A stretch of 54,303 nt of DNA from an uncultured Oscillospiraceae bacterium (GCA_949737515.1 CATJCP010000204.1:1-54303), one strand, 5' to 3'; positions 1 through 54,303 are shown, counted from the stretch's first letter. The notes: generated by a model from the sequence alone, not told the origin. Made by a program: numbers and translations.

Positions 1-263
1 CCTTTGAAAGGGAAAGCACAAACCAAAAGAAATGTACTCCCCTTTCCCGGAAAATAGGTAAGGGAAGCAACCGCCCGTCTGCTCTGAATCCGCAATGGAA
101 CCAAAGCGCAGGTTCTTCATCTGTGTTTCCACTATATCATGGTTGTCGAACCTTGTCAACAATTTGGAAAACGATTGGATAGAAATCATTTTGGGGCAGA
201 GAGATTAGGATATAATCCCTCTGCTTTTTATTCTTCAGCGTTGAAAGGAAGGGGTCTTTTTCC

Positions 264-998
264 ATGCCCTCTGTTTTCATTACTGGCGCGTCCCGCGGCA
301 TTGGCAGAGCCGCCGCCCTGCTCTTTGGCAGCAAAGGCTACCAGGTGGGGATCAATTACCTCAGCAATGAGGCTGCCGCCCGTTCCCTTGCCGGGGAGCT
401 GAAAGACCTTGGAGCAAACTCCCTTCTGCTCCAGGGGGATGTCTCTGACAGGGCACAGGTGCGGCGCATGTTCTCGCTGCTGGAATATCGCTTCGGCGGA
501 TTGGATGTGCTGGTCAACAATGCGGGAATCGCCCAGCAAAAAGTCTTTTCTGAAATTACAGACGAGGATTGGGACAGGATGTTCTCCGTCCACGTCAAGG
601 GGACATTCTACTGCTGTCAGTATGCCGTCCCCCTGATGCGGAATGCGGGCCGGGGAAGCATCGTCAATGTCTCCTCCATGTGGGGACAGACAGGCGGTTC
701 CTGCGAGGTCCATTATTCGGCGGCTAAGGCCGCTGTCATCGGCATGACACGGGCGCTGGCCAAAGAGCTGGGGCTCTCCCATATCCGGGTCAACTGTGTG
801 GCCCCTGGCGTGATCAACACGGATATGAACGCCTTTCTGGAAGAGGGGGCGCTGGAGGAGATCCGGCGGTCTACCCCTCTGGGATGTGTCGGAACCCCGG
901 AGGACGCGGCGGCGGCAATCTGCTTTCTGGCAGGGGAGGAGAGCCGTTTTATCACCGGACAGGTGCTCAGCCCCAACGGGGGATTGGTGATTGGATGA
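264..998 (+). CDS. SDR-family 3-oxoacyl-ACP reductase-like oxidoreductase
   Basis: ORF track; TGASRGIGRAAA cofactor motif, NNAGIAQ, YSAAKAAV active site. Confidence 0.9.
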   Translation: MPSVFITGASRGIGRAAALLFGSKGYQVGINYLSNEAAARSLAGELKDLGANSLLLQGDVSDRAQVRRMFSLLEYRFGGLDVLVNNAGIAQQKVFSEITDEDWDRMFSVHVKGTFYCCQYAVPLMRNAGRGSIVNVSSMWGQTGGSCEVHYSAAKAAVIGMTRALAKELGLSHIRVNCVAPGVINTDMNAFLEEGALEEIRRSTPLGCVGTPEDAAAAICFLAGEESRFITGQVLSPNGGLVIG

Positions 999-1111
999 GA
1001 AAATCCATGGAAAATCCGCTGGCAGCGGTTGAATTCCTCCCCAACTTTTGCTAAGATAAAAAGGATCGAAGCGCATCCTCAATGAGGTGCAAAAGAAAGG
1101 CGGCACAATAT

Positions 1112-2545
1112 ATGGCACAGAAAAAGATGGTTACAGCCATAACCTCTATGAATGAAGACTTTGCCCAATGGTATACGGATATTGTTAAAAAGGCGGAGCT
1201 GGTCGACTACTCCTCGGTGCGGGGGTGTATGATCCTCCGCCCCTACGGGTACGCCATCTGGGAAAACATCCAGAAGACCCTGGACCAGAAATTTAAAGAG
1301 ACAGGCCATGAAAATGTGGGTATGCCTCTGTTCATCCCCGAAAGCCTTCTCCAGAAGGAAAAGGACCATGTGGAGGGCTTCGCCCCAGAGGTGGCATGGG
1401 TGACCATGGGCGGCAACGAAAAGCTGACCGAGCGCCTCTGCGTGCGCCCCACCTCGGAGACCCTATTCTGCGAGCACTACTCCCATGTAATCCATTCCTA
1501 CCGGGACCTGCCCAAGCTTTACAACCAGTGGTGCTCTGTGGTCCGCTGGGAAAAGACCACCCGCCCCTTCCTGCGGACCATGGAGTTCTGGTGGCAGGAG
1601 GGCCACACGATGCACGAAACCGCCCAGGAAGCTGTTGAGGAGACGGAGCGGATGCTGAACATTTACGCCGACGTGTGCGAAAATTTCCTTGCCATCCCTG
1701 TCATCAAGGGCCGCAAAACCGATAAGGAGAAGTTTGCCGGGGCGGAGGCAACCTACACCATTGAGGCCATGATGCACGACGGCAAGGCCCTCCAGAGCGG
1801 CACCAGCCATTATTTCGGAGATGGGTTTGCCAAAGCCTTTGATATCACCTTCACCGGACGGGACAACACCCTCCAGTATCCCCACCAGACCTCCTGGGGA
1901 ATGTCCACCCGCATCATCGGCGCAATCATCATGACCCACGGGGATGACAACGGCTTGGTGCTCCCTCCTGCCATTGCTCCCATTCAGACAGTGATCATCC
2001 CTGTGGCCCAGCACACCCCTGGGGTGCTGGACAAGGCCTTTGAACTGAAAGAGCGGCTGTCCAAGATCGTCCGGGTCAAGGTAGACGATTCCGACAACTC
2101 CCCCGGCTGGAAGTTTGCCGAGTATGAGATGAAGGGGGTTCCCCTCCGCCTGGAGATCGGCCCCAAGGATATGGAGAAGAACCAGTGCGTCATCGTCCGC
2201 CGGGATACCAGGGAGAAATATTTCGTCCCTCTGGAGGACCTGGAAACCCGGCTGCCGGAGCTGCTGAAAGCTGTACACGACGGCCTTTATCAGAGGGCAC
2301 TCCAAAACCGCACCGAAAAGACCACCTCCGCCTCCAATATGGAGGAGATGGAGGCCGCCACCAAGGACAAGAACGGCTTTGTAAAAGCCATGTGGTGCGG
2401 TGATCTTGCCTGTGAGGAAAAGCTGAAGGAGGTCTGCGGCGTCACCTCCAGATGTATGCCCTTTGAACAGGAGCAGATTGCTCAAACCTGCGTCTGCTGC
2501 GGAAAACCTGCCAAGTCCATGGTCATTTGGGGCAAAGCATATTGA
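1112..2545 (+). CDS. proS: Prolyl-tRNA synthetase (short archaeal/eukaryote-like type)
   Basis: ORF 1082-2545; internal ATG at 1112 ([13 protein letters not shown]) looks a better start; class II aaRS motifs ([35 protein letters not shown]). Confidence 0.9.
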
Positions 2546-2552
2546 CGCTGAA

Positions 2553-2595
2553 AGCCGGTATATGGGATCGGGAGATCCCATATACCGGCTTTTTT
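2553..2595 (+). terminator. Rho-independent terminator after proS
   Basis: Perfect 17-bp stem AGCCGGTATATGGGATC/GATCCCATATACCGGCT, GGGA loop, followed by T-run. Confidence 0.9.
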
Positions 2596-2608
2596 GCCGC
2601 AAAATACA

Positions 2609-2634
2609 GGGCCGCCGCATTGACGCGGCGGCCC
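2609..2634 (-). terminator. Hairpin downstream of acpP, possible terminator
   Basis: Perfect 10-bp stem GGGCCGCCGC/GCGGCGGCCC with 6-nt loop; weak T-tract. Confidence 0.5.
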
Positions 2635-2647
2635 TAACTGGCGTACT

Positions 2648-2881
2648 TCACATATTTGCTTCCAAATATTTGACGATGTCCCCGACGGTCTTCATGGACT
2701 CCACCTCTTCATCGGGAATCTCAGCGTTGAATTCATCCTCCAAGCTCATGACCAGGTCCACAACGTCCAAGGAGTCGGCACCCAGGTCGTCGATGATGTT
2801 GGCCTCCATGGTAACAGCGTCTTCCTCCACGTCCAACTGCTCGCAAAGAATGTCCTTAACCTTGTCAAATACAGCAGCCAT
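2648..2881 (-). CDS. acpP: Acyl carrier protein
   Basis: 77 aa with [15 protein letters not shown] phosphopantetheine site. Confidence 0.96.
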
Positions 2882-2977
2882 AGCAAAATCCTCCTAAAAT
2901 TGTAATCAATATCGTATTTTATCACCCTAGGAAGGCGGAAAACCACCCCCGGGGATAATGCAGAAGAAAATGGAACA

Positions 2978-4735
2978 TCAGCGGCCGTCCGGTTCAGCTT
3001 CCCCTTCGGAAAACTCACCGATTTTACGGAACTTATGATAGCGGTTCTCCAGCAGCTGGTCCATAGGGACATTGCTGAACCGCGCCAGGGCATCCCGCAG
3101 ATACCCCGCAAGATTCAGCGCGGTCTCCTCCACGCCCATATGGGCGCCTCCTGGGGCCTCCGGAATGATCTTCTCCGCCACCCCCAGCTCCACTAGGTCC
3201 TCCGCGGTAATGTGGGCACAGTTGGCAGCATCCTGCTCTCTGGAAGCATCCCGCCAGAGAATACTGGCAAACCCCCGAGGAGATACCACAGAATAAGTTG
3301 CGTTCTCCAACATGGCCAGCTCGTCGCAGACTCCCAGCGCAAGGGCGCCGCCGCTTCCTCCCTCCCCCAGAACCACTGAAATGACATTGGTTTTCAGTTT
3401 CATCACCTCGAACAGGTTCCGGGCAATGGCCTCGCCCTGGCCTCTCTCCTCTGCCTCCACGCCGCAGAAAGCGCCGGGGGTATCAATCAGGCAGATGACC
3501 GGGCGATGGAACTTCTCCGCCTGTTTCATCAGGCGCAGGGCCTTCCGGTATCCCTCCGGATGGGGCATGGCAAAATTGGACGCCTTGTTTTCCACCAGGT
3601 TTTTCCCCTTCACCTGGCCGATTACTGTCACCGGCCGGCCATCAAAGAAGGCTACCCCGCCCATAATGGCGCTGTCATCCCCAAAGTACCGGTCCCCGTG
3701 CTGCTCTATAAAGCTGTCGAAGATCATGGGGATATAGTCCCGTACCGTGGGCCGGTTCTTCTCCCGGACCAGCTGGATGCGCTGCCAGGCAGTCAGACCT
3801 TTTCCCTCCCCTTGAAAAGGGGGAGGCCCCTGGAAGGCAAAATTTTCGCTGGGGATATTGTTCCATGCCTTTCCGCTCAGACGGTGCAGGCGCATCAGTG
3901 TGGAGAGCGTCTCCCGCATATGGTCCCGGTCGCAGATCATATCCGCAAATCCATGCTCCAGCATAAACTCCGCCGATTGGAAGGAATCCGGCAGCCGCTG
4001 CCGGATGGTATCCTCAATGACGCGGCGTCCTGCGAAGCCGATAAGGGCCTTTGGCTCCGCGAGTATGATGTCCCCAAGAGAAGCAAAACTGGCCGTCACA
4101 CCGCCGGTAGTGGGGTCTGTCAGGACGGTAATGTAAAGCTGTCCCGCATCGCTGTGCCGGGCAGCCGCACCGGAGGTCTTGGCCATCTGCAGCAGGGATA
4201 CCATCCCCTCCTGCATCCTGGCCCCTCCCGAGGCCGCAAACAGCACAATGGGAAGCCCCTTTTCCGTGGCCCGCTCAAAGGCCCGGGCGATCTTCTCCCC
4301 CACCACGGAGCCCATAGAGGCCATCATAAAGTGGGAATCCATTACGCCGATGACGCAGTGCTCTCCCATGATATCCGCCTCCCCGGTGACGGCAGCTTCG
4401 TTGAGGCCAGTGGACCTGGAAAGATCCTCCAGCTTTTTTTCGTAGCCGGCGAAACGGATGGGATTTTTACTTCTCATGTCCCTATCATATTCACGAAAGG
4501 TGTTGTTGTCAACAGTTAATTCTAATCTTTCTGCAACAGTTATCCTTCCGTGGTAGCGGCAGTTGGGGCAAACCATCTTATTTTCCCGAAATGTGTCCAT
4601 AAACGTCACCTGCTGGCAGCGCGGACACTTGAAGAGCAGATCGGAGGGGACGGACATTTTAGAATGCACTTTTTCCTTTTCCGAATCCTCGCTCCCCATA
4701 CGGGCCTTGACCTTTTGAAATAAATCTTCCAGCAA
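2978..4735 (-). CDS. accDA: Acetyl-CoA carboxylase carboxyltransferase, beta and alpha subunits fused in one ORF
   Basis: N-term AccD-like zinc ribbon (CPRCQQVTF...CPNCRYH), then AccA-like region (GGVAFFDGRPVTVIGQVKGKN, DTPGAFCGVEAEERGQGEAIARNL). Confidence 0.93.
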   Translation of the reverse strand: MLEDLFQKVKARMGSEDSEKEKVHSKMSVPSDLLFKCPRCQQVTFMDTFRENKMVCPNCRYHGRITVAERLELTVDNNTFREYDRDMRSKNPIRFAGYEKKLEDLSRSTGLNEAAVTGEADIMGEHCVIGVMDSHFMMASMGSVVGEKIARAFERATEKGLPIVLFAASGGARMQEGMVSLLQMAKTSGAAARHSDAGQLYITVLTDPTTGGVTASFASLGDIILAEPKALIGFAGRRVIEDTIRQRLPDSFQSAEFMLEHGFADMICDRDHMRETLSTLMRLHRLSGKAWNNIPSENFAFQGPPPFQGEGKGLTAWQRIQLVREKNRPTVRDYIPMIFDSFIEQHGDRYFGDDSAIMGGVAFFDGRPVTVIGQVKGKNLVENKASNFAMPHPEGYRKALRLMKQAEKFHRPVICLIDTPGAFCGVEAEERGQGEAIARNLFEVMKLKTNVISVVLGEGGSGGALALGVCDELAMLENATYSVVSPRGFASILWRDASREQDAANCAHITAEDLVELGVAEKIIPEAPGGAHMGVEETALNLAGYLRDALARFSNVPMDQLLENRYHKFRKIGEFSEGEAEPDGR

Positions 4736-4779
4736 TTGCTCCCGCCCTCCTTTTCACATGAGAAAGTCTCTGCTGGGGT

Positions 4780-6147
4780 CTAATTAGAACGGCTCAGAGC
4801 CTTTAGGTCCCGGCGGGACAAAAACCCATTGTCGTATTTTCCCTCTTCAAACTCCTCATCCTTCAACAAGTTTAGCTGAAAGTCTATGTTGGTGTCAACA
4901 CCTTCTACCAAAAATTCTGCTAAAGCCCACCGCATTTTTGCAATAGCCTCTTGGCGGGTGGGGGCGTGGACGATCAATTTGGCGATCATAGAGTCATAAT
5001 AAGGGGGGATGACATATCCGGCGTACATGGCGCTGTCAATGCGCACCCCCGGCCCTCCCGGCACATAGAGGGAACGTATCTTTCCCGGGCAGGGGCGGAA
5101 GTCCTTGGCGGGGGTCTCGGCGTTAATGCGGCATTCCATGGCATGGCCGCTGATCCTCACGTCCTCCTGGCCAAAGCTCAAAGGCTCCCCAGCAGCGATG
5201 CGCAGCTGCTCCTTGACAATGTCCAGACCCGTCACCATCTCTGTCACCGGGTGCTCCACCTGGATACGGGTGTTCATCTCCATAAAGTAAAAGTTTCCGT
5301 CCTTATCCAGCAAAAATTCAATGGTCCCGGCGTTTTCATAGCCGGCGGCCTGGGCGGCCATTATAGCGGCTTTCCCCATTTTTTCCCGCAGGGCAGGGGT
5401 CATAAGGGGAGAAGGGCTGGGCGACTCCTCCAAAACCTTCTGGTTCCGCCTTTGGATGGAGCAGTCCCGCTCCCCCAGGTGGACAGTCTTTCCAAACCGG
5501 TCTGCCAGGATCTGGATCTCCACATGGCGGGGATCCTCCACGAATTTTTCCATGTACAGCCGGTCATCCCCAAAGAAGGAAAGGGCCTCCCGGCTGGCGG
5601 TATAAAAGGCGTCCTCCATCTCCCGGCTGCTGCGGACCATGCGGATACCCCTGCCGCCGCCGCCTGCGCTGGCCTTGACCATAACGGGATAGCCGATCCG
5701 CTCGGCCTCCCGGCAGGCGGTTTCCAAATCCGGAACCACCCCGTCGGAGCCGGGGATGACCGGCACCCCGGCGGCCTTCATGGTCTCTCTGGCCTGGGAT
5801 TTATCCCCCATGCGCTCAATGGCCTCTGGGGAAGGCCCGATAAAGGTCACCCCGCACCGCCTGCACATACGGGCAAAGGCGGCATTTTCCGAAAGAAAGC
5901 CAAAGCCCGGGTGGATGGCCTGGGCCCCCGTCAGCTCACAGGCGGAGAGGATGGAGCGCATATTCAGGTAGCTGTCCTTGGAAGAGGCCGGTCCTATACA
6001 CACTGTCTCGTCGGCGATCTGGGCATGGAGGGCGGAATGATCCGCCTCAGAGCAAACCGCCACGGTCCGGATCCCCAGCTCCCGGCAGGCGCGGATAATC
6101 CGAATGGCGATCTCCCCCCGATTGGCAATCAAAACCTTGCTGAACAA
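4780..6147 (-). CDS. accC: Acetyl-CoA carboxylase biotin carboxylase subunit
   Basis: MFSKVLIANRGEIAIRIIRACRELGI; ATP-grasp motifs; EMNTRIQVEHPVTEMVTG. Confidence 0.96.
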   Translation of the reverse strand: MFSKVLIANRGEIAIRIIRACRELGIRTVAVCSEADHSALHAQIADETVCIGPASSKDSYLNMRSILSACELTGAQAIHPGFGFLSENAAFARMCRRCGVTFIGPSPEAIERMGDKSQARETMKAAGVPVIPGSDGVVPDLETACREAERIGYPVMVKASAGGGGRGIRMVRSSREMEDAFYTASREALSFFGDDRLYMEKFVEDPRHVEIQILADRFGKTVHLGERDCSIQRRNQKVLEESPSPSPLMTPALREKMGKAAIMAAQAAGYENAGTIEFLLDKDGNFYFMEMNTRIQVEHPVTEMVTGLDIVKEQLRIAAGEPLSFGQEDVRISGHAMECRINAETPAKDFRPCPGKIRSLYVPGGPGVRIDSAMYAGYVIPPYYDSMIAKLIVHAPTRQEAIAKMRWALAEFLVEGVDTNIDFQLNLLKDEEFEEGKYDNGFLSRRDLKALSRSN

Positions 6148-6162
6148 GCTAATACGCCCTCC

Positions 6163-6621
6163 TTATTCCTGCTTTCCGGAAGCTTCCGCCCCGCCCAGGG
6201 CAAAGGTGAGCTCGGCAGAGACGGCCTTCTTTCCGCTTTCCAAAATAGTCGCCACACCCTTTCCGACACCCACAGAGCCCCGGCTGCGGATAATTTCCAC
6301 TTCCAGCTTTAAGGTGTCTCCCGGAAAGACCATGTTGCGGAACTTGACCTTATCCAACCCGCCGAAATAGGCGATGCGCCCCCGGTTCTCCGGCAGGGAC
6401 AGGGCGCAGACCGCTCCCGTCTGCGCCAACATTTCCAACATCAGGACGCCGGGCTGAACCGGCTTTTGTGGGAAGTGGCCCTTAAACCAGTATTCCTCCC
6501 CTGTGAGACGCTTTAACGCTGTGGCCTTCACACCGGGCTCCAGCTCGGTCACTTCGTCGATGAGCAGGAAGGGATCCCGGTGGGGAATGATCTCTTTGAT
6601 TTGTTCTAAGTTAAGTGTCAT
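6163..6621 (-). CDS. fabZ: 3-hydroxyacyl-ACP dehydratase
   Basis: IIPHRDPFLLIDEV...GHFPQKPVQPGVLMLEMLAQ. Confidence 0.95.
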   Translation of the reverse strand: MTLNLEQIKEIIPHRDPFLLIDEVTELEPGVKATALKRLTGEEYWFKGHFPQKPVQPGVLMLEMLAQTGAVCALSLPENRGRIAYFGGLDKVKFRNMVFPGDTLKLEVEIIRSRGSVGVGKGVATILESGKKAVSAELTFALGGAEASGKQE

Positions 6622-6666
6622 GATACGATATCTCCCGGCTGACTGCAGCCTGATCCTTTGTCAAAT

Positions 6667-7146
6667 TTACACGATCCTCATAATGGGTTGGCCAAACTCA
6701 ACAGGCTGGCCGTTCTGCACCAAAATTTCCTCCACCGTACCGCTGAACTCGCTTTGGACCTCATTCATCAGCTTCATGGATTCCACGATAAACAGCACAT
6801 CCCCTACTTTAACCTGGCTGCCTGCCTGGACATAGGGCGGCTTATCCGGCGCAGGAGCGCTGTAGAAGGTTCCCACAATGGGGGATTTTACGATATTCCC
6901 CTTCGCTGCAGCTGGCGCCGCCTCTATCTCCTGAGGCTTTTTCAAACCGCCCGCCAGGCTGGCAGTCATACCGTCCAGCGAGACGGAGGAGAGGGGAGGA
7001 AGAACCGACTGGGCAATCTTTGGGGCCTTTCTCCCCTCAATTTTCAGCCGGACATCTCCCTGTTCCAGCGTCAAGCCTCCCAGGTCCTTTTCGGCAACCG
7101 CATTCATCAACTCAAGGATCTGCTCAAAGGATAATTCAATACTCAT
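6667..7146 (-). CDS. accB: Acetyl-CoA carboxylase biotin carboxyl carrier protein
   Basis: C-terminal biotinyl motif VESMKLMNEV. Confidence 0.95.
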   Translation of the reverse strand: MSIELSFEQILELMNAVAEKDLGGLTLEQGDVRLKIEGRKAPKIAQSVLPPLSSVSLDGMTASLAGGLKKPQEIEAAPAAAKGNIVKSPIVGTFYSAPAPDKPPYVQAGSQVKVGDVLFIVESMKLMNEVQSEFSGTVEEILVQNGQPVEFGQPIMRIV

Positions 7147-7150
7147 GGGC

Positions 7151-8419
7151 TTACCCCTCCACTTTTTTCAGACAGATGGCGGCATTGTGTCCGCCGAAAC
7201 CAAGGGAATTGGACAGCGCGCATTTGATCTCCTGCCGGCGCAGGCCGTCTGTAACATAGTCCAGGTCGCACACCGGGTCGGGGACCTGATAGCCAATGGT
7301 GGCAGGGATCACCCCGTCCCGCAGGGAAAGGGCGGTTATGGCGGCCTCTACGGCCCCTGCCGCGCCCAGCAAGTGGCCTGTCATGGATTTGGTGGAACTG
7401 ATGGCAGTATGGTACGCATGGCCTCCCAGGGCCATTTTAATGGCCTTGGTCTCAAAGTCGTCGTTGAGAGGGGTGCTGGTACCGTGAGCGTTGATGTAGT
7501 CGATTTCCTCCGGCTTGACCCCAGCCTCCTCCATAGCAAATTCCATTGCCTTGGCCGCGCCTTCCCCGTCAGGGTCAGGGCTGGTGATGTGGTAGGCGTC
7601 CCCCGTTGCCCCATAGCCAACAATTTCAGCGTAAATTTTGGCCCCCCGTTTTACGGCGTGCTCATATTCCTCCAGGATAAGAATCCCCGCGCCCTCCCCC
7701 AGCACAAAGCCGTTCCGCTCCTTGTCAAAGGGGATGGAGGCCCTGTCGGGGTCTGTGCCGGCCGACAGGGCGCCCATATTGGCGAACCCGGCCATGGCAA
7801 ACTCCGCAACAGCGGCCTCGCTTCCGCCGGTGACCGCCGCGTCTAAATATCCGTGCTTGATTGCCCGAAACGCCTCCCCAATGGCATGGCTGCCGGAGGA
7901 ACAGGCGGTAACGGTACAGAAGTTGGCTCCTTTAAACTTATGCTGAATCGAAATCATCCCAGCCGCCATATTGGAGATGATCATGGGTATGAAAAAGACC
8001 GAAACCTTGGAAGGCCCCTTCTCCATATACCTGGTATGCTCCTGGTGGATGGTGTTGAATCCGCCGATCCCGCTGCCGACAATCACACCCACCCGGAAGG
8101 GGTCAAGATCCTCAAATTTTGTCCCGACGTCCTCCATGGCCATATTGGCAGCGGCCATGGCAATCTGGCAGAAGCGGTCCATTCTCCTCGCTTCTTTTTT
8201 GCCGATCCCGAAATTCTGTGGATCAAAATCTTTGAGCTCGGCGGCAATCGTCACTCCCAGCGCAGTTGGGTCAAAGGATCCAATCTTCGCGAATCCGTGC
8301 CGCCCGGCCTGAATGGAATCCCAAGTTTCCTCCATAGAAAGGCCGACGGGGGTAAGCGCCCCCAGTCCGGTAATCACTACACGTCTCACAGTTTGTTTAC
8401 CTCCTAATTCAATCCGCAC
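7151..8419 (-). CDS. fabF: Beta-ketoacyl-ACP synthase II
   Basis: VVITGLGALTPVG; ACSSG; NAHGTSTPLND; TGHLLGAAG. Confidence 0.95.
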   Translation of the reverse strand: MRIELGGKQTVRRVVITGLGALTPVGLSMEETWDSIQAGRHGFAKIGSFDPTALGVTIAAELKDFDPQNFGIGKKEARRMDRFCQIAMAAANMAMEDVGTKFEDLDPFRVGVIVGSGIGGFNTIHQEHTRYMEKGPSKVSVFFIPMIISNMAAGMISIQHKFKGANFCTVTACSSGSHAIGEAFRAIKHGYLDAAVTGGSEAAVAEFAMAGFANMGALSAGTDPDRASIPFDKERNGFVLGEGAGILILEEYEHAVKRGAKIYAEIVGYGATGDAYHITSPDPDGEGAAKAMEFAMEEAGVKPEEIDYINAHGTSTPLNDDFETKAIKMALGGHAYHTAISSTKSMTGHLLGAAGAVEAAITALSLRDGVIPATIGYQVPDPVCDLDYVTDGLRRQEIKCALSNSLGFGGHNAAICLKKVEG

Positions 8420-8449
8420 AAAGCAAAAAGCGCAATCGTTCCTTCACAC

Positions 8450-9193
8450 TTACATGGAGATACACCCGTCAATCTCCAAAACCTGCCCGGAGATATACGC
8501 CGCGTCGTCGGAGGCGAGGAACGCCACCGCATTTGCCACATCCTCCGGCTCGCCAAAGCGTTTGAGGGAGATCTGGCTCAACATAAGATCCTTCATTTTA
8601 TCGGGGAGGGCGTCGGTCATCTGGGTGCGGATAAAACCGGGAGCCACCGCGTTGACGGTGATATTCCGCCCTCCCAGCTCCTTGGCAGCGGTTTTGGTAA
8701 GGCCCACCACCCCCGCCTTGGAGGCTGCGTAATTAGCCTGTCCCGCATTGCCGTACAGCCCCGTCACCGAGCTGACGTTGATGATCCTGCCGCTTTTCTG
8801 GCGGATCATCACCCCGCTGGCGTGGCGCATCATATTGAAGACGCTTTTCAGGTTGACGGCAATGACTGCGTCAAACTGCTCCTCGCTCATCCTGGGGAGA
8901 AGCCCGTCCTTCGTAATGCCCGCGTTGTTGACCAGTACATCCAGAGAGCCAAAGTCAGCCGCCACGGCCTTGACCATTTCCTGGCACTGATCGAACTGGG
9001 ACACATCCGCCACATAGCATTTGGCTTCCACCCCAAAGGCCCTGCACTTCTCCGCAACCGCCGCGCCATCGGTATCGGCCAGCTGCTGGTTATAGCAGTT
9101 GACGGCAATGTGAAAGCCCGCCCTGGCCAGCCGCACCGCAATGGCGGCCCCGATCCCCTGAGAGGCACCTGTAATCAATGCTGTTTTATTCAA
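8450..9193 (-). CDS. fabG: 3-oxoacyl-ACP reductase
   Basis: TGASQGIGAAIA, NNAGITKDGLL, NYAASKAGVVGLTK; within fab operon. Confidence 0.94.
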   Translation of the reverse strand: MNKTALITGASQGIGAAIAVRLARAGFHIAVNCYNQQLADTDGAAVAEKCRAFGVEAKCYVADVSQFDQCQEMVKAVAADFGSLDVLVNNAGITKDGLLPRMSEEQFDAVIAVNLKSVFNMMRHASGVMIRQKSGRIINVSSVTGLYGNAGQANYAASKAGVVGLTKTAAKELGGRNITVNAVAPGFIRTQMTDALPDKMKDLMLSQISLKRFGEPEDVANAVAFLASDDAAYISGQVLEIDGCISM

Positions 9194-9239
9194 AAGTATA
9201 CACCCTTTCTGTCATTTTACAAGCTGACTGCCGCAATCC

Positions 9240-10247
9240 CTACCACTCAAATACAATTCCGGCATAGGTCAGGCCGCCGCCGAATCCTGTGACAGCCACC
9301 TTGTCCCCCCGCTTCAGCAGCCCCTGGCTGTTCATTTCGTCCAGGGCAATGGCAATGGAGGCGCTGCCTGTATTGCCGTATTGATCCAGGTTGAGAAAAA
9401 CCTTTTTCTTTTGCTCCGGATCCAGCCCCAGCGCCTTGATGGCTGTGTCCACAATCCGGTAATTGGCCTGATGGGGAACGATGTGGTCCAGGTCCGAAAC
9501 TTGGATTCCCAGCTTGCCGCAGCAGGTGCGGAGCATCTCCGGAAACACCTTGGTGGAAAAACGATAGACCTCTCTGCCGTCCATATACAGGAATTTTTCC
9601 CGCACCTCCGGGAACTCAAAACATTCCTTGCGGGTTTCTGGGTTTCCGAAGGGGCTTTCGCAGCGGGGATACTTGGCGTTTAAGGCGCCGCCGCTTTCAC
9701 CGATTGCACCGCCGCTGAAAGCGTATATGGCGTTTTCCCGACCTTTCACTACAACTGCGCCTGCCCCGTCCCCCAGCAAAACACAGGTGCTCCGGTCGGT
9801 GAAGTCAAGCATCTGGGACAGGCGTTCGGTGGATACCAGAAGGACTGTCTGGATCTCGCCGTCGCTGTTCAGATAGCGCCGCGCCATGTCCAGGCCATAA
9901 ACAAACCCAGAACAGGCGCAGTTGATATCAATACAGTGGGCATTTTTCAGCCCAAGTTCCCGCTGAATCATACAGGCCATGGAGGGGGTGAGGTAATCCG
10001 GCGTACAGCAGGAAACCAACAGCAGATCGATCTGCCCCGGGTCAATGTTCTCCCGCTCCAGCGCCGCCTTGGCCGCCATGGCACCCATATACCAGGTGGA
10101 CTCCCCATTGGCAAAATGCCTTGTTGCAATCCCCGTTCTTGTGCGGATCCATTCGTCCGAGGTCTCTACATATTTGGTGAAATCGTCATTGGCGACGCAA
10201 TCCTCCGGGATATACCGTCCTGTGGACAGAATCGTTATTCCATTCAT
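9240..10247 (-). CDS. fabH: Beta-ketoacyl-ACP synthase III
   Basis: DEWIRTRTGIATRH; NCACSGFVYGL; HQANYRI; GNTGSASI. Confidence 0.95.
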   Translation of the reverse strand: MNGITILSTGRYIPEDCVANDDFTKYVETSDEWIRTRTGIATRHFANGESTWYMGAMAAKAALERENIDPGQIDLLLVSCCTPDYLTPSMACMIQRELGLKNAHCIDINCACSGFVYGLDMARRYLNSDGEIQTVLLVSTERLSQMLDFTDRSTCVLLGDGAGAVVVKGRENAIYAFSGGAIGESGGALNAKYPRCESPFGNPETRKECFEFPEVREKFLYMDGREVYRFSTKVFPEMLRTCCGKLGIQVSDLDHIVPHQANYRIVDTAIKALGLDPEQKKKVFLNLDQYGNTGSASIAIALDEMNSQGLLKRGDKVAVTGFGGGLTYAGIVFEW

Positions 10248-10549
10248 TCTTTCTGCCTCCTGTTTTTATTTTTATCTGCCATCTGCAGCCATTACAAACA
10301 CCGAGAATAAAAACTGCCTATATTTCTGCACAGCAATATGGATTCCTATGCAGTTCCCAATCGCACAGCATTGACATGAGCATGGGATTTCTGATATACT
10401 AAGTCTTACAAAAAATGTAACACTCGTTATTTTCCAGCAGTATATTCATTGTATGAGGTTGACAGCAGTTTGTCAATACATTTTTGTCGCTGCCAGTAAG
10501 AAATGGAAAAAAGTTTAGATAGGATTATACACTATAAGGAGGAAATATT

Positions 10550-11473
10550 GTGAACAAAACAGCGTTTTTATTCAGCGGGCAGGGCTCCCAGTATCCGGGG
10601 ATGGGGAAGGAGCTTTACCAGGAGTTTTCCTACGTTCGGGAGCTTTATGGAGCGGCGTCAGAGGTCTTTGGCTTCGACGTGGCGGCAGTCTCCTTTGAGG
10701 GATCAGAGCAGGAGCTCTCCCGGACAGCGGTTTCCCAGCCGGTGATCTACACCCTGTCCCTGGCAGCCTGCGAGGTCATGATGCAGGAGGTGTGCCGGCC
10801 AAGCTGCGGGGCAGGGCATTCCCTAGGGGAATATGCGGCTATGACTGCCTGTGGAATCCTGAGCCGGGAAGACGGCTTCCGGGTCATCAAGGCAAGGGCG
10901 GCGGCAATGGAGAAAGCCTCCCAGGAGAGCGACGGGGCCATGTATGCGGTCATCGGCAGCGACAATTCCACAATAGAGGAAGTCTGCCGGGAAACGGAGG
11001 GATATGTCGTCCCTGTCAACTACAACTCGCCGGTCCAGACCGTTATCGCAGGGGAGGCCAAGGCTGCAGAGGCTGCGGCGGCCAGATTGGCAGAACAAGG
11101 CGCGCGCACCATGAAGCTGGCAGTGAGCTGTGCCTTCCATTCCAAGCTGATGTCCGGCGCGGCGGAGGAATTCCGCGAGGCAGTGAAGGATGTAACCTTC
11201 CACAATCCGACAATCCCCTTTTACTCTAACTTGGATGGAAAGCTCTGTTCCCATATTGATGCAGATTACCTTGCTCAGCACCTAACCTCTCCAGTGCAGT
11301 TTGTGGAAGAGCTTCGGAATATGGCAGCCGACGGCTGCAGCCGCTTTATCGAGGTTGGCCCCGGAAAGGTGCTGACTGGGTTGGTCCGCAAAACCTTAAC
11401 GAACGTAACCTTCCAAAATGTAGAAAATATGAAAACCCTTCGGAAAGCAGCGGAGCTCTTCCCAAAGGCTTAA
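10550..11473 (+). CDS. fabD: Malonyl-CoA:ACP transacylase
   Basis: FLFSGQGSQYPGMGKEL; GHSLGEYAA. Confidence 0.95.
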   Translation: MNKTAFLFSGQGSQYPGMGKELYQEFSYVRELYGAASEVFGFDVAAVSFEGSEQELSRTAVSQPVIYTLSLAACEVMMQEVCRPSCGAGHSLGEYAAMTACGILSREDGFRVIKARAAAMEKASQESDGAMYAVIGSDNSTIEEVCRETEGYVVPVNYNSPVQTVIAGEAKAAEAAAARLAEQGARTMKLAVSCAFHSKLMSGAAEEFREAVKDVTFHNPTIPFYSNLDGKLCSHIDADYLAQHLTSPVQFVEELRNMAADGCSRFIEVGPGKVLTGLVRKTLTNVTFQNVENMKTLRKAAELFPKA

Positions 11474-11494
11474 TAGGAACAGGAGGGAACAACC

Positions 11495-12385
11495 ATGGGA
11501 CAAAGCAAACCGGCCTATGGTCTTCTGGGATATCCCCTGGGGCACACCATGTCGCCGCCGATCCACGAGAGGCTGTTTGAGCTGTCGGGTAAATCAGGGG
11601 AATACGACTACCGCATTTTCGAGCTCCCGGCAAAAGTGCTCTCCGCCTGTGCAAAGGACCTTTTCACCTGTGAAGGATTCAACATCACCATTCCCCACAA
11701 GCTGAACATCATCCCATATCTGGACAGGCTGGATGAAAGCGCCAGACGTTATGGAGCGGTCAACACCGTCCTCTGCCGGGACAGGGACAGAAAAAGCGTG
11801 GGCTATAATACAGATGTGGACGGCTTTCTCCGCTCTGTGGAATCGCTGGACTGCGACCTGTCCAGGCCGGTGCTCATTGCGGGAGGGGGCGGAGCCGCCC
11901 GGATGTTCGCCATCGAATGCGCCCTTCACGGGGCGCCGGTGACCATTGCGGTGCGGCGCATAAAGCCGGAGACAGAAGCGCTCCAGAGGGATATCCTGTC
12001 CCTGGCGCCCAAGGCAGAGGTATCCCTGACAACGCTGGACCAACTGCCGGACAGGGAATTCGAGCTGCTGATCAACGCCACCCCAGTGGGAATGTACCCC
12101 CATCCAGGGGAAACGCCCATACCGGCCGGTTATCTGAGAGGCGTCAGAGCCGTGTTTGACGCCATTTATAATCCCGCCAGCACCCAACTTCTGCTGGACG
12201 CCCGAAAAATGGGATGCCGGGCTCTGGGCGGCATGGCCATGCTGGTATGGCAGGCCGCCGCCGCCCACACGATATGGGACGGCTCCGTTTATACACAGCA
12301 GCAAATTGAAAGAATCGTGGTGGAAATGTCCTCGCTGATGGAGAATCGTTTTCAACAATCTGCAGAGGGAAAGGTGGCAAACTGA
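11495..12385 (+). CDS. aroE: Shikimate dehydrogenase
   Basis: YGLLGYPLGHTMSP; FNITIPHK; INATPVGMYP. Confidence 0.93.
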   Translation: MGQSKPAYGLLGYPLGHTMSPPIHERLFELSGKSGEYDYRIFELPAKVLSACAKDLFTCEGFNITIPHKLNIIPYLDRLDESARRYGAVNTVLCRDRDRKSVGYNTDVDGFLRSVESLDCDLSRPVLIAGGGGAARMFAIECALHGAPVTIAVRRIKPETEALQRDILSLAPKAEVSLTTLDQLPDREFELLINATPVGMYPHPGETPIPAGYLRGVRAVFDAIYNPASTQLLLDARKMGCRALGGMAMLVWQAAAAHTIWDGSVYTQQQIERIVVEMSSLMENRFQQSAEGKVAN

Positions 12386-12386
12386 G

Positions 12387-12929
12387 ATGACAAAATTCCC
12401 GTCCATTGTGCTGTGCGGATTCATGGGCTGCGGGAAGACGGCCATTGGCCAGCTGGCAGCCCGGCAGCTGGCCATGGAGTTTATCGACGCGGACCAGTAT
12501 ATTGAGCAGCAGGCAGGGATGAGCATACCAGAAATTTTCAACCGCTATGGAGAAGGTGAGTTCCGAGACCGGGAACATGAGGCGATGAAAGAACTTTCTG
12601 CAAGATCTGGCTGCATCATCGCCTCCGGCGGCGGGGCCCTTACCTTTCAGCGGAATGTGGAGGCAGTGCGCCGCAGCGCTAAGATCATCTATCTGGACGC
12701 CCCCTTTCAGGACTGCTGCAAACGGATTATGGGCGACGCGAACCGTCCCCTGGCGGCGTCCAGCTCTGAAAAGGAGCTGAACGCCCTTTACCAAAGGCGG
12801 AAGGGGTTGTACCGCGCCGCTGCCCACAAAACCATCCGCAACGATGGGAGCCTGAACCACGGGGTGCAGGAGCTGGTGCGCGTGATCTGTGAGCTTACGC
12901 TGGAGCAGCCTCATCCGCCTGAAGCCTGA
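12387..12929 (+). CDS. aroK: Shikimate kinase
   Basis: LCGFMGCGKTAIGQLAA P-loop; FIDADQYIE; SGGGAL. Confidence 0.92.
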   Translation: MTKFPSIVLCGFMGCGKTAIGQLAARQLAMEFIDADQYIEQQAGMSIPEIFNRYGEGEFRDREHEAMKELSARSGCIIASGGGALTFQRNVEAVRRSAKIIYLDAPFQDCCKRIMGDANRPLAASSSEKELNALYQRRKGLYRAAAHKTIRNDGSLNHGVQELVRVICELTLEQPHPPEA

Positions 12930-12935
12930 GAAGAA

Positions 12936-12969
12936 CAGAGCGGCATGGCCCTGGGGCCATGCCGCTCTG
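12936..12969. terminator. Hairpin between convergent genes, likely terminator
   Basis: Perfect 15-bp stem CAGAGCGGCATGGCC/GGCCATGCCGCTCTG with CTGG loop. Confidence 0.8.
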
Positions 12970-12978
12970 TCTTTCCGT

Positions 12979-13710
12979 TCAAGAGGCCTCTTCCGCATCA
13001 TCGCGGATCAGGTTTCTTAAAAAGTCCACGCTGTTTTGATAGGCAAGGGAAACCTCCGGTTTATCCTTTCGGTTTATATTGGATTCGTCCCGGATCACAA
13101 AAAACAGGTCCGGCAGCGACTGAATCAATTCATTTTCCTGAAAGGCGGGAAGCTCCTTGATATAGATCCTCTGCCCGTTTTCACTGACCAGGTCCCTGGC
13201 TTCTTCCCCCAAAAGCTCCGTCAGGTCAGCGTAAAGCCCTTCCTCCTCATCGGAGCGGAGGTAATCATAGATCTCCTGGTCCATCAGAAAAACGGCGGCG
13301 TCTGTGTTCTGAAACTGGGCAACCAGCTTGGTCTGGGAGGCCATGACCACCTGCATATCGGCATTGGCCTCAGTAGACATAATGATCTGATACTTGTCAA
13401 CATACTTGTGCCCGTTGCCGGTATAGTCCCTGCTGTATCCCTCAAAAACCCGCTGAAGCTCCACCTCAGCCTCGGGGCTGTAATATCTGGTAGAGGCAAC
13501 GGTGACCACCATGTCGGGCTTTTCCTGGAAAAACACGTCCTTAATCAGCATGACAGTCAAAATTAGAATAAACGCCCCGACAATTGTATGGATTTTGTAG
13601 TAATTCCAGTAATGCTCCCACCTTTTTCCCTTGGGGACATCCCAAATTTTCACATATTTATCCATCCTCAAAACACTCCTTTTATCAAGCGGCCGCTCTC
13701 CCCGTGCCAT
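12979..13710 (-). CDS. Membrane-anchored protein of unknown function
   Basis: ORF with one N-terminal TM segment (IVGAFILILTVMLIKDVFF); inner start at MDKYVKIW possible. Confidence 0.7.
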   Translation of the reverse strand: MARGERPLDKRSVLRMDKYVKIWDVPKGKRWEHYWNYYKIHTIVGAFILILTVMLIKDVFFQEKPDMVVTVASTRYYSPEAEVELQRVFEGYSRDYTGNGHKYVDKYQIIMSTEANADMQVVMASQTKLVAQFQNTDAAVFLMDQEIYDYLRSDEEEGLYADLTELLGEEARDLVSENGQRIYIKELPAFQENELIQSLPDLFFVIRDESNINRKDKPEVSLAYQNSVDFLRNLIRDDAEEAS

Positions 13711-13819
13711 ATAACCGCCAAAACCCGCCCTTATTAAAATGAGTATAAGTTATTTTTGTGAACGAAATATAGGCTTACTGTAACAGATACGAAAATTTTC
13801 TCCCTTGTCCACAGCTTTC

Positions 13820-14491
13820 CTAGGCAATAAACAGCCCCAGCATCACTACAACGCCGGCGGCCATCCCGACAACTCCCCCGATTTTCTCTGCCAAAACGCC
13901 GTCCTCAGAAAGCTCCGCCTGCCGGTATGCCCATCTCCGCAGAAAAAAATGGGCTTGGTTTGGGAAAAGAAAGGAAACCGCCCCCAGGGCATACAGCAGC
14001 CCGCCCACCAGAATCAGCGCAGCGGAACCCCTCGGCTCCAGGTCTCCCCATACAATGCGGCACAGGGCGTTGCTGATGGCAGGCTTTCCAATTTCGGGGA
14101 TTTCATCTCCAAACGTGACCGCAACATCGAAGGTCATCGGATAACCGGTTTCTCTGTCGCAAAACCACTGGCCGTTCCAAACAGCCTCTATGACGGTTCC
14201 GTCGCCATAGGTGATGGAAACAAAATCCTCCTGCCTCTGCAGGCTGGCGGTCTGCTCCTTTCCGTTCAGAAAAATGACAAATCCGGCGCCGCCGTCCTCC
14301 GGCACGGAACGGATATAATTGGCGGAATTTTTCTGGTAAAGGGACTCCTCCACTCGGTAAAAGAAATCATTCCCCAGGAAAATCCCTTTCCGAAGATTCC
14401 GCCATCCGGAGAACGCTGCCGCCAAAACTGCAGCGATGATAATCAGAGCCAAAATACAGCGGTCAACCCTTTTCTCCGTCATCGATACCAC
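13820..14491 (-). CDS. Hypothetical membrane protein
   Basis: ORF with hydrophobic N- and C-terminal segments. Confidence 0.65.
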   Translation of the reverse strand: MVSMTEKRVDRCILALIIIAAVLAAAFSGWRNLRKGIFLGNDFFYRVEESLYQKNSANYIRSVPEDGGAGFVIFLNGKEQTASLQRQEDFVSITYGDGTVIEAVWNGQWFCDRETGYPMTFDVAVTFGDEIPEIGKPAISNALCRIVWGDLEPRGSAALILVGGLLYALGAVSFLFPNQAHFFLRRWAYRQAELSEDGVLAEKIGGVVGMAAGVVVMLGLFIA

Positions 14492-15206
14492 CTCCCGCTT
14501 CTTTCAAAGGTTTTACATATTCCAGTTCTATGATCCCCTTGCAGGCCCGATGTTCGGAAAAACGGATATCAACCACTTTGCATACCATTGGAGGCAATAA
14601 AACTTCCCCCTCCTCGTTATGGGTTACAAACGAATCCAATTCCAAAACAGGCATACCGCGCGGAACCCGCATTTCATACCGGAAGAAACCGCTCCCGACA
14701 TCATCATCTTCTCTGTACGGCGTTAAAGAGTAAGAGGATATCGTTTTGATTTCAAATACACTGCCCGTCTCAAATGATAACGCTTTATATTCCCTTGAAT
14801 ATGGGAAGCTGTTCTTAACTGCATGTTCACGATCAATCCAAGCGGTTCTGTAAAGCAGCATGTCCCTTTTTGACGGATATACCGCCTCTAAAATGTTTGA
14901 TATATCGTTTTCGGCGTTTTTTATAATCCTTTCCTTTGCCGCATCATCTAAATGATGGATCAGCCTTTTCTTTAAAGAGGTTTGCCATTTAATTTCATAG
15001 TCGCTGTCAGCGCTCCGAATTCCTTTTTCGTATTCTTCGAGAATACCCCGGTTATCTTCATATGCAATCAGCGCGTCTTTCCATAGGGCATCAAAATTGC
15101 CGGCCAAAAAACGATTTATAATGGCAAAATCGTTCCTCGTATAAAAGCTGATGGTTTCCTCAAGGGGAGTAAAGAAAATATTGTCCATATGATTTCCCCT
15201 TTTCAT
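14463..15206 (-). CDS. Hypothetical protein
   Basis: ORF overlapping the next gene; likely start MDNIFFTP at 15188. Confidence 0.65.
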   Translation of the reverse strand: MKRGNHMDNIFFTPLEETISFYTRNDFAIINRFLAGNFDALWKDALIAYEDNRGILEEYEKGIRSADSDYEIKWQTSLKKRLIHHLDDAAKERIIKNAENDISNILEAVYPSKRDMLLYRTAWIDREHAVKNSFPYSREYKALSFETGSVFEIKTISSYSLTPYREDDDVGSGFFRYEMRVPRGMPVLELDSFVTHNEEGEVLLPPMVCKVVDIRFSEHRACKGIIELEYVKPLKEAGGGIDDGEKG

Positions 15207-15284
15207 TTGTGAACTTGTACACTACATCACTTGATGTAAATGCGGGTTTATGATAAATCATAAACCCGCACAAATACAAGGCTT

Positions 15285-16841
15285 TCAACCTTTTTCGTTC
15301 GGTAACGACTTCATGGTCGGGAACAGCAGCACATCCCGGATGGAGGCGGAATCGGTCAGCAGCATCACCAGGCGGTCTACGCCGAACCCTAAACCGCCTG
15401 TAGGCGCAAGGCCATACTCCAGGGCCGTGACATAATCATAGTCCACCTGAGCCCTGCTGTTGGGGTCCTCCTTCCTTTTAGCGGCAACCTGCTTCTCAAA
15501 CCGCTCCTTCTGGTCAATGGGATCGTTGAGCTCGCTGAAAGCATTGCCGAACTCGCAGGCGTTGATGAAATACTCAAACCGCTGGGTAAATGCCGGGTTG
15601 GAGGGGATTCTCTTGGCCAGGGGGCTGTTCTCCACAGGATAATCGTAAATAAAGGTGGGCTGGATCAGCTTTTCCTCTACAAAGGCGTCGAACAGCTCCG
15701 CCAGAACCGTGCCTTTGGTGGCGTCCGCCGGGACGGGGACATGCTTTTCCTTGGCGGCAGCGCGGGCGTCCTCATCGGTGGCCCAGTCGTTGTAGTCACA
15801 GCCAGAGTACTTCTTTACAGCCTCTGCCATGGTCAGCCTCTCCCAGTGGCCCATGTCGATCTCCTGGCCCTGGTAGGTGATCTTCAGCCCGCCGCAGATC
15901 TTCTCCGCCAGGCGCTTGTAAAGCTCTTCCACCAGGTCCATCATTCCCTTGTAGTCGGTAAATGCCTGGTATAGCTCAACAGTGGTAAACTCGGGGTTGT
16001 GCTTGGTGTCCATGCCCTCATTGCGGAAGATTCTCCCAACCTCATAGACCCGGTCAAATCCGCCGACAATCAACCGCTTCAGATACAGCTCCGTCTCAAT
16101 GCGCAGGTACATGTCCATATCCAAGGTGTTGTGATGGGTCATAAAGGAACGGGCGGAGGCGCCGATCTCTAAGGGCAGCAGGATAGGGGTATCCACCTCC
16201 AGGAAACCCGTCTCATCCAAATAAGCGCGGATCTCCTTCAAAATCTGGGAGCGCTTGACAAAAGTATCCTTGACCTCTGGGTTGACAATCAGGTCCACAT
16301 ACCGCTGGCGGTAACGCAGATCCATGTCCTTCAGTCCGTGGAACTTCTCCGGCAGGGGCAGGAGGGACTTGGACAGCAGCTGTATCTTCTGGGCATGTAC
16401 CGAAATCTCCCCTCTGCGGGTGCGGAACACAAAGCCCTCCAGCCCAATAATATCGCCAATATCCCACTTCTTAAAGTCCTCGTAGGCCTCTTCCCCCACA
16501 TCGTTGATGCGGATATAGGTCTGAATGCGCCCGCTGGAATCCTGGAGATCCGCGAAGGAGGCCTTCCCCATGTTCCGGCAGCTCATCATACGGCCTGCCA
16601 GGGAAACGGTTTTTCCCTCCATTCCCTCAAAGTCCGCGGTAATCTGGGCAGCAAGGGTATCCCGGCTGTAGCTGGTGATTTCGAAGGGATCCCGCCCGGA
16701 CTGCTGGAGGGCGGAAAGCTTGTCCCGGCGGATCTGGAGGATTTCAGAGAGCTTCTGGGCCTGTTCTTCCTCGGTCAGCTCCGGCTCTTCCGCCTGGGGA
16801 TTTTGATTTTGGTTCAACTGATTTTCAGCCATTTTGTTCAC
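15285..16841 (-). CDS. lysS: Lysyl-tRNA synthetase, class II
   Basis: RNEGMDTKHNPEFTTVELYQAF; GLGFGVDRLVMLLT. Confidence 0.95.
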   Translation of the reverse strand: MNKMAENQLNQNQNPQAEEPELTEEEQAQKLSEILQIRRDKLSALQQSGRDPFEITSYSRDTLAAQITADFEGMEGKTVSLAGRMMSCRNMGKASFADLQDSSGRIQTYIRINDVGEEAYEDFKKWDIGDIIGLEGFVFRTRRGEISVHAQKIQLLSKSLLPLPEKFHGLKDMDLRYRQRYVDLIVNPEVKDTFVKRSQILKEIRAYLDETGFLEVDTPILLPLEIGASARSFMTHHNTLDMDMYLRIETELYLKRLIVGGFDRVYEVGRIFRNEGMDTKHNPEFTTVELYQAFTDYKGMMDLVEELYKRLAEKICGGLKITYQGQEIDMGHWERLTMAEAVKKYSGCDYNDWATDEDARAAAKEKHVPVPADATKGTVLAELFDAFVEEKLIQPTFIYDYPVENSPLAKRIPSNPAFTQRFEYFINACEFGNAFSELNDPIDQKERFEKQVAAKRKEDPNSRAQVDYDYVTALEYGLAPTGGLGFGVDRLVMLLTDSASIRDVLLFPTMKSLPNEKG

Positions 16842-16951
16842 ACATCCTTATTTTTAGAGCCCACTCCGGAACCAGCCAGGCAAAGCCGGCAGGAGATATG
16901 GGGACAGGTTGGTGGCGGGCCCTTAATATCATGATCTCATTTTTCAAAAAG

Positions 16952-16975
16952 GGCTGCCCAAAACAGAGCAGCCCC
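16952..16975 (-). terminator. Rho-independent terminator downstream of greA
   Basis: GGGCTGC/GCAGCCC stem with T-tract on minus strand. Confidence 0.8.
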
Positions 16976-16998
16976 GGGATAGAAATAGAACTCTTTCG

Positions 16999-17481
16999 TT
17001 ATTTGGAGATCCCAATAATCTTAAAGTGGTAAGTCCCCTTGGGGATAACAATTTCCACCAGGTCATTGAGACGCTTGCCGATCAGGTGCTTGCCGATGGG
17101 GGACTCGTCGGAGATCATCCCTTGGGAGGGGTTGGACTCCGAGGAACCGACAATCCGGTATTCTATCTCGCGGTTTTCCTCCATGTTCAGCAGGCGCACA
17201 GCCAGCCCAACGCTGATAAAGTCTATATTCAGGCTGCTTTCATCCACCACCTTGGCGTTTTTCAGGGTTTCCTCCAGCTCCATGATTTCCTGTTCCACAA
17301 TACCCTGTTCATTTTTTGCCTCATCATATTCGCTGTTTTCAGAAAGGTCCCCATAGGAACGGGCCAGACGGATATTGTCGGCGATCTCACTGCGTTTGGT
17401 GGTCTTTAAGTATTCCAGACGCTCCTCCAGTTTTCGGAATCCCTCCACGGTGAGCGTTTTCTGTTCTTTAGCCATTGCCAA
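16999..17481 (-). CDS. greA: Transcription elongation factor GreA
   Basis: GDLSENSEYDEAKNEQG; SPIGKHLIGK. Confidence 0.95.
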   Translation of the reverse strand: MAMAKEQKTLTVEGFRKLEERLEYLKTTKRSEIADNIRLARSYGDLSENSEYDEAKNEQGIVEQEIMELEETLKNAKVVDESSLNIDFISVGLAVRLLNMEENREIEYRIVGSSESNPSQGMISDESPIGKHLIGKRLNDLVEIVIPKGTYHFKIIGISK

Positions 17482-17654
17482 TTTCCTCCTTGTTGAACTT
17501 GTGTTTTCTTTTATAGAAAGTTTAGGATATTGCCGCTTATGGCAATATCCTATGCTGCTTGTCGTGAATTTATAAATGTCATTATAGACAATCTCTGGAA
17601 AACTGTCAAGCCCTTGACAGACTGGATTTACATTTTACCTCATACGGTATAACG

Positions 17655-18932
17655 TCAATCTGCCGCGCTGCTGCTGTCCTGGCTTGAAGCTTCCTCCTCC
17701 TGCTTTACATTGGAGCTCCCGCCGCCCTTAGCCAGGATCGCGGCGTTGACCAGCTCCTTTGCCTTGCGCAGCTGGGGGTCGGCGTCCCGGTCCAAGTTTC
17801 CCTCAGAAAGGAGCTGGGCCTGTTCAGAGGTCAGCTTTACCTCATAATCCGGCACAACGCCGATTCCGTCAAAGTTAGGGCTCTTGGGAGGATTATACTT
17901 GGCAACGGTGATGTCCAGCGCCGAACCGTCGTCCAGCCGGTAAATGGTCTGCATCAATCCCTTTCCATAGGTGGTCACTCCAACCACCTGGCCCTTTTCA
18001 TAGTCCCACAGGGATTGGGCGAACAGCTCTGCCGCGCTGGCTGTCCGTTCGTTGACAACCACCGCCATGGGCAGGTCCACCTCTCGGTCGTCAGAGGTGG
18101 CGAGAACCTTGGTATCCCCGTTTTTATAGGTGGCGGAGACAATATCCCCTGCCGGGAGCAGCCGGTCAAGGACCTGAGAGACCGAGTCGATGGTTCCGCC
18201 CGGATTGCCCCGAACATCAAAGATCAGCCCCTCCGCGCCCCCGCGGAACGCATTCTCAATGGCCTTTAAAAACTGGTTGGCGGTGGCGTCTGCAAATTCA
18301 GTGATCTGAATATAGGCGATATTATCCACAATCTCCATATAGACAGAGGGGATCTCCACCTTACGGCGGGTCAGCTCAATGGGCTCCTGATCCTCGTTGC
18401 CCTGCCGGAGTACAATGGAAACCTTTGTACCGGCTTCCCCGTCCAAGGCCTCCTCCGCCTCCCCATAGGTTTGGGCGGTAACCTCCAGCTCGTCTACCTG
18501 GAGGATCAGGTCCCCCACGGATATCCCGGCGATCTCTGCAGCCGACTCCGGGTATACCTCTGTCACCAGCATATATCCGCTGGTGTCACAGACCGTATCC
18601 ACGCCGATTCCCACCATCTTCCCCTCCACATTTTCCAGCTGCTGCTGGTACTGCTCTGCGGTGAGGTAAAGGGCGTATCGGTCGCTGATGCCCTGTATGT
18701 ATCCCCGGGCAATGCTGTCCATCAGGTACTTTTCGTCAATATTTCCATAATACTCCGAACGGACGATTTTGTCGATCTGGGAGAGCTTTTCATAGGTAGC
18801 CTCCCTCTCTTTGATGTTGTAAAGCTTATCGTTAAAGGTGCGGATGGAGTACACCATCGTGATTGCAACTGCCAGGGCAGCGGCGATAGCCATTAGGGTG
18901 ATTGCCGTTCCCAGTGAAACCTTTTTATTCAT
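17655..18932 (-). CDS. S41-family C-terminal processing peptidase with PDZ domain
   Basis: PDZ region; DVRGNPGG; NERTASAAELFAQSL; TYGKGLMQ. Confidence 0.93.
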   Translation of the reverse strand: MNKKVSLGTAITLMAIAAALAVAITMVYSIRTFNDKLYNIKEREATYEKLSQIDKIVRSEYYGNIDEKYLMDSIARGYIQGISDRYALYLTAEQYQQQLENVEGKMVGIGVDTVCDTSGYMLVTEVYPESAAEIAGISVGDLILQVDELEVTAQTYGEAEEALDGEAGTKVSIVLRQGNEDQEPIELTRRKVEIPSVYMEIVDNIAYIQITEFADATANQFLKAIENAFRGGAEGLIFDVRGNPGGTIDSVSQVLDRLLPAGDIVSATYKNGDTKVLATSDDREVDLPMAVVVNERTASAAELFAQSLWDYEKGQVVGVTTYGKGLMQTIYRLDDGSALDITVAKYNPPKSPNFDGIGVVPDYEVKLTSEQAQLLSEGNLDRDADPQLRKAKELVNAAILAKGGGSSNVKQEEEASSQDSSSAAD

Positions 18933-19004
18933 ATCCTTGTTCTAATCCGGTCCTTTCTCAATCAGGCAGAGTGTTCATAGTCGAATTTCAAGGGTTCTTC
19001 CCAA

Positions 19005-20342
19005 TTAAGACGGAGAACCGAGATAGCTTAATGGATTCTGGGTTTTGCCGTCAATGCGGACTTCAAAGTGAAGGTGCGGTCCTGTGGCCCATCCGGTGGC
19101 CCCCACCCTGGCAATGGGCGTTCCCCTTGCCACAACGTCCCCAAGCTCAACGTCAATGGCGCTTAGATGGGCGTACAGGGTGGAATATCCGCCGCCGTGG
19201 TCGATAATAAGGTAGATTCCATACCCCACCCCGTCCCGGTAGGAGGTGTTTACAAAGGCCACCGTCCCCGGGTTTGCCGCCACCACGGTTTTGCCGTAGC
19301 ATTGGCTGCCCGAAATGTCCAGGCCAGTGTGGAAGTCCGAGTTGTTAAACCGCCAGCCGTAATAGCTGGTCAGCATACTGTACCCCGGCAGGGGCCATCC
19401 GAACTGTCCGCCTGTGTATTCATCGTCCCCAGTCTGGTTTTTCCGGCGCATCTCCTCCAGGGCGGCGTAAATCCTAGTTACCTCCGCCTGGGCCTCCTGC
19501 ATTTCCTTCTGTATCTTGGCCTGGTTGGCATAAAATTCTCGTTCTGTGTCCTCCAGGGTTTGGATGGAATTGCGTATTTTTTCTACATCCTGTTCCAGGC
19601 TTTCGGCCTGTTCATTGTACAGGGCACGGGTTTCCTCATTTTCCGCCTTATTCTGCTCGAAGGCCTCCCGGATCTCCTCGTTTCGCTCCCGCAGGTTTTC
19701 CAGGTATTCCCGGTCCTCCAGGAGGCTTGTCTTCTGCCCCGCAAGCTCTGCAAGAAAGTCCTTATCCCGGTTGACCATTCTGGTGACCATAGTGGTGCTG
19801 GACAGCATACTGTAAAAGCTGTCCGCCCCCAGGAGCACCTCCAGGACCGACGGCTCCCCCGCCATATAATTCCTGCGGATGCGCTGCCGCAGAAGCTCCT
19901 CGTTTTTTTCAATCTCCTGCTGCTTTTCGCCGATCTCCGTCTCCTTGGCGGCGATGTCCTGGTTGTTCTGCTCAATGATCTCTTCCTGCCGCTGGATCTG
20001 GTTGTCGAGATTGGTTATCTTCTCCGACAGCACGTCTATCTGCTGGGTCGTCAGGCTGATCTGCTGCTCCAGCTCATTTTTTTCCTCGCTCTGCCGCTTC
20101 TTTTCCGACTGCACGCCGTAAATTTTATTCTGCAGATCCTTTTTCTGCTGCTCCAGCTGGTCATAGGTCTGGTTTAAGCTGGCAAGCTGGTCCTTGGCCT
20201 CGTCCATATCAAAGTCGTCTGCAAAAACCGCCGGGCTGGCCGGCACGCCGCTTCCCAGCGCAATCACCCCGGCGCACAATAGCGCCAGAAGCTTATTCCG
20301 AATCCGTTTTCTTCCCTTTCGATTCCTGTACAAGCGATGCAC
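19005..20342 (-). CDS. Murein hydrolase activator / M23 peptidase with coiled coil
   Basis: N-terminal coiled coil, C-term HTGLDISG...DHGGGYSTLYAHLS...GPHLHFEVR. Confidence 0.93.
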   Translation of the reverse strand: MHRLYRNRKGRKRIRNKLLALLCAGVIALGSGVPASPAVFADDFDMDEAKDQLASLNQTYDQLEQQKKDLQNKIYGVQSEKKRQSEEKNELEQQISLTTQQIDVLSEKITNLDNQIQRQEEIIEQNNQDIAAKETEIGEKQQEIEKNEELLRQRIRRNYMAGEPSVLEVLLGADSFYSMLSSTTMVTRMVNRDKDFLAELAGQKTSLLEDREYLENLRERNEEIREAFEQNKAENEETRALYNEQAESLEQDVEKIRNSIQTLEDTEREFYANQAKIQKEMQEAQAEVTRIYAALEEMRRKNQTGDDEYTGGQFGWPLPGYSMLTSYYGWRFNNSDFHTGLDISGSQCYGKTVVAANPGTVAFVNTSYRDGVGYGIYLIIDHGGGYSTLYAHLSAIDVELGDVVARGTPIARVGATGWATGPHLHFEVRIDGKTQNPLSYLGSPS

Positions 20343-20582
20343 GCTCCCCTGTCTGTTTATTTCAATCCGTCCTGCCCTTTCTATACAGAGAGGGAATACC
20401 GGTTTTTTACCACTGAATTACAGGAGCCGACAGCGGTCACCGTCAGCTCCTCGATGGATCCCATTCTTATCCTGATATCTATCGGATAAAGCGCCCTATC
20501 CGGTCAAAAACATATACCTATAAGGAAGGACCGCTTTCCTACCTTTCCCAAGGGATTTTTCGTCCCCTGGCGCTTATGTACG

Positions 20583-21491
20583 CTATACCTTCAAATACTT
20601 GCCTACAAACACCATACTTCCAAAGGAACCCACTCCCACGCCAATGGCGCAGAAGCTGGCCAGCAATCCCTTATACACCCGTTCAAAGGGGATAAAATAC
20701 TGATACAATTCCTGCAGCCAGGCGGAATCCACCGTCCCGGCCCATTCCATCACATAAATATATCCGCCCCAAACGACCAGGTAGGCCAGCAGCGCGGAAA
20801 TCAATCCCAGCAACAGGCCTTCCACCACAAAGGGCAGCTTGATAAAGGGGTCTGTGGCCCCCACATATTTCATGATGCTGATCTCCTTGCGCCTGTTAAA
20901 GACAGTAATCTTAATGGTATTGGCGATGATAATCAGGGAAACAGCGAGCAGGATCGCCACAATGGATATCCCGCACCAGGTGACGACACGGCGGATCCCC
21001 AAAAGGGTATGAGCGACCTCGGTGGGGACGCGCACCTCCTGAATCTCCTCCATGTCCATCAGGCCCTGGGCCGTTTCATCCAGCTTCTCCAAATCCTTGA
21101 CCTTTACCCGGAAGGAATGGGGCAGCATATTCTCCTCGCCCTCGTATTCCTCCAGCAGCCAAGCGTATTCCCCATACTTTTCCATTTGCTCCTCAAGGGC
21201 CTGCTCGTTGGAGACAAAGGCCGCCTGGGAAACATTATCCATCATCCGTATTTTCAGGCTGGCGTCATCCACCCCCTTTTGGTCGATGCCGTCCTCCAAA
21301 AATACAACAATCTCATTTTCATCCTCAAAAAAACTGACAATACTGCTTACATTGGCCGCAAACAGCCCTGCCGCTCCCACCAGGATCAGGCAGGCCGCCA
21401 AAACGCCGATCGCCGCTGTGGACATCAGGCGGTTGACCCACAGGCTGCGTCCACCCTCTTTTACCAGATAGCCGAAGCTGCTTGTTTTCAT
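20583..21491 (-). CDS. ftsX: Cell division protein FtsX
   Basis: Four-TM permease; adjacent to ftsE. Confidence 0.93.
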   Translation of the reverse strand: MKTSSFGYLVKEGGRSLWVNRLMSTAAIGVLAACLILVGAAGLFAANVSSIVSFFEDENEIVVFLEDGIDQKGVDDASLKIRMMDNVSQAAFVSNEQALEEQMEKYGEYAWLLEEYEGEENMLPHSFRVKVKDLEKLDETAQGLMDMEEIQEVRVPTEVAHTLLGIRRVVTWCGISIVAILLAVSLIIIANTIKITVFNRRKEISIMKYVGATDPFIKLPFVVEGLLLGLISALLAYLVVWGGYIYVMEWAGTVDSAWLQELYQYFIPFERVYKGLLASFCAIGVGVGSFGSMVFVGKYLKV

Positions 21492-22180
21492 AGGTAATCC
21501 CCCGCCTCCTCCTGGTACTCCGGCGTATCCGAGACCACAGTTCCATTTTCAATGGTGATGACCCTATGGTTAAAGTGGGACACCAGCTCGTGCTCATGGG
21601 TCACCATGACAATGGTAGTACCCATTTTATTGATCTCGTGGAGCAGCTCCACGATTTCGAAGGAAAGCTCTGGGTCTATGTTGCCGGTGGGCTCGTCGGC
21701 AATGATCAAGTCCGGGTTATTGACCAGGGCCCGGGCCAGAGCCACCCTCTGCTGCTCGCCGCCGGAGAGCTTGTCCGGCACAATCCGCGCTTTGGAGGCC
21801 AACCCCACCAGCCCCAGGACATAGGGGACCCGGCGGCGGATATCCTTGGAGGAGACGTTGGTCACCCGCAGGGCAAAGGCCACGTTGTCGTAAGCCGTCA
21901 TATAGGGGATGAGCCGGAAGTCCTGGAACACCACCCCCAGAGTACGGCGGAACTTGGGAATCTGCCTGCGCTTGATTTTGTTGAGATTAAAGCCGTTGAC
22001 ATGGATGATCCCGGAGGTGGGCTTTTCTTCCCGAAGCATCAGCTTGATCAGGGTGCTTTTGCCCGCACCAGAGGAACCGACGATGAAAGCGAACTCCCCT
22101 CTTTCAATGTTCAGGCTGACATTTTCCAGGGCACGGGTTCCGTTTTCATATCGCTTGCTTACATTACTAAATTCAATCAC
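21488..22180 (-). CDS. ftsE: Cell division ATP-binding protein FtsE
   Basis: GSSGAGKSTLIKL; LSGGEQQRVALARAL; overlaps ftsX. Confidence 0.95.
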   Translation of the reverse strand: MIEFSNVSKRYENGTRALENVSLNIERGEFAFIVGSSGAGKSTLIKLMLREEKPTSGIIHVNGFNLNKIKRRQIPKFRRTLGVVFQDFRLIPYMTAYDNVAFALRVTNVSSKDIRRRVPYVLGLVGLASKARIVPDKLSGGEQQRVALARALVNNPDLIIADEPTGNIDPELSFEIVELLHEINKMGTTIVMVTHEHELVSHFNHRVITIENGTVVSDTPEYQEEAGDYL

Positions 22181-22219
22181 GTATACACCGCCTCGAAGAT
22201 GGCCCTTTCCAAAGGGCTG

Positions 22220-23398
22220 TTAGAATTTCACAGGATTGGCGGTGAGGTACCTCTTGACCATCAGGGCCACCTTAAAGATAATCGCATGGTCGAACTCTCT
22301 CAAATCCAATCCCGTCAGTTTTTTGATCTTTTCCAGGCGGTACACCAGCGTATTGCGGTGGACAAACAGCTTGCGGGAAGTTTCGGAAACATTCAAATTG
22401 TTCTCAAAGAACTTCTGAATGGTAAACAGCGTCTCATGATCCAGGCTCTCAATAGAACCCTTTTTGAACACTTCCTGGAGAAACATTTCACACAAGGTTG
22501 TGGGAAGCTGATAGATCAGACGGGCAATCCCCAGGTTGTTGTAAGCGACGATAGATTTTTCGGTATCAAAGACCTTACCGACCTCCAGGGCCACCTGAGC
22601 CTCCTTAAAGGACTTGGCCAGATCCTTGACCCCTACTACCACTGTGCCGATGCCCACCACAACGCGGGTATAAAACTCGCTGCCCAGAGTATCTACAATC
22701 GAACGGGCAAGCTTTTCCAAATCCTTTGACTCAATGCCGGCCTTGATCTCCTTGACCAGCACAATATCGCTTTCGCTGATGCTGAAAATAAAGTCCTTCT
22801 GTTTATCCGGGAACAGATTCTGCACCACATCAAAGGCTGAAATATCGTTGGACGACACCACCCGAATCAAAAATACCACCCGGCTGACGTCCCCGCTGAA
22901 ATGCAGCTCTCTCGATTTAATATAGATATCGCTTGGAAGGATGTTGTCCAAGATGACATTTTTGATAAAGTTATTCCGATCATACTTTTCGTCATAGTAC
23001 TGCTTGATGCTTGTCAAAGAAATGGCCAGCACAGCGCAATAGCGCGCCGCCATATCATCGGTTCCTTCCACAAACACCGCATACTCCGGCTTCATCCGCG
23101 CGCCAAAGGGCTTATATGTATACCCATCGCGCACAAATGTCTCTCCTCCGTCGTTCAGGTCTAAGGCCAAGTATTCGCTTTTTTCACCGATCTTTGTTAA
23201 ATCGCTGCATGAGATAATTTGAGCCGTTTCATCGACAATTCCTATGACCCGGTCGATTGCGTCCCGCATTTGATGGATAACTCCCTGAAATAACCTGTTC
23301 GACATAGACTTTCCCCTCAGCTTCCTTTTATATTTTTGGTTTACCGCCTCGTCCGGCCTGGGGTTTTTACACCCTCTGGCCTTCGGCTGTTCTTTCAC
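22220..23398 (-). CDS. CdaR/PucR-type helix-turn-helix transcriptional regulator
   Basis: C-terminal LFVHRNTLVYRLEKIKKLTGLDLR. Confidence 0.85.
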   Translation of the reverse strand: MKEQPKARGCKNPRPDEAVNQKYKRKLRGKSMSNRLFQGVIHQMRDAIDRVIGIVDETAQIISCSDLTKIGEKSEYLALDLNDGGETFVRDGYTYKPFGARMKPEYAVFVEGTDDMAARYCAVLAISLTSIKQYYDEKYDRNNFIKNVILDNILPSDIYIKSRELHFSGDVSRVVFLIRVVSSNDISAFDVVQNLFPDKQKDFIFSISESDIVLVKEIKAGIESKDLEKLARSIVDTLGSEFYTRVVVGIGTVVVGVKDLAKSFKEAQVALEVGKVFDTEKSIVAYNNLGIARLIYQLPTTLCEMFLQEVFKKGSIESLDHETLFTIQKFFENNLNVSETSRKLFVHRNTLVYRLEKIKKLTGLDLREFDHAIIFKVALMVKRYLTANPVKF

Positions 23399-23804
23399 CG
23401 CTGGAATCGATTTTTTCTCCTACTCCATTGTACAAAATATACAGACGGTTTGCAACTGCCTGGAAAAATTTTTAATGCCGGTCCATATAGGTAACAGAAC
23501 CGCACAGGCTGTCAAAGCCCGTTTTAGGTATCACAGCATTTCCCCTGGAGGGCCTCTGCCCCCTGCTTTTCGTCCTTCATTGTACTCTGACCGCGGCTGA
23601 ACCACAGGCTATTTCCATTCTACATGATATTCGTCGAAAAGTTGTGAATTTTCTTTGAACGGAAGATGATGGTTACAAGAAATTATTTTTCCAATTTCTG
23701 CACACCTCCTTTCGCCCGTTTCAGATAATCGCTTTATTCTGCCATAGCACGTTCAAATTCCCGGCAATATATCATTTGCTATCAACCGTCAAGGAGGTTT
23801 TTCC

Positions 23805-23936
23805 ATGCCAATGAAAAAAGAAACTGCCAGTCTCCGGGAGCCGTTCTGCAGAACCAATGCAGAGGGCGAGTGCACACCGTCGCCTTCCGGCGGCTGGCCT
23901 GGCAAAGCAGTAGGGGACTCTTCGCAGCAACAATAG
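23805..23936 (+). CDS. Candidate small protein, 43 aa (MPMKKETASLREPFCRTNAEGECTPSPSGGWPGKAVGDSSQQQ)
   Basis: Strong AAGGAGG Shine-Dalgarno 7 nt upstream; stop lies in the loop of a strong hairpin; not in supplied ORF track (short). Confidence 0.4.
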   Translation: MPMKKETASLREPFCRTNAEGECTPSPSGGWPGKAVGDSSQQQ

Positions 23937-23955
23937 TCTGCGAAGAGCCCCCTAT
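23913..23955 (+). terminator. Strong hairpin overlapping the small ORF stop
   Basis: GGGG-A-CTCTTCGCAG / CTGCGAAGAG-CCCC inverted repeat. Confidence 0.5.
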
Positions 23956-24162
23956 ATCTTTCTGCAAATTCCGTCATTATCACCATTGCCTTCTGCAAGA
24001 GAAAGAAATTGTTTCTGCACTTGTTAGCTTGTTGCTTGGCATGGGTCTAAGTACGGGACATATCTTTTGTACCCCTGTTCCAGGATGCGGGATTTTAATA
24101 GATCATTAACAACATGTACGAATCCTTAAAACACGAGGCGGAGACGCCAACGACTGCATCCT

Positions 24163-24483
24163 TCATACTGCGTCCTCTACCATGGCGGTAATCTCGGACT
24201 TTGGCCGAAGCCCGACAGACTTGGCGATGGGTTTTCCATTCTTAAAAAGTACCAGCATCGGGATACTGGACACCTGGAAGCGCATTGCAAGCTCCCGCTG
24301 TTCGTCCACATTGACCTTGCCGACCTTAAGAGTACCGCCATACTCCCCGGCGATTTCATGGAGTACCGGGGCAAGCATTTTGCACGGGCCGCACCAGTTT
24401 GCAAAAAAGTCCACCAGTACCGGCTTGTCGGAGCGGAGTACCTCGCTTTCAAAATTGAAGGCGGTAATGTTCAGTTCAGCCAT
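24163..24483 (-). CDS. trxA: Thioredoxin
   Basis: VDFFANWCGPCKMLAP active site. Confidence 0.95.
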   Translation of the reverse strand: MAELNITAFNFESEVLRSDKPVLVDFFANWCGPCKMLAPVLHEIAGEYGGTLKVGKVNVDEQRELAMRFQVSSIPMLVLFKNGKPIAKSVGLRPKSEITAMVEDAV

Positions 24484-24512
24484 GAGAAAATCCCCTTTCT
24501 ATCCTTATGTAA

Positions 24513-25142
24513 TTATTCTTTGTTTTTCAGTTTGCAGATTCCCTGGGTCATGGTTCCCATCGGGCAGAACGCACACCAGGTACGGGGCTTATAGAGCGCC
24601 ATGACAATCAGGCCCAGCAGCAGCGAGGTCAGCATCAGACTGTAAAAGCCGAAGCTGAACTGTGCCACCCAGTCAGCCACCGTTCCGGCAGTGTAGGTCC
24701 AGCCCCACGGCACACGGAAGGTCCAGAACAGCTTAATGGCTTCCCGCAGCGACGAAGCCCCCGCACCCACCAGATAGGTCTGGAACACCATATTCCCGAA
24801 CATGGTCAAAAAGAAAATCAGGAACCCGTAGCGGAACCACTTGGAGGACATCCAGCGGGGCGTTGGTTTGCAGCGAGAGCATTTCAGCTCGCCGCCCAGC
24901 TTGCTGAACAGCTGCCCCCGCCCGCAGAGATGATTGCAGAAGAACTTGTTGCCCCCGAAAACAGCAAATACCAGCGGCAGAAAAAAGTCAATCATGCCCA
25001 GCCACGCAAAGAGGATATTGAAAAAACCGAGGGCGAAGTAGAGAATCGACCAAATCCACAGGTAGTCGTACCAATGTTTCTTTTTCATGCTTCCGGCCTC
25101 GCTTTCACTTCGATACAGCCCCCGGGACACAGCTTCGCACAT
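24513..25142 (-). CDS. 4Fe-4S binding membrane protein (NosR/CcoG-like)
   Basis: TM segments plus CNHLCGRGQLF, CSRC and CAFCPMGTMTQGIC. Confidence 0.75.
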   Translation of the reverse strand: MCEAVSRGLYRSESEAGSMKKKHWYDYLWIWSILYFALGFFNILFAWLGMIDFFLPLVFAVFGGNKFFCNHLCGRGQLFSKLGGELKCSRCKPTPRWMSSKWFRYGFLIFFLTMFGNMVFQTYLVGAGASSLREAIKLFWTFRVPWGWTYTAGTVADWVAQFSFGFYSLMLTSLLLGLIVMALYKPRTWCAFCPMGTMTQGICKLKNKE

Positions 25143-25288
25143 TTTCCGCAGCCCACGCAGCGCCCCGTTTCCACGGCGGCATAGCAGCCGCGATGTACCT
25201 TAATCGCTCCCAGAGGACAGATATTTTCACACACACCGCAGGCGACACACCGCGTTTTGTCCACAGCGGCCAGACGTTTTGACAGCAT
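25085..25288 (-). CDS. 2x[4Fe-4S] ferredoxin
   Basis: CVACGVCENICPLGA and CVGCGKCAKLCPGG. Confidence 0.92.
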   Translation of the reverse strand: MLSKRLAAVDKTRCVACGVCENICPLGAIKVHRGCYAAVETGRCVGCGKCAKLCPGGCIEVKARPEA

Positions 25289-25300
25289 ATCACAACCCCC

Positions 25301-25483
25301 TTAATCCCCAAAGGACTTGTAGTAGAGCATACAATGGCAGTATCCTTCGTAAGCGGAGGCGCTGATCTGCTCCTTAAACTCCCGGCACATGCGCTTTTTT
25401 TCCTCTGTGTCTCCCGGCCGGCAGGGAAAGCAGCCGCCCGTCCGCTTCAGCTTCTCGCGGATGGTATTGACCGTGATCTTCAT
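25301..25483 (-). CDS. Small Cys-rich protein of unknown function
   Basis: 60 aa MKITVNTIREKLKRTGGCFPC...CREFKEQ...GYCHCMLYY; start taken at internal ATG. Confidence 0.6.
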   Translation of the reverse strand: MKITVNTIREKLKRTGGCFPCRPGDTEEKKRMCREFKEQISASAYEGYCHCMLYYKSFGD

Positions 25484-25566
25484 TGTCCGCGCCCCTTTCT
25501 GATTGGATAGCTCTATGATACCGTACAGCAGAGCCGATTTCCGTGACTGGGTCACATTGGAAAGAA

Positions 25567-25596
25567 AAAATCCGGCGCTTTTCAACACCGGATTTT
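25567..25596 (-). terminator. Rho-independent terminator after crp-like gene
   Basis: AAAATCCGG/CCGGATTTT with T-tract on minus strand. Confidence 0.75.
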
Positions 25597-25623
25597 CAAC
25601 AGTTTATATTCACGAGAGCGCTG

Positions 25624-26280
25624 TCATCTCAGCTTTTTCAGCCCATCCGCATCCCGCAGGCTGACCACACCGCGTTTCAATTCCACTAGGCCATCTTCAG
25701 AGAAATGCTTGAGCATCCGCGCCACAGCTTCCCGTGCTGAGCTGATGTGCTGGGCAATCTGCTCGTGGGTCATATAAATGGTATCAGAGCTGGTGCGTTC
25801 CCGTTCCGCAAGGAGGAAATCTGCCAAACGCCGGTCCAAGCCCTTGAATAAAATCTGCTGCATAGACCACATGACGTCGGAAAAACGCTGTACTGCCAAC
25901 TCATAGAGAAAGCATCGGACATGGATGTTTTGCTCCTTGAGCGCGGCAATGATTCCAGCAGGGATGGTGAGAACCTCCGTGTCCCGTTGAGCGGTCATCT
26001 GCGTTTCAAATGTGATCTGGCTGATGACGCAGGAGGCAGACAGTACGCACAGTTCTCCGGAGTAGACCCGGAACAGCGTCACCTCCCGGCCCTCGTCAGA
26101 GAGGAGACAGGTTCGGATCTCCCCTTCCAGCAACAGCAACATACCCAGGCATTCATTGCCGCCGCTGTGGACAAACGCGCCCTTTTGGTAGCGGCGGATA
26201 GACGCGCCGCTGCCCACAATGTCCTTTTCCCGCTCTGTCAGCATTCCCCAGAACGGGAGCCGCGCAAGATATAGCTCCAT
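25624..26280 (-). CDS. Crp/Fnr-family transcriptional regulator
   Basis: Cyclic-nucleotide-binding fold plus MTHEQIAQHISSAREAVARMLKHFSEDGLVELKRGVV; start MELYLARLPFWG. Confidence 0.9.
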   Translation of the reverse strand: MELYLARLPFWGMLTEREKDIVGSGASIRRYQKGAFVHSGGNECLGMLLLLEGEIRTCLLSDEGREVTLFRVYSGELCVLSASCVISQITFETQMTAQRDTEVLTIPAGIIAALKEQNIHVRCFLYELAVQRFSDVMWSMQQILFKGLDRRLADFLLAERERTSSDTIYMTHEQIAQHISSAREAVARMLKHFSEDGLVELKRGVVSLRDADGLKKLR

Positions 26281-26287
26281 GGCCCCA

Positions 26288-27061
26288 TCAGTGGCAGCTA
26301 TGATGCCCGCAGCCGTGATCACCGCAGGAATGGCCGCCTTCACTGTGCCCATGATGGTCGCAGCGGGCATTGGGATCATAGCCCAGATTGCCCGACAGCA
26401 GGGCGTTTACTGCGGCGTCTGCGTCCCCGCTGACGCCGCCATAGAGCTTGATGCCCGCTTCGGCCAGAGCTGCTTGCGCGCCGCCGCCGATACCGCCGCA
26501 GATCAGCGTATCCACGCCGCGCTGCATCAAAAAGCCTGCCAGTGCACCGTGACCGCTGCCGTTGGCGTCCGCTATCTCAGTACGGGCAACCTTGCCATCG
26601 GCAATTTCATAGAGCTTGAACTGTTCGGTATGGCCGAAATGCTGAAAGATTTGCCCGTTTTCATAGGTAACCGCGATTTTCATGATAAAAACTCCTTTGT
26701 TCTCGTTGTTTGCATTTTCCGCGCCTGCATTTGACCCCTGGCAGCAGTATCCGCAGTGCCGGTGCTCCTGTCCGCCGCAGATGCGGTAATTGCCGCCAGT
26801 GATGACCAGCTTCCTTCCGTGTACCAGACACGCCGCGATTTTCCGCCGTGCGCTCTCATAGATCTCCTGCACCGTAGAGCGGGAGACGTCCATCTGCGCC
26901 GCGCACTGTTCGTGGGTCCGTCCCTCCAGGTCCACCAACCGGATAGCCTCGTATTCATCCAGCGTCAGCAGAATAGGTTCCGTCTCCCGGTATCTGTCAG
27001 GACCGAAGGTATCCACCTTCGGAACCTCGCAGATCCTCCGACATCTCTGTGGTCTTGGCAT
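26288..27061 (-). CDS. DUF134 HTH domain fused to NifX/NifB-type dinitrogenase Fe-Mo cofactor domain, His/Cys-rich tail
   Basis: MPRPQRCRRICEVP...VDLEGRTHEQCAAQMDVSRSTVQEIYESARRKI; MKIAVTYENGQIFQHFGHTEQF; CDHHGHSEGGHSCGDHGCGHHSCH. Confidence 0.9.
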   Translation of the reverse strand: MPRPQRCRRICEVPKVDTFGPDRYRETEPILLTLDEYEAIRLVDLEGRTHEQCAAQMDVSRSTVQEIYESARRKIAACLVHGRKLVITGGNYRICGGQEHRHCGYCCQGSNAGAENANNENKGVFIMKIAVTYENGQIFQHFGHTEQFKLYEIADGKVARTEIADANGSGHGALAGFLMQRGVDTLICGGIGGGAQAALAEAGIKLYGGVSGDADAAVNALLSGNLGYDPNARCDHHGHSEGGHSCGDHGCGHHSCH

Positions 27062-27094
27062 AGATCCACCTCTTTATATTTCCGGTATATACCG

Positions 27095-27123
27095 ATTATA
27101 TCATACCATTCAAGGGAAATCAA
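27095..27123 (-). promoter_or_regulatory. Sigma-A-type promoter of the DUF134-NifX gene with adjacent palindrome
   Basis: Minus strand: TTGATT (27118-27123), 17-bp spacer, TATAAT (27095-27100); CGGTATATACCG palindrome at 27083-27094. Confidence 0.6.
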
Positions 27124-27176
27124 TCCCCTTTTTGCTTGATTGGGTGGGGTGCCTTATATCCATGATTTCCAGACAC

Positions 27177-27208
27177 AAAAAACACTGGCACAATAACCAG
27201 TGTTTTTT
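27177..27208. terminator. Bidirectional-type terminator
   Basis: AAAAAACACTGG/CCAGTGTTTTTT with 8-nt loop. Confidence 0.75.
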
Positions 27209-27355
27209 CCAATCAAGGCTTGATCACCCCAAGAGATCCTTTATATCATTGATAATGTTTGCTGCTGTTCGGAATTTTCCCCTTCACTTATTAAGACAAC
27301 CCAAGGCCCCAAAACGTCACAGGGTTTTGAAAAAATTTTTAATTGCATTCCAATA

Positions 27356-28483
27356 TTACTTTTGGGACACGACAACATACTCTGCCATCCACTGAAAAAT
27401 CTCGTTTTCAAAGGGAAAAATGTCATCAAGGGGTGCAGGCAGTTCCCCATATACCTTGGCTGCTTCGTGATTACAATAGCCTATTTTTTCACATTTTTGA
27501 ATCCACTGCTTAATATCATTCATTTTATCAGGCCCAAAATATCGGCCGGAAGCAAGCTCTGTACAAAGCTGTATCCACTTCTGGGTATTTTCACTTTGAA
27601 AGTCCTCAACAACGCTGATATTATAAACGGCATGGGCGCCCGGTTTCAGGACACGGTATCCCTCTGCAAAGCCATCCATCATTTTGTTCTGCATACTTTC
27701 AAACCCGCCGTTTGAAAATACAACGTCAACACAATGATCCGCTAACGGAAGATTGGCACAGTCGCAGGCAAGATAGACCATATCGACATAAGGATTTTTC
27801 CATTCGCCGGAATAGAAAATACGGTTCCATTTCAATATTCTATGGCTTAAATCCGTCATAATAACGGTGACAGGCCAGTTGATCCGTTCAATCATATATT
27901 TGATGCCGCTGCCTGTGCCGCAGGCCATATCAAGGATAACCCGCGGGCGGAGCCGTTCAATTTTCCGCCACATCAGCTCCCTATAATGGGGGTTTCCCTG
28001 CCAATACCGCGGGTTTCCGGGATGGCGTTGTTCTTCAAGGTAATGCTCATAGTTTCGGAGCCAAAGGGACCATAATTCCCCCTCTATTTCCCGGCTGCCA
28101 AAATAGACAACACCATCCACAACATCATATTGATGCCCATTATCACATATAAAACTTAGTTTATCCCCTTTGGTGGGAACGCACAGCTCCAAGCTGCAGC
28201 GGCATTTCGGACACACCAAGTGCCTGCTGACATATAAGAGCCCTCTGTCAACGCCGTTTTGCGGCACCATGAAATCCTCCCCCTCCAGCAGGGTATGGAG
28301 CGATGTGCTGGAGAGCCATGAGATATTCAGCAGCACCTCTATGTCGGGCAGGGCAAGGCCGGTCTCCCATTTTGATACAGCCTGTGCGGATACATTGAGC
28401 TTTTCGGCAAAGGCGGATTGGGAATATCCCAGATCCTTCCGCAGCATTGCGATGCGGGTTCCCACAATCGCTTTATCGATCAT
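27356..28483 (-). CDS. XRE-family HTH fused to zinc-ribbon and SAM-dependent methyltransferase (RlmA-like layout)
   Basis: IAMLRKDLGYSQSAFAEKLNVSAQAVSKWETG; CPKCRCSLEL...FICDNGHQYD; ILDMACGTGSGIKYM. Confidence 0.85.
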   Translation of the reverse strand: MIDKAIVGTRIAMLRKDLGYSQSAFAEKLNVSAQAVSKWETGLALPDIEVLLNISWLSSTSLHTLLEGEDFMVPQNGVDRGLLYVSRHLVCPKCRCSLELCVPTKGDKLSFICDNGHQYDVVDGVVYFGSREIEGELWSLWLRNYEHYLEEQRHPGNPRYWQGNPHYRELMWRKIERLRPRVILDMACGTGSGIKYMIERINWPVTVIMTDLSHRILKWNRIFYSGEWKNPYVDMVYLACDCANLPLADHCVDVVFSNGGFESMQNKMMDGFAEGYRVLKPGAHAVYNISVVEDFQSENTQKWIQLCTELASGRYFGPDKMNDIKQWIQKCEKIGYCNHEAAKVYGELPAPLDDIFPFENEIFQWMAEYVVVSQK

Positions 28484-29042
28484 AATAAATCACCTCTGCT
28501 ACATTGTAAGCGATTTACCCCGTAAAAACAATGTAACGGTAATCTAACGATTTCTCGAGGCATCAACCGCCGGTTGTAAAGATATCTTGCGATCTCTGAC
28601 AAGTGCCATAATCCCATAGAAAATTTCCCTTTATTACAACATTTTTACGAAACAGCGCTGAATCAAATGAGCAGGGAAGAAGCCGCCCTCCGCCCGTCAA
28701 GGCTGCATCCAGGAACTGACACTTACAAAAGGCGGCCCTATCCTCAAATTGAGGGGGTGCCGCCAGTGGCGTTTAGGCAGGCCCATGCCTGCTTACAGAA
28801 ATGTAACGGTAATTTAATGTCTTTTCAAATCTTCAGTTGAGGTTTCCCTTTTTATCGAAAAGTATTGCTGAATGTCAAACAAAATGGTATCATATCATTG
28901 AGCCTGTGCCATGGAGCATGGGCCTTATGGCGCTGCTATATTAGCTCCCGCAATCCCTGGGTTCAATGAGTCATCTTTCTGCGGCTCCATCCCTTTGCCT
29001 GACAAGGGAAAAAATCCATCTTACAGATAGGAGATAGCGAAA

Positions 29043-29807
29043 ATGTCATGGCTGAACATTTCCTTTCGTTCCAGAGAGCTTGCCATGCCTGTGACGGTGC
29101 AGGTACTGCTTCCGCAACGGCTCACCAGCGACAAAACCCGTGGAACCACACAGCCCGGCCCGTATAAAACCCTCTATCTTCTGCACGGCAAGCGGCAGGA
29201 CTGCACCTCATGGCTGCGCAGAACAACCCTGGAGGACAAAACGGCAGGGCTACCGCTGGCAGTTGTCATGCCAAGCGTACATCTGGGCTGGTATGCCAAC
29301 ACCAAATATGGCTGCCGGTACTTTTCCTATATTACCCAGGAGCTGCCGCGACTGTGCGAAATGATGTTTCCTCTATCCCCCAAACGTGAGGATCGCTTTA
29401 TTGCAGGTCTCTCTATGGGCGGATACGGGGCTTTCAAGGCCGCCCTCGCCGCGCCGGAAACCTTCGGCGGAGCGATGTCCATGTCCGGGGTCCTGGATTT
29501 GGAGGAGGTCTATGACCGGCCGGAACACAGCAGCATTGAAGAGGCAATCGGTACCCGCGAGGAGATGCGCGATTCGGTCTGCGATCTCTTCGCTTCGGCA
29601 AAACGGTTTCCCACAGACTTGAACACACGCTTCTATCTCTGCTGCGGAACAGAGGACAATCACATCGGCTCCGCCCGCCGCTTCTGGAAATATGCGCTGT
29701 CGCTGGGCCTTCAGATGCATTATGAAGAAGGACCGGGCGCACACAATTGGGTTTACTGGGACAGTTGCATTCCGGCGCTGCTCCGGTACGCAATGGGGGA
29801 GGGTTGA
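29043..29807 (-). other. Strand note: antisense of esterase gene listed next; no gene called here
   Basis: Placeholder recording that the coding gene at these coordinates is on the + strand. Confidence 0.05.
29043..29807 (+). CDS. Alpha/beta hydrolase esterase (tributyrin esterase / esterase D-like)
   Basis: LYLLHGKRQDCTSWLRR; nucleophile GLSMGGYGA; CCGTEDNH; GAHNW. Confidence 0.88.
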   Translation: MSWLNISFRSRELAMPVTVQVLLPQRLTSDKTRGTTQPGPYKTLYLLHGKRQDCTSWLRRTTLEDKTAGLPLAVVMPSVHLGWYANTKYGCRYFSYITQELPRLCEMMFPLSPKREDRFIAGLSMGGYGAFKAALAAPETFGGAMSMSGVLDLEEVYDRPEHSSIEEAIGTREEMRDSVCDLFASAKRFPTDLNTRFYLCCGTEDNHIGSARRFWKYALSLGLQMHYEEGPGAHNWVYWDSCIPALLRYAMGEG

Positions 29808-29810
29808 GAA

Positions 29811-30544
29811 TGGCCATCATTGAGCTCCATTTTTACTCAGAAATCCTCGGAATGGACACGCAGATCCGCGTTGCTTATCCCAACGAACACGACAGCACGC
29901 CGCGCAAAACACTCTACCTCTTACATGGGGCCGGAGAGGATTCCAGCGCGTGGCTTCGGAACACCGCTGTTGAGCGGGTAGCTGAACGGTATCATATCGC
30001 CGCAGTCATGCCGGACGGCAGTGATTTCTTTCCCACCAATATGTCCCGATGCGACCGCTTTGCGGACTATGTGACTGGCGAGCTCCCCCGTATCATCCGG
30101 GAGATGTTCCTGTGCCTGTCCCCTAAAAGGGAGGACAACTACATTGCCGGAGGCGGGGAAGGCGGATACGCCGCGCTGATGATGGGGCTGAGCCATCCGG
30201 AACTCTTCGGGGCAATCGGTTCATTTTCCCCCGTGAAGGCAGGGTTCGTCCTTAGCAGCCCCCTTCCAGGCCGTTTGTGCGATGCGGAGGACCTTGCACG
30301 GGAGGCGTTTGCCCAAAGCCGGAAGCTGCCCGGCATTTATTGTTCTGCAGGAGAAAACCAATCCTGCGAAAGGAGCGCAGACGCACAGATACACAAATAT
30401 TTGAGTACCCTTCCTGGCAATCCGTTTTGTTATGAATTCCATACCTGTCCGGGCTGCGGCGAATGGCCCGTGCGGCAGGAGGAACTGCAGTGCTTTCTCG
30501 GCGTCTATCTCAAGTTGCCTGTAGTACGGAGCTGTTGGCTATAA
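29811..30544 (+). CDS. Degenerate esterase paralog lacking catalytic residues
   Basis: Aligns by eye to upstream esterase, but GLSMGG is GGGEGG and GAHNW is GCGEW; ATG at 29811 preferred over track start 29747. Confidence 0.75.
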
Positions 30545-30731
30545 AAACGTTATGCAGGGAACAATCCCCCATTTTGCAAATAAAACAGGAAAATCGCCGA
30601 ACTCCTTATTGAAGTGACCCCTAAACGTTAGACAAAATATGTAGCAAAAAATGATTCAAGTAGCCGAAAGGGCTTGTTGTCTGTGAACGGCAGGCGGCAA
30701 GCCCTTTAGCTTTGCCAATATCACAAACCTG

Positions 30732-31214
30732 TCATTTCTCTACAAAATCTATAAGCTCTTCCAAGCTGCGAATTACCCACTCCCCACTTTCGCTGCCGCC
30801 TCGGTCCACAAGAAAAGAAGTAAACCCCTGTTCCCTTGCGCCGTCGGCCTCCGGCTTGTAGTCGTCCACATACAGGGATTCCTGGGCGGTTACACCCTGG
30901 GCAGACAATGCGGCGTTAAAGATAATAGGGCTCGGTTTTCCCGCCCCAACCAGGGAACTTGCTGTAAAGGACGTGAAATATTTTGCAATTCCCAATTGCT
31001 GCAAGGTGTACTCCAAAGAGGGGGATGTGTCGCTGATCACCCCCATTTTATAACTCTGGCCTTGGAAATACTCTAAAACTTCGATGGTTTCGGGGAACAA
31101 AACCCTATCATTATTACACCATAATTTATATGACTTTTCCACCCCTTGAAAACGCTGAAAGTTCAACATTTTTTGCGGTGTGGGTATGGGTATTTTGAAC
31201 CCGGTTAGTAACAA
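30732..31214 (-). pseudogene. HAD-family hydrolase, 3' portion only
   Basis: Has VISDTSPSLEY, GKPSP, VDDYKPEADGAREQG but no N-terminal DxDGT motif; abuts prophage end. Confidence 0.7.
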
Positions 31215-31221
31215 ATTAGTA

Positions 31222-32769
31222 TCACACTTTTGTTACAAAATCAAGGGAAATCCAACCTGCACCACTTTTCATCTTGCCCCATTTAGAAGCCCCCTGACCA
31301 TCAGATTCAGCAACGATTGTGAACACTCCCTTCCCGGTGTAACCGTTGCTTTTATAGTTAGTTCCTGCACCGCTGCGGATGTTCAAATCAGGAATATTAA
31401 CCCTGACTGTGTAAGGGTTAAAGGAAGGGGTTGCCGGGGTTGTGCTTCCCTGAATGGTACAGTAAGAAGGATTCCCCAACCAAATCCACCCTGCACCTGA
31501 TTTCAGTTTACCCCAACCATTAGAAACCTTTGTGATTGTGAAAATACCTTTCCCGGTCTGACCGTTTACCTTTCCATTCATGGAAGGTTCAGAACGATAA
31601 TTCAAATCATCAATGATAACTTTGACGGTAAAAGGAACAGCCGGATAATTGGAATTATCAGCCGGGGTTGTTGGTATGGTTGCATTTTCAATATCATAAT
31701 CGGTCAGATTCCACTTTTCAATGATATTGCAAATTTTGGTCACATAATCCGGGGAAGTAGCATAACCACCATTCTTGATAATCTGAATAGCTTTCTTATA
31801 ATCCAAGCAGCCCTTCAAACCTTCATAGCGTTTCTTACTTCCGTTCATAGCACCAAGCAGATAAGCAGAATGGTCAGCAATAGACTTATCAACAGAAGGA
31901 TATTTTCTGAAATCCGCTGTTACAGTCACATACTGACCATTTTCAAATTCCTGTGTTTTCTTGGTGTATTTGCTTTTACCATCCCAAGCAGAACCGCCCC
32001 AAGTGTTCCCGGATAAGCTGCACTTCATACCAAAGCAATTATTAGCTGCCTGTGCAAGTTCAGATTTACCATACCCGGATTCAAGGATAAATTGTGCAAA
32101 GGAAACGGAAGCAAGAATACCGCTGCTTTTTTGGTCTGCTGTGAATAAACTTCCAACTTTCTTGATAATATCCGCTTCCTTCATATCTTTCAGGGAGGTT
32201 GCCTGAAAATTGGATGCAGCAGGTGGATTAGCAGATGCACCAAGGATAGCATTAACCTTTTCAGCAAGGTCACCCATGCGGTTATACATCCAATCACCGG
32301 GGCAACTCTTATTTGCAAACCACCTATGAACGGTTAAAACCATTTCATTTGAAGCCGGGGAATAGTTCAAGGTTTTATCCTTGTCACCAAACCAAAGCAG
32401 CCTGTTTTTTCCGTTGCGCTTGCAAATATCAGCACAAAGGTTAATCAGGGAAGTATATACCGCATTGTTGAAAGCGTAAGGGGCAGTTTTGTCAGAAGCA
32501 CATTCAATAGTAACCGCTCTTTGGTCATTGGCACTACTGGAAGAACACCAACTTCTATTTCCTTCGTCCACACAAAGAGAAATGCGACCATCTGCGCCAA
32601 TGCCATAGTTGCAGCTTGCATTTCTGCCAGCCGGGAAGCAATCACAAATAGATTCACACGATAACTGACCAACCGCACAATGCGGTGTGATTCTGTCAAT
32701 GATGTGTGTTCTCTTTCCTGAATGGTTCGGGGAAAGTTTTGTATAGACAACTAAAGGACTATTACTTAT
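31222..32769 (-). CDS. Phage endolysin: amidase-like N-term, glucosaminidase domain, two SH3-like repeats; no ATG/GTG/TTG start
   Basis: Track ORF starts at GTG 32571, but conserved frame stays open upstream (ISNSPLVVYTKLSPNHSGKRTHIIDRITPHCAVGQLS...) to the holin stop. Confidence 0.75.
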   Translation of the reverse strand: MSNSPLVVYTKLSPNHSGKRTHIIDRITPHCAVGQLSCESICDCFPAGRNASCNYGIGADGRISLCVDEGNRSWCSSSSANDQRAVTIECASDKTAPYAFNNAVYTSLINLCADICKRNGKNRLLWFGDKDKTLNYSPASNEMVLTVHRWFANKSCPGDWMYNRMGDLAEKVNAILGASANPPAASNFQATSLKDMKEADIIKKVGSLFTADQKSSGILASVSFAQFILESGYGKSELAQAANNCFGMKCSLSGNTWGGSAWDGKSKYTKKTQEFENGQYVTVTADFRKYPSVDKSIADHSAYLLGAMNGSKKRYEGLKGCLDYKKAIQIIKNGGYATSPDYVTKICNIIEKWNLTDYDIENATIPTTPADNSNYPAVPFTVKVIIDDLNYRSEPSMNGKVNGQTGKGIFTITKVSNGWGKLKSGAGWIWLGNPSYCTIQGSTTPATPSFNPYTVRVNIPDLNIRSGAGTNYKSNGYTGKGVFTIVAESDGQGASKWGKMKSGAGWISLDFVTKV

Positions 32770-33203
32770 TTTTTATCACCGTTTTCTGCTTGTTTTGTTA
32801 GTACATCAATAGCTTTGCTGATAACAGCCGGAAGCGGTAAACCCATCAATCCGGCATTTTCCACAATGGAAATCAATTCATTTGCCATAAAACCAATGAT
32901 TACTGCATTCCTGATATAATTCACCCCGATAGCCAAATCAAGGCGGTAAGCAATAAGAACAAACAACAGGGTCATTCCCTTTCTGCAAAGCCCTTTCCAT
33001 CCGGCACGGCTTTCAAGTGTTCCTGTTTCGGTTTTCTTGCTATTATGGAATACCCCGGCAACCAACAGCCCGGAAATATAATCAATCCCCATAAACAAAA
33101 TCAAGGTAATCAAAGCAGCATCCCACCCACCAAAAGCGGAAGCGATAAGACTACCAACCACCCCGATACCTGTGCAAATTCCTTCTTTCATGTTTCTGTT
33201 CAT
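32766..33203 (-). CDS. Phage holin (Holin_4_1/TcdE-like)
   Basis: Three to four TM segments; IDYISGLLVAGVFH; directly upstream of endolysin. Confidence 0.85.
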   Translation of the reverse strand: MNRNMKEGICTGIGVVGSLIASAFGGWDAALITLILFMGIDYISGLLVAGVFHNSKKTETGTLESRAGWKGLCRKGMTLLFVLIAYRLDLAIGVNYIRNAVIIGFMANELISIVENAGLMGLPLPAVISKAIDVLTKQAENGDKK

Positions 33204-33222
33204 CCTTTCTTTGATTAAATGC

Positions 33223-33268
33223 GAAAACCCCTATACAGGGCTTATATAAGCCCCATATAAGGGTTTTC
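33223..33268 (-). terminator. Long near-perfect hairpin between tail/DGR and lysis modules
   Basis: GAAAACCCTTATA/TATAGGGGTTTTC (one G-U) enclosing palindrome GGGCTTATATAAGCCC. Confidence 0.55.
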
Positions 33269-33299
33269 TGTGATTGTTTGATAAATTGACTGCCTAAAA

Positions 33300-33425
33300 T
33301 TATTCAGCCAATTCAGGGCAGTCAAGGTCAATCAGAACCTGCTTCACCTGTTCCTTGATTCTTTCAGGAACATCAGCAAAGTTCTTTTTGCCCTTGATAA
33401 TAAGGGTTGCATAAACAACTGCCAT
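33300..33425 (-). CDS. Small phage protein, CD1375-like, copy 1 (41 aa)
   Basis: MAVVYATLIIKGKKNFADVPERIKEQVKQVLIDLDCPELAE. Confidence 0.65.
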   Translation of the reverse strand: MAVVYATLIIKGKKNFADVPERIKEQVKQVLIDLDCPELAE

Positions 33426-33475
33426 TTCTTCCACATCCTTTCTAAACAAGATTTTTATGATTAGATTGAACAGCA

Positions 33476-33583
33476 TCAATCATCACCATCCAATATAGCC
33501 TGAACCGCTGCTTTCAGCTTTTCCGGCACATCATCCATAGTTTTCAGCCCTTTTCTGATAAGGTTTGCATAAATTTTTGCCAT
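33476..33583 (-). CDS. Small phage protein, CD1375-like, copy 2 (35 aa)
   Basis: MAKIYANLIRKGLKTMDDVPEKLKAAVQAILDGDD. Confidence 0.65.
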   Translation of the reverse strand: MAKIYANLIRKGLKTMDDVPEKLKAAVQAILDGDD

Positions 33584-33599
33584 GATTTTCACCCCTTCC

Positions 33600-33866
33600 T
33601 TATGCCATCAATTCATAGACTTCACACAATGCAAGCTGTGTAGCAGTAACTTCATTTTCCAAGGCTGCATTTCTTTCTGCCTGAATCTTGATATATTCAT
33701 CCTTAGAATACTCTGCAAGGTCAAATTCAAAACCTGTGAACCCTTGCTGTTCATCAGTTCCCGGTTCTTCAATCGGGGTAATGTTGGAAGCCACAAAAAC
33801 CTTGCTTTCTGTCAATTCGATTTCAAGCGGCTTTACAGTGCTTCGCTGCTTTCCATAGTCAATCAT
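33600..33866 (-). CDS. Hypothetical phage tail-region protein
   Basis: 88-aa ORF, start overlaps RT stop (ATGA). Confidence 0.7.
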   Translation of the reverse strand: MIDYGKQRSTVKPLEIELTESKVFVASNITPIEEPGTDEQQGFTGFEFDLAEYSKDEYIKIQAERNAALENEVTATQLALCEVYELMA

Positions 33867-34990
33867 GCTGCTTTACTTCCTTTCTTGTTTGGTTTTATGT
33901 TGCGTGTATAATAATCATCCGCATAGGGTAACAGCGGAACAACATACTTTTGTTGTAGCCGGAAAGAATCACACCATTTCAACCATCCCTTATAGCTGTT
34001 GATGCAGCACCATTCAGAATAGTTCATCATGTTCCCTGATTCTACCTTTAACCTGATAGCGGTAAGTTTCCGTTTCATATCATTGCAAGTGGATTTTCTA
34101 AGTAAGGTGTAATTCAGAAAAGTTCTATAGCCTAAGAAATCAACACCCCTTACATAAGTTGGGAATACTTGCCAATTATCTTTGATTCTGATTTTCAGGT
34201 TTTCCCTGAAATATACATCAATTTCTTTCCTTAATTCGTGAAGTTCTTCTTTTGTTTCTCCGAAAATACAAATATCATCCATATAGCGGAAGTAATATTT
34301 GACTTTCTTTTCTTCTTTAATCCAATGGTCAAAGCTGCTGAAATAGTAATTTCCGCTATACTGTGAAAGATAGTTTCCAATGGGAATACCTGTGTTTGGG
34401 TCAATATCTTCTTCCAACAGATAGATTGCAGATAAATCTTCAATTTCAGCGGTTGTGATACTGTCAATGATTTCACCCAATAACCAAAGAAGTTCATTGT
34501 CTTTGAACATCCTTGAATATTTTTCTTTTAAGATTTCGTGATTCACTGACTGATAATAGTGCCTTGCATCAATTTTCAAGCAGTATTGACAATGGGGAAC
34601 ATCATTCCACATAGCATTTTGCAGCTTGGATAATGCCTTATGAATCCCCCTTTTCGGTATAGCTGAATAGGTATCATCAGTAAGGTTGTTAATAATGCAA
34701 GGTTCAATTACTTGCAGAATCGCCCATTGACAAATTCTATCCGGGAAATAAGGCAGTTTATAAATCTTCCGGGTTTTCTTCCCTTCATTTTTATAGAAAA
34801 CCTCATAATCAGAAGTTTTATAGGTATGATTGATAAGCATTTGTTGAAGCAACCCAAGATAGTATTCCGGGTTTTCATCAATCATCCTTACTTCCTGATA
34901 CCAACCTTTTCCCTTCTTTGCGTGTTGATGGGCTTTTCTTAAATTTTCTATGTCATATATCTTTTCATAAAGGTTATCATAGCGTTTCAT
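33863..34990 (-). CDS. DGR reverse transcriptase
   Basis: RT motifs KIDARHYYQSVNHEIL, GIPIGNYLSQYSGNYYFSSFDHWIKE, YFRYMDDICIFG; adjacent TR/VR pair. Confidence 0.95.
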   Translation of the reverse strand: MKRYDNLYEKIYDIENLRKAHQHAKKGKGWYQEVRMIDENPEYYLGLLQQMLINHTYKTSDYEVFYKNEGKKTRKIYKLPYFPDRICQWAILQVIEPCIINNLTDDTYSAIPKRGIHKALSKLQNAMWNDVPHCQYCLKIDARHYYQSVNHEILKEKYSRMFKDNELLWLLGEIIDSITTAEIEDLSAIYLLEEDIDPNTGIPIGNYLSQYSGNYYFSSFDHWIKEEKKVKYYFRYMDDICIFGETKEELHELRKEIDVYFRENLKIRIKDNWQVFPTYVRGVDFLGYRTFLNYTLLRKSTCNDMKRKLTAIRLKVESGNMMNYSEWCCINSYKGWLKWCDSFRLQQKYVVPLLPYADDYYTRNIKPNKKGSKAA

Positions 34991-35161
34991 TCATCCTTGT
35001 TTTTGTATGCAATAGACGGTCAAGTTTTCAAACGGTCATTTGAAAAGTTAATTTCAAAACAACCTACCAACATAACCTTCCGTTTGTCCTTAATCCTTTC
35101 CGACTAAGATTCTGTGTTTTGCCAAGTGGCACGGTCTAAAGGTTACCACATTTTATTGAAA

Positions 35162-35188
35162 CAGCCGGGGCTATTGCTTCCCCGGCTG
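35162..35188 (-). other. Hairpin just 3' of TR in the TR-RT spacer
   Basis: Perfect 9-bp stem CAGCCGGGG/CCCCGGCTG, 9-nt loop. Confidence 0.7.
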
Positions 35189-35195
35189 AATCTTG

Positions 35196-35312
35196 CATTT
35201 ACTAAGTGACTGCTGATATTCCGATTCCGATTACTGACACTGTTATTCAGATTCCAATAGAAAGTACCTGCATTACTGCCATTATTCCAATTACTGCCTA
35301 ATTGAGCGATTT
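35196..35312 (-). repeat. DGR template repeat (TR)
   Basis: Gapless 117-nt alignment to VR at +250 offset; all 35 mismatches at TR adenines (coding strand). Confidence 0.96.
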
Positions 35313-35377
35313 ACTTTAATGGTTTTTATTACAGGCATAACAAAGTAATTTCAGCAAACCTTTTGACCTATATATCT

Positions 35378-37522
35378 TTAAGCTGCCATTTTTTCCTTCC
35401 AAGAAGCAATAGCAGCAAGATAAACCTGTGAATCCTTGGTTGGTACATACACCAAGCGACCGCCGACATCCCGAGCCCGAGCACCGACACCGTAAGCCAG
35501 AAACCAACAGAAAGCACCCGCAATACCGCCATGAGCCCAACGACCGCCCAACCGAGCGATACGGTAACCATTCAGGTTCGGTGTAATGTAATGATAATCA
35601 CCAACAGGAAGGGAACTGTTACCAAGGCATTCAGAAGCTATGAACAGCCAATCACACTTTGTTGAATATCCCATAGCGGAAATATAGCCGTTTGCGTTGG
35701 TTACTGTGAACCCTGCACCTTCATAATTTCCGCTGTTCTTCGATTCAGCAAAATTGAAGTCAGTACAAATAAACGGCTGACCGCCACCCATTGCACCATT
35801 TCCCCAAATGTTAATTCCATAGACAAACTTCCAAATGTTACCCCAAGGGTTTTCTGTACCTCTCCAAGTGATAGCAGTTTTTCCGCTTGCGGTTTCGGTT
35901 GTGGTTGTTCCACCTTTTTCATTGATGGTTTGCGCTGCCTGACCTGTTCCATTCCCAAGGCTTGAAGTGCTGCCAGTAAGGGAAGAACAGTTGAACGCTG
36001 AATTATCAGCAATGGAAACCACACCCTGACCAATCCCGGTTTGTGTGTTCATCATGCCAAGTTCAACAATCATTAAAAGCTGTCTTGCAGAAACAGGCTT
36101 AATCAAGTCACCATGCCAGTTATCACCCCGGTTCTTTGCCATCTGTTCAATGTTTGGTCTTGTAAGGTTTTGGGTTAAGCCGGATGCAGGTTTAGCCCCG
36201 GCAATGGAACAGAACTTATCAGCGGAAACAGTCATTACCTGTTCATCAAGCAGCAGATAAGCACCTGTTCCATCTGCACCACCGTCAGCATCCCAAATAG
36301 AACCTTCAAAAGCAGAATCAAGGATATAATCAATCTCATTTCCATTTGCATCATAAAATGCCGGATGCAGCCGGAAACCTGTCCTTGGTTTTTCGCTGAC
36401 ATAGTAGTTTGCTTTTCTCAAATGGTAACCAATCCCGGTTTCAATCGGGTCATATACCACCGGGCAAACAAGATAGTAGAACTTAGGTTGATAAACCATA
36501 ACCTGCCCCATGCTGCCATCTTCTGCATAATCAGCATCACCGTGCCATGCAACAATAGTTCCATCATCAGCAACATTACAACGCTTTCTTCCACCGTACA
36601 TAGAAAAGCGGTCAAAATCTGCACCATTTGTCAGATTGACCGCCCCGGCAATTCGTGTGAAAGTTTTGTTCTTGTAATCCACCTGAACACCAAGAATATC
36701 TTCATCAGTCAAACCAAGGTAAGCCCTCAAATCAGCAACCCCGGCAAGAATTTCCTGACTGTTGAAGTTTTCACTTCTCAATTCTTCCAAATTTGAACTT
36801 GCTGAACTGTTTTCAGCGGATAAAGACTGTAAAACAGCATTAGCAGTTACAACAGAAGAATCAAGGTTTGTTTTCGCTGTGTTCGCTTGGGTAATCACCC
36901 CGGATAATTCAGCTTTAATATTTCCGGCATCATCAATCACATTCTGTAACTGATTCTTTGCCGTTATAGCATCAGAAATTGCAGTTTCAAGATTGCTTTT
37001 AGCAGTAGCAGCGGTTTTGTTCGTGCTATCCAAAGTTGCCTTGATACTGTTTGCATTGTCAATCACACCCTGTAAAGCTGTTTTTGCATTATTGGCACTT
37101 GTGATAGTAGTATCAAGGTTGGTTTTTGCGTTTTCAGCATTGGTTTTCGCTGTGTTCGCTGCTGCTGTTGCAGCTTCCACTTCACCCTTTTTGGTGTTCG
37201 CTGCACTTGTGGCATTGGTAAGATTGGTTTTTGCCGTATTAGCGGTTGAAGTAGCATTTTGCAGATTGGTTTTTGCTGTGTTCGCTGCACTTGTGGCATT
37301 GGTAAGATTGGTAATAGTGGTTTGTGCTTCTGCAACTTTGGCATCAAAAGCGGAAACCTGACTATCAACATTATCCTTTGCTGCAATCACATCTTTCTTC
37401 AACTGCTGATAACTTTCATTATCATCATTGACCTTCTGCAACGCATTGATAATAGAACTTCTGACTTCCTCACCATATACTGCATCCTGAATCTGTTTGA
37501 TATAAGGGTCAATATTTGCCAT
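35378..37522 (-). CDS. DGR target protein: tail-fiber-like, coiled-coil N-term, C-type-lectin-like (formylglycine-generating-enzyme-type) C-term
   Basis: 714 aa; NATSAANTAKTNL-type repeats; C-term WGNIWKFVYGINIWG...GYRIARLGGRW; VR at C-term. Confidence 0.92.
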   Translation of the reverse strand: MANIDPYIKQIQDAVYGEEVRSSIINALQKVNDDNESYQQLKKDVIAAKDNVDSQVSAFDAKVAEAQTTITNLTNATSAANTAKTNLQNATSTANTAKTNLTNATSAANTKKGEVEAATAAANTAKTNAENAKTNLDTTITSANNAKTALQGVIDNANSIKATLDSTNKTAATAKSNLETAISDAITAKNQLQNVIDDAGNIKAELSGVITQANTAKTNLDSSVVTANAVLQSLSAENSSASSNLEELRSENFNSQEILAGVADLRAYLGLTDEDILGVQVDYKNKTFTRIAGAVNLTNGADFDRFSMYGGRKRCNVADDGTIVAWHGDADYAEDGSMGQVMVYQPKFYYLVCPVVYDPIETGIGYHLRKANYYVSEKPRTGFRLHPAFYDANGNEIDYILDSAFEGSIWDADGGADGTGAYLLLDEQVMTVSADKFCSIAGAKPASGLTQNLTRPNIEQMAKNRGDNWHGDLIKPVSARQLLMIVELGMMNTQTGIGQGVVSIADNSAFNCSSLTGSTSSLGNGTGQAAQTINEKGGTTTTETASGKTAITWRGTENPWGNIWKFVYGINIWGNGAMGGGQPFICTDFNFAESKNSGNYEGAGFTVTNANGYISAMGYSTKCDWLFIASECLGNSSLPVGDYHYITPNLNGYRIARLGGRWAHGGIAGAFCWFLAYGVGARARDVGGRLVYVPTKDSQVYLAAIASWKEKMAA
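35446..35562 (-). repeat. DGR variable repeat (VR) in target gene
   Basis: See TR; encodes RIARLGGRWAHGGIAGAFCWFLAYGVGARARDVGGRLVYV. Confidence 0.96.
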
Positions 37523-37755
37523 TATTTTTCACCATCCTTTTTTTCCTCTGATTCCGCTACCTGATTCATGCGGTTGTAATCTTGAACTAATTCAAGATTC
37601 TTTTGATTGCGTACCTGTGAAAGCAGGTCAACAATGATACCTTCCATCAGATAAGCAGGAAGGTTTGATTTTTCCTGTACCTGATTGAAAGCATCAATCA
37701 TCATGCCTTTTGCATTTTCAATCATTACCGACAACGGGATATTTTTTTCATTCAT
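37522..37755 (-). CDS. Hypothetical phage protein
   Basis: 77-aa ORF between tail genes. Confidence 0.65.
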   Translation of the reverse strand: MNEKNIPLSVMIENAKGMMIDAFNQVQEKSNLPAYLMEGIIVDLLSQVRNQKNLELVQDYNRMNQVAESEEKKDGEK

Positions 37756-37770
37756 TGTTCATCATCCTTT

Positions 37771-40422
37771 CTAATTTGCAGGAAGGATGATTGATTTATC
37801 AGGAACAATATCACCCTTCTTTTCTTTCCCACTGTTCAATTTGGAACAAAATACCTTCTTTTCTAAGTATGAATATGGGTCAGTATATACTGGTTTTTCA
37901 TACTCATAACCAAGTTTTTCACACAATTCCTGAATAGCTTTAATACAGTAATAAACAAGTTTGTCAGATGTTAGTGTCAAATGACCATCTTCTGCTTCTG
38001 ATACAAGTTCAGGTGCAAAAGATAACAACTGTTGTGCAATAATTCCTACGTGCTGATGTTCTTGCGACTGAATCCAATCAAATTCTTTCAGGTCAATTTT
38101 ATTCACAACATCAAGACCATGAATTTTAGTTTCTTTGATATTGGTTTTCAACCTAACATCAGAACTATTGTCATACCCCCAACCATTCAAATGAAGTTTT
38201 GAATAAAAATTTACATTCTTATTGTTTGGTATGGTGAAATTAGTTCCTGTCACATAAAAGCATGTATTTGAAGAACTACCAAAGTTAATTTCATTTGAAT
38301 AGAATTTACATTCACCGTTTGTATACGAATAGAAACCTGAATTGTCATTGATTTTAAAGTTTCCACCCATCCAAACAGTATCACCAAAATGGAAACCCTT
38401 TTTATCAATGGTATCATCGTTGTAGTATACGAACATGGTTGTATAAGTTCCTGCATTTGATGAAGTTTTCTTTGCCCAACACATATAGTTGGTTTCATAC
38501 TCAATATCAAATACAAGTCCTCTGTATTCAGGTTTGTTTTGGAAACTGTTTGTTCCGATTTTACCAAGATATTTCCCATCTCTGTAAAAATGAGAACCGT
38601 TATAATTAAATTTTGAAACAATCTTTTGCGTGTCAGTTGCAGCACTGTCATAAATCCTAAGTTCACCAGATTCAAACTGAATATACTTACTGATATTGTT
38701 CCATGCGATTTTAACCGCTGATGCACTCTGCTGAATTTTTGTTGACAGTTCGGAACTGTTAAGTTTCTTGCTTACTTCGGATTCAATAGCATCCGTTTTC
38801 ACCTTGATTTGTGCGGAAGTTGAATAATTCTTTAACTTCCCGTCCACATATTGAACCGCTGTTTCTTTTGCAGAAAGCAAAATAGAATCTTCAAGGTTTT
38901 TGATAGTTGTTTCAATCTGACTTTTTGTATAGTAAGATTTCAAGGCTTCATCAGTATAACCTTTTGCATTCGTCTTTGCCTGTTCTTCTGCATCAGCAAT
39001 TTCCTTTTCTACCGTTGACCGATAGGTTATATCAATCTTTTCAGCAGAAACAGAATTTGCAACTAACCTTTCACCAACAATCTGACCATCCATAGTAATA
39101 GCGGTTGCATACTTGCCATTGTACCCGGTATTTGAATAACCAAGTCCGTTCAAGTTCCACCGCCATACTTTAGTAGCAGTATTTATATCATTGGTATCCA
39201 TGATAAGTTGTTCTTCCGCTGTAGTAACTACATGACCATGTGTTGCAGCAGTAATCAGTGCTGTTGCTTGGTCAACCGCTTCCTTCACGATAGCAGAAGG
39301 AACAGGGATTGATTCACCCATCTTTTGGGTTGCGGAACTAATGCTGATTGCTTTAGCGGTTAGGGATGTTTCAACCGTTGTTCCAAGGGTTATAGTATTA
39401 GCTGACAGGTTATTAAGCTGAATGGTCATTTTGGTAAGCGGAAAATAGCGGTCAATTCCATGCAGTAATGAATGAACCTTGATTTTATCACCAAGTTTGA
39501 ACTGTTCAATTTCACCATCTGTATAATGAAGGTCAATCGCTTTTGCTTCAATAACCATTTCTTCAAACTGATTATCTGTCAACCATTTTCGACCTTTAGA
39601 AAGAAGCATTTCAGGGGTTTTTACTCCATCCCATGTAACAGTTTTTGCAATCCAACCAAAGGTTGCAAGGGCTTCTTCATTGGTAAGATAATCACACCCA
39701 TTATTCACGCTTTCTATAGTTAAGCGTTGTTCAAGGGCTTCAATCGGGCTTTCTTCCAGTTTTGCCCCCAAGGGGATAATTGTGGTAACAAGTTCAGTCC
39801 AATCAAAATTTCTGCTGAAATCAAGCAGGTTTTCCCCAAACTGAATTGTTTGATTGTTCGTGTTATCATATTCTTCAATGTAGTCAATGTAATGGTATCC
39901 ATCCACATTCCTAATCCGAATATAACCACCTAAATCATCAACTAAATCTTCCTTGATTTCCTGTAACGTGCTGTTATAGTTGGTATAGCGGTAAAGACTA
40001 TCATTGTTATCTTTCACTGTGACAATGCCAACTTTGAACTGCTTGCTTTCATCAACCTGCGAATTATGATTTGCAATCAAGGTTTCAAGATACCCCCTGA
40101 CTGTTTTATCATGGTATTCAGCAGGTCTTTGAATGCTGTCATTCAAATAAGCAAGCTGACCTTCACAAGAAATAAATTTCCTGTTATAGAAATCTGTTTT
40201 CTGTTCAATCGGTCTACCGCTGAAAATTTCAACATCATCCTGAAATACCTGAATCACTGACCGCATTTTAACAGGCAGGTTATATTGCGGATGATTGGGG
40301 GGCATCTTAAATTCAAAAGAACCTGCTTTGTTGACTTCCAATGTTAGTTTCGGGTCAATCAAAACAAGTTCTTCATCACGCAAATCATAAATAGGCAGTC
40401 CATCACAAAGTACCCTATACAT
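37771..40422 (-). CDS. Phage tail endopeptidase/tail spike with C-terminal S74 intramolecular chaperone
   Basis: Prophage tail N-term; SSDVRLKTNIKETKIHGLDVVNKIDLKEFDW...HVGIIAQQL. Confidence 0.85.
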   Translation of the reverse strand: MYRVLCDGLPIYDLRDEELVLIDPKLTLEVNKAGSFEFKMPPNHPQYNLPVKMRSVIQVFQDDVEIFSGRPIEQKTDFYNRKFISCEGQLAYLNDSIQRPAEYHDKTVRGYLETLIANHNSQVDESKQFKVGIVTVKDNNDSLYRYTNYNSTLQEIKEDLVDDLGGYIRIRNVDGYHYIDYIEEYDNTNNQTIQFGENLLDFSRNFDWTELVTTIIPLGAKLEESPIEALEQRLTIESVNNGCDYLTNEEALATFGWIAKTVTWDGVKTPEMLLSKGRKWLTDNQFEEMVIEAKAIDLHYTDGEIEQFKLGDKIKVHSLLHGIDRYFPLTKMTIQLNNLSANTITLGTTVETSLTAKAISISSATQKMGESIPVPSAIVKEAVDQATALITAATHGHVVTTAEEQLIMDTNDINTATKVWRWNLNGLGYSNTGYNGKYATAITMDGQIVGERLVANSVSAEKIDITYRSTVEKEIADAEEQAKTNAKGYTDEALKSYYTKSQIETTIKNLEDSILLSAKETAVQYVDGKLKNYSTSAQIKVKTDAIESEVSKKLNSSELSTKIQQSASAVKIAWNNISKYIQFESGELRIYDSAATDTQKIVSKFNYNGSHFYRDGKYLGKIGTNSFQNKPEYRGLVFDIEYETNYMCWAKKTSSNAGTYTTMFVYYNDDTIDKKGFHFGDTVWMGGNFKINDNSGFYSYTNGECKFYSNEINFGSSSNTCFYVTGTNFTIPNNKNVNFYSKLHLNGWGYDNSSDVRLKTNIKETKIHGLDVVNKIDLKEFDWIQSQEHQHVGIIAQQLLSFAPELVSEAEDGHLTLTSDKLVYYCIKAIQELCEKLGYEYEKPVYTDPYSYLEKKVFCSKLNSGKEKKGDIVPDKSIILPAN

Positions 40423-41121
40423 TTATAATGAACCCCCTTTATACTCAATTTTGACTGTTCCTGTTCCTTTCAAAGTTACATTGTTATCACCTTCCTGCAA
40501 TCGAATATCATAAACAGTTGTGATTCCCTTTGGCAAACTGTAAGTAACCCCATTATGAACAACTGACATTGCAGCGGAACAGGTGAAGGTTGGTGAAACC
40601 ACCTTTCTTCTGTTCACAAGGTTCACTGTAAGACTTCCGGCAACTGATACCTGATTTATATGGATAACTCCATTGACAAAGCTAAAAACATCCCACAACC
40701 AAGGCATTCCAGCACCATTTACTTCAATTTTGTAAGGTTCAACATCACATTCAACAACAATGGTTGCAGTTCTTTTATTGGTTTTGAACTGATTGATTTT
40801 ACACCGTCCATAGTAATAAAAGGTTTTATTTGCATCCAAGATTATCTGCATTTTTTGACCATGCAAATAGTTTGAAAGTGATGAAAGGGCATCACTCCAA
40901 TAAGTCAAAGCGTTGGGAACAGTGAAATTCAGTGTAATCTTCCGATTATTAAATTTCACATCATCCCCCAACGCTTCCGACAAATCAATATCACCATTCC
41001 TGCCAATCACACTGACAGAATCAGTTTTTGGTTCAGGAAGGGATAAATCTTTACTTGACAGAATCAGCCCAAAATCATTATAGCTGTGTTTTGTGCCAAA
41101 AGTTACACCCTGCATCTGCAT
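40423..41121 (-). CDS. Phage distal tail protein
   Basis: Position between tape measure and tail endopeptidase; GRNGDIDLSEALG. Confidence 0.8.
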   Translation of the reverse strand: MQMQGVTFGTKHSYNDFGLILSSKDLSLPEPKTDSVSVIGRNGDIDLSEALGDDVKFNNRKITLNFTVPNALTYWSDALSSLSNYLHGQKMQIILDANKTFYYYGRCKINQFKTNKRTATIVVECDVEPYKIEVNGAGMPWLWDVFSFVNGVIHINQVSVAGSLTVNLVNRRKVVSPTFTCSAAMSVVHNGVTYSLPKGITTVYDIRLQEGDNNVTLKGTGTVKIEYKGGSL

Positions 41122-41124
41122 TGA

Positions 41125-43608
41125 TTATTCCCTTCCTTTCTTCTTAAAAATTTTACCAAGTTCTTCATCCATAGCCGGGGCAAGTTCACCGACCAAAGCA
41201 CCGCTATCAAGCACAACCGCCCGGTTCATCATTTCAAGAAGTTCCGGGAAGAAGTCATTCAAAATTGAAATTAACATTTCAAACTTTTCAAGCAATGCTG
41301 CATTTTCACTTGCAACCGCCATTCTAACCAAATTTAACAGGGTATCTTTGCCGGAAACCACTTCATCCCCGGCTTCACCGCCCCCTTGGAATTGCCCGGT
41401 TCTTGGGTTATATCCAAAGATGGTTGGTTCGGTTAAAATCCTTGGTTCATTCATAGCTTTCTTGTACCAAGATACCGAAAAATGCGGTATGCTTGGCGGA
41501 TTCAAGCTGAATTTACCCGATATTGAAAAATGCGGTAATTTAATCTTGGGTAAACTCCAACTGAAATTGAAGAATCCCTTGATTGTGTTTATTGCGTTTC
41601 TGACAATGTTCTTTGCACCTTCAAAAATGCTGCTGAACTTTGATTTAATGCTTTCAAGTACGCTGCTGACAGTAGATTTTGCAGCGTTGATACCACTTGA
41701 AATAGTGGATTTTATGCCATTTATCACGCTGCTAACAGTTGACTTGATACTATTCCAAACGCTGCTGAATGTACTCTTGATACTGTTCAGGATGCTTGAA
41801 ATAGTGCTTTTGACCGCATTGAACACACTGGATATAACAGATTTGATAGCATTGACCACACTTGAAACAGTTGATTTTATGCTATTCCAAACGCTGCTAA
41901 CAGTGGTTTTAATTGCGTTCATCACCGTTGAAATAGTTGTCTTGATTGCATTCCAAACGGTTGAAATAGTTGTCTTGATTGCGTTGACCACCGTTGTAAT
42001 AGTGGTTTTAATCGCATTCCATATAGTTGTAAAGGTATTCTTGATTCCTTCCAAAATTGGCTTTAGGAAAGAAACAATAGCATTCCACACATTAGAAATA
42101 GTAGTTTTGATAGCATTCAGGGCATTGGATACCGCTGTTTTAATTGCTTCCCACGCTGCAAGAATGATTTCCTTGCAATTTTCCCAAATGAAGCGGAATG
42201 GTAAAGTAATCAGGTCAAAAGCTGCTGTTATTAACTCCACAATGAACATGATTGCAACCTGAACCACATTCTTGATAGTTTCCCAAATACTTGACAAAGT
42301 ATCTTTAACCGCTGTGAAGATATTGATAACCGTTTGCTTTGCAGCTTCAAACTTTTCTGATATTACGGTTTTGATAGTTTCAACCGCTGTTGAAATAGCT
42401 TCTTTGATTGTGTTCCAAATCTCACTGATTTTTTCAGCAAGTCCAACAAAGAACCCTTTGATTGCTTCAATTACAGTGCTGAAAGTAGTCTTGATTGCTT
42501 CCCAAATTTCAATAACCTTGTTTCGGAAATCTTCATTGGTATTCCACAATACAATGATTGCAGCAATTAACCCGGCAATCAAAGTGACAATCAAAACAAT
42601 GGGGTTTGCATTCATAGCTGCATTTAACAGCCATTGCGCAATAGTAGCACCTTCATTTGCAGCTTTGTAAGCCGTCCATGCTGTTGTAACAGCACTTATC
42701 AAACTGGATATAGCCATTGCAGCCTTTAAGGTAATGAACCCGGTTACAACTCCGGCAATCAGGGGTGACCAATCCTTGAAGGTTTGCACGATTGCAGGCA
42801 TATTGTCAGATAGCTTTGAAACAGCAGAAGCTAAGTTTTTGACCACTTCCACCGCTGTAGGCAAAACATTCTTTCCAAGTTCAGCCTGAAAATCAGTCCA
42901 TGCCTGTTTTAAGTTACCTGTTTGATTCGTCCATGTATCAGATTCCCTTGCAGCCTGACCTAAAGCCCCGGATGCTTTGTTTGCATCCTCTACCATTTGC
43001 AGCAAGGTCAACTGCTTTTGGGATTCCGATAGTTCGTTGAAAGACTTACCATAAAGGGCATTTGCAGCAGCGTTTCTTGTGGTTTCCGTACACGATAAAC
43101 CAAGGGCTGAATCATTCTCATAGTTACCTTTCAAGAATGACTGCAACGATTCTGTTGTTTCTTCCAGTGACCTATCATAAAATGCAGCACTGTCAGCAAC
43201 CGCTATCATTGCCCGGTCAGCCAAACCAAGGGCATCTTGTGTATCCATCCCGGTTGTTTTGGCAAAAGCAGCAATCTTTGTGTAACTGCCTTTCATGCGG
43301 TTTTCACTGATTCCTGCTGTATCAGCAATACCCTTTAAGGATTTGCTTGCACTACTTTCAAGGTTACCGAAAACTTGTGAAAACTGTGAATTTGCTGCTT
43401 CTGCATCCGCTGCTGCCTGAATACACGCACCGCCAAAGTCTTTTATTTTATCAACAGCAAAAAATGATACCACCGCCGTACCAATCTTTTTGAAAGCCCC
43501 GGAAATCCGGCTTTCTGATTGTTCAGCCCGGTCAGTGGTATCATCTATTGCATCATTGGCATCCGCATTCTGAATTGCGATAGTGCCAAATAGCTTAAAC
43601 AGTTCCAT
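41125..43608 (-). CDS. Phage tail tape measure protein
   Basis: 827 aa, TM-rich centre, 11-residue WNAIKTTISTV-type repeats, position after chaperones. Confidence 0.9.
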   Translation of the reverse strand: MELFKLFGTIAIQNADANDAIDDTTDRAEQSESRISGAFKKIGTAVVSFFAVDKIKDFGGACIQAAADAEAANSQFSQVFGNLESSASKSLKGIADTAGISENRMKGSYTKIAAFAKTTGMDTQDALGLADRAMIAVADSAAFYDRSLEETTESLQSFLKGNYENDSALGLSCTETTRNAAANALYGKSFNELSESQKQLTLLQMVEDANKASGALGQAARESDTWTNQTGNLKQAWTDFQAELGKNVLPTAVEVVKNLASAVSKLSDNMPAIVQTFKDWSPLIAGVVTGFITLKAAMAISSLISAVTTAWTAYKAANEGATIAQWLLNAAMNANPIVLIVTLIAGLIAAIIVLWNTNEDFRNKVIEIWEAIKTTFSTVIEAIKGFFVGLAEKISEIWNTIKEAISTAVETIKTVISEKFEAAKQTVINIFTAVKDTLSSIWETIKNVVQVAIMFIVELITAAFDLITLPFRFIWENCKEIILAAWEAIKTAVSNALNAIKTTISNVWNAIVSFLKPILEGIKNTFTTIWNAIKTTITTVVNAIKTTISTVWNAIKTTISTVMNAIKTTVSSVWNSIKSTVSSVVNAIKSVISSVFNAVKSTISSILNSIKSTFSSVWNSIKSTVSSVINGIKSTISSGINAAKSTVSSVLESIKSKFSSIFEGAKNIVRNAINTIKGFFNFSWSLPKIKLPHFSISGKFSLNPPSIPHFSVSWYKKAMNEPRILTEPTIFGYNPRTGQFQGGGEAGDEVVSGKDTLLNLVRMAVASENAALLEKFEMLISILNDFFPELLEMMNRAVVLDSGALVGELAPAMDEELGKIFKKKGRE

Positions 43609-43629
43609 TCAAATCATTTCACCCCTTTC

Positions 43630-43896
43630 TTATTCGGGAATGAAATCTATTGCCATTGACATAGAATCTTGAATAGTTGCTTCAAGGTCTGATTCTGTCA
43701 TTTCTTGATTGCCTTTCATATCCTCAACAAATTCATTAAAGGATTTATCAAAAATCTTAGCAAGAAAGTATTCCCATTGCATTTCTGATTCCCGACCTTC
43801 CATGAACACATTGATGAAAGGGGAAAAATCACCTGACAAAATCAGTTCATCCATCAAAACAAAAGGGCTTGCATATCTATGAAATAGCAAGTCCAT
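43630..43896 (-). CDS. Tail assembly chaperone downstream part (gpT-like), reached by -1 frameshift
   Basis: Frame is open upstream into the preceding ORF; see slippery site 43938-43944. Confidence 0.75.
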   Translation of the reverse strand: MDLLFHRYASPFVLMDELILSGDFSPFINVFMEGRESEMQWEYFLAKIFDKSFNEFVEDMKGNQEMTESDLEATIQDSMSMAIDFIPE

Positions 43897-43901
43897 GAAC
43901 T

Positions 43902-44339
43902 TTAATTGCCCGATTTGAACAACCTTGAAACAACCTTGAAAAAATCCTTAAATTCATCCTTCTTGATAACGTCAATGACCATTTCAAAAAAGACATTCAT
44001 AGGAAGGTTTTCAATATCCTTCTTTGTCATTCCTGACAGCCCGGAAAGCAGGGAATAGATTTCCTGTTCGCAAGAAGAAATATTTCCAAGAATCACATTG
44101 GCAATATCCAAGGCAACGGTTACACCAACAATAGTTGCAGCATCATCAAGGTTTTTATCTTCCCCAAAAGATGCAACCAAAGTTTTAATATCGTCACCTT
44201 CAAAAGCCTTGGTGAACTCGTTAATTCCAATCTTGCTAATAATCTTACTCATGGGGAATACATCCTTAGAGCATAAAGCCCTAAGTGTGTACCCCTTTTC
44301 ATTTACATTGTCCTGATTCATTTCAACAACTTTATTCAT
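43902..44339 (-). CDS. Tail assembly chaperone (gpG-like)
   Basis: Between major tail protein and tape measure; ends FKDFFKVVSRLFKSGN. Confidence 0.75.
   Translation of the reverse strand: MNKVVEMNQDNVNEKGYTLRALCSKDVFPMSKIISKIGINEFTKAFEGDDIKTLVASFGEDKNLDDAATIVGVTVALDIANVILGNISSCEQEIYSLLSGLSGMTKKDIENLPMNVFFEMVIDVIKKDEFKDFFKVVSRLFKSGN
43938..43944 (-). promoter_or_regulatory. Candidate -1 ribosomal frameshift site T_TTT_TTC
   Basis: In-frame GAT TTT TTC; -1 frame then open through the next ORF. Confidence 0.75.
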
Positions 44340-44355
44340 GGTCTTTCATCCTTTC

Positions 44356-44613
44356 TTACTCGGTATCTGTCTTGGTTTTGCGTGTTCTTTTACCTGCTGC
44401 CTTTTCAGCCGGGGCTTCCTGTTCCTGTTCCTGTTCATCATTCTTACTTTCAGGGGCAACATCCTGAACCGGGGCTTCCTCAACAATCGTGATGAAAGCC
44501 CCAACAGAAAGAATTTCATTTACACGCTGAACAGAAACTTCCATTTCTTCACCTACCCGGTGAAGTTCCCCGGTGTATCTGTCTGTAAATTCCGTTGTAA
44601 CTTTAATCTTCAT
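44356..44613 (-). CDS. Hypothetical phage tail-region protein
   Basis: 85-aa ORF with acidic/Lys-rich C-term. Confidence 0.65.
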   Translation of the reverse strand: MKIKVTTEFTDRYTGELHRVGEEMEVSVQRVNEILSVGAFITIVEEAPVQDVAPESKNDEQEQEQEAPAEKAAGKRTRKTKTDTE

Positions 44614-44629
44614 AGTTCATCATCCTTTC

Positions 44630-45232
44630 TTATGCCTTGGGAGTAGGATAATAAATGTGATAAGGAAGAACAGTCAAATCACCTGTAATTTCCTGATAAC
44701 ATTCAAAAGTGTACTTAGGAACAGCCCCTTCTTTGTTCTTACCTTCCAAAGATAAGCCGGAAGTGCAAAGGGCATTATCAAGGATTGCAATGATTGGTGT
44801 ACCATCAATCTTCTTACCCACAAAGGCAATATTTTCAAAATAATCACCTTCTTCAATCTGACTTTTGGATTCAATCAGACTGTAACCTTCCAAGTTGCTG
44901 TTCCCGGTCTGACCGATAACAGCAGCCTTGATAATTTCAGGGGTAAGTTCAATCAGGTTGATTTCCAACTTTGCAGTTTCGCCCTGCTTCACATCCAAAC
45001 CCTTGACCTTTACCAAAGCCCCATCAACTTCAATGGTCTGCACACTTGGAGTAATTTCTAACTTGTTTCCCCCGGAAGTTGCACCAATCAGGGATTCGGT
45101 GAAGTTCCACTTTTTTGTAGAAGCATCAAATTTGAATCCCTTGTGAATTGTTCCTGCACCCAACAGGATATTACCGGGGGTTTTTGCGGTGATACCGCTG
45201 GATTTAATTTCAGAACCGATTGCATCAGCCAT
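44630..45232 (-). CDS. Phage major tail protein
   Basis: Position; LEITPSVQTIEVDGALVKVKGLDVKQGETAKLEINL. Confidence 0.8.
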   Translation of the reverse strand: MADAIGSEIKSSGITAKTPGNILLGAGTIHKGFKFDASTKKWNFTESLIGATSGGNKLEITPSVQTIEVDGALVKVKGLDVKQGETAKLEINLIELTPEIIKAAVIGQTGNSNLEGYSLIESKSQIEEGDYFENIAFVGKKIDGTPIIAILDNALCTSGLSLEGKNKEGAVPKYTFECYQEITGDLTVLPYHIYYPTPKA

Positions 45233-45236
45233 AATG

Positions 45237-45614
45237 TTAAACCACCTTCCAATATTTTATTGATAAATTTACCTGTAACCTGTAAAGCCCTTCTTCACCT
45301 GTTGGAACAGGGAAAGAATTGCTATAAAAAACCGCTACCCCTGAACCATCATCAAGAATAGCGGTTTTCCCCTCAATCGGGGGGAATACTGTTTTTATTT
45401 TTTCCTTCATTTCTTCAAGTGCCAAAGCTGACCGCCTTGTAAATCCATTCAGAATAAATGTTTTATCTTCCTGACCACTTTCAGAAGAAGGTTCAAACTC
45501 TGAATACTCGCCAACAAAATAGAGGTCAGTAATATTTGAAGTCCATTCCCCAAATTCATAGGGAACATTGACCTTTTCCAATTCAGCATTGATAAAGTTC
45601 AACAGTTCAATCAT
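45237..45614 (-). CDS. Phage tail completion/minor capsid-like protein
   Basis: Position in head-tail joining cluster. Confidence 0.6.
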   Translation of the reverse strand: MIELLNFINAELEKVNVPYEFGEWTSNITDLYFVGEYSEFEPSSESGQEDKTFILNGFTRRSALALEEMKEKIKTVFPPIEGKTAILDDGSGVAVFYSNSFPVPTGEEGLYRLQVNLSIKYWKVV

Positions 45615-45618
45615 ACTT

Positions 45619-46032
45619 TTAACCCCCTATCTTATTTTTTAGTATTTCACCAAAACGCTTAATCAACTTTGCTTTCAAGGAAGTAAAAGCGTTGTGCATT
45701 GGTCTATTGGGGGTTTTGCCCCTTGTAAAATGCCCTTTTCCATGCCTATCCACATAGTACCAACCGCCTTTTCTACCGTTCCCCTTCAAGGCATATTCAC
45801 CAGTACCAAATTCTTCCCAAATAGCATTTTCAAGGTTGCTGCCAACCTGACATTCATTTGCTGATTCGTTCACCTGATACTGATATGAACCTTTGGTTTG
45901 CCCGGTATCTACTCTTGAATTTCGCATAGTCTTAGCTTGCAGTTCACCACCTGCTTCATACAAAAAAGCGGTGATTGCATCATCTATTGCATCTTTTACC
46001 CTAACCCTGTTATCTTGAAATTCAATTCCCAT
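45619..46032 (-). CDS. HK97 gp10-like head-tail protein
   Basis: Position; KTMRNSRVDTGQTKGSYQYQV. Confidence 0.7.
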   Translation of the reverse strand: MGIEFQDNRVRVKDAIDDAITAFLYEAGGELQAKTMRNSRVDTGQTKGSYQYQVNESANECQVGSNLENAIWEEFGTGEYALKGNGRKGGWYYVDRHGKGHFTRGKTPNRPMHNAFTSLKAKLIKRFGEILKNKIGG

Positions 46033-46447
46033 TTTGCCCCCCTATAAATCTAAGATAGATTTCAAGGTGTTCATTCATGTTCATTGGATTATCAATCAAC
46101 AGGATTTCATATACAAGTCCTTGAATTACCATCCTTGCATTTTCACTTGTCACATCAACAACGGTTTCCTGTTCATCCTTGTTAATAATGCCTGAAAGAA
46201 AGTTAAACGGATTCCAAACCCATTTTGTTGACAGGGCTTTCAGGGAAGTAAAATCACACAAGAAAATATGTGTGCTTTCCTGAATTTTTGCATTAAAGGT
46301 GTTATGCTTTGATTCACCTGATTCCAAGTCAAGCCAACCCAATAGGGAAGTGCAATCTTGCCATGTGTGTTCACGCTCACCTATGCGATTTTTAGCCCCT
46401 TTATCTTTCACCTGAATCAATGCTTGGATGTTTCCACCAACAGTCAT
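46022..46447 (-). CDS. Head-tail joining protein (putative)
   Basis: Position in cluster. Confidence 0.6.
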   Translation of the reverse strand: MTVGGNIQALIQVKDKGAKNRIGEREHTWQDCTSLLGWLDLESGESKHNTFNAKIQESTHIFLCDFTSLKALSTKWVWNPFNFLSGIINKDEQETVVDVTSENARMVIQGLVYEILLIDNPMNMNEHLEIYLRFIGGQNGN

Positions 46448-46451
46448 ATAA

Positions 46452-46988
46452 CTAAAACCTCGGCTTTATATAAGGTTTCAAGAAACCAAGCAGGGCAACA
46501 GGATAGCCCATAACCTGATTGTTTGCATCTTGGTCATAATAAGAAATACTATGCCTTGATAAAGTTTCAGACTTGATACCTACCTTTTGCCTGTTTTTTG
46601 TTTCCCAAACCATCAAGTCAATTACCCCGGCTTGAATATCAGCCGGATATTCAACTTTGGTTATCAGATTCAATTCAGTTTCAAAAAGTTCAGTATCAAG
46701 CCTGATAAATGTATCTGTAATTTCAGTGATAACATAAATTCCATCATTCACCATTGACTGTGAAATCTGAATAGTATCACCAACCCTAAGAAAAGGGGAA
46801 AAACCAAATACCCGATTTCCAAGGGATTTACCCTGAAACCTTACACAACGATTCTGGAAGTTGTTGTTGGTGTATGACCTGATAAGATGTTCAACAGCAT
46901 TCAACTTTTTTTGAAGTGCCTTTTCCGATTTCCCGAAAAATTCAGGCATTTCAATCAGTTCTTCAACTGAAACAATCATCAGGAACAC
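46452..46988 (-). CDS. Head-tail connector protein (putative)
   Basis: Position; AVEHLIRSYTNNNFQNR. Confidence 0.65.
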   Translation of the reverse strand: MFLMIVSVEELIEMPEFFGKSEKALQKKLNAVEHLIRSYTNNNFQNRCVRFQGKSLGNRVFGFSPFLRVGDTIQISQSMVNDGIYVITEITDTFIRLDTELFETELNLITKVEYPADIQAGVIDLMVWETKNRQKVGIKSETLSRHSISYYDQDANNQVMGYPVALLGFLKPYIKPRF

Positions 46989-47008
46989 CCCCTTTCAGGC
47001 TTTCAGAA

Positions 47009-47896
47009 TTAGGCGGTTGCAGTTACCTTGAACTTGGCAATAACAACCTTGCTTGCATTGGTCAGGGCTACACCATAATACTTAGCAGCGGTAATATCGT
47101 GACGCTGCTTCTTAGGAAACCATTCATGGTCAACCTGTGTGTTCTTCTTCAAGAAGATGGTCAGTGCCGGAAGTTCCGTTTCGGTGTACTCGGTTTCGGA
47201 AGAATCAGGTTCAAGTTTGATAATCGGGTTCATCCAATAGTTAGAAGTACCATCCTTCTTTACTTTCTTGGATTTCTTCACCCAACAACCTGCAATCTTA
47301 CCGATTGCACCATTGACAGCCACACCGCCAGTGAACTTATCAGCAGAAAGGAAATCTGCATCTTTCAGAAGGGTTGCTTCCTGATTCGGATGGATGAACA
47401 TAACCTTTTCAATACCATCTTCTTCATCCTCAAACTTGGCAACTGCATCCACAATACCCTTGTAACCAATCTGACCTGCTGCGGTTACCTCGGTTGTTGC
47501 AGTATAAGCAGCATCCATAACATCATTGTCAACCTTACCCATGATAGCCTTTGCAAGCTGCGCATTAGCCTGACCAATCGGGTCACCCAAACCGCTGTTA
47601 ATAGCAGTCTGATAAATTGCAATGGATTTACCTGCACACTTGATAGTGAAGGTTGTACTGGATGCAGTCAGCTTTGCAGTTTCCATTTCGTTTCCATCTT
47701 CCGGGCTGAAATCTTCTGCATCACCCACATAGTTCCAAGAAGGAACAGTTTTGGTGTCACCCGGTACACCTTCCAGTGTGGTATCTACTTTAGCATAGGG
47801 GGTAATCTTGCAAAGTGCGGAAATCTTTGCTTCAATCATGTTACCCATGACTTCCGGGTTAATAATATCCGTCAGTTTCGTATAAGCGTTAGCCAT
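47009..47896 (-). CDS. Phage major capsid protein
   Basis: 295 aa downstream of scaffold; N4-gp56/HK97-like layout. Confidence 0.85.
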   Translation of the reverse strand: MANAYTKLTDIINPEVMGNMIEAKISALCKITPYAKVDTTLEGVPGDTKTVPSWNYVGDAEDFSPEDGNEMETAKLTASSTTFTIKCAGKSIAIYQTAINSGLGDPIGQANAQLAKAIMGKVDNDVMDAAYTATTEVTAAGQIGYKGIVDAVAKFEDEEDGIEKVMFIHPNQEATLLKDADFLSADKFTGGVAVNGAIGKIAGCWVKKSKKVKKDGTSNYWMNPIIKLEPDSSETEYTETELPALTIFLKKNTQVDHEWFPKKQRHDITAAKYYGVALTNASKVVIAKFKVTATA

Positions 47897-47909
47897 TTTT
47901 TATTTCACC

Positions 47910-48566
47910 TTAACCTTTCATAATTTCCCGGTACTGTTCCGGGTTTTCTTCAAAGAATTTTGCCTGTTCTGCATAAGGCTTTTTCAGCAGGTCAGCTTTA
48001 GTCATTCCCTGCGGTTGTGGCTGATTATCTTTATCCAAAGGCTTGAATCCTTCATATCCACCCTTGCCCTTGGAAGTGAACATTGTAGGAAGCTGCGTTT
48101 TCAGTGCTGCCACCTTATCAGCCCAACCCTTGATATTGCCCTGTTCATCAAGTTCAATCGGTTCACCCTTTTCTTTCAGCTTATAGGTTAGATAGTCCAC
48201 ATCAACCGCATTTTCAGACAAAAGCCCAACCTTGATAGCAGCATCAATCTTTGTCTGTGCAAGTTCTGTTTCCAACTGCTGCACCTTATTCTGATATTGG
48301 GTAACTTGCCCCTGTAAAGTTTCATCACCCTTTGCAGCCTTTTTCAGATTTTCAATCAGTCCATTGGCTTCCGTCAACTTCTGAATGTTAGTCTTATTTT
48401 CTGCATCAAGGGCATCATGCTTTGCCTTGGAAACGTAACCGCCCCCGGCAAGGTTAGCAAGTTTCACCTGCTGCTGTGCGTTTTCAGGCTTGCCATTGTA
48501 AGCATTGATAGCCTGTTCAAACTGTGCGAACAGTTCATCACCTAAGATAGCTTTCAAAAATTCCAT
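47910..48566 (-). CDS. Phage scaffolding protein (GP20-like)
   Basis: Coiled-coil acidic ORF directly upstream of capsid gene. Confidence 0.8.
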   Translation of the reverse strand: MEFLKAILGDELFAQFEQAINAYNGKPENAQQQVKLANLAGGGYVSKAKHDALDAENKTNIQKLTEANGLIENLKKAAKGDETLQGQVTQYQNKVQQLETELAQTKIDAAIKVGLLSENAVDVDYLTYKLKEKGEPIELDEQGNIKGWADKVAALKTQLPTMFTSKGKGGYEGFKPLDKDNQPQPQGMTKADLLKKPYAEQAKFFEENPEQYREIMKG

Positions 48567-48748
48567 TGTTCTTCATCCTTTCTTGTCTTAGTTTTTATGT
48601 GCGGTGTCACCGCTGACAATGTGCCTTTTATATGCCATGCACCGGGCATCTTTCAGCAGCAGTTTATATGTCATAAGCCTTTTCGGACAATAAAAAAGCA
48701 CCCCTTATCAGAGTGCTAATTTACACATTGAATATTAACTTTCAAAAC

Positions 48749-48922
48749 TTAATAATCCGCTTCATCCTCATATGAAGGTTGTTCTGCTTCTGTATCTGTG
48801 TCAATGCAAAGTTCAATATCAGCAATGATTTCTTCATTGCTTCGATTGCCGGAAATACATAAGGGGTAATTCTCCCCAAAGTGTTCATAATACGCTTCTA
48901 AAGCTGCATCTAAAGTTTTCAT
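48749..48922 (-). CDS. Small acidic protein, 57 aa, translationally coupled to MuF gene
   Basis: MKTLDAALEAYYEHFGENYPLCISGNRSNEEIIADIELCIDTDTEAEQPSYEDEADY; ATGA overlap with upstream stop. Confidence 0.65.
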   Translation of the reverse strand: MKTLDAALEAYYEHFGENYPLCISGNRSNEEIIADIELCIDTDTEAEQPSYEDEADY

Positions 48923-50703
48923 TTTACCACTCCTAACATTTCTTGAAATATTTTGAAGGATTCCGGGAAGAATCGCTTAATTTGTTCCAGTGATTCAGGG
49001 TTATCCACCATAGCACTATACATTTCAGCAAAACCTTCTTTTCCATTATCCCGGCTATTCCAATAACTTGTTCCATGACCAACACCAAAAGGATAAGCGT
49101 GTTTCTTTGACATAATCGGTTCAAACATATCTGAAATATCTGAACGCTGCATCAAAGTCAGTTCTTTCTTAATATGCTCACAAAACGCTGTTTCAGCAGC
49201 ATCCCAATCAATAGTTTCTGCTGCTTCTTGGGCTTTTTTTATCTTATAAGCAATTACATCAGCCCTTTCAGATGGGTCAATCAACCTTCTTTTAATCAGG
49301 CGGTCAACTTCATCTTCAATATCAGAAGTATCAGAACCTTTGAAAATTTTCTGCTTTCTTGCAAAGTCCTCAACTGCATTTTTAGCTTCCTTCTTCAAGG
49401 TTTTTCCAAAAATCCCATCCTTATAGGTTTCGGAAAATGCCTTTTTTCTGTCACCGTTTCCATACTTACGGTTCAGAACATAATCTGCATGGTGTCCGTA
49501 TTCATGGAATACAACCTGATAAGGGGTCTGATAATCGCTGCCTTTTGCTGCTTTGGAAATACTTAATTTTACACCGTCAAAGCCGGGGGAATAAAACGCT
49601 TTATCACCCCTATATTTTGGGTCAAGGCAATGGAAATCACCAACGCAATCATTCCATACCTTGCGTATTTCTTCCGGGGCATCCTGCATCTGCTGTGAAA
49701 TCGCTTTTGAATGCTTCTTTCCATAAGCGGTTTCCAGTTCTCCCAACTGAACACCTTGTTCTTTTATTTCCTGAACCGCTTTAAGGTATTTGTTTTTATA
49801 ATCTTCAAAATCCTTGGCTTTGTCAAGTTCAAAATATGCAGCCCGGTCTTTCAGGGTTTGAAGTTCTTCTTCATCCAAAGCCCATTTTGCCCTTTGCAGC
49901 ATAACACAACGGCAATGAATATCTTCCTTTGGGATTCCAAAACCGCCCGGATACATAGCTTTGTGACCGTCAACTTCAAATGGTTCATCCAATTCCCGGA
50001 TTTGACCGTCAAGCCTGCGGTGTGTTGCCCTTGTCCGTTGGTCAAGGGTTGAATCCCATTGCTTGACAATATCAGCCCCTTTTGCTTTGGCTTTATTGAT
50101 TGTATCCCATTGGGCTTGATTCTGTATCCTGTGTCCTTCCGTCCTTGCAATCCGCATTGAATTATATAAGGCGGTTTTCAATGGGCTATTCATTCCAGTT
50201 GCTATTTTTTGTGCTACATCCCACCAAGTAGAACCGTTTGCAATTCCCCTTGAAACTTCTGCTTTGACTTTCTTTTTCAAGAAAGTAACATCTTCACCCA
50301 ATCTATCATAAAAGGGCTTAGATAACTTGGTATCCAATTCCAAGGCTTGAACAACCTGCCTTTGGTCAATGGGAATAATCAACGGTATCCCTTGCCCTTG
50401 CAGGTCATACAATGTACCAAAGAACCCATTTTCATAGGACTTTTCCAAGTAATCAGAAATTGACTGAAAAGAACTTGCCTGTAATTCATCAAAAATACTA
50501 TCAAGCTGCTTCTTCAAGGCTTTCTGATACTGCTGCTGATAAATGATAGTTTGAATGTTCTGTAAATCCTGCCTTGCAGCAAGGGCTTCAATTTTGGCTT
50601 GGCAATCCTCTGATGCTTTTTTATATACCTGTTGCAGTTGCCGGATAATCCGCTTTTCGTCCTGAACAGATAGCTTCTGAACTTCAAGCTGTCGTTGGTT
50701 CAT
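48919..50703 (-). CDS. SPP1 gp7/MuF-family head morphogenesis protein with C-terminal HExxH metallopeptidase-like region
   Basis: RIARTEGHRIQNQAQWDTINKAKAKGADIVKQWDSTLDQRTRATHRRLDGQ (MuF); VVFHEYGHHADY then EGFAEMYS. Confidence 0.85.
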   Translation of the reverse strand: MNQRQLEVQKLSVQDEKRIIRQLQQVYKKASEDCQAKIEALAARQDLQNIQTIIYQQQYQKALKKQLDSIFDELQASSFQSISDYLEKSYENGFFGTLYDLQGQGIPLIIPIDQRQVVQALELDTKLSKPFYDRLGEDVTFLKKKVKAEVSRGIANGSTWWDVAQKIATGMNSPLKTALYNSMRIARTEGHRIQNQAQWDTINKAKAKGADIVKQWDSTLDQRTRATHRRLDGQIRELDEPFEVDGHKAMYPGGFGIPKEDIHCRCVMLQRAKWALDEEELQTLKDRAAYFELDKAKDFEDYKNKYLKAVQEIKEQGVQLGELETAYGKKHSKAISQQMQDAPEEIRKVWNDCVGDFHCLDPKYRGDKAFYSPGFDGVKLSISKAAKGSDYQTPYQVVFHEYGHHADYVLNRKYGNGDRKKAFSETYKDGIFGKTLKKEAKNAVEDFARKQKIFKGSDTSDIEDEVDRLIKRRLIDPSERADVIAYKIKKAQEAAETIDWDAAETAFCEHIKKELTLMQRSDISDMFEPIMSKKHAYPFGVGHGTSYWNSRDNGKEGFAEMYSAMVDNPESLEQIKRFFPESFKIFQEMLGVVK

Positions 50704-52180
50704 TCAAACCACCGCCTTTATCCGGGGTATCATCAGGAACAATGTTGTTCAATTCCTGTTCGATGTTTTCTGTTTCCCCGGTTTCATCCTTTGGCAATTT
50801 GTCCTTGATTTCTTCATAGTCAATATCAAGGATTTCACAAATAGCCTGAATGATTGTTTCACTGTCAAGCACATTGGCAAGAGAAAGCAACGTGTTTATC
50901 TGAATCTGCTGCTTTTCGGCATCCGTCTTTTCAATCAAAGCATTGTCTTGTGCATTGGTCATTACTTCACGCTCAAATTCAAAGTAAACATCTTTCATCT
51001 GATAATCAGTTTCATTGTTTTCATTGATTTCAGCAAGAACCACTTCCAATAACTTTCTGAAAAACTGTTTCAGCCGGATTTCAAGTTTATTGCACTTCAA
51101 ATCAAGCAAAGCATACCGGGATTTGATAACCACATTGGTAATGTTCCCATCCCCAAGTTGCGCTGAATTGAAACCCATTCCAAAGCGGTATATATTCTTT
51201 TCATCAAGGTCAAGTTTGGTCTGCCTTGCCTGATAAGGAATATCAACCGTTTTAATATCCACCGTACCGCCATTGTCAACACCAATATGCTTTTTGGCTT
51301 TGATATTCTGAATCATTTCATCAAGGTTGCTGCCCTGAAAGCCGGATACCACATAAAGGGCATCTGTAAAATCCTGCAAGTTATTTGATAAGCTGCAAGC
51401 CATCAAATCGTAATCATCAATCAGGCTTTTAATTGGCTTCAAGCCGGAAAACTGCTTTTTACCATTATCCAACCGCCAAAAAGGAATGAAACCAAAGCCC
51501 TTACCATACTGTTTCCCTTTATCATCTGTGAAAATGGTATGATAGCGGAAGTTTTGCAGCTTATCCCCAACAACTGCACAATTATCAGGTTCAATCTTCC
51601 CTGAATCAACTGAAACATAGAAGTAAACCTTTTCAGCATCCCAAACCTGAATACGCTTGATTTTCTTTTGTCCTTTGTCTATGCGGTCAATGTACCAAAA
51701 AATGAAGTATTGGCATCCATCATCTGTATCCTTTGCCCTGACTTCAACCACACCCATAGAATCAGCACATTCAAACCGGGTTTTTCCGTCTTTATCGGTA
51801 ACAGCATACATATATTCAAAGCCTTTGCTGATTGTCCCAATGAGAAGTTCATATACTTCTGAATAGAAATCATCATTGAAATAATCATCAAGTTCTGTCT
51901 GCAATTCAGGAATATCAGATTTGATTATGTTGCCATCCCCGGAAAGCATATACTGAACCTGTTGGTCAACCAATTCAGTAAAGAAGGGGTGACTGATTCG
52001 GATATTGCTTTTGAAACGGTCAAGCTGCAACCGCCCATCAGCATCATAATAGTAAATCTGATAATTCAAAATATCATGTTCACCTTCATAATACTTCTGA
52101 CCGATTCCGGCAAGCCGTTTCTTTTCAGAAGTCATATCTTCATCAATCAGATTCAGTATCTCCTTTTCTGTCAGCATCAA
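50684..52180 (-). CDS. Phage portal protein (SPP1 gp6-like)
   Basis: 498 aa upstream of MuF gene; acidic C-term. Confidence 0.88.
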   Translation of the reverse strand: MMLTEKEILNLIDEDMTSEKKRLAGIGQKYYEGEHDILNYQIYYYDADGRLQLDRFKSNIRISHPFFTELVDQQVQYMLSGDGNIIKSDIPELQTELDDYFNDDFYSEVYELLIGTISKGFEYMYAVTDKDGKTRFECADSMGVVEVRAKDTDDGCQYFIFWYIDRIDKGQKKIKRIQVWDAEKVYFYVSVDSGKIEPDNCAVVGDKLQNFRYHTIFTDDKGKQYGKGFGFIPFWRLDNGKKQFSGLKPIKSLIDDYDLMACSLSNNLQDFTDALYVVSGFQGSNLDEMIQNIKAKKHIGVDNGGTVDIKTVDIPYQARQTKLDLDEKNIYRFGMGFNSAQLGDGNITNVVIKSRYALLDLKCNKLEIRLKQFFRKLLEVVLAEINENNETDYQMKDVYFEFEREVMTNAQDNALIEKTDAEKQQIQINTLLSLANVLDSETIIQAICEILDIDYEEIKDKLPKDETGETENIEQELNNIVPDDTPDKGGGLNEPTTA

Positions 52181-52484
52181 AATTCACCCCCTTCATTATT
52201 TCATCTGTCAATTTCATAATTCTATCAGCCTGTGAACCAAAGAAGTTACACATAGATTCTTCACCGTTTACTTCATAGCCAAAAGAAAAAAGGAAAGCAT
52301 GAATCAATTCATGGATAACGGTTGACCGGGTAACTGATTCTGACATTCCTTGTCTGATTGTAATAATTCCTTCACAATATTCAGTTAATCCTAAATTGAT
52401 TCTATCTTTTTTAGGATGCAGCTTTTTGGTTTCCCCATCTGCTGCTTCAACCAACCATTTCACACCGTTTATATCAATTTCCAT
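52143..52484 (-). CDS. Zinc metallopeptidase-like phage protein
   Basis: STVIHELIHAFLFSFG; start at MEIDINGVKW preferred over track start. Confidence 0.7.
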   Translation of the reverse strand: MEIDINGVKWLVEAADGETKKLHPKKDRINLGLTEYCEGIITIRQGMSESVTRSTVIHELIHAFLFSFGYEVNGEESMCNFFGSQADRIMKLTDEIMKGVNFDADRKGDTESD

Positions 52485-52488
52485 GCTT

Positions 52489-52809
52489 TTATTCACCTTC
52501 TTCATTGCCAAACAAAATATGGAGATAGTTTCGCCGGCCATAAAGAATACGGTCTACTTGGACATTGTGTTCTGTAATATGATAAAACGCCATATAGCTG
52601 CCACAAACCAGATAGCGATATATAACAGGGGCATTTTGTGGTAAAAGGATCGCTCCCATTTCTGGAAAACGTTCCAGCATATGAAGCTGATTGACAATTT
52701 TTTTGATCATTCGTTTAGCAGCATCGGGATTTTGTAAAGAATTTGAAATGTATTCGTTTATTTCGGCCAAGTCGTCCTTTGCACCTGCGGTTAGAATAAC
52801 ATTCATCAT
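52489..52809 (-). CDS. RelE/ParE-family toxin
   Basis: AKDDLAEINEYISNSLQNPDAAKRMIKKIVNQLHMLERFPEMG. Confidence 0.88.
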   Translation of the reverse strand: MMNVILTAGAKDDLAEINEYISNSLQNPDAAKRMIKKIVNQLHMLERFPEMGAILLPQNAPVIYRYLVCGSYMAFYHITEHNVQVDRILYGRRNYLHILFGNEEGE

Positions 52810-53063
52810 TCGATTTCTAATTCCTTTTCAATTTCTTCCAGAGTAAAGCATCCCCTTTCTTCCCCAGAGCGGCGGCCCTTTTCCAGTTCTTCCATCAATT
52901 TCTGCATTGCAAGAAGTTTTTCATATTGATGGTATTCTTCCATATCCATAATGGCATAACGCCCATGCCCGTTTTTGGTCAGAAAAACAGGCTGTCCAAC
53001 GGCAACATCCCGCAAAATATCCCCATAATTGCGAAGCTCTGAAACCGGCTTAATATTTGGCAT
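52806..53063 (-). CDS. Phd/YefM-family antitoxin
   Basis: IKPVSELRNYGDILRDVAVGQPVFLTKNGHGRYAIMDMEEY; overlaps toxin start. Confidence 0.9.
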   Translation of the reverse strand: MPNIKPVSELRNYGDILRDVAVGQPVFLTKNGHGRYAIMDMEEYHQYEKLLAMQKLMEELEKGRRSGEERGCFTLEEIEKELEIE

Positions 53064-53214
53064 AAGAAATGCCCCCTTTCTGTTCTTAGTATACCTGAAT
53101 TTTGCGTAAAATTCAACGAGAAATTTTACAGCAAATGATTAAAATAATTTGTCAGGTTTGCCTATTCCTGAGATGAACAAATAGAGCAAATTATTAGCGT
53201 TGAGGAGAACGAGA

Positions 53215-54099
53215 ATGAATACCTACTGGTCAACCTATGTTCAGACGACAGAGGAGCTCTATCTGTCCCGCTCCTTAAAGTTCCATCGGGGAAATATGGG
53301 CAGATGGATAGAAGCTATGGAACTGCGGGACGGGATGAAAATCCTTGAGGTGGGCTGCGCCGGAGGGCTTCTTTGCCATCGGATAAAGGAGCAGCTGCCA
53401 AACACGGAAATCACAGGACTGGATTTTGATACCAGACATATCAGTTATGCCAAGAAAAAAGCGGAGGAATTAAACCTTCCATGTCATTTTATTGCAGGGA
53501 ACGCGATAAAGTTGCCCTTTGTGAATAACACATTTGACGTGTGTTATTCACATACAGTGATGAACTTTTGCGAGCCGGAAGCATTTGTCAGTGAACAGCA
53601 TCGGGTTCTGAAGCCCGGCGGCAGGATGATTGTCATGGATGTTTACAACAGAGGATCCAAACCGGAGGAATGGATTCCAACCGATCATTGTGAAGAAAAG
53701 GAATTGTTTGATAAGCTATGGGCAGCGGCGGCAGACAACCCCAACAGCCGCATCAGGCGGTATGAAAACCGGACAGAAAAATATTTTGACTATCTTGCGG
53801 CCCAGGGCTTTCACAACATCTCCATTGACGCAATGGCCGTCGTCAGCTATGCTCCAGATTGCAACAATATTGATGATGAAATGGCACAGGCCCAAATCAA
53901 TGATGACAGGATGTCGGAGCTCAGCAGTGTAGAGAAGGCATATAAAATGGCTCCCAACGCCCTTAAAGAAACAGAATATCAAACACTGCTGGATATGATT
54001 CACCGCAGATATGACCAGAAGATTCAGCAGTACCAAAGCGGAGACAAAAGCTGGGAGTTCCGCATTGCAACCACCGTGTTAATCAGCGGTACAAAATAG
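53215..54099 (+). CDS. SAM-dependent class I methyltransferase
   Basis: ILEVGCAGGLLCHRI; GLDFD; internal ATG at 53215 has better RBS than track start 53200. Confidence 0.88.
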   Translation: MNTYWSTYVQTTEELYLSRSLKFHRGNMGRWIEAMELRDGMKILEVGCAGGLLCHRIKEQLPNTEITGLDFDTRHISYAKKKAEELNLPCHFIAGNAIKLPFVNNTFDVCYSHTVMNFCEPEAFVSEQHRVLKPGGRMIVMDVYNRGSKPEEWIPTDHCEEKELFDKLWAAAADNPNSRIRRYENRTEKYFDYLAAQGFHNISIDAMAVVSYAPDCNNIDDEMAQAQINDDRMSELSSVEKAYKMAPNALKETEYQTLLDMIHRRYDQKIQQYQSGDKSWEFRIATTVLISGTK

Positions 54100-54127
54100 T
54101 TCTACAAAAAGGAGAGCAAGGGCAGCT

Positions 54128-54303
54128 ATGAAATATAAAGCAATCTTTTTCGACCGGGATGGTACGCTGACTTATTTTAATCCACAGAAAGAGGAATGGC
54201 GGAACAGCGTCATTTCCCAATGGAGCGGAAAACCTTTTGAACTGCCCTATGAAAAAATGACAGACCTGTTCCGCCTTGCCAGCCAGGGAAAAAAGCCTTG
54301 GTA
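54128..54303 (+). CDS. HAD-family hydrolase, N-terminal part (truncated by window end)
   Basis: MKYKAIFFDRDGTLTYFNPQKEEW: HAD motif I. Confidence 0.85.
   Translation, partial: MKYKAIFFDRDGTLTYFNPQKEEWRNSVISQWSGKPFELPYEKMTDLFRLASQGKKPW

What the first reader, a model, noticed from the sequence alone, without database searches (positions are those of the whole stretch)
33863..37522. Complete diversity-generating retroelement in the prophage tail module
Seen: TR 35196-35312 and VR 35446-35562 align without gaps at a constant 250-nt offset. On the coding (minus) strand I count 35 mismatches in 117 nt. All 35 fall on TR adenines (35 of 41 A's changed; 0 of 76 non-A positions changed). VR lies in the last 61 codons of a 714-aa tail-fiber-like protein, and an RT with a YMDD box follows TR. 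Established: adenine-specific TR-to-VR mutagenesis is the defining DGR signature. Inference: it diversifies the phage receptor-binding tip.
Basis: partly seen in the sequence, partly recalled or inferred. Interest (0 to 1): 0.92.

Follow-up and report, generated by a model that had tools for sequence, protein, structure and literature searches.

The report
Avd-less phage diversity-generating retroelement
A gut-bacterium prophage carries a working-looking machine that rewrites the tip of its own tail fibre, and in this branch of such machines some template adenines are scrambled at random while others, in a fixed three-letter context, are almost always turned into G.

Summary
It is a genuine diversity-generating retroelement (DGR). 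The RT has the DGR SQ motif, its best PDB match is BPP-1 bRT, and it sits among DGR RTs in a tree. The predicted target domain best matches DGR variable proteins (C-type lectin). Sister phages with the same TR carry VRs differing almost only at TR adenines. It is not built like BPP-1: no Avd, no GC hairpin after VR, and TR/VR identity ends 3 nt after the last changed A. This is the published Avd-less 'lineage 3' plan. I add two features unreported in the papers searched. (1) Two adenine modes: CAG adenines become G in 388/391 cases over 41 TR clusters, including 108/108 fourfold-degenerate and 139/139 interior sites, while A before A/T is near random; 11 of the window's 41 adenines are of the fixed kind. 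(2) A covarying RNA between TR and RT, closed by a helix starting right after the last changed A, probably the cDNA-priming helix. DGR membership is firm; the mechanism of fixed A-to-G is inferred.

The parts
35378..37522 (-). DGR target gene, 714-aa tail fibre (phrog_5302 tail protein); C-terminal domain predicted as C-type lectin fold
35446..35562 (-). variable repeat (VR), codons 654-693 of the target
35196..35312 (-). template repeat (TR), non-coding, 41 adenines: 11 in YAG/YAC context (35299, 35295, 35277, 35269, 35265, 35241, 35235, 35214, 35211, 35207, 35203), all G in VR; 30 others near-random
35002..35205 (-). conserved structured spacer RNA (covariance model R1 match, 134 bits), from TR 3' end to just before RT
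35193..35198 (-). P1 5' strand ATGCAA at the TR 3' end; begins at the nucleotide after the last changed A (35199)
35007..35012 (-). P1 3' strand TTGCAT, 16 nt before the RT start; proposed to place a priming adenine just 3' of it (inference)
35162..35188 (-). variable GC hairpin right after TR (CAGCCGGGG-AAGCAATAG-CCCCGGCTG); absent in some relatives
35120..35131 (-). core hairpin TGCC-ACTT-GGCA followed by AAACA, nearly invariant in relatives
35069..35077 (-). P4 5' strand GGTTA-T-GTT (then GGTA), pairs with 35018-35026
35018..35026 (-). P4 3' strand AAC-T-TGACC (preceded by GAA)
33863..34990 (-). DGR reverse transcriptase, 375 aa, IGNYLSQ and YMDD

Best explanation
The locus is an active-type, Avd-less DGR (the TG-VR-TR-RT plan of 'lineage 3') in the tail module of a prophage of a probable Lachnospiraceae host. 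A transcript of TR plus spacer folds so that the TR 3' end pairs with a strand just before the RT gene (P1). The RT binds the spacer fold and starts cDNA at or next to P1. It copies TR and misreads adenines in two modes: A before A or T gives all four bases, while A in CAG (and mostly TAG, CAC) is read as G nearly always. The cDNA replaces VR and changes the lectin-like tip of the tail fibre. Because the fixed A-to-G recoding makes the cDNA match VR better than it matches TR, it may do the job that the IMH/IMH* mismatches and the VR hairpin do in BPP-1: sending the cDNA to VR and not back to TR. Shown: DGR identity, adenine-only changes, two-mode pattern, covarying RNA, absence of Avd and VR hairpin. 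Inferred: RT as the cause of the fixed recoding, P1 as priming helix, targeting role, receptor binding. Probabilities by step: DGR 0.98, fixed recoding real in the lineage 0.9, made by the RT during copying 0.7, P1 sets the cDNA start 0.6, targeting role 0.45.
For: TR/VR signature. RT: best PDB hit BPP-1 bRT 8ub7 E 7.5e-28, SQ motif, tree position. Target fold: pLDDT 86; PDB hits TaqVP E 5.5e-10, then Mtd. Sister VRs: L034/35/36, L088/89, L029/31, L021/86 with identical TR differ at 13-19 sites, 0-2 not at A; 52 comparisons: non-A 15/3104, AAT 140/220, CAG 3/135, TAG 0/21. CAG>G 388/391 over 41 TR clusters; fourfold sites 108/108; interior sites 139/139, sister differences 0/53. TR toggles A/G at -13 and -43 while VR stays G. 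RNA: 95.4% of cells paired, covariation 0.448 vs 0.233 shuffled, 0/500; P1 anchored stem 27/31 vs 13.4 partner-shuffled, 0/2000; P1 starts 1 nt after the last changed A in 16/21. No Avd in 24 relatives, BPP-1 control found. VR hairpin 0/41 vs 9/11 in Avd+. 3' identity tail 3 vs 19 nt; longest identical block 11 vs 24 nt, 19 after in-silico recoding.
Against: No expression, cDNA or retrohoming data. The CAG rule is weak in some relatives of the clade: crAssphage LMMB CAG G2/A2, Perkons G2/A1, Arawn A, so it is not universal to Avd-less RTs. TR clusters are related, so counts are not fully independent. Avd+ controls hold few CAG sites (2 A, 1 G), so the contrast with Avd+ RTs rests mostly on CAC and on absence of such sites. 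In the distant Bacteroidota loci P1 is only modestly above chance (16/45, 28/2000 shuffles as high).
Confidence: 0.82

Rival explanations
1. The fixed G at CAG sites is purifying selection on the lectin scaffold (Gly, Arg, Leu), and the RT misreads those adenines like any other.
For: Most CAG sites are first codon positions of Ser AGY read as Gly GGY (237 G of 238), and conserved Gly fits a CLec scaffold.
Against: 108/108 fourfold-degenerate CAG sites are G, while GAG, GAA and AAT fourfold sites are mixed. TR keeps A there in most phages, which would be costly if each copy randomised it.
Confidence: 0.1
2. Only the middle of VR is rewritten; TR/VR differences at the ends are old, fixed IMH-like differences.
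For: Many CAG sites lie in the outer thirds of TR; the last A (-1) is T in 21/23.
Against: 139/139 CAG sites with an A-to-C/T change within 15 nt on both sides are G, and 0/53 differ inside the zone of variation between sisters. Old differences would not be confined to adenines. This reading may still hold for the last few nt next to P1.
Confidence: 0.08
3. A-to-G at CAG is made before or after the RT: deamination of adenine in the TR RNA, or mismatch repair of the new VR heteroduplex back to G.
For: Near-complete A-to-G without A-to-C/T resembles an edit more than an error; CAG/CGG gives a T:G mismatch at a CpG.
Against: No deaminase or repair gene in the cassette; CAA sites, which would give the same CpG mismatch, are variable (42/61 differ between sisters). 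TAG also behaves this way without a CpG.
Confidence: 0.12
4. The RT is a group II intron or other non-DGR RT and the repeat is a coincidence.
For: Weak NCBIfam similarity to group II RTs below cut-off.
Against: Tree separates group II RTs at 100/100; SQ motif in place of QGxxxSP; TR/VR pairs beside nearly all relatives.
Confidence: 0.01

Closest known systems
Avd-less DGRs of 'lineage 3' (Wu et al. 2018 as cited in PMC7290462), e.g. crAssphage LMMB
   Same: Plan TG-VR-TR-RT, no avd, CLec target, RT in the same clade; spacer-RNA model matches LMMB at E 5e-5.
   Different: LMMB shows the CAG rule only in part (CAG G2/A2, TAG G3). The spacer RNA and the two-mode adenine readout are not described in the papers I could read.
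Bordetella phage BPP-1 DGR (bRT-Avd, mtd)
   Same: RT family, adenine-only TR-to-VR change, lectin-fold phage tip protein, structured spacer between TR and RT (PMC12875486).
   Different: BPP-1 has Avd, a GC hairpin after VR (found), a 17-25-nt unchanged 3' end in this Avd+ group, mostly AAC adenines; its spacer is not matched by the model.
BPP-1 bRT adenine-context map (PMC12875486)
   Same: Misreading depends on the 3' neighbour of the template adenine.
   Different: There the average misreading is about 31% with mixed outcomes; here CAG is about 99% G and near-random elsewhere. DiGReF (PMC3521204) reported essentially random substitutions with no strong enzymatic bias.
Coprococcus comes MSK.16.63 prophage locus (L084) and IMG/VR relatives L004-L009
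   Same: Same cassette and tail gene order, RT 82-86% identical.
   Different: Different TR and VR sequences; L005-L009 spacer has diverged in its 3' half.

Membership tests
Diversity-generating retroelement | TR/VR pair with mismatches confined to TR adenines | tested here: met
   35/35 on A, P 10^-23
Diversity-generating retroelement | RT in the DGR clade with (I/L/V)GxxxSQ motif | tested here: met
   IGNYLSQ, YMDD; tree; 8ub7 best PDB hit
Diversity-generating retroelement | VR in the 3' part of a target gene, usually C-type lectin fold | tested here: met
   codons 654-693 of 714; AF2 model matches TaqVP, Mtd
Diversity-generating retroelement | VR variation among relatives with TR constant | tested here: met
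   in sister phages of the lineage; no second isolate of the window's own phage was found
Diversity-generating retroelement | mutagenic retrohoming shown by experiment | not testable with these tools
   needs cDNA/reporter assay
BPP-1-type (Avd+) DGR | Avd accessory protein | tested here: not met
   bAvd absent in own genome and 24 relatives; BPP-1 control found. PF05635 search gave no usable control
BPP-1-type (Avd+) DGR | GC-rich hairpin with 4-nt GRNA loop after VR | tested here: not met
   0/41 in the lineage, 9/11 in Avd+ controls
BPP-1-type (Avd+) DGR | unchanged IMH region of about 20 nt at the 3' end of TR/VR | tested here: not met
   median tail 3 nt vs 19 nt
Avd-less lineage 3 DGR | TG-VR-TR-RT order without avd, RT grouping with crAssphage LMMB | tested here: met
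   Wu et al. alignment itself not available

The most novel reading that the evidence does not exclude
In Avd-less DGRs the template carries two kinds of adenine: random ones that diversify the protein, and context-coded ones that the RT converts to G with near certainty. The second kind is a built-in marker that makes the cDNA homologous to the target but not to its own template, replacing IMH/IMH* discrimination, while a P1-closed spacer RNA takes over priming without Avd.
Probability: 0.45. Interest if true: 0.8.

Novelty: new variant of a known kind. Interest (0 to 1): 0.6.

Why it matters
DGR mutagenesis is usually described as random at adenines. A lineage widespread in gut phages that reads some adenines deterministically would change how template diversity is counted (in this TR 30, not 41, adenines are diversifying), gives a testable answer to how cDNA avoids rewriting its own template without IMH* and hairpin, and offers a compact two-part (RT plus RNA) DGR that may be simpler to rebuild for directed evolution than bRT-Avd.

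Tried and rejected
88-aa gene after RT (33600-33866) as a replacement accessory factor: rejected, because RT-less phages L152-L155, L160, L164, L166-L168 keep it directly after the same fibre gene. Other VR copies in the genome: none. Finding the target of the second DGR-type RT on contig C72: the contig ends 266 bp upstream of the RT and no VR was found. Rfam: no match. PF05635 as second Avd model: no control rang, so uninformative. The repeat finder missed TR/VR because adenine changes break its seeds. Slippage on the 3' neighbour as the cause of A-to-G: does not fit CAC, which also gives G. Wu et al. 2018, Handa et al. 2018 and Naorem et al. 2017 could not be read.

Full report
OBSERVATION. 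The 117-nt TR (35196-35312) and VR (35446-35562) align without gaps on the minus strand. All 35 mismatches fall on TR adenines (35 of 41) and none on the other 76 bases; A becomes G 23, C 6 and T 6 times. The chance that 35 random mismatches fall only on adenines is 10^-23. The same scan for C-, G- or T-specific repeats over 28-42 kb finds nothing. VR covers codons 654-693 of 714.

WHAT IT IS. The RT carries IGNYLSQ and YMDD. Its best PDB match by sequence is the BPP-1 DGR RT (8ub7, E 7.5e-28; that 8ub7 is the BPP-1 enzyme is from my own knowledge), and a tree of 73 RTs separates it from group II RTs with full support. The target is a phage tail protein (phrog_5302). Its 460-aa C-terminal part was modelled from an alignment of 30 relatives (pLDDT 85.9, pTM 0.89). 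The best solved structures are DGR variable proteins: TaqVP (E 5.5e-10), then weakly Mtd of BPP-1. Neighbouring genes are tape measure, prophage tail endopeptidase, holin, endolysin, major head protein and portal, so this is a tail module of a prophage cut by the contig end. The closest named relative is in Coprococcus comes.

IT HAS BEEN ACTIVE IN THE LINEAGE. Nearly all of 80 viral relatives carry a TR/VR pair just before the RT. Phage pairs with identical TR and near-identical flanks have different VRs: L034/L035/L036 differ at 17-19 sites, all TR adenines; L088/L089 at 16, all adenines; L029/L031 at 19, 17 adenines; L021/L086 at 13, 12 adenines. No second isolate of the window's own phage was found, so activity of this exact copy is inferred.

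HOW IT DIFFERS FROM BPP-1. bAvd (PF22296) is absent from the own genome and from 24 relatives, while BPP-1 in the same search is found and 31 of 300 Bacillota genomes carry it. A GC-rich hairpin after VR, required for efficient BPP-1 homing (PMC3240598), is absent in 41 of 41 loci of the lineage but present, with the published GRNA-type loop, in 9 of 11 Avd+ loci. TR/VR identity continues a median 3 nt past the last changed A, against 19 nt in Avd+ loci. TRs hold about 40 adenines against 23. In the tree the sampled Avd+ RTs form one cluster, and the window RT lies in a separate 55-row group with crAssphage LMMB, which was filed under the Avd-less lineage 3 (PMC7290462). So the plan is known.

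TWO KINDS OF ADENINE. In the window, 11 adenines lie in CAG, TAG, CAC or TAC; all 11 are G in VR. The other 30 are A 6, G 12, C 6, T 6 in VR. Over 131 TR-VR pairs in 41 TR clusters, CAG is G in VR in 388 of 391 cases; YAG together gives G 456, A 8, T 3, whereas A before A or T gives A 760, G 569, T 538, C 331. In 52 comparisons of VRs made from the same TR, CAG sites differ in 3 of 135, TAG in 0 of 21, AAT in 140 of 220, GAA in 129 of 185.

Is it selection? 108 of 108 fourfold-degenerate CAG sites are G. At positions -13 and -43 TR holds A in some phages and G in others, and VR is G in both. Are the ends simply not rewritten? CAG sites that have an A-to-C or A-to-T change within 15 nt on both sides are G in 139 of 139 cases over 63 loci, and 0 of 53 CAG sites inside the zone of variation differ between sisters. 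I conclude that these adenines are copied as G nearly always in this clade. Limits: the rule is partial in LMMB and Perkons and absent in Arawn, and Avd+ TRs have too few CAG sites to test well (2 A, 1 G), although their CAC sites stay A in 9 of 9.

Literature: DiGReF found substitutions essentially random (PMC3521204). The BPP-1 context map shows context effects but an average misreading near 31% with mixed outcomes (PMC12875486). I found no report of near-complete context-fixed recoding; key subscription papers could not be read.

SPACER RNA. Between TR and RT lies a conserved region. RNAalifold gives 17 pairs in three helices, 11 with compensatory changes. Against shuffles the structure scores 95.4% paired (83.8%), covariation 0.448 (0.233), 0 of 500 as high; slid structures collapse. 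P1 pairs the TR 3' end with a strand just before the RT start. Its sequence changes with pairing kept, for example ATGCAA/TTGCAT here, TTTGTG/CACAAA in L026, CTTTGTGAT/ATCACAAAG in L034. P1 anchored at the last changed adenine is found in 27 of 31 near and mid loci against 13.4 with shuffled partners, 0 of 2000. It begins at the very next nucleotide in 16 of 21. The covariance model finds the element in all near and mid relatives searched, weakly in Bacteroidota, in Perkons and LMMB, and not in the Avd+ loci or BPP-1. In BPP-1 the spacer folds, binds bRT-Avd, and an internal adenine primes cDNA within the TR 3' junction (PMC12875486). By analogy I propose that P1 sets the cDNA start, probably from an adenine just 3' of P1 (near 35006). 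This is inference.

MECHANISM PROPOSED. RT plus spacer RNA, without Avd, copies TR from P1; adenines before A/T are randomised, CAG adenines are recoded to G. In the 22-nt 3' zone TR differs from VR at a median of 5 sites, but the recoded cDNA at only 2; the longest identical block rises from 11 to 19 nt on recoding, near the 24 nt of Avd+ elements. Such recoding would make the cDNA fit VR and not TR, a role played in BPP-1 by IMH/IMH* mismatches and the VR hairpin. The targeting role is a hypothesis.

MODULARITY. Phages L152-L155, L160, L164 and L166-L168 have the same fibre gene and the 88-aa gene directly after it but no RT, and their fibre ends resemble frozen VRs. The TR-RT cassette is therefore gained or lost as a block, and the 88-aa gene is not a DGR accessory.

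VERDICT. The element is a member of a known kind (DGR) and of a known Avd-less lineage. What raises the interest above routine is the two-mode adenine readout and the P1-closed spacer RNA, which set this lineage apart from the BPP-1 model in ways that a simple cDNA experiment can test.

Noticed in passing
L149 (own genome contig C72) 8002-6899, minus strand: A second DGR-type RT (LGFHTSQ, YMDD) in the same genome, in another prophage-like contig with an integrase; it groups with Arawn/LBR48 RTs. The contig ends 266 bp upstream, so its TR/VR could not be found.
   Followed up: partly
window 33600-33866: 88-aa gene overlapping the RT stop by 4 nt (phrog_18126); a similar 95-aa gene follows the RT on C72 too. 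Present in RT-less phages, so a general tail-module gene.
   Followed up: yes
L152, L154, L164 and others: RT-less relatives whose fibre C-termini look like frozen VRs with G at the CAG positions.
   Followed up: partly
L041, L053, L065, L068 and other Bacteroidota loci: One TR serves two or three tandem VRs (offsets about 190, 590 and 970 nt).
   Followed up: partly
window 35065-35068 and 35027-35029: Conserved RGUA opposite GAA in the internal loop of P4 resembles a G-bulged (sarcin-ricin, loop E) motif.
   Followed up: no
L005-L009 spacers (upstream of the RT): The 3' half of the spacer RNA has been replaced by a different fold in the Coprococcus comes group while core hairpin and P1-like pairing remain.
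   Followed up: no
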